Assembly (NCBI GenBank): GCA_903887485.1
Contig: CAISPV010000003.1
Location: 26,133 to 90,132 of the forward strand
Direction of reading: 5' to 3'
From: an uncultured Desulfobulbaceae bacterium
GTDB lineage: Bacteria; Desulfobacterota; Desulfobulbia; Desulfobulbales; Desulfocapsaceae
DNA length: 64,000 bases
Under the pieces are notes generated by a model. That model did not search any database, was not told where the DNA came from, and was given only the letters and a program-made list of their open reading frames with translations. Below, piece by piece: positions 1 to 64,000 of the stretch; the stretch's first letter is position 1, and every line of letters begins with the position of its first letter. A program made the position numbers and the translations under genes.

Positions 1-2261
1 GTCTCGATTTCTTCAGGGTCGGCAGTGATGGCCAGAATCAGGTTGTTGCGGTTGAAAATAAGGGTGGCTAACTCCTGCAGGGCAGACAGGAAGGCCTCCT
101 CCATCTGCGGGTAATTCTGGTCCAGCTCTTTTTCCGCCCGATACGAGGTAATACCGGAGATCATCTCATTGTATGCCCCGGCAAGACCGAGATGGGCAAA
201 GGCCCGAGCGGCCGCCAGACTGTAGCCTTCACTCTGGGCGCTGTGTTCCGACCAGGCAACTTCGCGGTGCACGATCTCCTCAATGTGCGCTCTGTCATCC
301 AAAGAAAGTTCGGTAAAGATCTCGGTCATCAGGTGTAGAGCCCGCTCCTGGTATTCCGGCAGGCACTTCATCTGAAACCAGAGAACGGGCCGCACCAGCT
401 CGGAACTGCCCAACTTGCTATAGCTGTTAAAGGAGTGGGAAAAATCACCGGTACAGGTGCCCAGCTCCCGGGCCAGATGCATGAAATCCATCTTCCTTGT
501 ACCGATCTCGGTGACAATGGTGGCAAAAAGATCCAACCAGGGCAGAAGCCGGGAAGGGACTACCGAGATATCATAGCCCATATCCACATAGGAGATATGC
601 TCGGTGGCAAGGGCGCTGACCAGCACCTGCGTGCCGCCAAACATCTCGGTGGGCTGTACTGCATGAAAGGCAAGGTGTGAATCCAGGTCGCTATGGCTCA
701 GTTGCGGCAGCAGGGCAAGGGTTTCAGGACTGTTGGGTGTCTGTTGTTGCTGCCGCAGTTCAGCGGTTCTGGCAATGAGCTCCTGCCGCTGCGTCCCGGT
801 CAAGGTCGCCGCGTAGTCCTCCAGCCTTTTGATCTCTTCATCTTGGGTCTGGGCCAGCTTGGCAGGATCGGGGATCAGGGTGACCACCACGGTGGCCTTG
901 TTTTCCAGAAGATAGCGTTCAATCAACTCCTCAAAATAGTGTTCCTCAAGCGCCTTGTGGCGAATGGTACGGAACAGCTCTTCGATCTCCAGGGCCTCAA
1001 AGGGATCAGTGCCGTACTTGAGGGCAGGCATGGCCTTGCCGATAAGATCCAGACCGCGTTGGGCCTTGCTCGACTCTTCCCGCACCGAAAATTCATATTT
1101 ATTCAGTTCCGAGAGCAACAGATCGCGATCAAGGCCCGTTTTCACCATCTCCCGCAAGGTCTCATTGTACAGGGACAGAAAGGGGTCCCATTTATCAGGA
1201 TCACTGCCGACCAGATAAGTGATCATGAAGGTCTTGAAGCTTGAGGTACACAGATAGAGCCCGCCGAAGTCCTTACAAAGGCCACTGGAGACGATCTTGT
1301 TTTTCAGGGGAGAGGCATCTGAATTGTAGAGGATCCCGGCAATAACCTGAAAAGCAGCGTTTTCCTGACGATTGAGCACCGTGGAAACCGCCTGGCCCAC
1401 GGCCAGAAAGGTCTTGGCCGCCGTGTCTGCCGATTCCACTCCGTAGTGGTCTTCAACAAAGGTGATCTGGTCAATATCCCGCCCCGCCTCAACCTTGATC
1501 CTGGCCTCTGCTGCCGGGAAGACCTTCAGGAAATGATCCTGGAGATAGCGGAGTTCATCGGCAAGCGGCGCATCCCCGTAGATAAAGAAGGTGCTGTTGG
1601 AAGGATGATAATGTTCCTTGTGGAAGGCGCAGAAGGCCTCATAGGAGAGATCCGGGATATTCTTGGGGTCACCGCCGGACTCATGGGCGTAGGTGGAACC
1701 GGGCATGAGTCCGCCAAAGATATGATGAAACAGCAGGCGGATCGGATCGGAAAAGGCGCCCTTCATCTCATTGTAGACCACCCCCTGAAACTCCAGCTCC
1801 CCATTTTCCTCTTCCTGATGATAATGCCAGCCCTCCTGTTCAAAGGTGGCGCGGCTGAGCAGCGGATTGAACACCACGTCGCAATATACATCCATGATGT
1901 TGAAATATTCCTTCAGATTACGGGTGGCGAAGGGATAATAGGTGATATCCGATCCGGTCATGGCATTCAAAAAGGTCATGAGCCCGCCCTTGTGGATCTC
2001 GCCGAAGACATCATTGACGGGATATTTCTTCGATCCCATTAGCACCGAATGTTCAAGGATATGGGCCACGCCGGTGGAATCCGTGGGACTGGTATTAAAG
2101 GCGGCGGCAAAGGTCTTGTTGGGATCGCTGTTTTTGATGGCAAGCAAGGGGCAGCCCAAGATATCATGCTCAAAGAGATAGACATCGGCCCCAATTTCCG
2201 CGATATGCGCGTGTCGTTTCAGGATAAAGGCAGAATAGGATTGTCCAGGGATAAAAGGCAT
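1..2261 (-). CDS. PreP/Cym1-like M16C zinc metallopeptidase, C-terminus truncated by window edge
   Basis: Open frame read by hand on the minus strand from ATG (complement 2259-2261): MPFIPGQSYSAFILKRHAHIAEIGADVYLFEHD...STGVAHILEHSVLMGSKKYP. Inverted zinc motif HxxEH (HILEH). Runs off the left edge, so it is not in the ORF track. Confidence 0.88.
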   Translation of the reverse strand, partial: MPFIPGQSYSAFILKRHAHIAEIGADVYLFEHDILGCPLLAIKNSDPNKTFAAAFNTSPTDSTGVAHILEHSVLMGSKKYPVNDVFGEIHKGGLMTFLNAMTGSDITYYPFATRNLKEYFNIMDVYCDVVFNPLLSRATFEQEGWHYHQEEENGELEFQGVVYNEMKGAFSDPIRLLFHHIFGGLMPGSTYAHESGGDPKNIPDLSYEAFCAFHKEHYHPSNSTFFIYGDAPLADELRYLQDHFLKVFPAAEARIKVEAGRDIDQITFVEDHYGVESADTAAKTFLAVGQAVSTVLNRQENAAFQVIAGILYNSDASPLKNKIVSSGLCKDFGGLYLCTSSFKTFMITYLVGSDPDKWDPFLSLYNETLREMVKTGLDRDLLLSELNKYEFSVREESSKAQRGLDLIGKAMPALKYGTDPFEALEIEELFRTIRHKALEEHYFEELIERYLLENKATVVVTLIPDPAKLAQTQDEEIKRLEDYAATLTGTQRQELIARTAELRQQQQTPNSPETLALLPQLSHSDLDSHLAFHAVQPTEMFGGTQVLVSALATEHISYVDMGYDISVVPSRLLPWLDLFATIVTEIGTRKMDFMHLARELGTCTGDFSHSFNSYSKLGSSELVRPVLWFQMKCLPEYQERALHLMTEIFTELSLDDRAHIEEIVHREVAWSEHSAQSEGYSLAAARAFAHLGLAGAYNEMISGITSYRAEKELDQNYPQMEEAFLSALQELATLIFNRNNLILAITADPEEIE

Positions 2262-2285
2262 GAGAATATAAGAAAATGAAGAATG

Positions 2286-2735
2286 TTAGAACATCTTTGC
2301 TGAATCCAGAAGCAGGGTGACCGGCCCGTCATTCACCAGTTCCACTGCCATTGTTGCCTGAAAACGACCCGTTGCCGTCTGAATGCCATGGTGTTGCACG
2401 GCCTTGATAAAGCGTTCATACAGGGATTCCGCCTGCTCCGGCCTGGCCGCCTGCGAATAACCCGGCCGACGCCCCTTGCGGCAATCTCCATAGAGAGTGA
2501 ACTGAGAGATAATAAGCATGGCGCCGCCGGTGTCGAGCAGGGAACGATTCATTTTCCCTTCTTCGTCTTCAAAAATTCGCAAATAAACTATCTTGTCAAC
2601 CAGCCAGGCCAGGTCAGTGTCCTGATCCTCTCGATGGATGCCAAGCAGAACAACCAGCCCCTGGCCAATGGCCCCGACTTGTTCCTGGTCAACTGTGACC
2701 GCTGCCCGGCTGACCCGTTGAATAACTGCTCGCAT
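2286..2735 (-). CDS. dtd: D-aminoacyl-tRNA deacylase
   Basis: 149 aa; [16 protein letters not shown]..., ..[22 protein letters not shown].., C-terminal [11 protein letters not shown] typical of Dtd. Confidence 0.95.
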
Positions 2736-2945
2736 ATACCAGCCTCCGATATCAATGCCAAATCACGCGCCCCACTGTACCCACAAACCAAAGAGGGTGT
2801 CAACTGGCTTGCAAGAGAAAGGGCACCATTTTACAGGGTTCCTGAAAATAGGTGGGGAACGAAGGGGAATCTGCTATCATAGGGGTAGTAGCTGTCTCTC
2901 ACCGAACAGTCCCCCAAGAATCTGCACCAAACATAATTGAAAAAC

Positions 2946-4187
2946 ATGGATTCTCACAACATCTCCTGCAAAAAGGGCTTTTCCTCCGTCCATTATGGCT
3001 GGTATGTAATGGCGACCGGAACCCTCTGTCTTTTTGCCAGCCTCGGTCTGGGCAGGTTTTCCTTAGGGATGCTCCTGCCGTCCATGGGCCGCGCCCTGCA
3101 ACTCTCCTATCTGCAGATGGGGCTGATCGGGACCTTGAACTTTATTGGCTATCTGCTCGCGGTGCTGCTCTGCGGCCGACTGACCAGACGCTTTGGCGCC
3201 CGCCGGTTGATCGGAACGGCCATGGCAGTCATTGGTGTCTCCATGCTCCTCATAGGCTGGGCCCGGAACCTGTATCTGATCCTGGCCCTCTATCTGTTGA
3301 CCGGGATCGGCAGCGGCCTGTCCAATGTGCCGATGGTCTCCCTGGTCTCGTGCTGGTTTGTCGGCAATAAACGAGGCCTGGCCACCGGGTTTGTGGCCAT
3401 CGGCAACGGTTTTGCCATTATCCTGTCCGGAAGGTTGATTCCCTATCTCAACACCGTCTATGAACAAGGCTGGCGGGTAAGCTGGCTGGTCCTCGGCGCG
3501 ATTGTGCTCTGTGTCGCGGCGATATGTTCTCTTATTCTCAGAAACAGCCCCCAGGAATGCGGGCTTCTGCCGGTGGGCATGACCGAGTCCCATCCCGACA
3601 AACGCCATACTGCCTTTACCGAATCTCCCCGGCTCCGCTCCTCCATTGTCCTGCACTGCGCTGCCATTTATTTTCTATTCGGCTTTACCTATGTGATCTA
3701 CACCACTTTTATTGTGACGACCCTGGTGCAGGAAAAAGGATTCAGCGAGGCCGTGGCCGGCAATTTCTGGTCCTGGGTGGGTCTGCTCAGTCTTTTTTCC
3801 GGGCCGGTCTTCGGGATCTTTTCCGACCGCTTTGGCCGAAGACCGGCGTTGATGCTGGTCTTTGCCATTCAATCCGTGTCCTATCTTCTGATTGCCCTCG
3901 ATCTGCCCCGGATCTTTTTGTATCTTTCCATTGGCTGCTACGGGATTGTGGTCTGGAGTGTACCCGCCATCATGGCGGCCCTGGTGGGAGATTATGCGGG
4001 AGCCGAGCGGGTGGCGGCGATTTTTGGATTTATCACCTTTGTCTTTGGCCTGGGTCAGGTGATCGGCCCTTTTCTGGCCGGGCTCCTCGCCGAGACGACC
4101 GGCAGTTTTGCCGGCAGCTTTCTCATGGCGGCCGTTCTGGCACTCACGGCTGTCTTTCTTTCAGCGTTTTTACCCAAAAAACATTGA
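2946..4187 (+). CDS. MFS transporter
   Basis: About 413 aa, multiple hydrophobic segments; GRLTRRFGARR and FSDRFGRRPAL MFS loop motifs. ORF track begins 9 nt upstream at an alternative TTG. Confidence 0.85.
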   Translation: MDSHNISCKKGFSSVHYGWYVMATGTLCLFASLGLGRFSLGMLLPSMGRALQLSYLQMGLIGTLNFIGYLLAVLLCGRLTRRFGARRLIGTAMAVIGVSMLLIGWARNLYLILALYLLTGIGSGLSNVPMVSLVSCWFVGNKRGLATGFVAIGNGFAIILSGRLIPYLNTVYEQGWRVSWLVLGAIVLCVAAICSLILRNSPQECGLLPVGMTESHPDKRHTAFTESPRLRSSIVLHCAAIYFLFGFTYVIYTTFIVTTLVQEKGFSEAVAGNFWSWVGLLSLFSGPVFGIFSDRFGRRPALMLVFAIQSVSYLLIALDLPRIFLYLSIGCYGIVVWSVPAIMAALVGDYAGAERVAAIFGFITFVFGLGQVIGPFLAGLLAETTGSFAGSFLMAAVLALTAVFLSAFLPKKH

Positions 4188-4199
4188 TCATCCGATTTA

Positions 4200-5072
4200 T
4201 TATAGCTCAGTGGCCTGATCGGCGCACTGCGGCCAGCAATCAATGAGTCTTCCCTGGTCGCCAAGCTTGCAGGCCTTGACCAGAGGGTCGTGGTAGAAGG
4301 TGAACCAGGCGTCCCGCTTCCGGTATTCGGTGAGATATCGTTCCTTGCAGGCGATAACCTCCAGCGGGAAATTATCATAGGCCATCACCCAGAGGGGATT
4401 GACGTGGGCATGGGTGGGGAAAAGATCGCCAAGATGAACGGCAGTTTCGCCCTGAGAGGCGATTTCCACCAGTTGATGACCCAGGGTATGACCACCGGTC
4501 AGGCAAACCCTGACCTCCGGGCAGACCTGGTGAACGCCCTGGACAAGCTGAATCTTGCCGCTTTTTATCAGTTCATTAAAATTGATGGGCCAGTAGCTTT
4601 CCTGGGCCCGGCGGCCGGGCGAGATCACATCCGGCCACTCCGCCTCCTGAATCAGATGGGTGGCAGCCGGGAAGGTGACCTCTTCGCGGCCCTGCTCGTC
4701 CACCATGACCACACCGCCGGCATGGTCAAAATCGCCATGGGTCAGGATCACCAGATCAATATCCTGACGGCCGAGCCCTAAAGACGCAAGCTGAGAGAGC
4801 AGGCTCCACGGGCTGGTCACCTTAAAGATGGCCTGCTGTTTTGGGGTAAGTTTGTTGCCAAGACCGGTGTCAACAAGGATATTCATCCCTGGCGTTTTGA
4901 TCAGAAGCGGATCGTTGCCCAGGGGAATGGTATTGTCCGTAGCGGCCGGGACCTTCTTCTGCCAGAGCGATTTGGGCACAGGACCGAACATCGTTCCCCC
5001 ATCCAGACGGAAATCGCCGCCGCTGAGCCAGTAGAGTTCGGTTGCGCCAATGCGCAGAGGAATTACGGACAT
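4200..5072 (-). CDS. MBL-fold metallo-hydrolase
   Basis: 290 aa; LTHGDFDHAGG (HxxxDH-type motif), LTGGHTLGHQ, VHLGDLFPTHAH. Confidence 0.9.
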   Translation of the reverse strand: MSVIPLRIGATELYWLSGGDFRLDGGTMFGPVPKSLWQKKVPAATDNTIPLGNDPLLIKTPGMNILVDTGLGNKLTPKQQAIFKVTSPWSLLSQLASLGLGRQDIDLVILTHGDFDHAGGVVMVDEQGREEVTFPAATHLIQEAEWPDVISPGRRAQESYWPINFNELIKSGKIQLVQGVHQVCPEVRVCLTGGHTLGHQLVEIASQGETAVHLGDLFPTHAHVNPLWVMAYDNFPLEVIACKERYLTEYRKRDAWFTFYHDPLVKACKLGDQGRLIDCWPQCADQATEL

Positions 5073-5095
5073 CTTTCTGCTCCGGAAAAATTCAC

Positions 5096-6490
5096 CTATC
5101 GATATTTGGTCTCAAGAGGCGCGGGAACAGGATTTGAAGGTTGCGCCTGAGCAGGGGTAACTGCCGATTCCGGCGCAGGCGCAGCAGGGATCGCCGGTTC
5201 AGACCCCGGAACCGGCGCGGGCGCAGGATGGGGGATTGCTCTCTGGGCAGGTTCAGGGGGAATCACAGTCGCTGGTGGGTTGGCAACGGGCTCTGCCGTC
5301 GGAACAGGCGCAGAAGCTGGAGCCACTCCCGGTACGGCAACAGGAGCCGCCAGGGGCACCGACGGAGGCTGGGGCGGTTCCGGAACGACTGTTGGCTGAG
5401 GAGGCAGCGTCTCACTGCTCACAGGAACAGGTGCAGGCCCAGGAGACCTTTTCTGGAGAAAATGCACGGCATCCCCGCAGTAATCGGTAAAAACACCGTC
5501 AACACCGACCTTGAAATAAAATAATTCCAATAATGCCTCAAAACTGGCAGCATAGGACGGCAGCGATTCTTTTTCCCGACGGAAGGTATAGGCATGGACC
5601 ACCATACCCAGGCTGTGGGCGTCACTGATCAGTTCCGGACGCAGGAGATTCCCGGCCCCATCAACCAGCATGGACTTATCCATGCCAATCCCGGAGACAG
5701 AGGCCGACAGAGTACGCAGCCCTGACTTACTGTTGATCCAGTCATAATTATAATTGACCCACTCCCCCCATTGCAGGGACTTGGTCTCATGGCCATTATT
5801 GTCATCAATCAGCTGAATCAGTTTCAGCTCCATCTGCAGTCCCGGCATCAGCTCATCATGGATGCGCTTGAGTTCATCCGGATCAAAACACTGGAGATAT
5901 ATCTTGTCTTCTTTGCTTTTAAAGCCATACTCACGCAGGATCTTGAGCACGGCCCTGGAGATATCCTTGCCTTCCTTGCGATGCAGCCAGGGCTGTTTGA
6001 TCTCGGGATAAATACCAATGTCCCGGCGCATGGTCTTTTCCAGCCCCCGGATCAGCTCCAGCTCTTCCCTGAAGGTCGGAACGGTCAGTTGCAGGTTTTT
6101 GTTGGTATCGGGGAACCGGCCACTGTTGGGGTAGGGCTCTTTCAGATGCAGTTGTTTGATCTCGGCCAGGGTAAAATCAAGGGCATAAAACTTTCCATCC
6201 TCACGATTGCGGCCCGGAAAAAGCTCGGCCACATTGGTGACCCTATCGAGAGTGGGATCATGAAGCACAATCACCTGATCATCTTTGGTCATGACCAGGT
6301 CCTGCTCGATGTAATCACTGCCCATGGCCACTGCCAGGGCCACAGACGGCAGGTTATGTTCCATCAGATAGCCGGACGCGGCCCGGTGGGCAATGACAAT
6401 CTTATCGCCAGCCTGCGCAAAAACGGCCATAACGGTCAACAATAGAAAAATCCATCCACTTGATTTTATAATGAAAATTTTATAATCCAC
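5096..6490 (-). CDS. Glycerophosphodiester phosphodiesterase with signal peptide and Pro/Ala-rich C-terminal tail
   Basis: IAHRAASGYLMEHNLPSVALAVAMGSDYIEQDLVMTKDDQVIVLHD (GDPD motif); last ~110 aa strongly P/A/V-rich. Confidence 0.9.
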   Translation of the reverse strand: MDYKIFIIKSSGWIFLLLTVMAVFAQAGDKIVIAHRAASGYLMEHNLPSVALAVAMGSDYIEQDLVMTKDDQVIVLHDPTLDRVTNVAELFPGRNREDGKFYALDFTLAEIKQLHLKEPYPNSGRFPDTNKNLQLTVPTFREELELIRGLEKTMRRDIGIYPEIKQPWLHRKEGKDISRAVLKILREYGFKSKEDKIYLQCFDPDELKRIHDELMPGLQMELKLIQLIDDNNGHETKSLQWGEWVNYNYDWINSKSGLRTLSASVSGIGMDKSMLVDGAGNLLRPELISDAHSLGMVVHAYTFRREKESLPSYAASFEALLELFYFKVGVDGVFTDYCGDAVHFLQKRSPGPAPVPVSSETLPPQPTVVPEPPQPPSVPLAAPVAVPGVAPASAPVPTAEPVANPPATVIPPEPAQRAIPHPAPAPVPGSEPAIPAAPAPESAVTPAQAQPSNPVPAPLETKYR

Positions 6491-6590
6491 TCAGTTCACC
6501 ATACGCCGTCGTTTAAAAAGAACCGTAACATTGCAATGCCGTGCTCGGCAGTCGCTCTTCACACCCCAAGACCGCTGCCTTCTCTATCCT

Positions 6591-6695
6591 AAGCCGCTGT
6601 AAAAAATAACATGGCTATCTAGTTGTTTGAAGCGGCATTAGGAGCCGTAACGAAATAGACATAAATGGCCATGTTATTTCGTAACGGCTCCTAAA
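6591..6695. repeat. Multi-hairpin repeat element, copy R1
   Basis: aagccgctgtaaaaaataacatggctat...ggagccgtaacgaaatagacataaatggccatgttatttcgtaacggctcctaaa; near-identical to the reverse complement of 20448-20553. Confidence 0.85.
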
Positions 6696-8631
6696 ACTTC
6701 AAATAGGTATAGTCCGCCAGGCAGTTTTCATAGAAATCCACCAACCTTACCCCTTCACGGGGCTGAATCTTGCCCTGATGCACCTGCTGATCAATCTCTT
6801 TTTTAATGGTCCTGGCCATAAGCTCCGGATTGTACTGCATGGTGGTCAATACCTGCTGGGCGGAAGTCCCCTTGATCATCTCTTCAATATAAAAATCATT
6901 GGGATCGTCATCATCACAGTAGATATGCACCTCATTAAGCCGGCCAAAGAGATTATGCATATCGCCCATCACGTCCTGATACGCCCCGGTGAGAAACAGG
7001 CCAATATAATATTCTTCATCCGGTCGGAGGGTGTGGAGGAGCAGGGTCTTGTCAAAACCGGTCTTGGCGATAAAACGGTCAATCTTGCCGTCGGAATCGC
7101 AGGTGATATCGACCAGCGAACAGCTCACATCCGGCTGTTCGTCAAGACGCGTCACCGGCATGATGGGCAGGAGTTGTTTGATGGCCCAACTGTCGGCTGC
7201 CGACTGAAAGATCGAGAAGTTACAGAGGTATTGGCTGGCCTGCAGTTCACCGAGCCGTTGCAGTTCTTCGGGGATAAAGGATTGAACTGCTGCAATTTTC
7301 TGGATACGGGCCAGGGTATTCCAGTACAGGGTCTCGATCTTGGCCCGTTCGCCCATGGAGATAACCCCAAAACGGAAGGCGCTGATGGCATCATCCTTGC
7401 ACTGCTGGATATCGTTGAATATCTCCTGGTAATTGTTTGCATTCAGATCATGGGCGGAGGCTCGCATGGTGGAGACCAGATTGTGCTCTCCTGATTCCCG
7501 CTCGGTACTGAGGGTATTGCTGGTCTGATGAATATTATCAATTACATTGGTGATTACACAGGAATGATGGGCGGTCACGAAACGGCCGCTCTCACTGACA
7601 ATGTGGGGATGGGCAACGCCTGCCTGGTCGCAGATATACTGGAGGCCATCAATGATATCAAAGGCATACTCCTCCAGATGGTAGTTCCTGGAGGACTCAC
7701 TGGCGGAACGGGAACCGTCATAATCAATGCCCAGCCCGCCGCCGACATCAAAATATTCAAGGGGCAGCCCCAAGTCAACCAGGTCAACAAAGATGCGGCC
7801 CGCCTCGGTGATGGCTTCCTTGATAAAGCGGATATCCGGGATCTGGCTGCCCACATGAAAGTGCAGGAGCTTCAGGCAGTGGGTCATCCCCTGCTCTCGC
7901 AGCAGCGCCACCCCGCTCAGGATCTCGCTGCAGGTGAGACCAAATTTGGCCCTCTCGCCGCTGGCACTGGCCCAGCGGCCAGTACCATGCGCCGCCAGTT
8001 TGGCGCGGAACCCGATCAGCGGCTCGACCCCCAACTCCTTGGCCATCCTGATAATCAGGGAGAGCTCCGCGAACCGTTCAACCACAATAATGATCTTGCG
8101 GTCCAGTTTACGGCCGAGCAGGGCCAGCCGGATATAATCCTCATCCTTGTAGCCGTTGAGTATGGTCAGGGCATTGTGGTTATCGTTCAGGGCGAGTGCC
8201 GCCAGTAGTTCCGGTTTGGAGCCGGCCTCCAGGCCGTAATCAAAGGGCCGGCCAGCGTCAATGATCTCTTCGACCACCTCCCGCATCTGATTGACCTTAA
8301 CCGGGTAAACCCCAAGAAATTGTCCCTGGTATTCACATTCGTCGATAACCGCTCGGAAGGTGGTGTTCAGCAGGCGCACCTGGGAGCGGAGGATATCATG
8401 GAAGCGGATAACAGCGGGAAAGGAGATCTTCAGATTCTTGATCTCCTCAATGACCTCAAGAAAGTCAATGGTGGGACCATCTTCCCGTTTTTCCGGCAGG
8501 ACGCAAAGGTGCCCTTTGCTGTTCACTGAAAAATAGCCGTTCCCCCAATGCCGGACATGGTAGCGTTCACAGTTTTCCGTGGCTATTTCCACAGGATCAA
8601 TGGTCATTTCATCCACCCCGGTGAAAGGCAA
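6691..8631 (-). CDS. speA: Biosynthetic arginine decarboxylase
   Basis: 646 aa; VYPVKVNQ, FHVGSQIPDIRFI, YFDVGGGLGIDYDGS; PLP-dependent fold III SpeA family; ends TYLKF. Confidence 0.95.
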   Translation of the reverse strand: MPFTGVDEMTIDPVEIATENCERYHVRHWGNGYFSVNSKGHLCVLPEKREDGPTIDFLEVIEEIKNLKISFPAVIRFHDILRSQVRLLNTTFRAVIDECEYQGQFLGVYPVKVNQMREVVEEIIDAGRPFDYGLEAGSKPELLAALALNDNHNALTILNGYKDEDYIRLALLGRKLDRKIIIVVERFAELSLIIRMAKELGVEPLIGFRAKLAAHGTGRWASASGERAKFGLTCSEILSGVALLREQGMTHCLKLLHFHVGSQIPDIRFIKEAITEAGRIFVDLVDLGLPLEYFDVGGGLGIDYDGSRSASESSRNYHLEEYAFDIIDGLQYICDQAGVAHPHIVSESGRFVTAHHSCVITNVIDNIHQTSNTLSTERESGEHNLVSTMRASAHDLNANNYQEIFNDIQQCKDDAISAFRFGVISMGERAKIETLYWNTLARIQKIAAVQSFIPEELQRLGELQASQYLCNFSIFQSAADSWAIKQLLPIMPVTRLDEQPDVSCSLVDITCDSDGKIDRFIAKTGFDKTLLLHTLRPDEEYYIGLFLTGAYQDVMGDMHNLFGRLNEVHIYCDDDDPNDFYIEEMIKGTSAQQVLTTMQYNPELMARTIKKEIDQQVHQGKIQPREGVRLVDFYENCLADYTYLKF

Positions 8632-9511
8632 GGATCAGTTCCCTCACGACCTTCGTGGCAAAGACATCACTGTTGCCGCTGCTGTCTACCGGCGGGGACA
8701 GTTCCACCACGTCGGCCGCCACCATGTTTTTATGACGCAGGGCCTGGACGATCCTGACAAAGGAGAAAAAATCCTGGCCGCCCGGTTCCGGGGTGCCGGT
8801 TCCCGGAAGAAAGGCGGGGTCAAAGTAATCAAGATCGAGGGTGAGATAGATGGGGCGCTGGGCAGGCAGCCCTTCAATAAAGGCGACAAAGGCGTCAAGG
8901 CTTGGCGCCAGGGTGTGATTTTCACGCATCCAGGCGTATTCGTCCCTGGTCCCGGAACGGATGCCGAACTGGTACAATTGATGGCCGGGGCCGAAATGCT
9001 CCAGACACCTTCTGATGATCGAGGCGTGGGAATAATGATAGCCCTGATATTCATCCCGCAGATCGGCATGGGCGTCGAGATGCAGAAGCACCAGATCAGG
9101 AAAGGCCTGCAGATACCTGGCGATAAAGGAATAGGAGATGGAGTGCTCTCCACCGAGGGTCAGGAATTTAATCCCGTCACCGGCAAAATCAAGAGAACCG
9201 GCCAGCTCGGTGAACCGTTCATGGGCCGCGAGATAATCCTGATGGGCATCGCCGGTCTGCTGGACAATCAAGTTACCCAGATCATAAAAGGGCGTGGTTT
9301 CGTCCAGATCAAGATCCAGATACGGCGAATAACTCTCAATATCCGAGGCCACCATGCGGATGGCATCCGGGGCAATGGCCGTGCCCTTGCGAAAACAGGC
9401 AGTACCGTCAAAGCCGAATCCGATCATGTTCAGGCTGTGTGGTTGCAGCTGAGAAGCAGGCCGGGCGGTTCGATACAAACGCTTGGGTGGCTGCAATAAA
9501 GGTTGAGTCAT
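8609..9511 (-). CDS. speB: Agmatinase / ureohydrolase
   Basis: GGEHSISYSF, LHLDAHADLRDEYQGYHYSHAS, YLTLDLDYFDPAF metal-binding motifs; overlaps speA start. Confidence 0.93.
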   Translation of the reverse strand: MTQPLLQPPKRLYRTARPASQLQPHSLNMIGFGFDGTACFRKGTAIAPDAIRMVASDIESYSPYLDLDLDETTPFYDLGNLIVQQTGDAHQDYLAAHERFTELAGSLDFAGDGIKFLTLGGEHSISYSFIARYLQAFPDLVLLHLDAHADLRDEYQGYHYSHASIIRRCLEHFGPGHQLYQFGIRSGTRDEYAWMRENHTLAPSLDAFVAFIEGLPAQRPIYLTLDLDYFDPAFLPGTGTPEPGGQDFFSFVRIVQALRHKNMVAADVVELSPPVDSSGNSDVFATKVVRELILAFHRGG

Positions 9512-9611
9512 TGGACACCTCGTATTGGTTGATTTGAAAAAAAGAAAAAGCCCTGTTTTCTTTACTTTTTTCTTCTTTCAACTGGTTTGCCTCGGCAATC
9601 CTTGAGATGCT

Positions 9612-9746
9612 TATTCCAATTTGCATTCAAGCCGGCACCTTCGTCGGCTGCACTGCGCGGCTCCTCACCGTACTACCCCGTACTGCTTCGTCGCCGCTCG
9701 CTTGCCTTCTCGGTATCAGCTTGAATGCTTTTTGGAATTACTCCTT
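9612..9746. repeat. Imperfect inverted-repeat bounded intergenic element
   Basis: attccaatttgcattcaagc ... gcttgaatgctttttggaat, 17/20 complementary arms around a ~90 bp GC-rich core. Confidence 0.55.
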
Positions 9747-10902
9747 ATAACGTCCTGGTTTCAATAGGGGTATAAGGCCGCAGGCAAGGTCCGACATAAT
9801 TGGCGCTGGGCCTGATCAAGCGGTTATTACGCCATTGCTCAAGGATATGGGCAGTCCAGCCCACCGCCCGGCTCATGGCAAAGATAGGGGTAAAAAGCTC
9901 GGTTGGAATCCCCATGGCCCGATAGAGGGTACCGGTATAAAAATCCACATTGGGGAAGACCTTGGAATTGGCCAGCATCGTCTTTTCAACAACCTGAGCG
10001 ATCTCATAAAAGCGAGTATCTCCTGCCTTACGGGTTATCTGCTCGGCATATTCCCTCATGATGCCGACCCGAGGGTCTTCACATTTATAAACACGATGGC
10101 CAAACCCCGGAATCTTGCCCTTGGCAGCTAGACGATTCAAAATCCACGACTCTGCTTTCTCCGGCGCACCAATGGTCTCAAACATCTCCATCACATCCGC
10201 ATTTGCCCCGCCGTGCAACGGGCCTTTCAACGCCCCGATAGCACTGGTCATTGCCGAATAGATATCAGACATGGTGGCGGCGGTGACCCGGGCGGCAAAG
10301 GTTGAGGCATTCAATTCATGATCAGCATGAAGGATAAGGGCGACATCAAGGGCGCGGACGATATCGGAGTCAGGCTCTTTTCCCTGCAGGGTATACAAAA
10401 AATTATAGGCAATGCCATGATTGGGAATAGGGGCAATAGGCTCCTGCCCATCTTTTAACCGCTGATGGGCGGCAATAATCAGGGGGATCCGTTCCGTCAA
10501 CCGCTGGGCCTTGCGCAACGAGGCATCCAGCAGGGTGTTCCCGCTGTCGGGATCCCAATGGCCCAAAGAAGAAACAGCGGTGCGCAGGACCTCCATGGAG
10601 GAAGCAGTGCGGGGAAACATCCGCAGGATCATGGTCGTTTCAACCGGCAGCAGCATACCGCCGGTGAACCCATCGAGAAAGGCCTGAAACTCAGTGAGGC
10701 CGGGCAATCTGCCATACCAGAGCAGATACGCCACTTCTTCAAAGGTGGAGTTTCGGGCCAGATCAAGGGCATCATAACCACGATAGATCAGGCGCCCTTC
10801 CTTGCCATCAATAAAACAGATCGCTGAGTTACAGGCGATAATATCGGCCAGACCTTGTTCTTTATCTTTAGTGGTTACTTTCTGGCAAGCGGGTGTTGTC
10901 AT
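9745..10902 (-). CDS. Citrate synthase (citrate/2-methylcitrate synthase family)
   Basis: 385 aa; LILHADHELNASTFAARV, GALKGPLHGGANADVM, GFGHRVYKCEDPR. Confidence 0.93.
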   Translation of the reverse strand: MTTPACQKVTTKDKEQGLADIIACNSAICFIDGKEGRLIYRGYDALDLARNSTFEEVAYLLWYGRLPGLTEFQAFLDGFTGGMLLPVETTMILRMFPRTASSMEVLRTAVSSLGHWDPDSGNTLLDASLRKAQRLTERIPLIIAAHQRLKDGQEPIAPIPNHGIAYNFLYTLQGKEPDSDIVRALDVALILHADHELNASTFAARVTAATMSDIYSAMTSAIGALKGPLHGGANADVMEMFETIGAPEKAESWILNRLAAKGKIPGFGHRVYKCEDPRVGIMREYAEQITRKAGDTRFYEIAQVVEKTMLANSKVFPNVDFYTGTLYRAMGIPTELFTPIFAMSRAVGWTAHILEQWRNNRLIRPSANYVGPCLRPYTPIETRTL

Positions 10903-11236
10903 AGGGTTACTCCTGATGAGAGTATCATATTTGTGAAAGGCAGAGGTTCTCTGGTCATATTGAACAAGTCGAATGTAACAGGAAAATCAGGGGAACGAAA
11001 TAAAAAATTTGCGCCTGACGGCAGGGTTATGAGGCGCCCGGGCAATCGCCGGTATTCGCAAGCCTGACTGGACCACACCGGATTTCATTTTTATATCGTT
11101 TTTATTTAAAGATAAATTACGATATATAAAAGGAACAAATCGCGCCGGGACTTCTTGCCTTCATCCGCTCCACGCTTTAGCGACCCCTTGACAAAAAGAC
11201 CGGCAAGCCAGCAACCATCTTCGCACAGGGTAACAT

Positions 11237-12022
11237 ATGCACCCCATCCCTCTTGTCATCGTCGCATTTGGCACAACGGCTAAGGCCCTGGCCAGTTATG
11301 AGCATCTGGACACCCGATTCAAGAATCGTTTCCCTGGCCATGAAATTTTCTGGGCCTATTCATCACGCCTGGTCAAAGACAGGGGTGCCGGACAGCCACA
11401 GAAGACGATTTTCAGTCCCCATGAAATACTGGAGACCTTGTATCGCCGGCACTATTCGTGGGCAGTCGTTCAATCACTCCACCTCCTCGGCGGCCATGAA
11501 TTCAGCCGTTTAGTGGAAGAAACGAAACAAACCCCCCTCCGCACCTCCATCGGCCTGCCCCTGCTCAGTGCCCCAGAAGATTATCTGGCCCTTTGCGCCG
11601 GCTTGTCGCCTTTAATCAACACCCATCCTGATCAGGCTATCCTTCTGGTGGGACATGGTACGGATCATCCTGCCTGGTGTGCCTACCCGGCCCTGCAATA
11701 TTTTATGCGCAGGCAATTTGGGCCGCGGATTTTTGTTGGCGTGATTGAAGAAGGATGTCCGTCAAGCACCGAAGTCATCGCCGAGATTACGGCTGCCGGC
11801 TACAAAAAAGTTTGCATCCTTCCCCTGCTGCTCGTAGCAGGCATGCATTTTCATCGGGATCTGGCTGGAGATCACCGTAATTCATGGATGAGCTTGCTGG
11901 CTCAGGCAGATATCAGTGTGGAAATTATTGAGCAGGGAATCGGGATGCTGCCAGCCATCAGTGAAATGTTCTGCCAACATATAGAAGAAGCCTTGGCGAT
12001 AATCCCTGAGAGTAAAGAATAA
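11237..12022 (+). CDS. cbiK: CbiK-type anaerobic sirohydrochlorin cobaltochelatase
   Basis: 261 aa; LVIVAFGTTAKALASYEHLDTRFKNRFPGHEIFWAYSS, LLVGHGTDHPAWCAYPALQ, LLLVAGMHFHRDLAGD. Confidence 0.88.
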   Translation: MHPIPLVIVAFGTTAKALASYEHLDTRFKNRFPGHEIFWAYSSRLVKDRGAGQPQKTIFSPHEILETLYRRHYSWAVVQSLHLLGGHEFSRLVEETKQTPLRTSIGLPLLSAPEDYLALCAGLSPLINTHPDQAILLVGHGTDHPAWCAYPALQYFMRRQFGPRIFVGVIEEGCPSSTEVIAEITAAGYKKVCILPLLLVAGMHFHRDLAGDHRNSWMSLLAQADISVEIIEQGIGMLPAISEMFCQHIEEALAIIPESKE

Positions 12023-12230
12023 CACCATTTGTGACAAAATAATTTCATTGCCTGGCTGTCAAACACAGCATAAAGAGCCGGAAAGTCCAAAAATTACGGG
12101 GAAAAGATACCGCATAAAATGATGGCCCATTCACTTGACAAACTAAAAAGCCTATAGTATTAAAGCGAAATCAATTTTTAGTTCAGAAACGGTGAAAACC
12201 AATAAACAATATTTTTGTAAGGAGGGTAAC

Positions 12231-12548
12231 ATGCCTACATTAGAACACAATGGATCTACTTTTGAGGTAGATGAAGATGGATTCCTGCTCAACTCCAAAA
12301 CATTCAATCCAGATTGGGTTGATTATGTAAAAAGTGTTGAGGGTATTGGCGAGATGACCGAAGAGCACAACAAAGTAATCAGCGCTCTCCAGGAATACTA
12401 TGTTAAAAATGGTATTGCCCCAATGGTCCGTATCCTTTCCAAGACCACTGGCTTCCCATTGAAAAGAATTTATGAGCTGTTCCCATCCGGTCCTGGTAAA
12501 GGAGCCTGTAAAATGGCTGGCCTGCCAAAACCAACCGGTTGCGTATAA
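12231..12548 (+). CDS. dsrC: DsrC/TusE family sulfur-carrier protein (true DsrC type)
   Basis: ATG at 12231 preceded by GTAAGGAGGG; MPTLEHNGSTFEVDEDGFL..., C-terminus GKGACKMAGLPKPTGCV with both conserved cysteines. ORF track starts upstream. Confidence 0.93.
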   Translation: MPTLEHNGSTFEVDEDGFLLNSKTFNPDWVDYVKSVEGIGEMTEEHNKVISALQEYYVKNGIAPMVRILSKTTGFPLKRIYELFPSGPGKGACKMAGLPKPTGCV

Positions 12549-12576
12549 TCCAACTGTTTGATTTGTTTGCCTCTTA

Positions 12577-12617
12577 AAAGGGGGAGATACCTTCTTGGTA
12601 TCTCCCCCTTTTTTTTT
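12577..12617 (+). terminator. Rho-independent terminator after dsrC
   Basis: Perfect 15-bp stem aaagggggagatacc-ttctt-ggtatctcccccttt followed by a T run. Confidence 0.95.
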
Positions 12618-12730
12618 AAAAAAATGTTGTGCCTTGCAAAAGAGTTTGATTGTAGAGATAATGAAACGTTTCCAATGTAGTACTCATCAAGTATTGGTCT
12701 GCGTGTCATCATCTCCGGGAGAAACAATCC

Positions 12731-15700
12731 ATGAACTTCTGCGCCAGAATCCTGTTCGTATTCCTGCTCACCTGTTGTTTCCCTGATCTTTCTCGCGCTG
12801 AACATCCCGCCAAGATCCCTCCCCCTTTAACCCCCTGGGTTGAATGGGTTCTCCATGGTCATGAAGCAGAACTGCTGTGTCCACCTTCCTTTAATGACTC
12901 GTCGGCTCTGCATTGCGACTGGCCATCGCAGCTTGATATCAATGTGACCGAGTCAGCCGGCTCATTCCGGCAACAATGGCTGGTGCAGGATGAACGGTGG
13001 TTACAGCTGCCAGGGGATACGGAACATTGGCCAATGGATGTCAAGGTGAATGGGCAAACAGCCCTGGTCATGAACCGGGAGGGCGTGCCCGAGATACGAA
13101 TGAAGGGCGGCGCCTGCGAAATCACCGGTCGCTTCCAGTGGTCAGCGATTCCTGAATATCTCACCATCCCGCCCCATACCGGCCTTGTGTCCCTGGCTGT
13201 AAACAAGCAGCCGATCGATTTTCCCAATCTCGACCGCACCAGCCGACTCTGGTTGCAGAGCTCAAGGACGCAGACGGAGAAAATTGAAAACAGCCTGAGC
13301 CTGCAAGCCTTTCGACTCCTTGAGGATACGATTCCCGCCCAGATAACAACATTACTCAAGCTGGATATTGGTGGGACCGCCCGGGAAGTGGTGCTGGGGC
13401 CGGCCTTTGTTACCGGACAGACCATCCCGCTGGCCCTGACCAGCGATCTTCCGGCACGGCTCGAACAAGATGGCCGGATACGGGTCCAGGTCCGGCCCGG
13501 ACAATGGACGATTAAGCTCATCACCAGACAGATTGGCCCGCTGGCAACATATCAATGGAACCGGTCTGATGACCCGTTCTGGCCCACGGAAGAGATCCTC
13601 TCCTTCCAGGCACATCCTGATCTGCGCACCGTCGAGATTGCAGGCGTTGCCGCCCTTGACCCGACGCAGACCTCCATGCCTGAAGAATGGCGAAGCTTTC
13701 CCGCTTACCGAATACCTGCCGGTGAGACCATGCAGCTCAAGGAGACCAGACGCGGCGCCGCCCAGCCTTCTCCTGATCAGTTAAGCCTGCAACGCGATCT
13801 CTGGCTGCGTTTTGACGGCTCCGGCTACACGATCCAGGACAAGATCAGCGGCCAGAAAAATAATGACTGGCGACTGGAGATGGCCCCTCCTCTTGAGCTT
13901 GGCCGGGTGGTGGTCAATAACAGGGAGCAGTTCATCACCAAAAAAGCGGGCAGCGACAAGGCCGGTATCGAAGTACGGGAAGGGCAACTGCAACTGACGG
14001 CCGACAGCAGCTATCTGCGCCGGATCGCCACCATCTCCACCCTACCGGCAACCGGCTGGGATCATGATTTCCAAAAAGTAAATGCCACCCTCCACCTGCC
14101 GCCCGGATGGAAGTTATTAAATGCCACCGGTATCGATTCCATTGCCAACACCTGGATTGCCCGCTGGAGCCTGCTCGATTTTTTTCTGGTCATCATCTTT
14201 ACCCTGGCAGTGGCCAGACTCTATTCCCGGCCGCCCTTGACCATCATCGCCTTTCTCTCCTATACGCTCAGCTATCACGAATCAGGGGCGCCACGATGGG
14301 TCTGGCTGGCAATCCTGGTGGGTGTGGCACTCTTGCGCTACCTGCCGGCCGGGAAATTCAGGCAGATCATCAAGGGATATCAGGCGCTCACCATCCTGAC
14401 GCTGATCATCATTGTCATCCCCTTTACGATCAATCAGCTCCGGGTGGGGATCTACCCGCAACTTGAAAAACCCTGGCAATCGATGAGTGCCTTCACTGAA
14501 CGAAGGCAAGAACCACAGGCTGTGGCCCCAGCCCCGGCAGAGAAAGCCCTGGCCCGAAACGCTGCAGTCATGGACTCAGCCGCAGACAAGATGTCGCAGC
14601 TGGCCGAAATCGCCACGGGCAGTGTCGCACCGGCAACGAAGTTAAAGGGCAGCCTGGCCGCGCCAGTGGCGAGTTTACCCTATCAGAGTCAGGTCCCGCA
14701 GTATGATCCGAAGATGATTCAGCAGACCGGCCCAGGGCTGCCAACCTGGCAATGGAACCAGGTTGCCATGAGCTGGTCGGGCCCTGTGCAGCGTGATCAG
14801 CAGATAAGTTTTACCCTGATCGGACCAAAAACCAATCTGGCACTGGCCTTCACCCGTATTCTCCTGATGGGCCTGCTGGCTCTGGGAATGTTGAATATCG
14901 CCTGTCAGCGCGGCAAAGGCTGGGTCTTGCCAGACTGGAAGAGCTTATTTCTGCTTCCCCTCCTGCTTTTATTGTCAGGATTCCTGGCTAGCCCTGCCTC
15001 CTGTCAGGCAGACGAGATTCCTTCTCCCGAGATGTTTGAACAGCTCCGCGCCCGACTCCTGGAAAAAGCGGACTGCTTTCCCGACTGTGCCGCTCTCACC
15101 GACATGACCGTGGCCATCAATTCGACAACCCTCGATGTGACCATGAATGTGGACAGCCAGATTGATGGGGCCATTCCCCTGCCCGGCAATGGCGATCACT
15201 GGCTGCCGCAACAGGTCCGTATTGATAACAAGGCCGCGCCCGGACTCTTGAGAAGCGAGAGGCAACTCTGGATTCTGGTGCCTGCCGGCCGCCATCAGAT
15301 CCAGATGCAAGGCAAGATCCCTCAGCAAAATACCCTCCAACTTCCACTGCCCCTCCACCCTCACCATATCACAACCGATGCCCAAGGCTGGGTGGTAGAA
15401 GGAATTAATAAGGGGATCGCCGACAATCAACTCCAGTTCAAACGGATAGTTGACAAGCAGGACAGTGCGACCCAGGTCCTGGAGACCGGGATTCTGCCAC
15501 CCTTTGTCCTTATCGAACGCACCCTGCTGCTCGGTCTGACCTGGAAGGTTGAGACCAGGATCAGCCGGACAACTCCGAAGGGATCGGCAATCATTCTGGG
15601 TATCCCGCTGCTGCCGGGGGAATCGATTGTTACCGAGGGAATCCGGGTAGAAGACGGGCAGGCCAAGGTCAATCTGGACACCGAAAGCAGTGAGCTGCAC

Positions 15701-16870
15701 TGGGAGTCTGTCTTGGAAAAAAGCGACCAGCTTATACTCAAACATGCTGACATCGATCAATGGACAGAGGTCTGGCGGGTTGATGTCAGTCCGATCTATC
15801 ACATGGAGACGGCAGGGATTCCGGTTATCCTGCACAACCAAGGCTCTCGCTGGTATCCAACCTGGCATCCATGGCCCGGCGACGAGGTGAAACTGCTGAT
15901 CTCACGGCCCGAGGGCATCGCCGGCCAGACCCTCACCATTGACAAAACCACACTGCAAGTGCGCCCAAGCGGGCGGGCTACCGAGAACAAACTGAACCTG
16001 TCAATCCGCAGCAGCCAGGGCGGCCAGCATACCATCATCCTGCCCGCGGCCGCGCAACTGCAGCAGGTCACCATTAACGGTACGGTGCAGCAGGTCCGTC
16101 AGGATGGCGCAAAGATCTCTTTACCAATCACCCCAGGAAAACAGGAAGTTGCCCTTGACTGGCGTGAGCCTTCCGGCCTTGGCATTCTTTATACCACACC
16201 CAAGATTGATCTCGGCACAGGCAGCGTTAACGCCGCCATTGATGTGACCCTGCCGCCGAACATATGGCCATTTTTCCTGGGCGGGCCACTCATGGGGCCA
16301 GCTATTCTGTACTGGTCAGTGCTGCTGGTCGTAGCGCTGGTGGCCTTTGTTCTCGGTAAAACGAAGCTGACCCCGCTGTGTTTTTATCAGCTTTTCCTGC
16401 TTGGCATCGGCATGAGCATGAGCAACCTCTTCGGGTGTCTGTTGGTAGTGGGCTGGCTCATCGCCTTGCATTTCCGGGAAACAATGCAAGCGGAGAGGGG
16501 AAGAAGCGCCTTTAATCTGATCCAGACCGGCCTCGGGGCGCTGACCGTACTGGCCCTGATGGCCCTGGTCTGGGCAATCAGCCGGGGACTGTTGGGACAC
16601 CCCGACATGAATATTATCGGCAACGGCTCCAACAGCACGATACTCCACTGGTATCAGGATGTCAGCGGTCAGCATCTGCCGCAGGCATGGCTGGTATCCA
16701 TCCCCATGTTCGCGTACAGACTGGCGATGCTGGTCTGGGCCCTGTGGATCTCCTTTACCCTGCTCGGACTGCTGAAATGGGGCTGGAAAATCGTCAGCGA
16801 GCCGATGCTCTGGGACAATACCCCGAAAAAGAAAGCTGAAGACAAAAAAGAGAAATCTGTTCAGACGTGA
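12731..16870 (+). CDS. Large hypothetical membrane protein (1379 aa)
   Basis: N-terminal signal-like segment, two hydrophobic clusters (mid-protein and C-terminal) and apparent internal duplication; no catalytic family recognised. Confidence 0.85.
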   Translation: MNFCARILFVFLLTCCFPDLSRAEHPAKIPPPLTPWVEWVLHGHEAELLCPPSFNDSSALHCDWPSQLDINVTESAGSFRQQWLVQDERWLQLPGDTEHWPMDVKVNGQTALVMNREGVPEIRMKGGACEITGRFQWSAIPEYLTIPPHTGLVSLAVNKQPIDFPNLDRTSRLWLQSSRTQTEKIENSLSLQAFRLLEDTIPAQITTLLKLDIGGTAREVVLGPAFVTGQTIPLALTSDLPARLEQDGRIRVQVRPGQWTIKLITRQIGPLATYQWNRSDDPFWPTEEILSFQAHPDLRTVEIAGVAALDPTQTSMPEEWRSFPAYRIPAGETMQLKETRRGAAQPSPDQLSLQRDLWLRFDGSGYTIQDKISGQKNNDWRLEMAPPLELGRVVVNNREQFITKKAGSDKAGIEVREGQLQLTADSSYLRRIATISTLPATGWDHDFQKVNATLHLPPGWKLLNATGIDSIANTWIARWSLLDFFLVIIFTLAVARLYSRPPLTIIAFLSYTLSYHESGAPRWVWLAILVGVALLRYLPAGKFRQIIKGYQALTILTLIIIVIPFTINQLRVGIYPQLEKPWQSMSAFTERRQEPQAVAPAPAEKALARNAAVMDSAADKMSQLAEIATGSVAPATKLKGSLAAPVASLPYQSQVPQYDPKMIQQTGPGLPTWQWNQVAMSWSGPVQRDQQISFTLIGPKTNLALAFTRILLMGLLALGMLNIACQRGKGWVLPDWKSLFLLPLLLLLSGFLASPASCQADEIPSPEMFEQLRARLLEKADCFPDCAALTDMTVAINSTTLDVTMNVDSQIDGAIPLPGNGDHWLPQQVRIDNKAAPGLLRSERQLWILVPAGRHQIQMQGKIPQQNTLQLPLPLHPHHITTDAQGWVVEGINKGIADNQLQFKRIVDKQDSATQVLETGILPPFVLIERTLLLGLTWKVETRISRTTPKGSAIILGIPLLPGESIVTEGIRVEDGQAKVNLDTESSELHWESVLEKSDQLILKHADIDQWTEVWRVDVSPIYHMETAGIPVILHNQGSRWYPTWHPWPGDEVKLLISRPEGIAGQTLTIDKTTLQVRPSGRATENKLNLSIRSSQGGQHTIILPAAAQLQQVTINGTVQQVRQDGAKISLPITPGKQEVALDWREPSGLGILYTTPKIDLGTGSVNAAIDVTLPPNIWPFFLGGPLMGPAILYWSVLLVVALVAFVLGKTKLTPLCFYQLFLLGIGMSMSNLFGCLLVVGWLIALHFRETMQAERGRSAFNLIQTGLGALTVLALMALVWAISRGLLGHPDMNIIGNGSNSTILHWYQDVSGQHLPQAWLVSIPMFAYRLAMLVWALWISFTLLGLLKWGWKIVSEPMLWDNTPKKKAEDKKEKSVQT

Positions 16871-19566
16871 TCCGGCTGGGGATTATTCCGGCTGTTGCGG
16901 TGGCGCAGCCATTTATAGCCTTCATGGCTCAGAAAAAGCGCCACCGGAAAAGGCAGTAATATCCAGAGGTCGCCGAGCGGCACATGGGCGGTATGAAACA
17001 CCTTCTGTACCGCCGCTACGTTGAGGATGATCCAGACCCACAGCAGATTGACCGCCGTGGCTACCACCATCAGACGATTGGAAAAAATCCCGAGGCTGAA
17101 GACAGAAAATTCCCAGCTCCGCATAGTCCAGCCATTGAGCATCTGGCAGGAAATCACGCCCAGCAGGGTCATGGTCATGGCCTGCCGGTGCAGTAGCGGA
17201 TCGGCCAGGGTGACGGTGCCGTATTGCCAGCCATGCAGGAGCAGAAAGGAAAGGAAAGCGGCCATGGCCGCCGTGGCCTCGATAAGCCCCAGAAAGAAAT
17301 AGCCCCGCAGAAAAACTTCCCGGTCGAGGATCTTTTCTTTTCTGCTCACCGGCGGCCGGTTCATGATGTTCTTTTCCGGCCTTTCGCTGCCCAGCGCCAG
17401 GCCAGGAAGCATGTCCGAGCCGAGATCAATGGAGATGATCTGGATCACCGACAGCGGCATCGGAATTTTCAGAAAGAATTGCAGGATATAAGGCACAAGC
17501 TCCGGCGCATTGTGGGAGAGGATGTAGGTGACAAATTTTTTGACGTTGAAATAGACGGTCCGGCCTTCCTCAATGGCGATGACGATGGAGGAGAAGTTGT
17601 CATCAAGCAGGACCATGTCCGCTGCCTCCTTGGCGACCTCGGAGCCGGAGAGGCCCATGGCGATGCCGATGTCCGCTTTTTTAAGGGCGGGCGCATCGTT
17701 GACCCCATCGCCGGTCATGGCCACCACCTCACCTGCGTTCTGCAGGGCCGTGGCGATGCGCAATTTCTGACTGCTGGCCATGCGGGCAAAGAGGACGGTT
17801 TCTTTGGCAAGTATTTCCTCCAGCTGGTCATCACCCATGTCTTCCAGCTCCGGGCCGGTGATAACCCGGTCGAAGTCCATACCGATCTGCCTGGCAATGG
17901 CTTCGGCGGTACTGGGATTGTCACCGGTGATCATCATGACCCGGATACCTGCAGCCTTGCAAGTTGCCACGGCCTCGGACACGCCCTGGCGAGGCAGATC
18001 CATGATAGCGGCAAGGCCCAGCAGGGTCAGGCCTTCCTCGTCCGCCTTGTCGTTACGGGCGATCACCAGCACCCGCAGGGCCTGGCTCTCAAATTCCTTG
18101 GCTTGGGCAAGGATGGCCTCCCTTGCCGTATCGGTGAAGGGCTGCACCGAGTCATTATTGGCCAGGTAAAAAGTGCATTTGGGCAATAGCGCCTCCACCG
18201 CGCCTTTGGCAAAGAGCCAGGTTTTATCTCCCTCCTGAAAGATGCTGGACATCATCTTGCGCTCGCTGGTGAAGATGAACTCCTGCACCTTTTTCATCTC
18301 CGGGGCCTTAATCCCCTTTTTGCGGGCCGCAGCCACCAGGGCCAGTTCGGTGGGGTCACCATGCAGACCTTCCTCGTCGATGCTCGCCCGGCAGTTGAGG
18401 AGACCGGCGGTGAGCAGGGCGGCAAGGCGATTCTCGGTGCTTTCATTCTGCTGGTCAAAAGAAAATTCGCCCGGCTCTCGATACCCTTCTCCTGAAATAT
18501 TGACCTCTTCACCACCCGCCAGCCAGAGCAGCTTGACGGTCATCTCGTTTCTGGTCAGGGTGCCGGTTTTGTCCGTGCAGATGACGGTGACACTGCCCAG
18601 GGTTTCCACCGAGTCGAGGTTCTTGATCAGGGCGTTGCGCCGGGCCATGCGCTGGCTGGCCAGGGACAATGACAAGGCAATGGTCGGCAGCAATCCTTCC
18701 GGCACATTGGCGACAATGAGGGCAATGGCAAAGGTTGAGGCGAGCACAACCCCCTTACCGGAGAAGAGACCAAGGGCAAAAAAGAAGCAGCCCATGAGCA
18801 GGGCAATGAGCGTGAGGATGCGGGTAATGTGGATGATCTCCCGCTGCATGGGGGTGATGGCCTTGCGTACATTTTTGGTGAGACTGGCGATCTTGCCGAA
18901 CTCCGTGGCATTGCCCGTGGCGCTGGCCACGGCGACCGCACTGCCGGAAAGAACGGTAGTCCCGGCAAAGACCATGTTTTTTGCATCCAGAGGACGTTTC
19001 GTCTCGCCCGGCATAAGATCGCGGGCCACGGGTGCCGATTCGCCGTTGAGCGAGGAGAGATTGAGATAGAACGAATTTGCCTCAAGGAGAATCCCGTCCG
19101 CCGCCACCTTGTCCCCCTCTTCCAGAAGCATGATGTCGCCGGGGACGATCTCGCCGGCCGTGGTTGCAACAAGCTTTCCATCCCGGCGCAGGGAAACCTT
19201 GGTGGGCATCAGCTTGAGCAGCTCCTCCATAGCCTTGTCCGCCCGATATTCCTGCCAGAAGGTAAAGGTGGCGTTGACGATCACCGCCACGAGGATAGCA
19301 TAGCCCAGGATATCGCTGCCCTCGTCCGGCGCATAATGATCGGCGACAAAGGAGAGGAGGGCGGCCACTTCCAGCAGAATGGCGAAAAAATTGCTGTACT
19401 GGCCCAGATAGGCAAGGAGATAGTTTTTTTTCGCTGCGGTTGCCAGTTCGTTAGGACCAAACTCCTTGAGCCGTCGGGCCACCTGATCGGAGCCCAGGCC
19501 GTTTTCCGAGGTTTTCAGCCGCTGAAGCAGGGCCTGGTGGTCAAGGTCAAAAAGTTGCTGCGTCAT
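16861..19566 (-). CDS. Type II P-type cation-transporting ATPase
   Basis: DKTGTLT phosphorylation motif, TGDGVNDAPALKKADIGIAMG, VANVPEGLLPT (M4), HNAPELVPYIL (M5), IDLGSDMLPGLALGSE (M6). Likely start MTQQLFDL at 19566. Confidence 0.93.
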   Translation of the reverse strand: MTQQLFDLDHQALLQRLKTSENGLGSDQVARRLKEFGPNELATAAKKNYLLAYLGQYSNFFAILLEVAALLSFVADHYAPDEGSDILGYAILVAVIVNATFTFWQEYRADKAMEELLKLMPTKVSLRRDGKLVATTAGEIVPGDIMLLEEGDKVAADGILLEANSFYLNLSSLNGESAPVARDLMPGETKRPLDAKNMVFAGTTVLSGSAVAVASATGNATEFGKIASLTKNVRKAITPMQREIIHITRILTLIALLMGCFFFALGLFSGKGVVLASTFAIALIVANVPEGLLPTIALSLSLASQRMARRNALIKNLDSVETLGSVTVICTDKTGTLTRNEMTVKLLWLAGGEEVNISGEGYREPGEFSFDQQNESTENRLAALLTAGLLNCRASIDEEGLHGDPTELALVAAARKKGIKAPEMKKVQEFIFTSERKMMSSIFQEGDKTWLFAKGAVEALLPKCTFYLANNDSVQPFTDTAREAILAQAKEFESQALRVLVIARNDKADEEGLTLLGLAAIMDLPRQGVSEAVATCKAAGIRVMMITGDNPSTAEAIARQIGMDFDRVITGPELEDMGDDQLEEILAKETVLFARMASSQKLRIATALQNAGEVVAMTGDGVNDAPALKKADIGIAMGLSGSEVAKEAADMVLLDDNFSSIVIAIEEGRTVYFNVKKFVTYILSHNAPELVPYILQFFLKIPMPLSVIQIISIDLGSDMLPGLALGSERPEKNIMNRPPVSRKEKILDREVFLRGYFFLGLIEATAAMAAFLSFLLLHGWQYGTVTLADPLLHRQAMTMTLLGVISCQMLNGWTMRSWEFSVFSLGIFSNRLMVVATAVNLLWVWIILNVAAVQKVFHTAHVPLGDLWILLPFPVALFLSHEGYKWLRHRNSRNNPQPDHV

Positions 19567-20390
19567 TTTTTGTCCCTGGCATAGAAGGCGATGGTATTCA
19601 CCGGCGTGTGCCAAAAGAGTCTTTCCATGGGGTTTTCCCGGAAGAATCCGGAAAACTGGGAAAGCCGCCTGCCGCCGATGATCATGAGTTGGAAATCATG
19701 GCGGGCCAGGTGGTGGAGGATCTGGTCCACTTCCCTGCCGGTCAGGGCGTGCTTGATGGTAAAGGGGATATCCAGAAGTTGCAGAGTGTTGGCATAGTGG
19801 CTCAGGCGGGTGTTGATCTTCTGGAACAGCATTCTGGCGGTGTGGATATCTATGGCGGCCAGCCTGCCCCTGCCCGTGGGATGAATGCTGTATATCTCCG
19901 TTGCGGCAGCAAAGGCCTTGGCCAGGGAGCTGAAAAAGGCGAATTTTTGTGCCGACAGCCGGTCTTCCCGGATGGGGAGCAGGATGTTTTCGGTTACGAA
20001 AACCGCGTTCACATGGGCAACCCGGATCACGGCCAGATTGGCGGGCAGGGATAACCGACTCAGTTTTTCGCTGAGCGAGTTCTGGAAAAACCGTTTTTGC
20101 GTCCTGAGTCTGGTGCTGCAGAAAAGGGTATCGGTTCTGGTTTCGGCAAGATATTTTCGGATGGCTGCGACCGGTTCCCCGGTCAGAAAGACCCGTTCGG
20201 TCTTCACCTTGTAATGAACGGCCGCCTCTTCGGCTATGGCCATGCTCAGTTCCACCTCCTCCCGACGGTCGGAAGGGTTGAGCACATGAAGCAGGCAGAG
20301 GGTGTAGTCAAAAAGGGCAGCGTAGCGCAGGGCATAGAGCGCCGCGACATCTGAGGAAACAAGACCGTTCATCGCGGCAATGACTTTCAT
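19563..20390 (-). CDS. Tandem universal-stress (UspA-like) domain protein
   Basis: 275 aa; MKVIAAMNGLVSSDVAALYALRYAALFDYTLCLLHVL..., second half ending LARHDFQLMIIGGRRLSQFSGFFRENPMERLFWHTPVNTIAFYAR; 4-nt overlap with the ATPase gene. Confidence 0.75.
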   Translation of the reverse strand: MKVIAAMNGLVSSDVAALYALRYAALFDYTLCLLHVLNPSDRREEVELSMAIAEEAAVHYKVKTERVFLTGEPVAAIRKYLAETRTDTLFCSTRLRTQKRFFQNSLSEKLSRLSLPANLAVIRVAHVNAVFVTENILLPIREDRLSAQKFAFFSSLAKAFAAATEIYSIHPTGRGRLAAIDIHTARMLFQKINTRLSHYANTLQLLDIPFTIKHALTGREVDQILHHLARHDFQLMIIGGRRLSQFSGFFRENPMERLFWHTPVNTIAFYARDKK

Positions 20391-20447
20391 GGACGGATCC
20401 CTCCTGGTTGTGGTTGGGGGGGAACATTTCGTGACGCTTTTCCTAAA

Positions 20448-20553
20448 TTTAGGAGCCGTTACGAAATAACATGGTCATTTATATCTATTTCGTTACGGCT
20501 CCTTATGCTGCTTCAAACAACTAAATAGCCATGTTATTTTTTTACAGCGGCTT
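20448..20553. repeat. Multi-hairpin repeat element, copy R2 (inverted relative to R1)
   Basis: tttaggagccgttacgaaataacatggtcatttatatctatttcgttacggctccttatgctgcttcaaacaactaaatagccatgttatttttttacagcggctt; reverse complement matches 6591-6695 at nearly all positions. Confidence 0.85.
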
Positions 20554-22087
20554 GGCAAGCCTCGGCAATATGCATCGCCGCCTTGATGCCATTGGTGCCA
20601 CTGGAGATAATGCCGCCGGCATAACCACTGCCTTCACCAACCAGGTACAAATTGGCAAAACCGCTGCACAAACCGCTGGCCTCCCGCAGAACCTGGATGG
20701 GAGAGGAAGTCTTGCTCTCCAGACCCATGATGATTCCGGTCTCAAAGCCTTTTATCTTCCGGCAGAACTCCTTCAACCCTTCCCGGATCGAACCGCTGAC
20801 CTCCGACGGTAAGAGATTCCACAAGGGTGCGGCGATCAACCCCAGAGGATAACTGGACTCGGCAATTTTTGTTGACTGCTGGCAGGAAATAAAATCGGCA
20901 ATCCGGCAGAAGGGGGCCTGATAGCCATTACCGTAACGGAAAAATTCCTGTTCGAGGGCGCCCAGCCAGTCAAGAGATTCGAGGGCAGTCACCTCACGTC
21001 CCAGAAGATGATGGAGATTGACCCCGGCCACACAGGCGGCATTGGCAAATTGGCCATCCCGCTGATAGAGGCTCATGCCATTGACAATATTGGTATCGGC
21101 ATAGGCGGTGGCCGGAACCACCACCCCGCCGGGACACATGCAGAAGGTGTACACCGGCAGCTTGCCATCGCCCTTGGAGGTCAGACGATACTCCGCCGCC
21201 TTCACCCCCGGCAGCTCTTCTCGCCCCCATTGGGCACGATTGATAAGGGTCTGCGGATGTTCCACTCGGCAGCCAATGGCAAAATTCTTCGGCCGGAAAC
21301 CCACCCCCTTGGCGATCAGCATGCGATAGGTTTCATGGGCGGAGTGACCCGGGGCGATAATATAATAATCCGCCTCAATGGCGCCCTGATCGGTCATGGC
21401 GCAGACAACCCGGCCGTCTTGCACCTCCAGACCGGTCAGCATGGTCTCAAAACGCATGGTGCCGCCAATCCTGACAAATTCCTCCCGCAAATTCCTGACA
21501 ATCTTCTTCAGATTATCACTGCCCAGATGCGGGTGGGCCAGATAGCGTATTTCCGGCGGCGCGCCTGCCTGGATATAGCTTTCGAGGATAAACGCCTTTT
21601 CCAGGGAGATGTTTTTCGTTCGCGAAGTCAGCTTGCCATCGGAAAATGTCCCGGCCCCGCCCTCACCAAAGGCATAATTACCGATGGGATCAAAGACTCC
21701 GCCTTGTTCAAAGGCCCTGATCCGCTCTTCCCGCTTTTGGACCTCTGCCCCGCGTTCAATCAGGGTCGTCTCAAAACCAGCCTCCTGCAGGACAAAGGCC
21801 GAGAAAAAACCGGCTGGCCCGCTGCCCACGACCAGGGCTTTTTCTTTTCTCTTGCAGTAGGGGATTTCTAACCGCGGAAGGGCTATCGGCGCCTCTCCCT
21901 GAATCTCAGGAGAGATAAGCAAGAGCTGCGCCAACCAATGGATGTTCCCTTTTTTCCTGGCATCCAGACTTTTATGAAGCACCTGAACGGAAAAGTCCCG
22001 CAGGCCCTCGGTCTTGGCCACTTGGGCATACAATTGCTCTTCTGAATAATCAGGAGGCAGCTTTACCGTGATCTCTTTATAACCCAT
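20534..22087 (-). CDS. FAD-dependent dehydrogenase (COG2509-like)
   Basis: 517 aa; KRKEKALVVGSGPAGFFSAFVLQEAGFETTLIERG dinucleotide-binding motif; C-term LYLVGEGSGYAGGIISSGTNGIKAAMHIAE. Confidence 0.9.
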   Translation of the reverse strand: MGYKEITVKLPPDYSEEQLYAQVAKTEGLRDFSVQVLHKSLDARKKGNIHWLAQLLLISPEIQGEAPIALPRLEIPYCKRKEKALVVGSGPAGFFSAFVLQEAGFETTLIERGAEVQKREERIRAFEQGGVFDPIGNYAFGEGGAGTFSDGKLTSRTKNISLEKAFILESYIQAGAPPEIRYLAHPHLGSDNLKKIVRNLREEFVRIGGTMRFETMLTGLEVQDGRVVCAMTDQGAIEADYYIIAPGHSAHETYRMLIAKGVGFRPKNFAIGCRVEHPQTLINRAQWGREELPGVKAAEYRLTSKGDGKLPVYTFCMCPGGVVVPATAYADTNIVNGMSLYQRDGQFANAACVAGVNLHHLLGREVTALESLDWLGALEQEFFRYGNGYQAPFCRIADFISCQQSTKIAESSYPLGLIAAPLWNLLPSEVSGSIREGLKEFCRKIKGFETGIIMGLESKTSSPIQVLREASGLCSGFANLYLVGEGSGYAGGIISSGTNGIKAAMHIAEACQAAVKK

Positions 22088-22169
22088 TTTCGTAAGTCAT
22101 CAGCAAACGCAAGAGACGTGCGCCACGAACTTCCTGCACCGAAAAGCCAGCTCTGCCAAAATGCCCGAC

Positions 22170-22433
22170 CTATTTTGCAAGAATTTTTTTGATGCGATCA
22201 TAACTGTGCAAGATCTCCTTACCCACTAATTTAACGGCAGTTCCCAAATCTTTCATGCTCTCACCGCTCTCACGGGCCAGTGCCGGGGTCTTGGCCTTCA
22301 TCTGTTCCCACTTTTTCTCTGCCACCGCCCATTCATCTTTGGCTTCGGCCTTGGCCAGGTGCATCTTCAATAAAAGTTCATCCCGCTGCTGCGCTACTTT
22401 TTGCACAAAGGTTTCGATGTCTTTCTGTTCCAT
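22170..22433 (-). CDS. Small coiled-coil hypothetical protein
   Basis: MEQKDIETFVQKVAQQRDELLLKMHLAKAEAKDEWAVAEKKWEQMKAK...; ATG preceded by aaggaga on the minus strand. Confidence 0.65.
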   Translation of the reverse strand: MEQKDIETFVQKVAQQRDELLLKMHLAKAEAKDEWAVAEKKWEQMKAKTPALARESGESMKDLGTAVKLVGKEILHSYDRIKKILAK

Positions 22434-22568
22434 GCTGGTTTCTCCTTTTGTTGTGTGATTCAAGATCAGATACCGCTCAACCCAAACAAACAGGAACGTA
22501 GTCTCCCTCTAAGAGTTATACGGCATAGAAGAGACAAGTCAAGAAATTCTCTTGGCGGGAAGGCTGGA

Positions 22569-22680
22569 GGCATTTAGGCTGAAGACTGAAGACGATCAAA
22601 AATTCCAGCATTGGGTATGATCACACATTATTACCCATTTTGTGTTCCTAACAGCCTTCAATCTTCAACCTAAATACCTG
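22569..22680. repeat. Imperfect inverted-repeat intergenic element
   Basis: ggcatttaggctgaagactgaag ... cttcaatcttcaacctaaatacctg; long arms with ~64 bp between them. Confidence 0.6.
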
Positions 22681-22904
22681 CATCATTCCAAACAACAGAA
22701 GGAAAATGCACAATGAAAGGGGATCAATGATTGCAAAGGACTGAGAAAGGGAATAGACTTCTAGAAATCCTGGAAATCAGGACTTTCATTGCATGGGACG
22801 GCTTGACCGTTCGATAAACTCACGGACACCGGCAATCTCAAATTTCCTTGAGTTTCAACCTGTTGTTGCATCAGCCGCTGACAACCTTTCCCAGACTATA
22901 ACCC

Positions 22905-23696
22905 TTGAAAACAATACCCTTCCCTGTGCCTTCTGACCTTCCAGCGATCCAGTGTGAGCGGCTCTCTTTTTCCTATGGAGACGTCCCCATCCTCACCAAT
23001 GTTTCCTTTTCCATCCAGAAACTGGACGCCGTCGCCCTGGTTGGTCCCAATGGCGGCGGCAAATCGACCCTGCTCAAGCTGATTCTGGGACTGCTCACCC
23101 CGCAGAGCGGCACCATTCAAGTCTTAGGCACCACCCCGCAACAGGCACGAAAAAAGATCGGCTATATGCCGCAGTACCTGCAGTACGATCCCTCTTTCCC
23201 GGTCTCAGTCATGGATGTGGTGCTCATGGGTCGGGCCGGTTCCACCGGACTCGGACGCTATGGCAAGGAAGATCGGCGGGTTGCCATGCAGGCCATGGTC
23301 GAACTGGCCGTTGATGGCTTGGCGGCCCGCCCGTTCAACAGCCTGTCCGGTGGCCAGCGGCAGCGCATTCTCATCGCCAGGGCCCTGGCCTGCGAACCGG
23401 AGATCCTGCTTCTCGATGAACCCACCGCCAACGTCGATCCCGGCGTTGAGCTCCAGTTCTTTGAAATTCTCAAGGCGCTGGCCAACCGGGTGACGGTGCT
23501 CACGGTCTCCCATGATCTCGGCTTTGTCTCCCAGATGGTGAGCCGGGTTTTCTGTATCAATCGCCAGGTCAAGATCCATCCCACCTCCGAGTTGACCGGT
23601 GAGGTTATCCGCGAAATGTATGGCGGCGATGTGCGGATGGTCCGCCATGATCACTGCTGTTCCGAACAAGGGCACTCCCATGCTGACCTACTTTAG
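22905..23696 (+). CDS. Metal (Zn/Mn-type) ABC transporter ATP-binding protein
   Basis: Walker A GPNGGGKST, signature LSGGQRQR, Walker B EILLLDEPTANVDPG; ZnuC/MntB-like; C-terminal HDHCCSEQGHSH His/Cys tail. Confidence 0.92.
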   Translation: MKTIPFPVPSDLPAIQCERLSFSYGDVPILTNVSFSIQKLDAVALVGPNGGGKSTLLKLILGLLTPQSGTIQVLGTTPQQARKKIGYMPQYLQYDPSFPVSVMDVVLMGRAGSTGLGRYGKEDRRVAMQAMVELAVDGLAARPFNSLSGGQRQRILIARALACEPEILLLDEPTANVDPGVELQFFEILKALANRVTVLTVSHDLGFVSQMVSRVFCINRQVKIHPTSELTGEVIREMYGGDVRMVRHDHCCSEQGHSHADLL

Positions 23697-24528
23697 CGCC
23701 CTCACCGACCCCAATATGGTCTTTCTCCGCTATGCCCTTTTTGCGGGACTCCTGGCCGCCCCGGCCTTCGGCATCATCGGCACCTACGTGGTGGCAAGAC
23801 GAATGACCTATCTGGCAGGGGCCATTGCCCACTGCGTGCTGGGGGGGATTGGCGCCGCCCTCTACTGCCAGGTTCATTACGGACTGGCCTGGATGACCCC
23901 GATGCTGGGCGCCATTGTCACAGCCATCGCCGCCGCCCTGGTTATTGGTCTGGTCAGCCTGCGCTCCCGCGAACGGGTGGATTCGGTGATCGGCGCCATC
24001 TGGGTGCTGGGCATGGCCGCAGGCATCATCTTTATTGCCAAAACCCCCGGCTACATTGACCCCATGAGTTATCTCTTCGGCAATATCCTGATGATCACCG
24101 GTCAGGATCTGCTGACCATTGCGGTGCTCGATGTGATCGTCATCGGCTTGGGGCTGCTGAGCTACAACCGGATGATCGCCGTCTGTTTTGACGAGGAATT
24201 TGCTCGTCTGCGCGGGATCAGGACCGAGCTCTACACCCTGCTCCTGCTCTGCCTGACCGCCCTGACGATAGTCTTGATGGTACGGGTGGTGGGGATTGTC
24301 ATGGTGATCGCCCTCTTTACCCTGCCCGCCGCCACCGCCTCCCATTTCAGCACGCGGATATGGCAGATGATGCTCCTGGCCACCTTGCTTGGCCTAGCCT
24401 CGGTTGCCGGCGGCCTGTCGCTCAGCTACGGTCTCGACCTGCCCAGCGGACCGACTATCGTCATGCTGGCCGGCTTTTTCTATCTGGTCGTGATTGTCGG
24501 CAAGGGGATGAAGAACAGATTGCGGTGA
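23680..24528 (+). CDS. Metal ABC transporter permease (ZnuB family)
   Basis: MLTYFSALTDPNMVFLRYALFAGLLAAPAFGIIGTYVVARRMTYLAGAIAHCVLGGIGAALYC...; overlaps the ATPase gene; start trimmed from the track ORF. Confidence 0.9.
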   Translation: MLTYFSALTDPNMVFLRYALFAGLLAAPAFGIIGTYVVARRMTYLAGAIAHCVLGGIGAALYCQVHYGLAWMTPMLGAIVTAIAAALVIGLVSLRSRERVDSVIGAIWVLGMAAGIIFIAKTPGYIDPMSYLFGNILMITGQDLLTIAVLDVIVIGLGLLSYNRMIAVCFDEEFARLRGIRTELYTLLLLCLTALTIVLMVRVVGIVMVIALFTLPAATASHFSTRIWQMMLLATLLGLASVAGGLSLSYGLDLPSGPTIVMLAGFFYLVVIVGKGMKNRLR

Positions 24529-24634
24529 TTTTCTTTTTCATTCAGCAGGAATGAGAAAGACTTCAAAATGAAGAAGGAAGCCGTGGTCGAATCCCCAATT
24601 CTCATGTTAAATAAATCTTGATAGATCTCATCAC

Positions 24635-24679
24635 TTGACATATACTATGGTATATACCAGCAAAAGAGGAGGCAGATCC
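24635..24679 (+). promoter_or_regulatory. Probable vapBC promoter/operator
   Basis: TTGACA box overlapping palindrome ATATAC-TATG-GTATAT (24640-24655) just upstream of vapB. Confidence 0.55.
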
Positions 24680-24940
24680 ATGAGTCAAGTAGCGAAACTA
24701 TTCACCAATGGTCGTAGCCAGGCCGTCCGTTTACCGGCTGCCTATCGGTTCGATACGAGGGAAGTCTTTATCCGCCGGGACGCGGAAACAGGCGACGTGA
24801 TTTTGTCGCGCAGACCCGCAACCTGGGATGATTTCTTCATTGCACTCAAGAGTGCCGAGGTGCCCAACGACTTTCTGGACGAGAAAGATCGCAGCCAGGG
24901 AACGCAGGATCGTGATCCCTTTGAGGGGTTTGGTAAATGA
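24680..24940 (+). CDS. vapB: VapB-type (AbrB/SpoVT fold) antitoxin
   Basis: MSQVAKLFTNGRSQAVRLPAAYRFDTREVFIRRDAETGDVILSRRP...; preceded by gaggaggcag; overlaps vapC by 4 nt. Confidence 0.9.
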   Translation: MSQVAKLFTNGRSQAVRLPAAYRFDTREVFIRRDAETGDVILSRRPATWDDFFIALKSAEVPNDFLDEKDRSQGTQDRDPFEGFGK

Positions 24941-25335
24941 AGCGGTACATGCTGGACACCAATACGGTAAGCCACCTGCTTAAAGGGCATCCGGCCGTTG
25001 CCAGGCGCCTGGTAGCCGTACCAATGGCATCTCTTTGCATCTCGGCTATCACTGAAGGTGAATTGCTGTTTGGTCTGGCAAAACGTCCGGCTGCTAAACA
25101 GCTTCACGTTGCCGTGCGGGAGTTTCTCCGGCGCATTGATGTATTGCCATGGGACAGCGCGGCTGCCGAGCATTACGGAACTGTGCGCGCCAATATGGCG
25201 GGACAAGGTAAGGTATTATCACCACTTGACTTGTTGATCGCCACTCACGCATTAAGCGTGGACGCAGTACTCGTGACAAACGACCAGGCTATCAGCCAAA
25301 TGGCTCATCTGGACATCGAAGATTGGACAGTGTAA
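24937..25335 (+). CDS. vapC: VapC-type PIN-domain toxin
   Basis: MKRYMLDTNTVSHLLKGHP..., SAITEGELLFGLAKRP, PLDLLIATHALSVDAVLVTNDQ; PIN acidic residues present. Confidence 0.93.
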   Translation: MKRYMLDTNTVSHLLKGHPAVARRLVAVPMASLCISAITEGELLFGLAKRPAAKQLHVAVREFLRRIDVLPWDSAAAEHYGTVRANMAGQGKVLSPLDLLIATHALSVDAVLVTNDQAISQMAHLDIEDWTV

Positions 25336-25480
25336 CTGACGAGTAAGAATCGAGGTTTGTCACCAGATTCCGTCCTTCCGATTCCCATTAAAACTGAAAA
25401 TATCAAGGACGTCCCCTTTATGTTACCCGAATTCATTGAGATGGCGAAAGCCTTCTTCCCACTTATCTGAAAAAAGGAGA

Positions 25481-26515
25481 AATCGGGGTCAGACCATAAT
25501 GGCGCTAGTTTAAGCGGTTTTTCTACGAGAAACAAGCTGAAAACATTGGCTAAAATTGGTATATTTACCAATGCAAAATACAATAAAAACAATGCCCCTG
25601 CTTCCAGGGTTTCAGTCACATACCCTGCGTCGTAAGCCACGTTCAGCCCAGCAGAAACTTGCCGAAAAAATAGCTCTGTTGAAGCTAAAATCTTTCAAAC
25701 AGATCGGTGAGGTCTTTGAAAAGTTTATCCCCCGCACCCTCCTTAAGCAGGAGCAGGACGGAGTCATGAGTCGGCGAAGGATCTTTTCCAAGGAGAATAC
25801 TTTTTGGGCATTTTTCAGTCAGGTGCTGGATGCGGACGGAGGCTGTAAGGAAGTGCTCCGTAGGCTTCAGTCCTATGTCTCCGTTAAGGGGGGTAAACTT
25901 CCTTCGTCTTCAACTGCTTCGTATTGCACGGCTCGTAAGAAGTTGGACGACCAGATGCTCTCTGAAATTTTTAAACACACGGCAGATCGGCTTGATAAAA
26001 TACCAGTGTCCGGCTTGCTGAACAACCTGCTCGATGCCAAACGATATCCTGCTGAGCAAATTGCTGATCTGTATTTCAAACGGTGGGATGTTGAACTGTT
26101 CTTTCGCGACATTAAAACAACGATGGGCATGGATATATTGCGCTGCCAAACGCCAGTGATGATCCGTAAAGAAATCTTGATGCACTTTATCGCCTATAAC
26201 TGTGTCAGACGATTAATGAAGCGGCAGAAGAAGCGAGTCTCGACGTTCGAATAGTGAGCTTTAAGGGCAGTATACAGGCCCTCCGCAATTGGGAGCCACA
26301 CCTAAATCAGACAAATATCAGTCGGATAGAACGACACAGAATGATCTGTGATTTATATGACGCTATGACCAATACTCCGATCAGGCAACGTCCAGGGAGA
26401 AAAGAACCTCGATGCCTGAAGTGACGACCCAAAAATTACGCATTGCTGAACTTACCAAGACATGAAATAAAAGAGACCGCGCACCGGAGTACATATGAAA
26501 ATCGGGGTCAGACCA
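25481..26515 (+). mobile_element. Decayed IS4-family-like insertion sequence region
   Basis: Degenerate DDE transposase bounded by direct copies of aatcggggtcagacca at 25481-25496 and 26500-26515. Confidence 0.55.
25556..26424 (+). pseudogene. IS4-family transposase pseudogene (internal deletion, frameshift, nonsense)
   Basis: N-terminal IS4 region joined directly to C-terminal YFKRWDVELFFRDIK (Y-(2)R-(3)E-(6)K signature); downstream IVSFKGSIQALRNWEPHLNQTNISRIERHRMICDLYDAMTNTPIRQRPGRKEPRCLK* lies in a shifted frame. Confidence 0.8.
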
Positions 26516-26606
26516 CTGTTTGGCTCTCAACAGAAGGACAGTAAAACCGTGACCTACCCCCAAGCCAGGAAACCGCGCCAACATCTTCACCCCAAAGTCT
26601 GACAAT

Positions 26607-26640
26607 CATCTGGTTCCCATGCGCCCATGGGAACCAGATG
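26607..26640. repeat. Perfect 15-bp palindrome (hairpin)
   Basis: catctggttcccatg-cgcc-catgggaaccagatg. Confidence 0.9.
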
Positions 26641-26685
26641 AAAACCCCTTTCCTTGTGTCCCCTATTTCCTACTATTTCCTTTTA

Positions 26686-27120
26686 TCACCGTGCCCCGCG
26701 CGACTGAACTTCCCAGCCCTTGCACGCCAGACCGACAACCTTGGGAATAGGATAGCTGCCGGTGCGATAATGAGCAATCATTCGTCGGGTCATGCCGAGT
26801 GTTTCCGCCGCTGTAGCCAGAGAAAGATGGTTTCGTTGCATCCAGGCCCCAAATTCACGCGCAGTTGGCAGCCCGGCCTGCTCACGACACAACTCATACA
26901 AGCGGTCGGCGCCCATATCAAGACCGCCGGGCCAGTCAAGCCCATGCCCCCATTCATCCCGCGTCATGCGGGCAAAAAAATCCTGCTCGATCAAAGCATC
27001 GAAGGGAGGGGACACACAAGCTGCAAGATCGGCACGCAATGTCTCGCCAGTGCTCCATTCGATTTCCACAACAAGGGGGCCAACTATACGGGCCGCAGTT
27101 ATATTAGGCGGGGTCTTCAT
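26686..27120 (-). CDS. DUF2442-type protein with C-terminal HTH-like region
   Basis: MKTPPNITAARIVGPLVVEIEWSTGETLRADL (DUF2442-like) plus LSLATAAETLGMTRRMIAHYRTGSYPIPKVVGLACKGWE (XRE-like helix-turn-helix). Confidence 0.8.
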   Translation of the reverse strand: MKTPPNITAARIVGPLVVEIEWSTGETLRADLAACVSPPFDALIEQDFFARMTRDEWGHGLDWPGGLDMGADRLYELCREQAGLPTAREFGAWMQRNHLSLATAAETLGMTRRMIAHYRTGSYPIPKVVGLACKGWEVQSRGAR

Positions 27121-27350
27121 GGGTTCAACCTCCGGTATTTGTCCAGATATTCTGTTTGATTCTGCCTGATAGTATTCAACGCATCCAACAACCTCCGCGT
27201 CGGTGACACCTGCCCGGCAAGAACCTCACCGGTCGCAATCGCCACCGAGACACGGTTGCCGTCACGAAACTCAACATGGACATGGGGCACTCCGTGCTCA
27301 TTGCCATTGATGCGGATGCGCCAGTCGTTCGTTGGTGTGTATGTTGTCAT
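27117..27350 (-). CDS. DUF4160-type protein
   Basis: MTTYTPTNDWRIRINGNEHGVPHVHVEFRDGNRVSVAIATGEVLAG...; 4-nt overlap with the DUF2442 gene. Confidence 0.8.
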   Translation of the reverse strand: MTTYTPTNDWRIRINGNEHGVPHVHVEFRDGNRVSVAIATGEVLAGQVSPTRRLLDALNTIRQNQTEYLDKYRRLNP

Positions 27351-27475
27351 GCTTTCACTGTAGTGCAACCATTACACTGCGTCAAGATTCTTCCAAATCT
27401 TTTTTCCTTCCTCTTTTCCCGCTCACACCACCACTACTACTACTGCCACCTTCCCCGATTCCCGCCCTCTTCCTG

Positions 27476-27619
27476 CTACAAAGCAAGCCGATGATACCGG
27501 CTGATCTCTGATATCCTCTCTTCCTTCAGTCCTGCTTCTCCGGCAAACAGTGGCCAGCGTTGCACCGCATCTGCTACTTCCTTGATGATTTCCCCAGGCC
27601 TCGGCAGGCGGATACTCTT
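27476..27619 (-). pseudogene. Probable HipA-type toxin C-terminal remnant
   Basis: Minus-strand frame KSIRLPRPGEIIKEVADAVQRWPLFAGEAGLKEERISEISRYHRLAL* closed upstream by an in-frame TAA; resembles HipA C-termini from memory. Confidence 0.4.
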
Positions 27620-27754
27620 GCCTTACTGATGCAAGAGGAGTGATTCGGACGAAATGGGCAGAATTCATCATATCCATAAATATGGCGATTGCTGTTAAAC
27701 ATGGGGTGTCTTGCCAGAAATGTATCCATTGTCGAGTTTTGAGATCATCTTGCT

Positions 27755-28759
27755 TCAGGTGCAGGACTGTTTTTCCTGACAGATGTCCGCCAAGGCCTTT
27801 TGATCGAAAAGGTACTCTTTGCTGCAGAAATGACAGGTTAGTTGCACCGGAAAAGGGCCGTTGTCACGCATCTCCTTGAGGTCAGCCAAGGATAGATGGA
27901 GCAAGAGAAGATGCATTCGCTCGGCATCACAGCGACAACGAAAATGGACAGGATGTTCTTCCAGGATGTCAGGTGAAAAGGCAGAAAATTGCTCGTTGAG
28001 CCATGAATCCACCTTCCGGCCTTCCGCAAGTGCCTTGCCCAGAGAAGGCAAGGTTTGCGTCTTCTGGTCAAGGCTTGCAAAGATTTTGTCGCTGGCCCCT
28101 GGCATGGCCTGTAACAAGAGGCCGCCAGCCCCGGTTACCCGGCCATGGAGATCAAAAACAAGACTGAGATGAATTGCGGTCGGGATCTGTTCAGAGAGGA
28201 GATAATAGTGGGCCACTTCGGAGGCAATATTGCCGGCTTGCAAGGCTACACTGCCGCTGAAAGGTTGTCTGCCTTCCTCCAGATAGCGGGTGATGGTGAG
28301 AAAACCGTCTCCCCAGAAGGGGATGAGGTCATCTCTTTCGTCAAATGTTTGCAGAGGGTCTGTCCGGGGAATGGGAATCTGCTTGAGATAGCCACGCACC
28401 TCGCCCGTGGCAGTGGCCTCGGCGACAAGGCCCTTGATTGGTCCCGAACAGTCTATTCTCAGGCCTATCTCGTCGTGACCTTTCAGTGAGGAGGCCATGA
28501 GTGTGGTCACTTGCAGGGCCTGACCAAGAACCAGCGTTTCCAGGGGGCCAAGTCCATGACGGCTTCGCATCTCCTGGACCAGGATGGTGCCATCAAGGAT
28601 CACCCCCCGTACCGACTTCTCAGCCAGAAGAAAGGTAACCAAGCGACTGGCTTGAGTGGTTACTGCCATGTCTTCAACCGGTGCTCCCTTGTCCTTCTTG
28701 TCTCTCACAGGTCTGTCCGGTTGCAGTTGTTGGTATGGCCGCCTTATTTTGCAAGACAA
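27755..28759 (-). CDS. hslO: Hsp33 family redox chaperone
   Basis: Hsp33 core; C-terminal zinc cysteines CRC...CHFC. Start uncertain (M at 28669 also possible). Confidence 0.92.
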   Translation of the reverse strand: MSCKIRRPYQQLQPDRPVRDKKDKGAPVEDMAVTTQASRLVTFLLAEKSVRGVILDGTILVQEMRSRHGLGPLETLVLGQALQVTTLMASSLKGHDEIGLRIDCSGPIKGLVAEATATGEVRGYLKQIPIPRTDPLQTFDERDDLIPFWGDGFLTITRYLEEGRQPFSGSVALQAGNIASEVAHYYLLSEQIPTAIHLSLVFDLHGRVTGAGGLLLQAMPGASDKIFASLDQKTQTLPSLGKALAEGRKVDSWLNEQFSAFSPDILEEHPVHFRCRCDAERMHLLLLHLSLADLKEMRDNGPFPVQLTCHFCSKEYLFDQKALADICQEKQSCT

Positions 28760-29229
28760 CAGGTATAGGGATTTACTGTCATGATGGGACAGGGAGCGGC
28801 CTTGACCACCTTGTCGGCGATACTGCCGAACATGATCTTTTCCAGGCCTTTATAGCCATGGGTTCCCATGACGATCAGATTGCCCTGCCCGTTTATGGCA
28901 TAGTCAATGATCTGTTCCGCGACATCACCCATCAGGACTTTAGAGTTCAGGGCCGTTACTCCCAGGGCCTTAAAGGCTTCTTCATTGTCCTGACAAAATT
29001 TATCCATCCTTTCTTCAGCGCTGGTAAATAATTCCTGCATCAGATCCGGGGCGTTGATCTGGGGGACAAAAAATCCAGAGTAATCTGCAAAACTCTGGAC
29101 GACAAAGATCAGGCTCAGGGAGGCCTTGAAGGTTCCGGCTACATAAGCTGCTGACTCGGCTATCAACGGGGCATTTTCAGAGAAATCAATGGGCGTAATC
29201 ACTCGTTTAATATCAGTAATTCTTTTCAT
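28744..29229 (-). CDS. Universal stress protein (UspA family)
   Basis: MKRITDIKRVITPIDFSENAPLIAESAAYVAGTFKASLSLIFVVQ..., LIVMGTHGYKGLEKIMFGSIADKVVKAAPCPIMTV; start trimmed. Confidence 0.93.
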   Translation of the reverse strand: MKRITDIKRVITPIDFSENAPLIAESAAYVAGTFKASLSLIFVVQSFADYSGFFVPQINAPDLMQELFTSAEERMDKFCQDNEEAFKALGVTALNSKVLMGDVAEQIIDYAINGQGNLIVMGTHGYKGLEKIMFGSIADKVVKAAPCPIMTVNPYTCCLAK

Positions 29230-29343
29230 GGCTCTCCTTTGAATTGGTAAATGAATGGGCGTTGAACAGGTGAACACAGCTCTCTTTAATAAAATCTTCT
29301 CACAGCTTGTCTCTTGAGGCAAGGACTAAATCATGTTCCCGGA

Positions 29344-31545
29344 TTAGTCTCCTGTCGTTTTCAGTTTATTCTGTTCAGAAGGAGTGTCCGTGTCGCTTTC
29401 TTTTGGCGCTGACTCTTGTTGGTCGACTGGTTTTGGCAGTTCCGGCAAGGGCTGGTTCTCTATTCTTGTTGGCAGGAGTTTGGCCACATCTGCTTCCTGG
29501 TGCAGATCGGTAAATGGGCCGACTATGGTACAGGGAATAACTTGGCTGCCAAATTCGCTTAACCCCTTGTTTTCATCCTGGACAAGTTGTGGGGCGAGAG
29601 AGACGTTCAGTGTAACATTGAGTTGTCTGCCGACAAGATCAACCTCGCCGCCACCCGTTATTTGCATCAGCTCTGAGGTTGCTGTTAAATCGTCATTATA
29701 CAAGATTCCATCTTCAAGGATAGCAGTGCCGGTCAGACGGGTAAACTCTGTTGCCTCATCGTCTTCTGTCGTAGGTAGATATGTCTCCTGTCGGTGCAGG
29801 GCCCGTGCTGTTCGGATGAGCGGCAGGATCTTTAATGGCTCTATTGACCCGTTTGAAAATTCAAACCGCATCGTTCCCTTGCTATGACTCAGGATTTCCT
29901 TCCAGGTCAGGCCGTTGGTGTTGATGTCAGCCTCGACGAGCGCTTTGCCGGTCATCTCTTCCTTGCCGGTCATGTCCTGAAAGAGTGGTGCCAGCTGGAC
30001 TTTGTTGATTTTTTGTTTGATCTGAATCTGGGGGACATCTCCTGTAACATCCATTCTGGCCTCAAGTTTCATGCTGCCGTCATACAAATGGGCAGTTAAC
30101 GGTGCCAGTTGGATAATCCCATCTTTCCCGGCGATCTTCATCTGTACCTGTGACAATGCTGCCCCGCCCACTTGCAAGGAGTCGAGCTGCAGATCGAGTT
30201 GAAGAAGAAGGGGTTTGAGAAAATCTACCGGAATAAGAGGAGCAGAGGCCCTTGTTTGTCCTTCGGTTGCTGGCAGCACCCCCTTTTTTTTCGGGGCATA
30301 ATGGTCAAGATCCAAATGATTGATATGAATGGTTGCCTCATAGGCCGGGTTGCTTGCGTTTTGTCTCGTGACAGTTCCGGTCGCGGTTGTTTCATCCACC
30401 GTGACCGTAAGATCCGTAATTTCTGTTCTCTCCATATCGCCTTTGATCAGCATCCCTGCGCTCAAATGGGTCAGCGCGTCGGCATCCTGCAGGATCGGCA
30501 GGGTTGGTTTGAGTTGTTTCAGGAGATCTGCCGACGAACATTCAGGTATCTTGAGGGTGCCATTGAAACGGGGTGATGAGAAGTTTTCCAAAGTACCGCT
30601 GCCTTGCAGGGTGACATCTTCGTTGGTCAATGAAAAATCTTTTATGGTGATTTTTTGTGGTTGCAGCTGGATGTCACTGTTCGTTGCCAGGACGACCTTC
30701 AGGCCTCTTTTGGGCAGGGCCCTTCCCTTTATCGTCACTTCTATCCGTAAATCTTCGAGGAGCAGATGGGGGTCCTGCAAAAACAGGGTTGCATTTCCTT
30801 GCATGGCGATGTCGCCTGAACGAATAATAGCTGGTTTGCTCGCGGCCTTATTGTCCAGGGTAAGGTTAAAGTCAGCTTCAAAGGGGAACTGTCTTCCTTC
30901 CTTGAGACGACCGGTTTTAATCTGCAAATCTTTGAGCAGAATGACCTTGTCTGTCTGTCGATTCTCATAGCGCACGTTAATATGAGTCAGTTGCAGTTTG
31001 CCAAGATCAAGATCAATCGCATTCGGGAGTAATTTTTTCAGCCAAGACTGCCAGGGGACACTGTCTATGGTTGTTGGTTCGTCAGGTGCTTCTTCGGTGG
31101 TTTCGGTAATGGCTTCTGTTGCTGTTTCAACCGGTTCGGGCAGTTCTTGCCAATTGCTTATACCCTCTTTGCTACGCAGAAGATTCAAGGCGACGCCATC
31201 GAGCATGATGTCTTTCATGTGCAGGCGTTTTTGGAGCAGAAGAGACCAGAGCGAAAGTTCTATCTTTACTTGCTCGCTTTCAATAAAGGTGCTTTTTGAG
31301 AAGGGTGCAGTATTGGCAAGACGTACCTTGCCAAAGACGCAGGTCATATTGAGCCATGGGGAGATCTGCAGGTGGATATCACCAGAAAGAACCAGCTCTT
31401 TTCCCGTTTTTTCTCGAACCAGATCAGTGACGAGCGTCTTGTAATCATTGGGGTTGATCAGGTAGGGCAGGGCCAATATCAGCAGGAAAATGGACATGGC
31501 CAGACCAGACAGAATGCCCATAATCCATCGCAAACATGTAGTCAT
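29344..31545 (-). CDS. AsmA family protein
   Basis: 733 aa, N-terminal TM anchor, LVREKTGKELVLSGDIHLQISPWLNMTCVFGKVRLANTAPF typical AsmA N-terminus. Confidence 0.88.
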   Translation of the reverse strand: MTTCLRWIMGILSGLAMSIFLLILALPYLINPNDYKTLVTDLVREKTGKELVLSGDIHLQISPWLNMTCVFGKVRLANTAPFSKSTFIESEQVKIELSLWSLLLQKRLHMKDIMLDGVALNLLRSKEGISNWQELPEPVETATEAITETTEEAPDEPTTIDSVPWQSWLKKLLPNAIDLDLGKLQLTHINVRYENRQTDKVILLKDLQIKTGRLKEGRQFPFEADFNLTLDNKAASKPAIIRSGDIAMQGNATLFLQDPHLLLEDLRIEVTIKGRALPKRGLKVVLATNSDIQLQPQKITIKDFSLTNEDVTLQGSGTLENFSSPRFNGTLKIPECSSADLLKQLKPTLPILQDADALTHLSAGMLIKGDMERTEITDLTVTVDETTATGTVTRQNASNPAYEATIHINHLDLDHYAPKKKGVLPATEGQTRASAPLIPVDFLKPLLLQLDLQLDSLQVGGAALSQVQMKIAGKDGIIQLAPLTAHLYDGSMKLEARMDVTGDVPQIQIKQKINKVQLAPLFQDMTGKEEMTGKALVEADINTNGLTWKEILSHSKGTMRFEFSNGSIEPLKILPLIRTARALHRQETYLPTTEDDEATEFTRLTGTAILEDGILYNDDLTATSELMQITGGGEVDLVGRQLNVTLNVSLAPQLVQDENKGLSEFGSQVIPCTIVGPFTDLHQEADVAKLLPTRIENQPLPELPKPVDQQESAPKESDTDTPSEQNKLKTTGD

Positions 31546-31612
31546 CTTTTTCCTTTGTTAAATGAAGAGCTGTTGCGAAAGAACCATTTCATCTTTGACT
31601 GTTGTGTCACTA

Positions 31613-33658
<2,046 letters not shown>

Positions 33659-33847
33659 TTATTTGGGGGTCTGGAGCAGCGTTCCGCCTTTGGCGATGTT
33701 TTCATGCACAACTTCATCGATAAAGATGAGGATGGATTCAGGTGGCTTGGCCGCCTCCCTGGCAATGACCTCGGTTACTCCTTTACAGATATTTTCTTTC
33801 TGCTTTTTGCTTAACTTGCCGGCTACCCGGATGTTCACATAGGGCAT
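33659..33847 (-). CDS. 4-oxalocrotonate tautomerase family protein
   Basis: 62 aa MPYVNIRVAGKLSKKQKENICKGVTEVIAREAAKPPESILIFIDEV; N-terminal Pro after Met. Confidence 0.9.
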   Translation of the reverse strand: MPYVNIRVAGKLSKKQKENICKGVTEVIAREAAKPPESILIFIDEVVHENIAKGGTLLQTPK

Positions 33848-33971
33848 TTTCTTCTCCTTTTTTTATGGTGAGAACCTTGTTGGATTGTTGCATACTGTTT
33901 TCAAATATACCTTGTTTTTCTTCCGGCACCAAGGATTCGTCTTTTATTTTTTGGTCGTGCTCAGCCGCATT

Positions 33972-34505
33972 CTATCCGTGACAGCAGAACAGGTGAATCT
34001 CTTGAGGGATTTGCTCTTCTGCGATTCCAAGCTCACGGGCAAAAAGGGTGAGGTCATGAAAGCTGCAGTTGAAAACGACGGCCAGGGACGGCCGCGTGTC
34101 GGTCGAGTCAGGAGAGGGGGCAGGAGCGTTTGTGGGATGGGTGACTTTTTTGAGTAAAATCAGGAAGGCTTCTGCCGTGGTGCTGCGTAAGTTGTGATAG
34201 CTGATGTCCTGCCGTTTACAGAAGGCGACAAAACGGTGCCAGTTAAAAATAGCCCTCTGCACCCCTCGATAGACAGTGAGCTCCCGGTTCTCATAGCAAA
34301 GATCTCGCAGGATGATCTCCTGGTAGCGTGTGGCGGCAGCTTCTTGCAAAGAGCGCATTTCCTCCACACTTAATTGCAGTCGCGGGCCATTGAGGTCTTC
34401 CGTAAGATAATAGAATGCTGAGTGGAGGGCAATCTCCGGGATCTCTCCTGAATGACGAACGATAAGCCATTCGTCTTCCAGAAGTTCCTGGTGCGGGCGG
34501 GACAT
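33972..34505 (-). CDS. Hypothetical protein adjacent to hemA
   Basis: 177 aa ORF abutting hemA; no family recognised. Confidence 0.65.
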   Translation of the reverse strand: MSRPHQELLEDEWLIVRHSGEIPEIALHSAFYYLTEDLNGPRLQLSVEEMRSLQEAAATRYQEIILRDLCYENRELTVYRGVQRAIFNWHRFVAFCKRQDISYHNLRSTTAEAFLILLKKVTHPTNAPAPSPDSTDTRPSLAVVFNCSFHDLTLFARELGIAEEQIPQEIHLFCCHG

Positions 34506-35767
34506 CAGTCTTTATCTACCAGACCAAAGGCGGCGCGGATCATCTCTACCTTAACGTCATTCTGCTCTTTACAGCTTTCATTCTTGAGGAAAGAGACGGG
34601 GTCATGGAGAAGCTTTGAACTTATCGCGGAGGCCATTTTTTCAATCGCCTTTTGTTCATTGGTCGTAAGATGTTGCAGGCGGCTCAGGGTTCGTTCCAGC
34701 TCGGCCTGGCAGATGTCGTCCGCTTTTTTTCTGAGTGCGGTAATGGTGGGAACCACGGATAACCCCTCCATCCAATTCTGGAATTTCAAGGTCTCCTCAT
34801 CAACAATGCGGCGGGCCTTGACGGCTTCTTTGTCTCGTGCCGACTTGTTGATTTCTACCACATTATGCAGATCGTCAATGTCGTAGAGATAGACATTGTT
34901 CAGATCATTCAGTTCCGGATCCAGATCACGGGGAACGGCAATATCGATAAAAAAGATCGGCTCATTCCGGCGGGCGCGCATGATTGGTTTGACATCTTTT
35001 TTATGCAGGATAATGTTTGGCGCCCCAGTGGAGCTGATGACGATATCTGCCTGTTCAAGTTGAGAAAATAATTCATCGAGGGAAACGGCGGTCCCATTGA
35101 ATCGTTTGGCCAAATCCATAGCTCGGGACAGGGTTCGATTTGCTACCACCACCTTGCTTACACCCTGGCCAACCAGATGTTCGGCGGCAAGCTCTGCCAT
35201 CTCTCCTGCCCCGATCAGAAGGACATTTTTGTTCTCGAGAGTGCCGAAGATCTTTTTGGCAAGTTCAACCGCAGCATAGCTGATAGAGACGGCGGAGGCG
35301 CCGATCTGGGTCTCGCTGCGTACTCGTTTGGCTACGGAAAAAGATTTATGCAGCAGTCTGTTCAGGACTGGCCCGGTACATTTAGCCTCATCGGCATGGC
35401 GATAGGCCTCTTTCAGTTGCCCCAGGATCTGGGCCTCTCCCACAATCATGGAATCAAGGCTGGTAGAGACCATAAAAAGGTGATGCACGGCCTCATTGTT
35501 GCGGTAGATATAGAGATAGTCCTGACGTTGTTCCGGCGCCACCGAAGTACCAAAAAGAAGTTTGGCTATATCCTCTTCCACTTGGGCGTTGGCCTGAGCA
35601 ACAACGACTATTTCCACCCGGTTGCAGGTGGAAAGCAGATAACATTCCTTGCAGCCGGCAATGCTGCGAAGGGCATGCAAGGGTTCCTCGTAACCCTTGC
35701 CAACGGCCAACTGTTCGCGCACGGCCAGAGGGGTTGTTTTATGATTCACCCCCAGTAGTAGAATCAT
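34505..35767 (-). CDS. hemA: Glutamyl-tRNA reductase
   Basis: MILLLGVNHKTTPLAVREQLA, YLLSTCNRVEIV, GAGEMAELAAEHL; start trimmed to M at 35767. Confidence 0.96.
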   Translation of the reverse strand: MILLLGVNHKTTPLAVREQLAVGKGYEEPLHALRSIAGCKECYLLSTCNRVEIVVVAQANAQVEEDIAKLLFGTSVAPEQRQDYLYIYRNNEAVHHLFMVSTSLDSMIVGEAQILGQLKEAYRHADEAKCTGPVLNRLLHKSFSVAKRVRSETQIGASAVSISYAAVELAKKIFGTLENKNVLLIGAGEMAELAAEHLVGQGVSKVVVANRTLSRAMDLAKRFNGTAVSLDELFSQLEQADIVISSTGAPNIILHKKDVKPIMRARRNEPIFFIDIAVPRDLDPELNDLNNVYLYDIDDLHNVVEINKSARDKEAVKARRIVDEETLKFQNWMEGLSVVPTITALRKKADDICQAELERTLSRLQHLTTNEQKAIEKMASAISSKLLHDPVSFLKNESCKEQNDVKVEMIRAAFGLVDKD

Positions 35768-35768
35768 A

Positions 35769-36599
35769 TCACTGGGCATAGCTGTGCACACCTCCGAGTA
35801 GAAACGTTACTCCCCAAAGGGTAAAGAGCACTGAGGCAAAACCGATAACGGCCATGACCGCTGCTCGTTTTCCTCGCAAGCCGGCGGAAAAACGCTGATG
35901 AATTTGGGCGGCATAGAGAAACCAGGTAATCAGTGACCAGGTCTCTTTTGGATCCCATTGCCAGTAGGCTCCCCAGGCTTGATGGGCCCATATAGATCCG
36001 GTTATGATGCCAAGGGTCAACAGGACAAAACCGGTGGCCAGGCAGTGGCTGTTTAATTGATCCAGGGAATCGAGCGAGGGCAGACGGGTGAAGAAATAGC
36101 CAAATCGCTTGCTTTTCAGTTCGCGTTCCTGCAGGAGATACATGATCCCGCCACAAAATGCCAGGGCCAGAAAAGCATACGATATCACTGAAATGCCGGC
36201 ATGGACTGGCAGCCACCAGCTTTGCAGGGCTGGTGGCAGTGGATTTATGGTACGGGATGCGCCGGCGGCAAGCAGGAGGAGGATAAAAAGCAAGAGGGAG
36301 ATAAAAGCGCCAAAATTTTTGACTGTATATCGCCACCGGAAGGAAAAATAGGCCCAAGTTACCGACCAGGCAAAAAAAACAATCGTTTCATGCTGCGAAG
36401 TAATGGGTGTATATCCGGTCTGCAGATACCGGAACAGGATATACAGGGTCTGCAGAATGCCTGCGGTCAACAGGGTCAGTCTGGCAAGATTTCTGATGCT
36501 TTTCTTTTGCTTGACAAAAAAGATGCCATACAAGATCAGGGCGGTAAAACTTACAGCCAGAACCACCCAAAAAAGTAAGTAACTTATTTCACCCATCAT
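35769..36599 (-). CDS. Cytochrome c assembly / HemX (CcsA-like) membrane protein
   Basis: Multi-TM with WGAYWQWDPKETWSLITWFLYA (tryptophan-rich heme-handling motif). Confidence 0.9.
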   Translation of the reverse strand: MMGEISYLLFWVVLAVSFTALILYGIFFVKQKKSIRNLARLTLLTAGILQTLYILFRYLQTGYTPITSQHETIVFFAWSVTWAYFSFRWRYTVKNFGAFISLLLFILLLLAAGASRTINPLPPALQSWWLPVHAGISVISYAFLALAFCGGIMYLLQERELKSKRFGYFFTRLPSLDSLDQLNSHCLATGFVLLTLGIITGSIWAHQAWGAYWQWDPKETWSLITWFLYAAQIHQRFSAGLRGKRAAVMAVIGFASVLFTLWGVTFLLGGVHSYAQ

Positions 36600-36680
36600 T
36601 ATTATTCAGATTAAGGAATGAATCTCAGGAGAACAAACCAGCATTTAGGCATGCATGCTGCCTTACAGTACGTCGCATGG

Positions 36681-37352
36681 TCAATATCCTCGCATCTTCT
36701 GTACTATATATTTTGCATTTATTTCCGGTGGCAGAATTTTATATAGTTGTTCCTGCAGAAGTTGCCACTCTTTTTTTTTGAGAAGAGAAAGGATGTCGGT
36801 CTGGATAATCCTTGCAAACAGCAGGTTATGTTTTTCTTGGGAAGAACCTTGGCCTACTGTAAGTCGCCGAATCTCAGTAAGAAGTTTCACGAGATCGCCA
36901 TATTCCGGCCCATAGCGCAGTTCCAGCTCTTTGCGGATAGTGGCGGCCAGGGCCGGACTGCCGCCACCCGTTGAGATTGCGATCAGAAGTTCGCCCCGGC
37001 GGATGGTGGCGGCGGTTTGAAAGGTGCAGGCGCCGGGATTGTCGGCAATATTGACCGGAATCCTCCGTTCTCTGGCCTCGGTCGCTATCTGATGCTGAAC
37101 CTCTGGGCAGTTAGTCAAGGCAAAGGCCAGGATTGCTTCCTGCAGATCGCCTGTCATGTATGTCCTCGGTACCCATTCCAGGTTGTTCTTGTCTATGAGT
37201 TGTTTTAGCTCGAGAGAGATTTCAGGGCTAATAATCCGTACTCGGGCATCACAGAGCAGGAGAGCTGTTATTTTGCGGGTGGCAACGGCGCCACCACCTA
37301 TGACTACACAGAGTTGACCAGCAATATTCAGATTGATTGGGTAAAAGGCCAT
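36681..37352 (-). CDS. Precorrin-2 dehydrogenase/sirohydrochlorin ferrochelatase (CysG N-terminal/Met8-like)
   Basis: MAFYPINLNIAGQLCVVIGGGAVATRKITALLLCDARVRIISPEIS..., IPVNIADNPGACTFQTAATIRRGELLIAISTGGGSPALA. Confidence 0.93.
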   Translation of the reverse strand: MAFYPINLNIAGQLCVVIGGGAVATRKITALLLCDARVRIISPEISLELKQLIDKNNLEWVPRTYMTGDLQEAILAFALTNCPEVQHQIATEARERRIPVNIADNPGACTFQTAATIRRGELLIAISTGGGSPALAATIRKELELRYGPEYGDLVKLLTEIRRLTVGQGSSQEKHNLLFARIIQTDILSLLKKKEWQLLQEQLYKILPPEINAKYIVQKMRGY

Positions 37353-37633
37353 ATCTTTCCGTGGTTCAGTCCTTTTTACAGCACAGTAAAGAGATAGATT
37401 AGAGATAGATTAATTGTCAGGTGCGATAACGAAATAACCAATCCGTTGCGCAGGCCAAGGCCGGAGTCTCGATTTCAACTTGTTTACCTGATAGAGAGTC
37501 GCTTGCTTCAGGGGTCGCCCCGGCGGAAGAGAGTTTTGATCATTTTTTTTGTGGTTCCTGATGCCGGTCAAGGTGTCTCAATGTTCCGGTTATTTCTGAA
37601 CGACGGTTTGCGGCTATATCCCCCAAAAAAAAA

Positions 37634-37669
37634 GAAGGGGCTGATTGATGTAACTCAATCAGCCCCTTC
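37634..37669 (-). terminator. Rho-independent terminator downstream of the small secreted-protein gene
   Basis: Perfect 15-bp stem gaaggggctgattga-tgtaac-tcaatcagccccttc; T run on the minus strand (aaaaaaaaa on plus at 37625-37633). Confidence 0.92.
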
Positions 37670-37698
37670 AAACTAACTAAAAACAAGGATTATGTCAA

Positions 37699-37941
37699 TT
37701 AGCAACCTTCGATAGCAGCCTTCTTGCCGGCAGCAATTTTTCCATCTTTTACAGTTACTTTGTCGCCAACTTTTGCAGCGCCATCAGCAGTTGCCGTGGT
37801 ACCATCATCACAGGTTACGGTTACTTTTGTACCATCAACGGCCTTAACAACACCGGTGCAGGCAAAAGAAGAAGCAGCACAAACCATGAATGACAGAGCA
37901 ACAACGACAGAAACTATTCCTTTTTTCATTTTTTTCTCCAA
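37699..37941 (-). CDS. Small secreted hypothetical protein
   Basis: 80 aa with signal peptide and compact beta-rich ACTGVVKAVDGTKVTVTCDDGTTATADGAAKVGDKVTVKDG; dedicated terminator. Confidence 0.8.
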   Translation of the reverse strand: MEKKMKKGIVSVVVALSFMVCAASSFACTGVVKAVDGTKVTVTCDDGTTATADGAAKVGDKVTVKDGKIAAGKKAAIEGC

Positions 37942-38054
37942 GAGTATTAGATTATTCTTATCTGGATTATTCCAGGATTAAACAAGCTATTCTTGAGCAA
38001 GAATTTACTCATCTGGTGGGTATATGTCAATTGAAAATCCGACAATAATGAATG

Positions 38055-38558
38055 CTAATTCATTATTTTTTTGATGTCCTGTTCAAGAACTGCGTGGGGG
38101 ACATAGCCTGGATATTTTTTGACCACATTTCCTTCTTTGTTGATAAGAAATGAGGTGGGAATACCGACTACTCCGCCAAAATTACGGGTAGTGGTTGCGT
38201 CTGCCATCAAAACAGGATAGTTGATGGAACGTTTTTCAACAAGCTTTGCAACAACGTCTGCTCCTCCTTCATCGACAGAAAGCCCTACCACTGAAAAATT
38301 CGCCTTGGAGAATTGCTGGTGTAATTCTATCAGTGTCGGGACTTCTTGCATGCAGGGAGGGCACCAGGTTGCAAAAAAGGTTACGAGTAAGGTCTTTCCT
38401 GCAAAGTCGGCGCTGTTGACTGTAGAGCCACTGACGGCATTGGGGAGGCTAAATGAGGGCATCTTTGCCGCTGCATAGGCGGTACTGATGGAAAACAGCA
38501 GGCAGAAGACTATGGTTTGTGCTACTTTACCGAGAAAGGTGTTGGCAATTATTTTCAT
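38055..38558 (-). CDS. TlpA family thiol:disulfide reductase
   Basis: Signal peptide; TFFATWCPPCMQEVPTLIEL (CxxC thioredoxin fold); GIPTSFLINKEG. Confidence 0.93.
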   Translation of the reverse strand: MKIIANTFLGKVAQTIVFCLLFSISTAYAAAKMPSFSLPNAVSGSTVNSADFAGKTLLVTFFATWCPPCMQEVPTLIELHQQFSKANFSVVGLSVDEGGADVVAKLVEKRSINYPVLMADATTTRNFGGVVGIPTSFLINKEGNVVKKYPGYVPHAVLEQDIKKIMN

Positions 38559-38920
38559 TCACTTGACTCCAGATTATTAGTAAAATTTTTTACATTACTT
38601 ACATTACAAGACCATAAAGTATGTTATTTCTGCAGAAAGTCAACCGATAAAGAAGGGATCGTTGGTGATAGTAAGAGAAATTGCCATTATATGATAAAAG
38701 GATCATAACATGATGTGGCAAAATACATTTTATGGTACATTCATTTACTGAAAAAAGAGTCAGGAGTTGTTAAGGAGCGAGCAATGCTTTTCTGGTCATT
38801 TTCTTCCGGCTCCTTAGTCATTCCCGTCATTATAAGGTTAATGTTGTCCTTGAATGACGGCTTAAGGGCTTTTTGTTTGTAAATTTATTTTCTCTTTCCC
38901 TGGATTTTTAAGGTGCTCCC

Positions 38921-39940
38921 ATGAATATCTTATCTGTTGTCGCACGTTTTTTGTCTTTTTCTGGAGCAACCATTCTGCTTTTCCTGCCTCTTGTTTTTCC
39001 TGGGAATTGCTTTGCTGAACTGGTTGATCGGGTTGTCGCGGTTGTGAATGATGATGTTATCACTATGTCGGAAGTCAATGAAGAAGGGCGAGGTTTCTTT
39101 CAGAAAATAACGGAACAGGCTCCAGCCGCAGAACTGGCTGCGGCCCTTAGACGCGGCAGAGAAGAAGTGCTTAATGGACTTATCGATAAAAAACTTATTG
39201 CCCAGGAAGCGGTAAAACAGAAGGTAACAGTTACTGATGCGGAACTTGAGGCCGCGTTCAAGCAGATGATTGCGACTAATAATATGAATCCTGAACAGTT
39301 CCGTGATCAATTAAGCAATCTGGGCATGACCGAGGAGATTTATCGGGATAATTTAAGAAATCAAATACTGCAAAGTAAACTTATTAATTATGAGGTACGC
39401 TCAAAGATTATTATTACCGATGATATGATTCTTGATTATTATGATACCCGTTACACCAAACATGTGGAGAAAGGTGGTTATTATCTCCTGCAGATGGGTT
39501 TTGTCTGGAAAAAAGATCCAAAGAATCTTGACCAAGTAGATGCATCCATAAAATTGGATGCCAAAAAGAAGGCGGAGCGAGTGCGCGGCTTAGTGGACAG
39601 CGGTCAGGATTTTTCAACGCTTGCTAAGAAGTTTTCAGAACTCCCCTCGGCTGCAGATGGCGGGAATATTGGAACATTCCAAAAAGAGGAAATGGCAGAC
39701 TATATGTGGACGGCCATCTCTCCCCTTAAGTCTGGTCAAGTAAGCAAGGTTGTGGAGACACCTGACGGATATCAGTTTTTTAAACTTCTTTCCAGTCAGG
39801 ATGGGGGCGTTGTGTTTCAGGCCCCATACGAATCGGTGAAAGAAGAGATAAAAAAAACACTGTATGAAGAAAAAATGAAAAAGGAATTTGAGGCCTGGGT
39901 CAAAAAAATTAAAGAGGCCTCATATATTAACAGGATGTAA
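38921..39940 (+). CDS. SurA-like periplasmic peptidyl-prolyl isomerase
   Basis: Signal peptide, LVDRVVAVVNDDVITMSEV (SurA N-terminal) and FSTLAKKFSELPSAADGGNIGTFQKEEM parvulin domain. Confidence 0.9.
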   Translation: MNILSVVARFLSFSGATILLFLPLVFPGNCFAELVDRVVAVVNDDVITMSEVNEEGRGFFQKITEQAPAAELAAALRRGREEVLNGLIDKKLIAQEAVKQKVTVTDAELEAAFKQMIATNNMNPEQFRDQLSNLGMTEEIYRDNLRNQILQSKLINYEVRSKIIITDDMILDYYDTRYTKHVEKGGYYLLQMGFVWKKDPKNLDQVDASIKLDAKKKAERVRGLVDSGQDFSTLAKKFSELPSAADGGNIGTFQKEEMADYMWTAISPLKSGQVSKVVETPDGYQFFKLLSSQDGGVVFQAPYESVKEEIKKTLYEEKMKKEFEAWVKKIKEASYINRM

Positions 39941-40011
39941 AGTCTTCAAGGGATTGTTTGGTCGAAGGTTTGGTGGGCGAGCTTGCGCTCTGGACGGGGA
40001 AGTAGGGGCGA

Positions 40012-40821
40012 ATGGAGCCCCAGAATCTGAACAGTTATTATCTCATGCCCGAGCCTGGTAAAGAGTCTGCCGCGATTGTCCTTGACTGTCATGATCATGG
40101 TGAAGCGGATCAGATCGTTACTTTTTACTGCCGAGATATCGGGAGGATGACGGGTATTGCCAAGGGGGCAAAACGGAGTCAAAAGCGCTTTGTCAACAAG
40201 CTTGAACTCTTTAGTCTCCTCTCCATCCGGTATACGGAACCACGGCACGGCAATCTGGTCTTTATCGTCGAGGCGGAACTGCTCGAGAGCTTTATCCATC
40301 TTCGACAGAGCATGTCGCTCTATATGGCGGCCACAGTTCTTCGTGAACTGACCCTTGTGGCAACCCGTGACCTTGATGGTGATGATGGATTCTTCTCTCT
40401 TCTGCACTGGGGGCTGCAGGCGCTGGAGACTGGACGACCTGATCTGACCGTTCTGGCCTTGTTTCAAATAAAATATTTTGAGCAGATAGGCTACCGGCCC
40501 AATTTCAGCTCCTGTCTGCGATGTAATCAGCCATTTGGTGTCATCCGAGGCTATGGTTTTGATAGCCGGGCTGGGAGTATCGTGTGTCGATATTGTCAGA
40601 CAGAGCGGGGACAGGCACCAGTTCTACCCCTTTCTCAGGGGACGATCAAAATCCTGGCATCAGCCCAGAATCAACCCCTGGACCGTTTGCATCGGCTTCA
40701 TTTGTCTGGTTCCAGTCTTCACGAAGCACTTTCCCTTTTGTATCATTATGGACGGCATCTGTTGCAGCGAGAGATCTGCTCCTTGAAACTACTCAGTGAT
40801 GCTCATTGGCGAGGACGATAA
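40012..40821 (+). CDS. recO: DNA repair protein RecO
   Basis: OB-fold N-term ESAAIVLDCHDHGEADQIVTFYCRDIGRMTGIAKGAKRSQKRF; CLRCNQPF...CRYC zinc motif. Confidence 0.9.
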   Translation: MEPQNLNSYYLMPEPGKESAAIVLDCHDHGEADQIVTFYCRDIGRMTGIAKGAKRSQKRFVNKLELFSLLSIRYTEPRHGNLVFIVEAELLESFIHLRQSMSLYMAATVLRELTLVATRDLDGDDGFFSLLHWGLQALETGRPDLTVLALFQIKYFEQIGYRPNFSSCLRCNQPFGVIRGYGFDSRAGSIVCRYCQTERGQAPVLPLSQGTIKILASAQNQPLDRLHRLHLSGSSLHEALSLLYHYGRHLLQREICSLKLLSDAHWRGR

Positions 40822-40843
40822 AAACGGACGAGCATAATAATGC

Positions 40844-41788
40844 TCAGAGATATTGCAGTTCCCCGCTATGTTCAATAATTTGATTGCCATCGTCAAGTCG
40901 CATGACAATGGCGCCATCGGGCCTGATTCCAGTCACCCTTGCCTCGTATTGCGGTTTTTTTTGGATATCATAACCATAGAGTACTCGTCTTCCCAGGGTG
41001 TCCGATAAATTCTTCCACTGCTCAAGCAGGAGATGATCTTTCTGTCCTTCCGAATCGCCTGAATCTTCCCAGGAAAAATCACGGTGCAGGTCTTGTTCTT
41101 CTTCGTAACAGAGGATTCCTATATTCCAGATCATCTTTGCTAAAAATGAAATGGTAAAGTCATGGAGATTGACTGGGGTGCCCAGGGTATGGCTCAGTGA
41201 TACCGCCAGATTGGCCAAGGTTTCAGGAAAGCAGTTATTGTTAATGTTGATCCCAAAACCAAGCAGATGGTATTCCTCTCCATAGTGGGGACTGCGAAAA
41301 CTTTCCACCAGAAAACCACCGATTTTTTGTCCGGAAACCAGGACATCATTGACCCAACGCACACAGGCCTTCTTGGCGCCCAGATCACGAACGGCCTCGC
41401 AACAGGCAACTCCAAGAGCAAGAGGCAAGAGGGTTCTGGCCCGGGGCATGAAGGTATCGGCCAAAATTATACAACCCCAGAGCCCGCCTATCGGGGCGTG
41501 CCAGGTACGAGCAAATCGACCCTTTGAGTGAATCAGCGTGTCGGCAAGAATCACGGTTCCGCTGGCCGCTGAACCGCCTATCTCTTCATAATTGATAATA
41601 TGCTGGCGGGCTTGTTCCATGGCCCTGCCCATTGAAGAATGGCACTGAATCACTGAGCCGATAATGGCCCCATAACGAATGATTTTTTCAGGAGAGGGAT
41701 ACTGGGGATTCTGTCGGCGGTTGGGTAGTTCATGCTTCCTGAGGTATTCCTGCAAAGAAGCAGGGGTCGGGCGATTTATTGCCGTCAT
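40844..41788 (-). CDS. birA: Biotin-[acetyl-CoA-carboxylase] ligase
   Basis: ILADTLIHSKGRFARTWHAPIGGLWGCIIL, KKACVRWVNDVLVSGQKIGGFLVE. Confidence 0.93.
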   Translation of the reverse strand: MTAINRPTPASLQEYLRKHELPNRRQNPQYPSPEKIIRYGAIIGSVIQCHSSMGRAMEQARQHIINYEEIGGSAASGTVILADTLIHSKGRFARTWHAPIGGLWGCIILADTFMPRARTLLPLALGVACCEAVRDLGAKKACVRWVNDVLVSGQKIGGFLVESFRSPHYGEEYHLLGFGININNNCFPETLANLAVSLSHTLGTPVNLHDFTISFLAKMIWNIGILCYEEEQDLHRDFSWEDSGDSEGQKDHLLLEQWKNLSDTLGRRVLYGYDIQKKPQYEARVTGIRPDGAIVMRLDDGNQIIEHSGELQYL

Positions 41789-41841
41789 GAAAGTGGTACA
41801 AAAAAGAATTTCAGCATAAGGGATAAGCTATTAAGGAACCT

Positions 41842-41882
41842 GGGGTGACGAGGTTTATCTTATGGCAATTCCTCGTCACTCC
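41842..41882 (-). terminator. Hairpin between biotinyl/lipoyl-like gene and birA
   Basis: ggggtgacgagg ... cctcgtcactcc, 12-bp stem with one G-U pair; no clear T tract. Confidence 0.5.
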
Positions 41883-41886
41883 AATG

Positions 41887-42567
41887 CTACTCTTCTTCTA
41901 AGTTGGCAGGTTCAATCAGCTTGTCCCAGTCCGCTTTGACCCTGGTAATGATCTTCTGGATCAGTGGCAATTTGTCCGAGGCGCAGATGCCGATCAGTGG
42001 TTGTCCCTGGTCGACTGAGACCCCGGGGGTGAAGTAAACCGAATGGATGACGCCGGTTTCACCGGTATAATAGATAGGGGTATCACGCTTCATCAACGAC
42101 ATGATAATGATTTCATCACCGGGTTTGACGGTGAGTGTTTTTGCCCCGTTTTTTTCGATTCGGGACTGAATATCAAGGGAGAAAAAATATTTTGCCCTCT
42201 CCGGGGCCGGAAAAAGATACAGGACTTCCTTGAGGATGCCCTCGATAACTTCTTTCTTTTTCAGCGGGTGACGGATAGTCAGCAGTCTTTCTCCTGCCTC
42301 CACAAACTGCCCTTCAAGCTCCGTGCGCACAGAAGAGATCGTGCCATTGGTTTTTGCTGTAACAAGTTTCGGGTTTCGTTCCCTGGTAATTTCAAAAAGT
42401 GGACTGCCGGGAATGTGTAACCATTCACCACTTGGTGAATTGACATTACTTCCTTCCGCGACCTTGAAATTGACACGGCCGGTATGTGTTGCGCAGATCT
42501 CTACATAGTCATAAGGATCAGAGTGATACTTGCCTAAAATTGCATCAAAATCTATTTCTTCAGTCAT
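41887..42567 (-). CDS. Protein with two biotinyl/lipoyl-type barrel-sandwich modules
   Basis: VNSPSGEWLHIPGSPLFEI...NGTISSVRTELEGQFVEAGERLLTIRHPLKK and PGDEIIIMSLMKRDTPIYYTGETGVIHSVYFTPGVSVDQGQPLIGI. Confidence 0.8.
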   Translation of the reverse strand: MTEEIDFDAILGKYHSDPYDYVEICATHTGRVNFKVAEGSNVNSPSGEWLHIPGSPLFEITRERNPKLVTAKTNGTISSVRTELEGQFVEAGERLLTIRHPLKKKEVIEGILKEVLYLFPAPERAKYFFSLDIQSRIEKNGAKTLTVKPGDEIIIMSLMKRDTPIYYTGETGVIHSVYFTPGVSVDQGQPLIGICASDKLPLIQKIITRVKADWDKLIEPANLEEE

Positions 42568-42655
42568 TCATTAACCTTGCTTGTAAGGAGGGTAACGGGT
42601 GTGTGCTCCGTTAGCAGTTTTTTGTAACCGACCTGCTTGTTTTCCCGGGGTTGTA

Positions 42656-43186
42656 TCAGTGATGTGTGCCAGGCATGGCGTCCTGTGCTCCCTGGCCGCC
42701 GCCATGACCTGAACCTGCCGCACTGCCCCGGTGTATGGCGATAAGCGGTGATTGTGCCCTCTCCATATCCACAATCTGGCATTGCGAGGCAGAGGCCCTG
42801 TTGCTTACATATTTTTTTGAGGTAGAGGAGAAAATCCCGTTGGCATGGGCCTTGATGGTATCGTAAATGACCCATTTGTCTCGACCTTGTTCAACTCCCG
42901 CATTATCCATAAGTGTACAGAGAATTTCAACATTTTTTATATCGTGATTGCTGTTGTTGTCAATGGCAAAAGCGGCATGGGCTAGATGTCCCTCCTCCTG
43001 CACAGCTACCTCAAAACGGGCAAGAATAACGGTGTCCAGCAGTTCCTGGGCCGTTGCAGAGACTTGCACTGGTGGCAGCAGGATTGTGGCCATGTCAGGG
43101 GATTTGTTGAAGGTGTAGATGGCAAAGATGAAAAGACCGAGGATAACTGTACTGATTCCTATCTTGCTCCAAAATTTGCCATTCAT
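42656..43186 (-). CDS. Membrane-anchored hypothetical protein
   Basis: N-terminal TM (ISTVILGLFIFAIYTF) followed by a soluble domain; Gly/His-rich C-term. Confidence 0.65.
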   Translation of the reverse strand: MNGKFWSKIGISTVILGLFIFAIYTFNKSPDMATILLPPVQVSATAQELLDTVILARFEVAVQEEGHLAHAAFAIDNNSNHDIKNVEILCTLMDNAGVEQGRDKWVIYDTIKAHANGIFSSTSKKYVSNRASASQCQIVDMERAQSPLIAIHRGSAAGSGHGGGQGAQDAMPGTHH

Positions 43187-43518
43187 GAAAGTACTCCTTT
43201 TTTCAGTATGTTAATCGTTTTCTGCAAAAATAAATAAAGGAATGTCGCAAAGATTGTTCCCTTGTCAGCCAGGCATTAATATGAAGAGCATATTTCCCAA
43301 ATCCATCATATTTTATACTTATATAACTGCCACATGGCAAGATTATTCGTACCTATATATTGCCATATTGTAAGCAATACTAACACGTTTCCGCCAGATC
43401 GACCGCCTTTTGCCATCCCGCTCCTTTACAATTTATCTGGCTCCGAGTATCATAGGCTCAATAATTGCATTAAGTTTTCAATGTTTTTATAAATTTCAAC
43501 CTGACAGGAGTTCCCCTT

Positions 43519-44052
43519 ATGCGTCTTTCTTGCCTCGTTAATCTTCGGCTTTTTGTTCATACCCTGTTGTTGTTCGCGTTGTTCATAGCTGTCCCTGCAT
43601 GGTCTGCCGATAAGGCCACTACCAATAAGGCTCCTATTAATATCGAGGCTGACCGGATGGTTTCGCTCGAGCAAAAGAATAGTGTCCTGTTTTCTGGTAA
43701 CGTTCATGCCACCCAGGCGGACGTGAAGATCAACTCAAATGAGATGACCGTTTATTACAGTCAGGCAAGCAAGGGTGGCGGACAGGAGGTTAAAAAACTT
43801 CTCTGTGTTGGCAATGTGGAGGTCTCCAAGGGTGACTGGCTTGGCACTGGGGATAAAATGGACTATCTAGCCCCGGAAAGAAAGGTTATCCTCTCAGGAG
43901 GGGCTAAGGCCTGGCAGGGGAAAAATCAGGTGTCTGGCGAGACCATTGTCTATTATCTGGACGAAGGTCGCTCCGAGGTTGTTCCTACCAACGCATCCAC
44001 TCCTTCCGGCAAAAAAGGCGGGCGGGTCAGTGCCACCATCATCCCGAAATAA
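43519..44052 (+). CDS. lptA: LptA/OstA-type lipopolysaccharide transport periplasmic protein
   Basis: Signal peptide; APINIEADRMVSLEQKNSVLFSGNVHATQADVKINSNEMTVYY. Confidence 0.88.
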   Translation: MRLSCLVNLRLFVHTLLLFALFIAVPAWSADKATTNKAPINIEADRMVSLEQKNSVLFSGNVHATQADVKINSNEMTVYYSQASKGGGQEVKKLLCVGNVEVSKGDWLGTGDKMDYLAPERKVILSGGAKAWQGKNQVSGETIVYYLDEGRSEVVPTNASTPSGKKGGRVSATIIPK

Positions 44053-44073
44053 TATCTGATCAGACATTCACTC

Positions 44074-44796
44074 ATGGCCCAGCTTGAAACCAATAAAATT
44101 GTTAAACGCTATCGTAACCGCACCGTGGTCGATGGCGTCAGCCTGCAGGTGAACACCGGTATTGTGGTTGGTCTGCTTGGCCCAAACGGTGCCGGCAAGA
44201 CTACCTCGTTCTATACCATTGCCGGATTTATCCGGCCAGACAGTGGGCAGGTGTTGCTCAATGGTGAGGATATTACCGCCCTTCCTATTCACAAACGGGC
44301 CTTGAAGGGCATTTCCTATCTTGCCCAGGAGCCATCAGTCTTTAAAAAGCTGACCGTTGAAGAAAACGTCCGCATTATCCTTGAACCGCTTGGCCTGTCC
44401 AGAAACGAGATCAATAATCGGATCAATGAGCTGATGGCAGATCTGAAAATTGAATACCTGCGCCACAACAAGGGTCATGCCTTGTCAGGCGGTGAACGAC
44501 GGCGGGTAGAGATCATGCGGGCCTTGTCTACGCGGCCAAACTTTATCCTGCTAGATGAACCCTTTGCCGGTATTGATCCGCTGGCCGTCGCCGATCTGCA
44601 GAAGATTATCATGGGATTGAAGGATAAAGGCATCGGCGTCCTGATCTCTGATCACAACGTCCGTGAGACCCTGCAGGTATGTGACTTTGCCTATATCATG
44701 AACTCCGGGCAGATTCTCACTAGTGGCGTGGCCGATGACATCATCGCCAGTGAAGTGGCCAGGAAAATGTATTTGGGCGAAAACTTCAGCATGTAA
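44074..44796 (+). CDS. lptB: LPS export ABC transporter ATP-binding protein
   Basis: Walker A GPNGAGKTT, LSGGERRRVEIMRALSTRPNFILLDEPFAGIDPLAV, ISDHNVRETL. Confidence 0.96.
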   Translation: MAQLETNKIVKRYRNRTVVDGVSLQVNTGIVVGLLGPNGAGKTTSFYTIAGFIRPDSGQVLLNGEDITALPIHKRALKGISYLAQEPSVFKKLTVEENVRIILEPLGLSRNEINNRINELMADLKIEYLRHNKGHALSGGERRRVEIMRALSTRPNFILLDEPFAGIDPLAVADLQKIIMGLKDKGIGVLISDHNVRETLQVCDFAYIMNSGQILTSGVADDIIASEVARKMYLGENFSM

Positions 44797-44804
44797 ACGA
44801 GATT

Positions 44805-46256
44805 ATGGCCCTGGAACTGAGACAACAGCTCAAGCTGACCCAGAAACTGGTGATGACTCAACAGTTGCGTCAGGCAATCAGGCTGTTGCAGCTCAATCGT
44901 CTGGAACTGAGCAATGCCCTGCAGGCCGAGCTGGAACAGAATCCAGCCCTGGAGGAAGATTTCAACGTCCAGGAAGAGTTCAGTAATCCCCAAAGTCTTT
45001 CAGCGGTCGAAGAAGTGCCGGGTGTCGGTCAGGAAACTGATTTTACCGAACCCGTTAGGGCCGCAGATACCATGCCCGAGACCAATTGGGAGGATTACGC
45101 CAATAATTTTGACGACAATTTCTCCTTTTCCCACGAGACCCCAGCGGCCGATGCCCCCAGTCAGTTTGACTTTATCTCGCAGAAGCCTGGGCTCTCCGCT
45201 TATCTCCAGTGGCAACTGGTCCACAGTGATCTTGATTCAGAAGAGTGGGATATTGCCCTTTTTATCGTTGGCAATTTGAACCGTTACGGCTTTCTTGAAG
45301 TTGATCTGCCGGAGATCATGAAGGAGACAGGCTGTGATCAGGACGCGGCCGAGTATGTGCTTGAGCTTGTTCAGGATCTTGACCCGCCCGGGATTGCCGC
45401 CAGAAATGTCAGTGAATCGCTCTTTCTCCAGCTTGAACGGAAAGGTCTGGGGAATTCTCTGGCCGCCGAGATCGTCCTGCATCATCTTGACCTTCTTGAG
45501 ACCAATAACCATGCGGCCATTGCCAGGGCCACCGGACGAAAAAAGCCAGAGATCGTCAAGGCCATTGATTTTATCATCTCCGAGCTCACCCCCTATCCCG
45601 GGCTGCCTTATGCGGAAGAAAGCACCAATTACATCGTTCCTGATGTTTATGTGACAAAGATTGATGGTCAATATGTGGTGCGGCTTAATGACGATGATCT
45701 GCCTCACCTCAAGCTTTCCTCTCATTATCAGGAACTGCTTCAGGGCCACGCCGCCATGCAGAAGGACTCACGTGCCTATATCAAGGAAAAACTCAAGGAT
45801 GCCGAATGGTTTCTTAAATCCCTCCATCAGAGACAGCGCACCATTTTCAAGGTCATGGAGAGCATCCTCCGTTTTCAGCATGACTTTTTTGAATATGGCC
45901 CGACCCGGCTTAAACCCCTCATCCTCCGGGACGTGGCCGAAGACATTGGGATGCATGAATCTACAATCAGCCGGGTTACCTCTAATAAATATGTCCATAC
46001 TTCGCAGGGTCTTTATGAACTGAAATATTTCTTTTCCACCTCTATTCCAAGAGAGGGTGAAGATCCTCTGGCCGCTGAATCCATCCGGGAACGAATTCGC
46101 CGACTGATCAAGGATGAAGACCCTCAGAAGCCGCTCAGCGATGATGCCCTTTCCAAAAAACTTGCCGAGACCAATGTCCAGATTGCCAGGCGTACCGTAG
46201 CCAAATACCGGGAACAGATGAAAATCCTGCCGGTTAAACACCGCCGGAAGATGTGA
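44805..46256 (+). CDS. rpoN: RNA polymerase sigma-54 factor
   Basis: LELRQQLKLTQKLVMTQQLRQAIRLLQLNRLEL N-term; C-terminal RpoN box ARRTVAKYRE. Confidence 0.97.
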   Translation: MALELRQQLKLTQKLVMTQQLRQAIRLLQLNRLELSNALQAELEQNPALEEDFNVQEEFSNPQSLSAVEEVPGVGQETDFTEPVRAADTMPETNWEDYANNFDDNFSFSHETPAADAPSQFDFISQKPGLSAYLQWQLVHSDLDSEEWDIALFIVGNLNRYGFLEVDLPEIMKETGCDQDAAEYVLELVQDLDPPGIAARNVSESLFLQLERKGLGNSLAAEIVLHHLDLLETNNHAAIARATGRKKPEIVKAIDFIISELTPYPGLPYAEESTNYIVPDVYVTKIDGQYVVRLNDDDLPHLKLSSHYQELLQGHAAMQKDSRAYIKEKLKDAEWFLKSLHQRQRTIFKVMESILRFQHDFFEYGPTRLKPLILRDVAEDIGMHESTISRVTSNKYVHTSQGLYELKYFFSTSIPREGEDPLAAESIRERIRRLIKDEDPQKPLSDDALSKKLAETNVQIARRTVAKYREQMKILPVKHRRKM

Positions 46257-46396
46257 TTATAAAAAGTATAAACAAGATTTTCGGTGCCCTGTGAGGTTTC
46301 TTGAATTTACCAGAAGGTTATGATGCGTTCAAGTAATTGGCGAGAGGCTCAATGTGTTCATTGTCGAGTCCCATAACGGGAAGTTTTCAGGGGACA

Positions 46397-47353
46397 TCAG
46401 GGGGTTGGGTTTCTTTTAAGAAAGGTCTCAAGATATTCCATTTTATTTTCACATGTTTGAAGAATTTTTTGGAGATAGTCAATATTCTTCCCGATATTGG
46501 TGTAATAGAGATTGTCGCTGATCTGCCATCGCTCGTGAAAATGTGCCTGCATGGCCTGTGCTATATTGAGGAACGTCTTTTCTAATCTTTCGGTAATGAT
46601 GTTGTGATAAAAAAAAGTGGTGTCTTGTATGAGTTCAAGGGCTGAGTCGTGGGTCTTTAGTCCACCATCTTTGTGCTCCTGAAATAAAAAAGGCAGGCGT
46701 TCAAGGTAACATCGGTCGGCCATTTGGGCCAGAATGTCGGTTGATCCTAATATATATCCGGCAAGCTTTGATGCCGGTGATGGAAAGGCGATATCTTTTG
46801 GGTCAAGGGTAAGGTCGGTACATTTGATTACAGCGGCACATTCCTGAATAAGGGTATGAGAAAGATTGTTGCTCTCAAGGTATTGTGCCATAACTTGTAT
46901 GGAGCGCTCTTCATGGTTTTGGGTATAGATTGCTCCTGAGAGGGCCTGGTCTGAAGTTTTCATGAGCAGACCGGTGTCATGAAAATAAGCACTGTACATG
47001 GCCTGCTCCATCACCTGGATGGAAATGTCCTGGTTGTGAGTGCACGTCAGGCCATGCAAGAGCCTTGCTGTGGCCAGGACCACGCTGTAGGTATGTTCGA
47101 GGTTATGGTATTGGGTATTGCAGGCACGAAATCCTGGATAGGTTCCGGCAAAGAGTCGTGCTGTATCATGATGCAGTTGCCGGAGCAGAAGAGGATCGAA
47201 TGTGGGCTGGATCAGAGCGACCAAGACAAGGATTTCGTCTAAAGGATCACTGGTTGCTCCCGATTCAAATATTTTGGTTAATTGTTGATGGTTCATGCCA
47301 TGCACAATTGTCAGGGTAGGCCCTTTGTCAGCGAGACACATTTGGCGGGACAA
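46397..47353 (-). CDS. HD-domain phosphohydrolase-like protein
   Basis: YHNLEHTYSVVLATARLLHGL ... AYFHDTGLL; start ambiguous because the first codons overlap the ferredoxin 3' end. Confidence 0.75.
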   Translation of the reverse strand: MSRQMCLADKGPTLTIVHGMNHQQLTKIFESGATSDPLDEILVLVALIQPTFDPLLLRQLHHDTARLFAGTYPGFRACNTQYHNLEHTYSVVLATARLLHGLTCTHNQDISIQVMEQAMYSAYFHDTGLLMKTSDQALSGAIYTQNHEERSIQVMAQYLESNNLSHTLIQECAAVIKCTDLTLDPKDIAFPSPASKLAGYILGSTDILAQMADRCYLERLPFLFQEHKDGGLKTHDSALELIQDTTFFYHNIITERLEKTFLNIAQAMQAHFHERWQISDNLYYTNIGKNIDYLQKILQTCENKMEYLETFLKRNPTP

Positions 47354-47514
47354 TAGGCTGCCGCTTCTTCGATTCGGGGTGTGATTTCTGCATTGGGGTT
47401 TGTGACCTCAGCTTTTTCTCCAGTCTCATCCATCTTGAAGATATCAGGGCAGATCTCCACGCATGATCCGCAACCATTGCATTCGTAGGTGTCTATGGAG
47501 ATTGAGTCTTTCAC
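47311..47514 (-). CDS. 4Fe-4S ferredoxin
   Basis: 67 aa; ECNGCGSCVEICPDIF ... AAAYCPAKCVS. Confidence 0.9.
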   Translation of the reverse strand: MKDSISIDTYECNGCGSCVEICPDIFKMDETGEKAEVTNPNAEITPRIEEAAAYCPAKCVSLTKGLP

Positions 47515-47671
47515 GGCGTTATCGTTTGTTGGTTTTTGGTGTCAATTCGTCATTTAAAAACAGTTTCGACTTTAAAAAAGCGAAAAACTATAAATTCCTA
47601 CGTATTATCTCTGCACGGCCTTCTTGTATGTTATCTGCCAGACGCCACTCAAAGAAACCGCCAGTAAAGAT

Positions 47672-47752
47672 TGGCTGTTTTTTTGAAGCGGCATAAGGTG
47701 CCGTAATAAAATAAGCAAAAAAACACTGCTTATTTCATAACGGCACCTAAAT
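47672..47752. repeat. Multi-hairpin repeat element, copy R3
   Basis: ggctgtttttttgaagcggcataaggtgccgtaataaaataagcaaaaaaacactgcttatttcataacggcacctaaat; shares GCGGCATAAGG(n)GCCGTAA / TTANGGC(n)CCTAA arms with other copies. Confidence 0.75.
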
Positions 47753-49168
47753 ATCCAGCGCCTCTTTATGAAAATTGAGGTCTGGCTCTACCGGATATTT
47801 GCCATTGAAACAGGCCAGACAGTAATTTTCCTTACCCAGGCCAGCGGCCTCAACCAGTCCTTCCAGACTGAGATAATAGAGGGAATCCAAGCCCAGATAG
47901 TCGGCAATCTCAGTTACAGATCTTTTCGCGGCGATCAGTTCGGTGGAAGAGGGAAAATCAATGCCATAATAGCAGGCATTCTGCGTGGGCGGACAACTGA
48001 CCAGCATGTGGACCTCCTTGGCCCCAGCGTCACGCAGCGAGCGGACCCGGCTTTTGCCGGTAGTGCCGCGGATAATGGAGTCTTCGACGATGATAATCCG
48101 TTTATCTTTCAGGAGTGAGCGGACCGGATTGAGTTTGACCCGCACGTTGAAGTCCCGCATCGATTGGGTGGGTTGGATGAAGGTCCTGCCTACATAATGG
48201 TTACGGATCATGCCCATCTCCAGGGGTAGGCCGGATGCCTGGGAATAGCCAAGGGCCGCGTAGTTTCCGGAGTCAGGGAAGGGCATGACAAAATCCCCGT
48301 CGATGGGGCATTCTCGGGCCAGGATCTCTCCCATCCGTTTTCGGGCCTCATAAACATTGATCCCGAATATATCTGAGTCGGGCCTGGCAAAATAGACCTG
48401 TTCAAAGATACAGAAGCTGGTCTTTTGTTTTGGCCAGGGGAAGATAGAGCGCATCTCATCTTTGGTGATGATGAGCATCTCACCTGGTTCGATATCCCGC
48501 ACATACCTGGCTTCAATCAGATCAAAGGCGCAGGTCTCGGAGGCGACCACCCAGCCGCCATTATTGAGCTTGCCCAGGCAGAGCGGCCGGAAGCCGCCGG
48601 GATCACGCACGGCCACCAAGGTGTCCGGGGTCATCATCAAGATGGAGTAGGCGCCTTTGAGGCAGGAAAAAGATTCTGTGAGGGCGCGATCCAGGCCAAG
48701 ATGGGTGGTGCGCGCCATGAGGTGGAGTACCACCTCGCTGTCCATGCCGGTCTGAAAGATGGAACCTTTCTCTTCCAGGTCATGCCGCAGCTCAATGGCA
48801 TTGACCAGATTGCCATTGTGGGCAACCGCCAGGGTGGTGCCCTTGTGGGTTACGAGCAGGGGCTGGGTATTGGTGATATTTGAGGAGCCGGTGGTGGAGT
48901 AGCGGACATGGCCAACCGCCATATGTCCAGGCAGACCCTGGAGGATGGTCTCGGTAAATATTTCCGGAACCAGGCCCATGTCTTTATGGATAGAGACCTT
49001 CTTGCCATCTGAGGTGACAATCCCGGCGCTTTCCTGACCCCGGTGCTGGAGGGCATAGAGTCCGAAATAGGTGAGTTTTGCCGCATCTTCATGGCCAAAT
49101 ATACCGCAAACGCCACATTCATGTTTTGGTCGCCCTGATTCAGGGCGTTGTCCGGAGTTGTTTGTCAT
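47747..49168 (-). CDS. purF: Amidophosphoribosyltransferase
   Basis: CGVCGIFGHEDAAKLTYFGLYALQHRGQESAGI; PRTase motif IIIVEDSIIRGTT; short propeptide before catalytic Cys. Confidence 0.96.
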   Translation of the reverse strand: MTNNSGQRPESGRPKHECGVCGIFGHEDAAKLTYFGLYALQHRGQESAGIVTSDGKKVSIHKDMGLVPEIFTETILQGLPGHMAVGHVRYSTTGSSNITNTQPLLVTHKGTTLAVAHNGNLVNAIELRHDLEEKGSIFQTGMDSEVVLHLMARTTHLGLDRALTESFSCLKGAYSILMMTPDTLVAVRDPGGFRPLCLGKLNNGGWVVASETCAFDLIEARYVRDIEPGEMLIITKDEMRSIFPWPKQKTSFCIFEQVYFARPDSDIFGINVYEARKRMGEILARECPIDGDFVMPFPDSGNYAALGYSQASGLPLEMGMIRNHYVGRTFIQPTQSMRDFNVRVKLNPVRSLLKDKRIIIVEDSIIRGTTGKSRVRSLRDAGAKEVHMLVSCPPTQNACYYGIDFPSSTELIAAKRSVTEIADYLGLDSLYYLSLEGLVEAAGLGKENYCLACFNGKYPVEPDLNFHKEALDI

Positions 49169-49273
49169 AATCTCTTGCTTGTAACTCGTTGTAATAAAAT
49201 AAGGTTGCCATTTGGATGGCAAAAACGGTTTCTAAGAAGCAGTGCCAGTGACCTTGCAGGTGCCACAATGGGG

Positions 49274-49307
49274 AAAGGCACAAAGAGGAAATTATCTTTG
49301 TGCCTTT
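49274..49307. repeat. Perfect 12-bp inverted repeat in purF/selD intergenic region
   Basis: aaaggcacaaag-aggaaattat-ctttgtgccttt. Confidence 0.85.
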
Positions 49308-49435
49308 CAGACAAATCTGATAATAACCATTTATAATGATGTTCTGCAGAAATTCAACAAGAAAGAATGGTGTGGCAATTTTTTCTGTTGAACTGTCCTT
49401 GAAAGAGTGGGTGGAAGAATGGGAGGTGACGGAAA

Positions 49436-50488
49436 ATGATAAAACTGACAAGTACAGTAAAAGCGGCAGGTTGAGCGGCTAAGCTGGGCCCAGGGGACCT
49501 GGGTCAGATATTGTGTGGAATTACCCTGCCCAAGGATCCGAATCTGATTGTGGGAGCTGAAACCGGCGATGATGCCGGGGTCTATCGTCTGAATGACGAG
49601 ACAGCCTTGATCCAGACCCTGGATTTTTTTACTCCTATTGTTGACGATCCTTTCAGTTTTGGCCAGATTGCTGCAGCCAATGCCTTGAGTGATGTGTATG
49701 CCATGGGTGGCAGGCCACTCCTGGCCATGAATATCCTGGCCTGTCCGGTGAAGACCATGGATATCTCGGTGTTTCGGGAGGTGATTCGCGGCGGTCTGGA
49801 TAAGGTGCTGGAGGCAGGAGCCCTGCTGGTGGGGGGGCATTCCATTGAAGATACTGAATTGAAATATGGTCTTTCGGTCACGGGCGTGGTTCACCCTGAT
49901 CAGGTCTTGCTCAATGCCGGGGCCCGTCCGGGAGATCGGTTGATCCTGACCAAACCGCTGGGGCTTGGGATCCTGTCAACGGCGATCAAGGGTAATCTGG
50001 CTGGCCCAGAGGTGGAGGCCCGGATCGTGGAGGTAATGGCGACCCTGAATCGACTGGCTGCCAAGGTTATGCAGGAGCTGCGGGGCCGTGGTGAGAAGGT
50101 GCATGCCTGTACCGATATTACCGGTTTTGGTCTGCTGGGGCATCTCTCGGAGATGCTGTTGGCCTCAGGGGTGGCCGCCAGGATTTTTGGCGAACAGGTT
50201 CCGGTGCTTGCTGGAGTCAGGGAGTTTGTTGATATGGGGATCATACCCGAAGGCGCGCATGTGAACAGGAAACATTATGGCGGGATGCTTCTGGGCAGGC
50301 GGTCTGAGCAGGATTCCTTGGAGATGATTCTGGCTGATCCGCAGACCTCAGGCGGCTTGCTGATTGCGGCCAGCTCAAGTGCTGCAACTGCTATTTTGCA
50401 GGAGATGAGGGCACAGGGATATCCCCTTGCCTGTGCCGAGATCGGTGAGATTGTTGCCGGCGCTCCAGGGCAGATAGAGCTTGTGTGA
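49436..50488 (+). CDS. selD: Selenide, water dikinase, selenocysteine-containing (TGA at 49472-49474 read as Sec)
   Basis: ATG at 49436: [50 protein letters not shown]... The track ORF begins at 49511 after the TGA. Confidence 0.95.
49487..49505 (+). promoter_or_regulatory. Candidate bacterial SECIS hairpin
   Basis: ggcccagg-gga-cctgggtc, 8-bp stem with one G-U, starting 12 nt after the UGA in selD. Confidence 0.65.
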
Positions 50489-50544
50489 GCCGGGCTGGGA
50501 ACGTATGCCCGTTGCTGTTTTTACATATAGATCGGGGGAATGAT

Positions 50545-52725
50545 ATGGTGAGTGGGATTTCTTCAGAAGCTGGTCTCCAGGAGCTATGCCGGATAGGGGT
50601 GGCCCTGTCTGAGGAAAAAGATACCAACAAGCTGCTGGAGATGATCGCCAGCATGGCCAGACACTATACCAATGCCGAGGGTTGTACCTTTTATCTCTGT
50701 AATGAGGAAAAGGGCTGTCTGGATTTCTCCGTGGTCCAGAATGAAAGGCTTGCTATCTATCAGACCGGGCCGGACCGGGAAAGTGACTGGCCCAGCGTGC
50801 CGCTCTACCTGGCCGATGGCTCCGAGAATCACGGAAATGTCTCGGCCCACTGCGCCCTCACCGGCCAGACAGTCAATATCAGCGACGTGTATCATGAAAC
50901 GGGCTATGACTTCTGCAGTACCCGTGCGTTTGATCGGGCGGCCGGCTACCGCTCCCGCTCCATGCTTCTTGTGCCCATGCAGGATAAGCAGGGGGATGTA
51001 ATCGGGGTTCTGCAACTCCTCAACGCCCGCTCCAATGCCGATGGGGTAATTATCGACTTCCCGGAAGAGGCGGTGGGCATGGTCAAAGGACTGGCCTCCC
51101 AGGCCAGTGTCTCGGTGGTTAATGTCCAGCTTCTCAACCGGTTGAAAAAGTTCACCAGCCTGGGGGTGGCCTTGTCCGCGGAAAAGAATATTCACACCCT
51201 GCTGGAGATGATCGCTACCATGGCCCGCCAATACACTCACGCCGAGGGATGTACGGTCTATCTCTGTAATGAGGCTCGGGATATCCTGGAATTTGCGGTG
51301 ATCCAGAACGAGAAACTGGATATTTTTCTGAAGATGGACGGGGAGAAAAGGGAATGGCCGCTGATCAGTCTCTATTTGGCGGACGGCAGTGAAAACCATC
51401 GTAATGTCTCGGCCCACTGTGTCCTGACCAGAGAGATCATCTCCATCCATGATGTTTACAGCGAGGATGGATTCGATTTTAGTGGTACCCGTGAGTTTGA
51501 TGCCATCTCTAATTATCGGTCGAAATCTATGCTCCTTGTGCCCATGACCGACCATGAGGATGAGGTGATCGGGGTGCTCCAGCTTATTAACGCCCGGCGG
51601 GGAATCTCCCGTCATGTCTCTGATTTTCCCGAAGAGGATATCGAGCTGGTGAGCGGCCTGGCTTCCCAGGCGGCGGTGGCGGTGACCAATGTCCGGTTGG
51701 TCAAGGGCATGGAAAAACTGCTTCATTCCTTCGTTCAGTGCATAGCCGCGGCCATTGACGAGAAATCTCCCTATACCGCCGGTCATATCCAGCGGGTGGC
51801 CAGATTGACCGAGATGATGGTAAGCGGAATCAACGCGACCCAAACCGGCCCTTTTGCCGATGTCCATTTCTCCGAGGAGCAGAGGGAGGAAATCAATCTG
51901 GCGGCCTGGATGCACGATATCGGCAAGATCACCACCCCGGAGCATGTGGTGGACAAGACGACCAAACTGGAGACGATCTTTGATCGGATTGAACTGGTCC
52001 GGCTGCGGATTGAGCTTCTACGCAAGGAGCAGGAGATCGCCAGTCTGCGGTCGGGGCTGACCTCAGAGCGGAACCAGCCCTGTCCATCGGCCGGCGCAAA
52101 GCAGGAGCACGATTTTGACCGGATCTTCCAGTTTATCCGTCGGGCCAATATCGGCGGGGAGTTCATGCGGGATGAGGATCTGGTTGAGATCGAACGAATC
52201 GCATCGCTGCGCTTTGAACTGGATGGGAAGTCCACCCCCCTCCTCAATGAGAACGAGGTGGAATGTTGCTCTATCCGCAAGGGAACCTTGACCGAGAAGG
52301 AGCGGCAGATCATCAACCATCATGTGGCAGTGGGCATCCGAATGCTGGAGAGTCTGCCCTTCCTCAAAAAATGGGCCAGGGTTCCCGAGTATGCAGGGAT
52401 GCATCACGAAAAGCTTGATGGCAGCGGCTATCCCAAGGGGAAAAGGGGTGAAGAGATCTCCCTGCCGGCCCGAATTCTCGCAGTGGCCGATGTCTTCGAG
52501 GCCCTGACCGCCTCCGACCGGCCTTACACGGTCGGCAGGAGTCTCGCCGAGGCCTTGCGGATCATGGAGCTTATGGTCAAGGCCTTCCATCTTGACGGCG
52601 CCATCTGTGATTTTCTGGTGGAGAGCGGGATCGTCAGCAGATACGTGGCGGAGCATCTTGCCGACAAACAGCAGGGACATTACTGCTGGAATGGCAAGGA
52701 ATATCAGGACTTTTTGCCTGTTTGA
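50545..52725 (+). CDS. Tandem GAF - HD-GYP domain signalling protein
   Basis: Two very similar GAF modules (MIASMARHYTNAEGCTFYLCNE / MIATMARQYTHAEGCTVYLCNE), then HIQRVARL..WMHDIGKI..HHEKLDGSGYPKG. Start trimmed to M at 50545. Confidence 0.92.
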   Translation: MVSGISSEAGLQELCRIGVALSEEKDTNKLLEMIASMARHYTNAEGCTFYLCNEEKGCLDFSVVQNERLAIYQTGPDRESDWPSVPLYLADGSENHGNVSAHCALTGQTVNISDVYHETGYDFCSTRAFDRAAGYRSRSMLLVPMQDKQGDVIGVLQLLNARSNADGVIIDFPEEAVGMVKGLASQASVSVVNVQLLNRLKKFTSLGVALSAEKNIHTLLEMIATMARQYTHAEGCTVYLCNEARDILEFAVIQNEKLDIFLKMDGEKREWPLISLYLADGSENHRNVSAHCVLTREIISIHDVYSEDGFDFSGTREFDAISNYRSKSMLLVPMTDHEDEVIGVLQLINARRGISRHVSDFPEEDIELVSGLASQAAVAVTNVRLVKGMEKLLHSFVQCIAAAIDEKSPYTAGHIQRVARLTEMMVSGINATQTGPFADVHFSEEQREEINLAAWMHDIGKITTPEHVVDKTTKLETIFDRIELVRLRIELLRKEQEIASLRSGLTSERNQPCPSAGAKQEHDFDRIFQFIRRANIGGEFMRDEDLVEIERIASLRFELDGKSTPLLNENEVECCSIRKGTLTEKERQIINHHVAVGIRMLESLPFLKKWARVPEYAGMHHEKLDGSGYPKGKRGEEISLPARILAVADVFEALTASDRPYTVGRSLAEALRIMELMVKAFHLDGAICDFLVESGIVSRYVAEHLADKQQGHYCWNGKEYQDFLPV

Positions 52726-52877
52726 AAAGTTGGTTCCCGATAATTATTTCTTTTCATTCTTTTTCGTAACTGCTAAATTTTGCACCAAGGTGTCTCCGTG
52801 CTCAATGCGCAGAGAGGAAGCATCCGGTAGTTTATAACGTCACTCTCTTATCTTATTTACCCCGCAGGAGGATTGTC

Positions 52878-53300
52878 ATGGGAGAGCAGTTTAGTGTTCA
52901 GGTCCGGGATGGGCAGGTCCGGACCAAGCCATCTTTTTTAGGCGCCGTGATTGCGACGGTTCACTACGGAGATCGGCTGGCGGTTGTGCAGTCCAAGGAG
53001 TCCTGGGTGGAGGTTGCCCTTCCCGGATCAAAGCAGGGCTGGATTCACCTTTCCGCCCTGACGGAAAAGGAGATCATTCTCAATCCGAATGCCCAGCAGG
53101 TCAGTCAGGCGGCGAGCAGTGACGAGCTGGCCCTGGCCGGCAAGGGCTTCAACAAGCAGGTGGAGGAGCAGTTCCGTAAGCAGAATAGTCAGGCCAATTT
53201 TGCAGGGGTGGACAAGATGGAGACCTTCCGGGTCTCCCAGGAGGAGATGGCGCAATTCTTGAAGGCGGGTGATCTGAAGCCTCAGGGAGGTGCGGCATGA
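52878..53300 (+). CDS. SH3-domain protein
   Basis: 140 aa; VRDGQVRTKPSFLGAVIATVHYGDRLAVVQSKESWVEVALPGSKQGWIHLSAL (bacterial SH3); no obvious signal peptide. Confidence 0.85.
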   Translation: MGEQFSVQVRDGQVRTKPSFLGAVIATVHYGDRLAVVQSKESWVEVALPGSKQGWIHLSALTEKEIILNPNAQQVSQAASSDELALAGKGFNKQVEEQFRKQNSQANFAGVDKMETFRVSQEEMAQFLKAGDLKPQGGAA

Positions 53301-54226
53301 AGGCACGAAGATTGAACAGAAGGACTTTTCTCGCCACGGGCGCCAGGATCGGTATGACCGGCCTTGCCCTGAGTGGCTCCTCCCTGCTCCTTCAGGGCTT
53401 TGGTTTCGGTGATCTTGGCTCCACCATCGAGCAGGCCTCTAAGCTCACGAACTCCGCGACTAAGAGTTTCACCGCCGTATCCAAGGCCATGGAGGACATT
53501 ACCCCGGAACAGGAGTATTATATCGGTCGCACTATCGGGGCCATTGTTCTCAATAAATACAAGCCCTATGAGCAGGAGACCGGCAACCGCTATCTGAACC
53601 TCCTGGGCCAGACCCTGGCCCGCTTTTCTGATCTTCCCGAACTCTTTGACAGCTACCATTTTCTGATTCTCGATTCGGCCGAGATCAATGCCTTCGCCAC
53701 CCCCAGCGGCCTGGTCTTCGTCACCCGGGGGATGCTCCAGTGCTGTGGCCATGAAGACGCCCTGGCCGCGGTTCTGGCCCATGAGATCGGCCACATCCAG
53801 CTTAAGCACGGCTTGCATTCCATTGAAAAAGATCGCATCACCAAGGCCACCTCGATTCTGGCCATCGAGGGGACCAAAAATTTCGCTAAATCCGATATCG
53901 CCAATCTCACTTCGACCTTTGAGGATTCGATCAACGATATCACCAGCGCCATGATCAATAACGGGTACTCCCGTTCTTTTGAAAATGCGGCGGATGCGGC
54001 GGCGGTGACCCTGCTTGGACGGGTCGGCTATAATCCGGCAGGACTCATTGATATGCTGCGGATTATGAGCAAACAGCTCAAGCCAGGCGGCCTTGATTTT
54101 GCTAAGACCCATCCCTCACCGGAGAGCCGGATCGAGAACCTGGAAAAGTTGGTTGCCGAGACAGGGGCTCAAACGCCAGCGGCATCTCAGCAGCGTCGCT
54201 TCGAGGCAGCTTTGAAAGGGGTATGA
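53297..54226 (+). CDS. M48 family metalloprotease with Tat-like signal
   Basis: RRTFLATG twin-Arg; VLAHEIGHIQLKHGL (HExxH); ENAADAAAVTLL. Confidence 0.92.
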   Translation: MKARRLNRRTFLATGARIGMTGLALSGSSLLLQGFGFGDLGSTIEQASKLTNSATKSFTAVSKAMEDITPEQEYYIGRTIGAIVLNKYKPYEQETGNRYLNLLGQTLARFSDLPELFDSYHFLILDSAEINAFATPSGLVFVTRGMLQCCGHEDALAAVLAHEIGHIQLKHGLHSIEKDRITKATSILAIEGTKNFAKSDIANLTSTFEDSINDITSAMINNGYSRSFENAADAAAVTLLGRVGYNPAGLIDMLRIMSKQLKPGGLDFAKTHPSPESRIENLEKLVAETGAQTPAASQQRRFEAALKGV

Positions 54227-56364
54227 GCAAAACAGGGCGGGCCAGACTCCTTCAGGCCGCCGCAACATCCTGCACCGGAATCCTGATCGCCCTGTTTCTC
54301 TGGCTTAATGGTTTTCTCGCTGGTTGGGAGGACCGGGTCTGGGATCTGGAAAGCAGGTGGTTTGCCGCACCCGGCCCTCATACCAAGGAGATTGTTCTGG
54401 TCCTTGTTGACCAGAAGAGTCTGGAGTGGGCTCAGTCGCAACTGGGAGTGACCTGGCCCTGGCCCCGGGAGCTGTACGGGGCCATTCTCGACAACTGCCG
54501 CCGGCATCAGGCCCTGGCAGTGGGCTTTGACGTCCTTTTTACCGAGCCCTCAAGCTTTGGCGTGGATGATGATCTGGCGCTCGGCGATGCCATCAAGGCC
54601 ATGGGCCGGTTCGCGGCTGGGTCGGTTTTTCCGGGCAAGGGAGATGGCGGACCACGGCAGTGGCCCGCTGATGTGCCCCGCCCCTCGTCCCGTTTTGCCA
54701 GGGGAGCGGGTGGTGATTCTTTTCCTGCTCCTCATTATGGTTCCGCAACCATGCCCATCAAGGAAGTTGCCGCCAGTCCTTCCATCCTTTGTAATGTCCA
54801 CCAGGACCCGGACCGGGACGGCATCTACCGATCCCTACACCCTCTGACCTTCTTTGACCAGCAGCCATTGCCGGGACTGGGAATCGGCGTTTATCTGGCC
54901 GCCCACCCTGAAGCCCGGATGACCTGGGAAGTGAAGTCGATGACTGTGGATGGGACGACCATTCCGGTTGATAAACAGGGCAGGACCCTTCTTCGTTTCC
55001 GGGGTCCGGCCGGGACCTTTCCGGCCCTTAGCGCCGCCTCGCTTTTGGCCGAGGAGATGGCCCTGCGCGCAGGGCGAAGTGAGGGGGTGGGACAAGGCGG
55101 GGAAAAACTGCAAGGCAAGTACGTCCTCTTCGGCTTTTCGGCGCCCGGTCTTTTTGATCTGCGGCCTACCCCGGTGGACGGTATCTTCTCCGGGGTGGAG
55201 ATCAATGCCACCCTCCTTGATAACCTGCTGGACAACGATTTTATCACCAGAGTCGATCCGAAAAAAGAGTTTGGGGTGCTCTGCCTGCTCGTCATTTTGG
55301 CGGGTATCCTTACTACCCTGTATCCCGGACCCGCTACCCTGACCGGATTTTCCCTCTGTTTTGCTTTGCTGCCGCTTGTCCTGGCCGTGCTCAGTTATCG
55401 CCAGGGACTGCGGTTGGAAATTTTGCCTCTGGAGAGCGGCCTTCTGGTCACTAACGGTCTTGCCATTTTTCTTGATTATCAGCGCGAAGGGAAACGACGT
55501 CGTTTTATCAAACACTCCTTCCGCCATTACCTCAGTCCACATGTCATTGAACAACTGATCGAAAATCCTGGGAAACTGCGTCTGGGCGGTGAACGGCGAG
55601 AACTCTCTATTTTCTTCTCTGATCTTCAGGGTTTTACCACTATCTCCGAGGGCCTGGAACCGGAGGCGTTGACTACTCTGCTCAATGCCTATCTGTCGGC
55701 TATGACCGATATTATTCTGGAAGAGGATGGGACGGTGGATAAATACGAGGGAGACGCGATCATCGCCTTCTGGAACGCGCCGATTGACGTGGCTGACCAT
55801 GCGGTACGGGCGGTGCGGGCTGCCCTGCGTTGTCAGAAAAAGCTGGCCGAGTTGCGGCCGCGCTTCAAGGAGCAGTACGGTCATGACCTGTTTATGCGGA
55901 TCGGGATCAATTCCGGTCCGGCCGTGGTCGGCAATCTGGGCTCATCGACCCGTTTTGATTACACCATGCTGGGGGATGCGGTGAACCTGGCGGCCCGTCT
56001 GGAAGGGGCGAACAAGCAGTTCGGCTCGTATTTGATGATCTCCGGGGCCAGCCGGGAGCAGATTGGGGAAGCCTTCCCCTGCCGGGAGCTGGCCAAGCTG
56101 ACCGTGGTCGGTCGCAAAGAACCGGTGCGGGTCTATGAGCCCTTTCTTCCCGAAGAATTTCAGCGGGCAGAGGCCAGGTGTCGGACCTTTGATCAGGGCC
56201 GGCAGGCCTTTTACCAGGGGCAATTCCAAGAGGCCATCACCCTCTTCTCCTCAATAGCCGATGAAGACCCACCCTCTGCCCATTATCTTACTCAATGTCG
56301 GGAGTTAGTCGAAAGAGGGGCCGGCGACAATTGGCAGGGGATTTGGTCGCTTACCAGTAAATAA
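54223..56364 (+). CDS. CHASE2 sensor - class III adenylate/guanylate cyclase
   Basis: N-term CHASE2-like extracellular region, three C-terminal TMs, cyclase domain LSIFFSDLQGFTTISEGLEPEALTTLLNAYLSAMTDIILEEDGTVDKYEGDAIIAFWNAP. Confidence 0.93.
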   Translation: MSKTGRARLLQAAATSCTGILIALFLWLNGFLAGWEDRVWDLESRWFAAPGPHTKEIVLVLVDQKSLEWAQSQLGVTWPWPRELYGAILDNCRRHQALAVGFDVLFTEPSSFGVDDDLALGDAIKAMGRFAAGSVFPGKGDGGPRQWPADVPRPSSRFARGAGGDSFPAPHYGSATMPIKEVAASPSILCNVHQDPDRDGIYRSLHPLTFFDQQPLPGLGIGVYLAAHPEARMTWEVKSMTVDGTTIPVDKQGRTLLRFRGPAGTFPALSAASLLAEEMALRAGRSEGVGQGGEKLQGKYVLFGFSAPGLFDLRPTPVDGIFSGVEINATLLDNLLDNDFITRVDPKKEFGVLCLLVILAGILTTLYPGPATLTGFSLCFALLPLVLAVLSYRQGLRLEILPLESGLLVTNGLAIFLDYQREGKRRRFIKHSFRHYLSPHVIEQLIENPGKLRLGGERRELSIFFSDLQGFTTISEGLEPEALTTLLNAYLSAMTDIILEEDGTVDKYEGDAIIAFWNAPIDVADHAVRAVRAALRCQKKLAELRPRFKEQYGHDLFMRIGINSGPAVVGNLGSSTRFDYTMLGDAVNLAARLEGANKQFGSYLMISGASREQIGEAFPCRELAKLTVVGRKEPVRVYEPFLPEEFQRAEARCRTFDQGRQAFYQGQFQEAITLFSSIADEDPPSAHYLTQCRELVERGAGDNWQGIWSLTSK

Positions 56365-56422
56365 CCAAGGTGGTGCGGGGGTAGCTCTGTCTATACAGCG
56401 GCAGATTTTCTGCTGTTTGCTC

Positions 56423-57196
56423 TCAGCTTGGATTCTGGTCTGAACAAGGGAAATAGGACGAGAGATCAATGCGCTTGTTGCGAAGCACCGATTCAAGGAG
56501 ATCCCGGCTCTTCAAAATCACAGTTGAGGGATCCAGATAGTGGACAAACTCCGAGGAGGGGTTGTGCATCTCAATAAAGATCCTGGCCTTTTTATTCATG
56601 CCCTGGATGCGGGAAACGGCATGAAGGGTTTTGATATCCGGTTCCTGGAAGCGGGCGTTGGAAAAGACAAAGATATAAGCGGCCTCCTCGATGTTGGCCT
56701 GTTTCAACGCCGAAGGACTGATTGGTACTCCGCGGACGAAAAAAGTATGCGGATAAGGATTGACCCCTACCAGATCTGTGACCACTACGGTATCACGCCC
56801 GGCCAGTTCAGGATAATGAGGGATGGTCTGTAAGAGTTCATCGGCAAAGGCTGTATATTCACAGATCACAATATGGTCTGTGCTGTGTATCTGGGCTGTG
56901 CCCAGACGATCCCTGTGCATGAGGTTGTGCAGTTTTTCCGCGGTCAGGGTGATGAAATTGGTGTAGCAGTAAATGCCGGTGATGATGGTGATGGCCCCGG
57001 CAATCCGGCCCTGCAAGGTGAGAGGTGAAATGTCGCCATAGCCCACGGTGGTGGAACTGATCAGCCACCACCAGACCACATCGCCCATGGAGTGAATAGA
57101 GGGGTTGATCGTGTGTTCATAGCTCCAGAAGATCCCGGAGGAAATGGCAAAACTGATGATGAGGAGTGCCCCCAGAAAGCGAAATTGTTTTTTCAT
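56423..57196 (-). CDS. Ion-channel/RCK-type potassium channel protein
   Basis: VVWWWLISSTTVGYGDISPLT selectivity filter; following region HIVICEYTAFADELLQTIPHYPELAGRDTVVVTD (TrkA-N like). Confidence 0.88.
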   Translation of the reverse strand: MKKQFRFLGALLIISFAISSGIFWSYEHTINPSIHSMGDVVWWWLISSTTVGYGDISPLTLQGRIAGAITIITGIYCYTNFITLTAEKLHNLMHRDRLGTAQIHSTDHIVICEYTAFADELLQTIPHYPELAGRDTVVVTDLVGVNPYPHTFFVRGVPISPSALKQANIEEAAYIFVFSNARFQEPDIKTLHAVSRIQGMNKKARIFIEMHNPSSEFVHYLDPSTVILKSRDLLESVLRNKRIDLSSYFPCSDQNPS

Positions 57197-57253
57197 GGAT
57201 GTGATGGAGTTTTCTGATAGCGGTATGGTGATTTATTTATCTGAAACAGTAAA

Positions 57254-57502
57254 TCATGCTTTTTTTAATTGTTGGAAATTTCTTGCCACTTTAAAAGGAA
57301 TGGCGAGACAGGTCTTGCCCATTCGCAGAAGAGGGTTTGTGATCAGGTGTCTTCGATAGATTCTGCCCCAGCTTTTTGATGAGAGTTTTCTTTTATCTTC
57401 AGGAACGGATGTGAGAACTCTATCGTAAACGATTTTCTGGGTGGCTGTTGCACCAAGTGAAATGACATTGGGATCGTTCATAACCGGGTGACGGGATTTC
57501 AT
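57254..57502 (-). CDS. Small hypothetical protein
   Basis: 82 aa ORF; basic C-term; no family recognised. Confidence 0.4.
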   Translation of the reverse strand: MKSRHPVMNDPNVISLGATATQKIVYDRVLTSVPEDKRKLSSKSWGRIYRRHLITNPLLRMGKTCLAIPFKVARNFQQLKKA

Positions 57503-57534
57503 TGTTTCAGAAGGTGAGAGCTGAAGGCCGTTGT

Positions 57535-58743
57535 TCAGGCCACCACAATGGCGAAGAGCAGTTCAGTCAGGCGAATCAGGTCTTTCAGGTCAAGGCATTC
57601 ATCTGTGGTATGAACCTTGTCCATGCCGGTGGCGATGATGGCGGTGGGCAGACCGAAGCTGTTGAGGATGTTGGCATCGCTGCCGCCTCCGGCAATCTGA
57701 AACTCCAGGTTCCGGCCGAGATTCAGGCCGGCCTGATTGACTCGTGCCAGCACCGGATCGCTCAACTCAAGGCGCATGGCCGGGTATTCCAGTTGGACGT
57801 TGATCTCCACCGATGGCGCGGGAGTCAGGGCTGCAGGGATGGGATTCCCCAGTGTCGCTCGCTCCTGGGCCGGAGTCTCGTCTTCGTCTCGCTTACCTGG
57901 CGGGAGCGGCCAGCATTCAATCACCTGCTGAAATGTCCGTTTAATCTTTTCGGTGTGAGCGGCCAGTTTCTGCAGGGAGTGGCTTCTGACCTCCCCTTCA
58001 AGGGTGATGTGGTCCGGGATGATGTTGGTGGCCACCCCTCCGTGAATGAGTCCGAAGTTGGCCGTTGATTCCTCATCCAGGCGTCCCAGACGGAGGTTGG
58101 CAATAGCGCTTGCCGTCAGGCACAGGGCGCTGATCCCCTGTTCCGGATGGAGTCCGGCATGGGCGGCAATACCGTGGACCTCGATCTGCAGTTTGTTGGC
58201 GGCCGGTGCCCCGGTTATGATCCGGTCAATACCCGTTGAGTCGAGGGCATATCCAAAGCTTGCGGTCATCTTGGTGCAATCCAGGGCCTTGGCCCCGAGC
58301 AGTCCGATCTCTTCGCAGGTGGTGAACAGGAGCTCGATTGGCCCATGGTCAATCTTGTTTTCCCGGAGTATCCGGATCAGTTCAATGAGGGCGGCAATTC
58401 CTGATTTGTCGTCACTGCCCAGCACGGTGTCATCACGACTGGTGAAGATGTCGCCGGTGCGTACTACCTTTACCCCGCAACCAGGCTCCACGACGTCCAT
58501 GTGACAGGCAAAAAAAATCGTTTCCAGATCCGGTTTATTGCCGGGAATGGAGATGATGAGGTTGCCGCAGTCAGAACCGGTTTGTTCTGCAGAAGTATCT
58601 TCCTCAATACTTGCAGCCTCCAGGTCATGAAAAGTCCTGATCAGATAGTCGGATACCCCTTTTTCCCTGCGGGATGGACTGTCAATTTCGCAGAGTTGCA
58701 CAAAGGTGCGTGCCAGTCGTTCCTGATCGATAGGGATGTTCAT
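57535..58743 (-). CDS. M20/PepT-like metallopeptidase
   Basis: FFACHMDVVEPGCG, VLGSDDKSGIAALIEL, FTTCEEIGLLGAKALD; start trimmed to MNIPIDQERL. Confidence 0.9.
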   Translation of the reverse strand: MNIPIDQERLARTFVQLCEIDSPSRREKGVSDYLIRTFHDLEAASIEEDTSAEQTGSDCGNLIISIPGNKPDLETIFFACHMDVVEPGCGVKVVRTGDIFTSRDDTVLGSDDKSGIAALIELIRILRENKIDHGPIELLFTTCEEIGLLGAKALDCTKMTASFGYALDSTGIDRIITGAPAANKLQIEVHGIAAHAGLHPEQGISALCLTASAIANLRLGRLDEESTANFGLIHGGVATNIIPDHITLEGEVRSHSLQKLAAHTEKIKRTFQQVIECWPLPPGKRDEDETPAQERATLGNPIPAALTPAPSVEINVQLEYPAMRLELSDPVLARVNQAGLNLGRNLEFQIAGGGSDANILNSFGLPTAIIATGMDKVHTTDECLDLKDLIRLTELLFAIVVA

Positions 58744-58748
58744 CTGTC

Positions 58749-59960
58749 TTATTTCCTCTCGTTTGCTGTTAGCAGCACCACGGCATGGCAATCAATGCCT
58801 TCTTCCCGGCCGGTAAATCCCATTTTTTCGGTGGTGGTGGCCTTCAGGTTGATCTGCTCAGTGCTTACCTGGCAAGCCGTGGCCAGAGTTTGGCGCATGG
58901 TGTCCATATAGGGCGCCAGTTTCGGGGCTTGGCAGATGATGGTGATATCGGCGTTAGAAATGGTAAAACCTTTGCCTGCGGCCAGCTCCATAACCTGCTC
59001 CAGCAGGGTGATGGAGTAGACATTTTTGAAGCGCTGATCCGAGTCCGGGAAATGACGACCGATATCGCCCATCCCCAGCGCCCCAAGCACCGCATCACAC
59101 AGGGCATGGGTAACCACATCGGCATCGGAGTGGCCGGCAAGGCCGAGGGTATGAGGGACGGTAACTCCTGCCAGGACAAGGTTTCTACCTGGAATAAGGC
59201 GGTGGGCGTCATAGCCGTGACCGATACGCATGGTGGGGATGGAGGGTGGGCGCATGATTTTTTCCGCCAGGATCAGGTCATCGGGTCGAGTGATTTTGAT
59301 GTTGGTCTCGGAGCCTTCAATCAGGGTGACCGCAATCCCTGCCAGTTCCAGCAGGGCGGCCTCATCGGTCACATCCTGATCATTAAATGCCGCATAGGCC
59401 TGCTTGAGCAGCGGTAGCCTGACTGCCTGCGGGGTCTGGGCCTGCCATAGGCCCTGTCGGTCAACGGTTGCCGCGATGGTCTGATCAGGATGGGAACTTT
59501 TCAAGGTGTCTTTGACCGGTATGGCGGCAATAGCCGCGCCATGCTGCCAAGCCGCCTCAAGGCATCGCTGGATGAGATCCGGTGTGACCAGTGGCCGGGC
59601 GCCGTCATGGACTAAAACGATCTCGGTCTCATCCGTCAGGCACTCCATGCCGGCCAGCACCGAATCCTGCCGTCTTCGGCCGCCAGCGGTGACAATAATG
59701 GCTTCGCTGGTCAGGTTGTATTTTGTGAGAAGTTGGTGGGTCTCCGCAATAAAGTTTTGGGGGACAACAACGATAAAGCGGTCAATAGAGGGCACGGCGA
59801 CAAAGGCCCGGATGGTATGGATCAGGATGGGAACGCCGGCCAGGCGATGGTACTGTTTCGGATGATCCAGGCCCATTCTGGTTCCGCTTCCGGCGGCAGG
59901 GATAATGGCGGCGGCAGATGGCATAAACGAGATAAGAGAAGAATAAACCGTTGTGTGCAA
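58749..59960 (-). CDS. ispDF: Bifunctional IspD/IspF (MEP pathway)
   Basis: IspD N-term AAIIPAAGSGTRMG, VHDGARPLV; IspF C-term RIGHGYDAHRLIPGRNLVLAGV..GHSDADVVTHALCDA. M at 59924 also plausible start. Confidence 0.95.
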   Translation of the reverse strand: MHTTVYSSLISFMPSAAAIIPAAGSGTRMGLDHPKQYHRLAGVPILIHTIRAFVAVPSIDRFIVVVPQNFIAETHQLLTKYNLTSEAIIVTAGGRRRQDSVLAGMECLTDETEIVLVHDGARPLVTPDLIQRCLEAAWQHGAAIAAIPVKDTLKSSHPDQTIAATVDRQGLWQAQTPQAVRLPLLKQAYAAFNDQDVTDEAALLELAGIAVTLIEGSETNIKITRPDDLILAEKIMRPPSIPTMRIGHGYDAHRLIPGRNLVLAGVTVPHTLGLAGHSDADVVTHALCDAVLGALGMGDIGRHFPDSDQRFKNVYSITLLEQVMELAAGKGFTISNADITIICQAPKLAPYMDTMRQTLATACQVSTEQINLKATTTEKMGFTGREEGIDCHAVVLLTANERK

Positions 59961-59985
59961 ATAATTGTAAAATTAAAATGCAACG

Positions 59986-60142
59986 ATCGGCATAAGGGGC
60001 TGTAACGAAATAATTGTATATTATGCCAGGCGCCTCTTAAAGAAACAGCCGGAAAAGATAGCTGTTTCTTTGTTGCGGCATAAGGTGGTGTAAAGAGGTT
60101 TGAGCAAACAAAGACTTGCTCAAACCTCTAACGCCACCTAAA
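59986..60142. repeat. Multi-hairpin repeat element, copy R4 (two tandem units)
   Basis: atcggcataaggggctgtaacgaaataa... then gcggcataaggtggtgtaaagaggtttgagcaaacaaagacttgctcaaacctctaacgccacctaa; long perfect stem gaggtttgagca/tgctcaaacctc. Confidence 0.75.
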
Positions 60143-60144
60143 AA

Positions 60145-60503
60145 ACGAAGCGGGTTATAAGCCGAATTCTGTTCCCCGCATGCGGGGCCATGATCATTTC
60201 ACTATGGATGCCGGTTGCCCGGCACCTCTTGCAACCTACCCGGAGACAATGAGCGGGCAGCCCTTAAACGTCTCCCTATTTGGTCTTGCTCCGAATGGGG
60301 TTTACCTTGCCCTGGAATGTCACCATCCAGGCGGTGAGCTCTTGCCTCGCCGTTTCACCCTTACCCAGCACCATCCTAGGCGGTTTATTTTCTGTGGCAC
60401 TTTCCCCCGGTCACCCGGCGTTCGCGTTACGAACCATCCTGCCCTGCGGAGTTCGGACTTTCCTCCCCGGCACAAGGCCGGAGCGATCATGCACCCGCTT
60501 CAC
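60145..60503 (-). ncRNA. rnpB: RNase P RNA (bacterial type)
   Basis: Minus strand: gaagcgggtgcatgatcgctccggccttgtgccggggaggaaagtccgaactccgcagggcag ... acagaattcggcttataacccgcttc; P1 ends pair. Confidence 0.93.
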
Positions 60504-60565
60504 CCGCATCATAGCGTGAGAACAGAAAAGTTAAAAGGAGAAAGTCAGCCGACTGTCGCTATTCT

Positions 60566-61285
60566 CTATTCCTGGTCTTCCGGCGCCTGATAGTAGATGA
60601 TGCGTTGACAGACCGGGCAATCGAGGTGTCGATCTCCGCGCAGGAGGATGTTAAATTGCTGAGGAGGGATACTCATGAAGCAGCCCTGACAGACACCCGC
60701 AAGGACATTGACCACAGCCAGGCCCTTGCGCCGTTCTCGCAGGATATTGTATTTGTTGAGAAGTTTCCCCTCAACTTCACTGGCGTATTTCTGCCGTTTG
60801 CTGTCTTGTCCTTGTTTGTTTTTGTGAATGGCCTCAATGGCCTCTTTGGTTTTGGCTGTTTCTGCCACCAGGTTTTTTGCTTCTTCCTGTAAGAGTTCCT
60901 GTTGTCTGGTGATCTGGGCCGTCAGGGATTCCACTTCTTCCATGATGGCGACAATTTTTTCCTCTTTTTCCTTGATGCTTCGCTTGCCATCTTCGATTTC
61001 CTTGAGCAGGGCGGTCTGTTCCCGTCCGGTCTGGACCTGCATCATCTTTGATTGGCGGGACTTTACATGGGCCAGGTCCTCGCTCAGTTCAAGATCCAAG
61101 GTGCGGTGTTCTTTTTCCAGAGTGTTGATCTGCTCATGGAGATCGTCAATATCAGCCTCCCGTTGGGTGAGCATGGCGCTTTGCTGCTCAAGGGCGTCCT
61201 GTTTCTGTTGTATCTCATTGTCAATGGTGTCAAGGTGCAGGTCAATTTTTTGTAGTGAAATGAGTTGCGAGATGACTTCGTTCAA
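60566..61285 (-). CDS. Coiled-coil protein with C-terminal C4 zinc ribbon (DUF164-type)
   Basis: Long coiled coil then VCQGCFMSIPPQQFNILLRGDRHLDCPVCQRIIYY. Confidence 0.9.
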   Translation of the reverse strand: MNEVISQLISLQKIDLHLDTIDNEIQQKQDALEQQSAMLTQREADIDDLHEQINTLEKEHRTLDLELSEDLAHVKSRQSKMMQVQTGREQTALLKEIEDGKRSIKEKEEKIVAIMEEVESLTAQITRQQELLQEEAKNLVAETAKTKEAIEAIHKNKQGQDSKRQKYASEVEGKLLNKYNILRERRKGLAVVNVLAGVCQGCFMSIPPQQFNILLRGDRHLDCPVCQRIIYYQAPEDQE

Positions 61286-61320
61286 GGTGGCTCTCCTGGG
61301 TCGCTTAGTTGGGTGAAATG

Positions 61321-62148
61321 TTATATGAAATTATTTTTGTGGTTGCAGGTAAAAGGGTGTCTTTCGGTCTGGGTCAAGAATACGTCCAGCGACCAGTTGT
61401 TGGCCGTGGCCCATTCTTGTATCCTGCCTTGCAGGAAAGGCATAACTGGTTGTTCGGTGCCATAATGGGTGCCATCGATGATACAGAATCCACATTCTTC
61501 TGCCCAGCGGGCGGTGCTGTGTTTGATTTCTGCCGAAAGATAGATGTCTGCACCCCGCGCTCGTGCGGTCTCTGCAAGCTCTGATCCGCTGCCGCCGCAG
61601 AGGGCCATTGTCTTGATTTGTTCTGGTATTGTGCCGGCTATCTGGATGGTTTCGAGCTGTAAGGCATGGAAGAGTCTGTCCATCAATGCAGGGGCAGAAA
61701 GCGGGGGATCAAAGATGCCTATGCGGCCCATTCCGGTTGCTTTTGTTTCTTCCATTGTTCCGGGACGAAGCGGGGCCAGGGCGGTAAGGCCAAGGGCTAA
61801 GGCCAGGGCATCGTTTGTTCCTTCGGCGGCATTATCAAGATTGGTGTGGCAACTGATAATGTTGATCTTGTGGGTCAACGCTTTTTCAAGAAAGATGCCG
61901 CCAGGGGAGTTGGTGATGATCGAGGTCAGGGGATGGAAGATGCAGGGGTGGTGAGTGATAAGGGTGTTTGCCCCAAGGGCAATGGCTTCGTCCAGAAGTT
62001 GAAGGCCTGGGTCAAGTCCAAGCAGGATCGAGGTGACGCGCGCCTCTGGATCGCCTGCAAGCAGCCCGACATTATCCCAGCTTTCAGCAAGAGAAAAGGG
62101 GGCAAGCTGATCAAGGCAGGCAAGGATATGCTTGATTTGCACCTTCAT
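61321..62148 (-). CDS. Nif3-like dinuclear metal center protein
   Basis: LAESWDNVGLLAGDP, NTLITHHPCIFHPL, IISCHTNLDNAAEGTNDALA, CGGSGSELAETARARGADIYLSAEIKHS. Confidence 0.93.
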   Translation of the reverse strand: MKVQIKHILACLDQLAPFSLAESWDNVGLLAGDPEARVTSILLGLDPGLQLLDEAIALGANTLITHHPCIFHPLTSIITNSPGGIFLEKALTHKINIISCHTNLDNAAEGTNDALALALGLTALAPLRPGTMEETKATGMGRIGIFDPPLSAPALMDRLFHALQLETIQIAGTIPEQIKTMALCGGSGSELAETARARGADIYLSAEIKHSTARWAEECGFCIIDGTHYGTEQPVMPFLQGRIQEWATANNWSLDVFLTQTERHPFTCNHKNNFI

Positions 62149-62184
62149 GTTGTCTGCCTCTGGCCGGAGTGTGCGGCAGGCAAT

Positions 62185-62222
62185 AAAAAAAGGTACATCC
62201 CGGGAGGGGTGTACCTTTTTAT
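62185..62222 (-). terminator. Terminator downstream of tRNA-Met (potentially bidirectional)
   Basis: aaaaaggtac ... gtaccttttt stem with T runs in either direction. Confidence 0.8.
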
Positions 62223-62372
62223 TTCATTTCGCCTGAGCCAGAGGTGATCATCCTTGATGGCCAGATTGCGTATGGGAACTGTTGCCTTCCCTGTTTTGTT
62301 TGTGAGAGCAGATAATGTATTCAAGGAACCTGGTGGTTGGATGCAGATTCTGTAGCAAGATTCTCTGTTAAT

Positions 62373-62449
62373 TGGTGGGCGCAGTAGGACTCGAACCTAC
62401 GACCGACCGGTTATGAGCCGGTGGCTCTAGCCAGCTGAGCTATGCGCCC
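62373..62449 (-). tRNA. tRNA-Met (anticodon CAT), CCA encoded
   Basis: Minus strand gggcgcatagctcagctggctagagccaccggctcataaccggtcggtcgtaggttcgagtcctactgcgcccacca; cloverleaf arms complete, anticodon loop ctcataa. Confidence 0.94.
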
Positions 62450-62873
62450 TTTCTGACAACAAACCTGTTACTATACGGGCAGGATGTCGGTATTGTCAAC
62501 AAAAAAAGGTTGTTTTGTGAGGAGCAAGTAAATTGTTGAGAGTTATTGTGTGGAATCTCTTCGGTTTTAACGAGGGGCAAGGAGATGGTATAGGTGCTTG
62601 GTGTGGTCGATAGGACATTTTGAAGGTATTCAATTTAGACGATGAAGAGGAGCGGGATGACAGACCGGCAAGTGACTGAGTTGGATTTCATACAGGTGGT
62701 GCTGGTGGAGGACGAGATAGATTCTGGCAGAATGAATGGTTTTTTGAAATAAAAACTATGGCTAACCTCGTGTTGACAAGAGATTGGGCGTGTAGTTTTA
62801 TAATTTGAATGTTAGTGAAAATTCGAGGAAATGATGTGGCCGGATATGAAACCCTTTTGCCCCTTAATTGCTG

Positions 62874-64000
62874 ATGAGCAAGCATAAGCCCAAAATACTC
62901 ATTATTGATGATGAACCGGTAATCGGTTTGATGATGACTGATATCCTCAAAGATGAGGGGTATGCTCTCTTTTTTGCAGTTGATGGGCGGGATGGTCTGG
63001 CCAAAGCCAACTCCATTCATCCGGATCTTATCTTCCTGGATATGTGCATGCCGGTTCTTGATGGGGTTGGTTTTCTGAAGAAATTGAACGAACAGGGGAA
63101 GTTATCCTGTCCTATTCTTGCTATCACTGCCTATGAAGATGATGTGGCCCTGAGTGAATGTTTTGATCAGGGGATCTTTTCTTTGATTCGCAAACCCTTT
63201 CATGCTTCCGAAATCATTGCTCTTTGTCGCCGCTATACCAAGCTTACCGAGATCAAAAATCGGCTTTCCTTCAACCTGGAGACGGTTGCATTTCTGAGTA
63301 AACAGGCCTCATCTTTTGGTCTCGATAGCATGGAGGAACAGGACTTGATTGAGGCCATTCCCTTGCCGATCTTCGTCAAAAATCGGGAGCGGGTACTGGT
63401 CCAAGTCAACAAGGCGTTCGAGACTTTTACCGGTCTTGATCGAGGTGCAATTGTGGGTAAGACCTGCGAGGAGATCAGTTGTGACCGGCAGTTTATTACC
63501 AATGATCATGAAACTGAATCTACTCTTGTCGTGGAAGGCCATCTTGCCTGCCATGAGCAGGTGGTTACGGATCGACAGGGCAAGCCGCAGGAGGTAATTA
63601 TCTGCCGTTCTGTTGTTGTCAACGGAACCAATAGCCAGCCGGTAGCGATCCTTGGGATCATGATTGATATCACTGAGTTTGGTTTTTCCTCTTTTAAAAA
63701 GATGTTGGCGAACAGCTATCCGAGTCTTTCGCCCAGAGAACGCGAAGTGGCCAATCTGGTCAGGCTGGGGATGAGCAATAAGGAGGTCGCCCAGCAACTC
63801 AATATTGCCCTCTGCACCGTGGAGTATCATCGGACCAATCTGCGGGAGAAGCTGGGGTTAAAAAAGGCTATGTTCCCTTTAAGTGTTGAAACTGCCCCAG
63901 AGAAATGGCGAGCAAAGACTCTGGTGAAATTTGGGGATGTTGCTCAAGAGAACGCCGCCACCCCAGATAATTCGACAGATACTTTGTGGCTACACCATGA
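62874..64000 (+). CDS. Response regulator - PAS - LuxR-type HTH protein, truncated by window edge
   Basis: Hand translation: MSKHKPKILIIDDEPVIGLMMTDILKDEGY...LIFLDMCMPVLDGVGF...IRKPFH; PAS-like IPLPIFVKNRERVLVQVNKAFETFTGL; HTH LSPREREVANLVRLGMSNKEVAQQLNIALCTVEYHRTNLREKLGL. No stop before 64000. Confidence 0.88.
   Translation, partial: MSKHKPKILIIDDEPVIGLMMTDILKDEGYALFFAVDGRDGLAKANSIHPDLIFLDMCMPVLDGVGFLKKLNEQGKLSCPILAITAYEDDVALSECFDQGIFSLIRKPFHASEIIALCRRYTKLTEIKNRLSFNLETVAFLSKQASSFGLDSMEEQDLIEAIPLPIFVKNRERVLVQVNKAFETFTGLDRGAIVGKTCEEISCDRQFITNDHETESTLVVEGHLACHEQVVTDRQGKPQEVIICRSVVVNGTNSQPVAILGIMIDITEFGFSSFKKMLANSYPSLSPREREVANLVRLGMSNKEVAQQLNIALCTVEYHRTNLREKLGLKKAMFPLSVETAPEKWRAKTLVKFGDVAQENAATPDNSTDTLWLHH

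Follow-up and report, generated by a model that had tools for sequence, protein, structure and literature searches.

The cue sensed by CHASE2 domains is stated to be unknown (PMC5192318). The closest described systems to the locus reported here include the CHASE2-class III cyclases CyaD1, CyaD2 and CyaK of S. meliloti, which with NsrA and Clr turn an envelope or outside signal into a cAMP output, cyclase signalling lying downstream of an outer-membrane protein (PMC13001267). Their partner is an outer-membrane beta-barrel, and in the text searched of that paper no M48 or SH3 partner is given. In the FecR/LysM-linked CHASE2 histidine kinases of the BiofilmReg operon in Burkholderia, the gene of the CHASE2 receptor stands next to one for a secreted accessory protein (PMC5192318), although that accessory is FecR/LysM rather than a protease with an SH3 protein, and the receptor is a kinase version with another output.

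Related systems are also known for the remaining parts of the locus. LoiP, BepA of E. coli and the M48 protein of structure 3c37 have the fold, zinc ligands and HPx4R plug in common with the protease considered here. The BepA plug blocks the active site, is inhibitory and must move, and how M48 proteases lacking a TPR domain find their substrates is an open point in the same paper (PMC7950410). Proteins of TIGR04211 (SH3_and_anchor) share the bacterial SH3 domain. Among Tat hitchhikers, signal-less partners in E. coli PaoABC cross the membrane with the subunit that bears the Tat signal (PMC4273604).

Layout of the locus

The locus lies in a window of 64,000 nucleotides (the whole stretch of DNA that was analysed) from an uncultured Desulfobulbaceae bacterium, and is composed of the following features:

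50539..52725, + strand, gene for a GAF-GAF-HD-GYP protein (Pfam), a companion in the host genus only
52878..53300, + strand, SH3 protein gene, 140 aa, with the SH3_3 domain at about 52914-53054 (Pfam SH3_3, 1.3e-6)
53124..53165, + strand, motif E-x-ALAGKGFNxxVE, residues 83-96 in the C-terminal part of the SH3 protein (alignment)
53297..54226, + strand, M48 metalloprotease gene, 309 aa (Peptidase_M48 PF01435, 2.3e-32)
53318..53332, + strand, twin-arginine motif RRTFL of the M48 signal sequence (sequence)
53780..53794, + strand, zinc-binding HEIGH, H162-H166 (HExxH)
53981-53983, + strand, third zinc ligand, E229 (sequence)
54110..54130, + strand, HPx4R active-site plug, H272-R278 (alignment)
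54223..56364, + strand, gene for a CHASE2 transmembrane class III cyclase, 713 aa (Pfam)
54283-55308, + strand, CHASE2 domain (Pfam CHASE2, 3.9e-47)
about 55600-56019, + strand, cyclase domain (Pfam Guanylate_cyc, 1e-17)

Both junctions of the trio are 4-nt ATGA overlaps, visible in the window sequence at 53297-53300 (SH3/M48) and 54223-54226 (M48/CHASE2), and each of the three domains is recovered by Pfam, in agreement with the first-pass annotation. The Shine-Dalgarno sequence AGGAGG stands 6 nt ahead of the SH3 start, as it does in congeners. The same annotation knew of no characterised system with this architecture; our searches of the open-access literature agree, finding no description of CHASE2 with M48 and SH3, though an unindexed one is possible. 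The comparisons below point to a real and widespread module that is apparently uncharacterised and whose mechanism is predicted.

Conservation of the trio across bacteria

An alignment of the M48 protein only was scanned against about 85,000 species, yielding 80 loci chosen solely by M48 similarity. An SH3 gene lies directly upstream of the M48 gene in every locus with sufficient contig: the automatic rule found it in 77 of the 80, while L086 and L139 begin at a contig edge and L136 reflects an ORF-calling fault. Downstream, the CHASE2 cyclase is found in about 95% of loci with sufficient contig, at no more than 1 kb in 72 of the 80 and more distant or frameshifted in L122 and L112 (the contigs of L119 and L124 end too early to show it). 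Four loci (L094, L145, L148 and L151) have no CHASE2 gene adjacent to SH3-M48, and the pair can therefore act without an adjacent cyclase.

Going by record titles, nearly all of them of MAGs so that individual assignments may be wrong, the trio occurs in Desulfobacterota, Myxococcota, Kiritimatiellota, Lentisphaerota, Verrucomicrobiota, Spirochaetota, Planctomycetota, Krumholzibacteriota, Latescibacterota and Methylobacter, and the side-by-side arrangement spans at least eight bacterial phyla. With about 75 loci in many phyla the arrangement is far beyond chance; conservation of the neighbourhood outside this species, which the first-pass annotation had named as a check on its reading, is thus found. 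The SH3 and M48 genes overlap by 4 nt in 71 of 90 loci, an overlap that is nearly fixed, while the gap between M48 and CHASE2 is variable. No fourth gene recurs around the trio, the best other family reaching at most 17 of 92 loci, which are scattered.

A survey of the phylum found the M48 group in 45 of 395 genomes. Its lower-scoring members, in other families, show a second gene order, CHASE2-SH3-M48, often again with 4-nt overlaps (L233, L238), and a few loci consist of SH3-M48 alone. Pairwise distances among the three proteins are correlated (r 0.59-0.72; 0 of 500 permutations).

In a set of 97 related genomes, the M48 protein and the cyclase have close homologues together in 7 of the 17 genomes of the host genus and also in G037, G032, G093 and G092 (split by a contig break in the last), and in none of the 97 was either present at close similarity without the other. 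G006 has an empty site between pepT and selD, where the HD-GYP, SH3, M48 and cyclase genes are all missing as a block. The trio has been gained or lost as one block in the host genus. The GAF-GAF-HD-GYP gene, which precedes SH3 by 30-40 nt in congeners L065-L067, was considered as a general member of the module and rejected, being the upstream companion in this genus only; locally it may couple the cAMP module to c-di-GMP turnover. A related GAF-HD gene lies directly downstream of the trio in one family genome, G037 (L069:6282-7544).

Properties of the three proteins

The window SH3 protein scores 28 bits against TIGR04211 (cut-off 65), and a helix motif, ALAGKGF, follows the SH3 domain in place of the anchor of that family. 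Residues E83, G90, F91 and E96 are invariant in an alignment of 61 sequences, and the motif is more conserved than the SH3 domain itself (mean top-residue frequency 0.74 vs 0.58). The AlphaFold model, made separately from that of M48, consists of an SH3 barrel, a loose linker and four helices (pLDDT 81), and its best Foldseek matches are bacterial SH3b domains. The motif is retained whether or not the SH3 protein has a signal peptide, and E-x-ALAGKGF is a candidate docking motif.

The protease scores 112.8 bits against PF01435 (cut-off 20.3), and the solved structures closest to it are 3c37 (Geobacter M48) and E. coli BepA. H162, E163, H166 and E229 of the zinc site are invariant, the pattern HExxH...ExxxD is retained in 93 of 95 loci, and T271, H272, P273 and R278 of the plug are invariant in 46 sequences. 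No TPR domain was found in the protein, which scores 77.4 bits for BepA (cut-off 570) and 53.6 bits for LoiP (cut-off 365); on these scores it is a member of the M48 family that is neither BepA nor LoiP. It is further unlike both in always being paired with an SH3 gene and, as predicted from its N-terminus, in being exported by Tat in the host lineage. LoiP is a lipoprotein, as are many relatives of the window protease. The M48 relatives are in fact mostly of this kind, with a lipobox Cys, but the Cys is replaced in most of the host genus and in G037 to leave a Tat signal without lipobox.

The cyclase is the sole CHASE2 protein of the host genome and scores 161.4 bits against PF05226 (cut-off 26.3). 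About 90 loci share D467, K507, D511, T581, N588 and R592 as conserved residues; following established class III alignments, we take D467/D511 to be the metal-binding Asp residues, K507/T581 the substrate pair and N588/R592 the transition-state Asn and Arg. K507/T581 is the substrate pair of class IIIb adenylate cyclases and thus predicts an adenylate rather than a guanylate cyclase, with cAMP as output. The cyclic nucleotide output of the first-pass proposal, cAMP or cGMP, is accordingly narrowed to predicted cAMP. A Pycsar anti-phage system, in which a PycC cyclase is paired with an effector, was rejected: the match is to the generic cyclase fold alone (E 3e-32), and PADLOC gave no match for SH3 or M48.

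Export signals of the SH3 protein and the protease

The protease begins with MKARRLNRRTFLATG, which contains NRRTFLATG; an RRxFL motif followed by a weakly hydrophobic h-region is Tat-like, and TatC is encoded in the host genome. The first-pass annotation had assigned a Tat signal to M48 and no signal peptide to the SH3 protein, and neither assignment needs revision, the in-frame region upstream of the SH3 start being without a hydrophobic segment. An overlooked upstream start that would add a signal peptide is ruled out in the window and in congeners, L070 alone being ambiguous.

We scored the N-termini of both proteins in 90 loci by motif and hydrophobicity rather than with a trained predictor, and corrected or confirmed eight calls by eye (L089, L092, L097, L098, L121, L141, L146 and L152). 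After correction the M48/SH3 signal states are Tat/none in 20 loci, Tat/signal peptide in 3, Sec/none in 0 and Sec/signal peptide in 67 (automatic counts 18, 3, 7 and 62, respectively); the SH3 signal is absent solely where M48 bears a twin-arginine signal. Fisher's test gives 3e-17 for the association of Tat-bearing M48 with signal-less SH3, a value in which common descent is left uncorrected. Two further Tat/signal peptide cases occur in the phylum survey (L165 and L169). Mean h-region hydrophobicity is lower in the Tat group than in the Sec group (1.57 vs 2.59, p 2.7e-10).

This association is expected if the SH3 protein binds M48 before export and, with M48 crossing in the folded state, drops the signal of its own; it suggests that SH3 leaves through Tat as a passenger on M48. 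The pattern of a signal-less protein with a Tat-bearing partner is that of PaoABC, although systems of that type are cofactor-loaded oxidoreductases, whereas here the signal patterns alone point to a zinc protease with a small SH3 protein. Because its relatives have Sec signal peptides, a cytoplasmic location of the SH3 protein is unlikely, and in the host lineage the Tat-exported protease probably carries it along.

Signal states change 8 times on the M48 tree and 4 times on the concatenated tree (2-4 transitions at most). An AU test on a 37-row subset gives no grounds to reject one origin for the Tat/no-signal state (p 0.50), so that the association does not amount to many independent events, and we do not claim that the SH3 signal was lost many times over. 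In the concatenated tree L103 (Tat/no-signal) adjoins L091 (Sec/signal peptide). The L091 protease begins NRPQLW, a Sec-like start resembling a decayed Tat signal, and its SH3 protein has a signal peptide, a possible reversal.

A proposed trans-envelope module and its alternatives

We propose, with a probability of roughly 55%, that the three genes form one trans-envelope module in which a periplasmic SH3-M48 complex gates the CHASE2 adenylate cyclase. In this complex SH3 would be the recognition part, the counterpart of the TPR domain in BepA; in the host lineage the pair would assemble in the cytoplasm and leave via Tat on the twin-arginine signal of M48, so that SH3 would need no signal of its own. 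SH3 would recognise an envelope cue, either a misassembled envelope protein or the state of the peptidoglycan, and the cue would alter the state of the M48 plug and active site. M48 would then cleave or touch the periplasmic CHASE2 domain or its ligand, switching the adenylate cyclase, and cAMP would work through CRP-type regulators. TatC and the ten cNMP-binding proteins of the host genome fit this scheme, and precedents exist both for Tat co-export of a partner lacking a signal (PaoABC, PMC4273604) and for CHASE2-cyclase signalling below an outer-membrane protein (S. meliloti, PMC13001267). The sequences themselves show the conserved trio, its intact active sites and domain topology, and the one-way signal association; from these we infer the complex and its hitchhiking export, what the cue is, which way control runs and where cAMP acts. 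That the genes belong to one pathway, as the first-pass annotation suggested, is strongly supported by the conserved trio, its two gene orders, joint gain and loss and the correlated distances; its further suggestion of envelope sensing, with proteolysis or wall state controlling cyclic nucleotide output, is plausible from the domain topology.

It could instead be that SH3-M48 is an envelope quality-control protease with which the cyclase is merely co-regulated under the same stress, with no physical or proteolytic contact between them. The nearness of the protease to BepA and the 3c37 protein would fit, as would the SH3-M48 pairs lacking an adjacent cyclase and the variable M48-CHASE2 gaps beside a nearly fixed SH3-M48 overlap. 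However, retention of the same three genes across phyla in two orders, together with the correlated distances, favours direct dependence, and we consider co-regulation somewhat unlikely.

A second alternative, which we rate as improbable, keeps the signal-less SH3 protein cytoplasmic, where it would serve the Tat-exported protease as its dedicated chaperone or proofreader, comparable to TorD or DmsD and without a periplasmic role in the host lineage. It would account for the one-way pairing of an absent signal with Tat and for the tight translational coupling, but SH3 proteins of most lineages have a Sec signal and hence act outside, and retention of ALAGKGF with or without the signal argues for one unchanged role.

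Cyclases and CRP proteins are frequent regulators of their own neighbourhood, and the roles might be reversed, cAMP or the CHASE2 protein controlling expression or activity of M48 as the effector. The ten cNMP-binding proteins of the host genome would suit such an arrangement, and the sequence data are compatible with either direction; the sensor domain of the cyclase nevertheless faces the compartment of SH3-M48 while its output is cytoplasmic, which makes this direction distinctly doubtful. That three independent genes are chance neighbours in a shared operon has next to no likelihood, since 4-nt overlaps are indeed frequent in bacteria but the neighbourhood survey, with at least eight phyla, two orders and joint loss, refutes it.

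The proposed gating of the cyclase by SH3-M48 may have a wider bearing. We tentatively raise the possibility, at less than even odds, of an undescribed signalling class in many phyla. Here an M48 protease autoinhibited by its plug and equipped with a detachable SH3 adaptor would act on CHASE2 receptors as their ligand or as a modifying enzyme, the pair being exported in some lineages as a folded hitchhiker complex. If this is true, CHASE2, for which no general cue is known, would gain its activator; protease-adaptor pairs alongside CHASE2 cyclases in many phyla are concrete candidates for that role and make the question testable. The trio also suggests a route by which stand-alone M48 proteases without TPR might find substrates, and the Tat hitchhikers would gain a pair made up of a protease and its adaptor.

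Variant loci

Two loci of the order CHASE2-SH3-M48 have a gene for a FadL/OMPP1-type outer-membrane protein after M48 (L075:6112-7410 and L076:6469-7779), a situation resembling that of NsrA, the outer-membrane partner of the S. meliloti CHASE2 cyclases. In L082 the SH3-M48 pair is preceded by a CHASE2 protein without a cyclase domain (10762-12441; no Pfam output domain), and the output module may therefore be exchangeable. Another CHASE2 cyclase, L079:10400-12706, has the gene of a FecR-domain protein before it, an alternative type of accessory.
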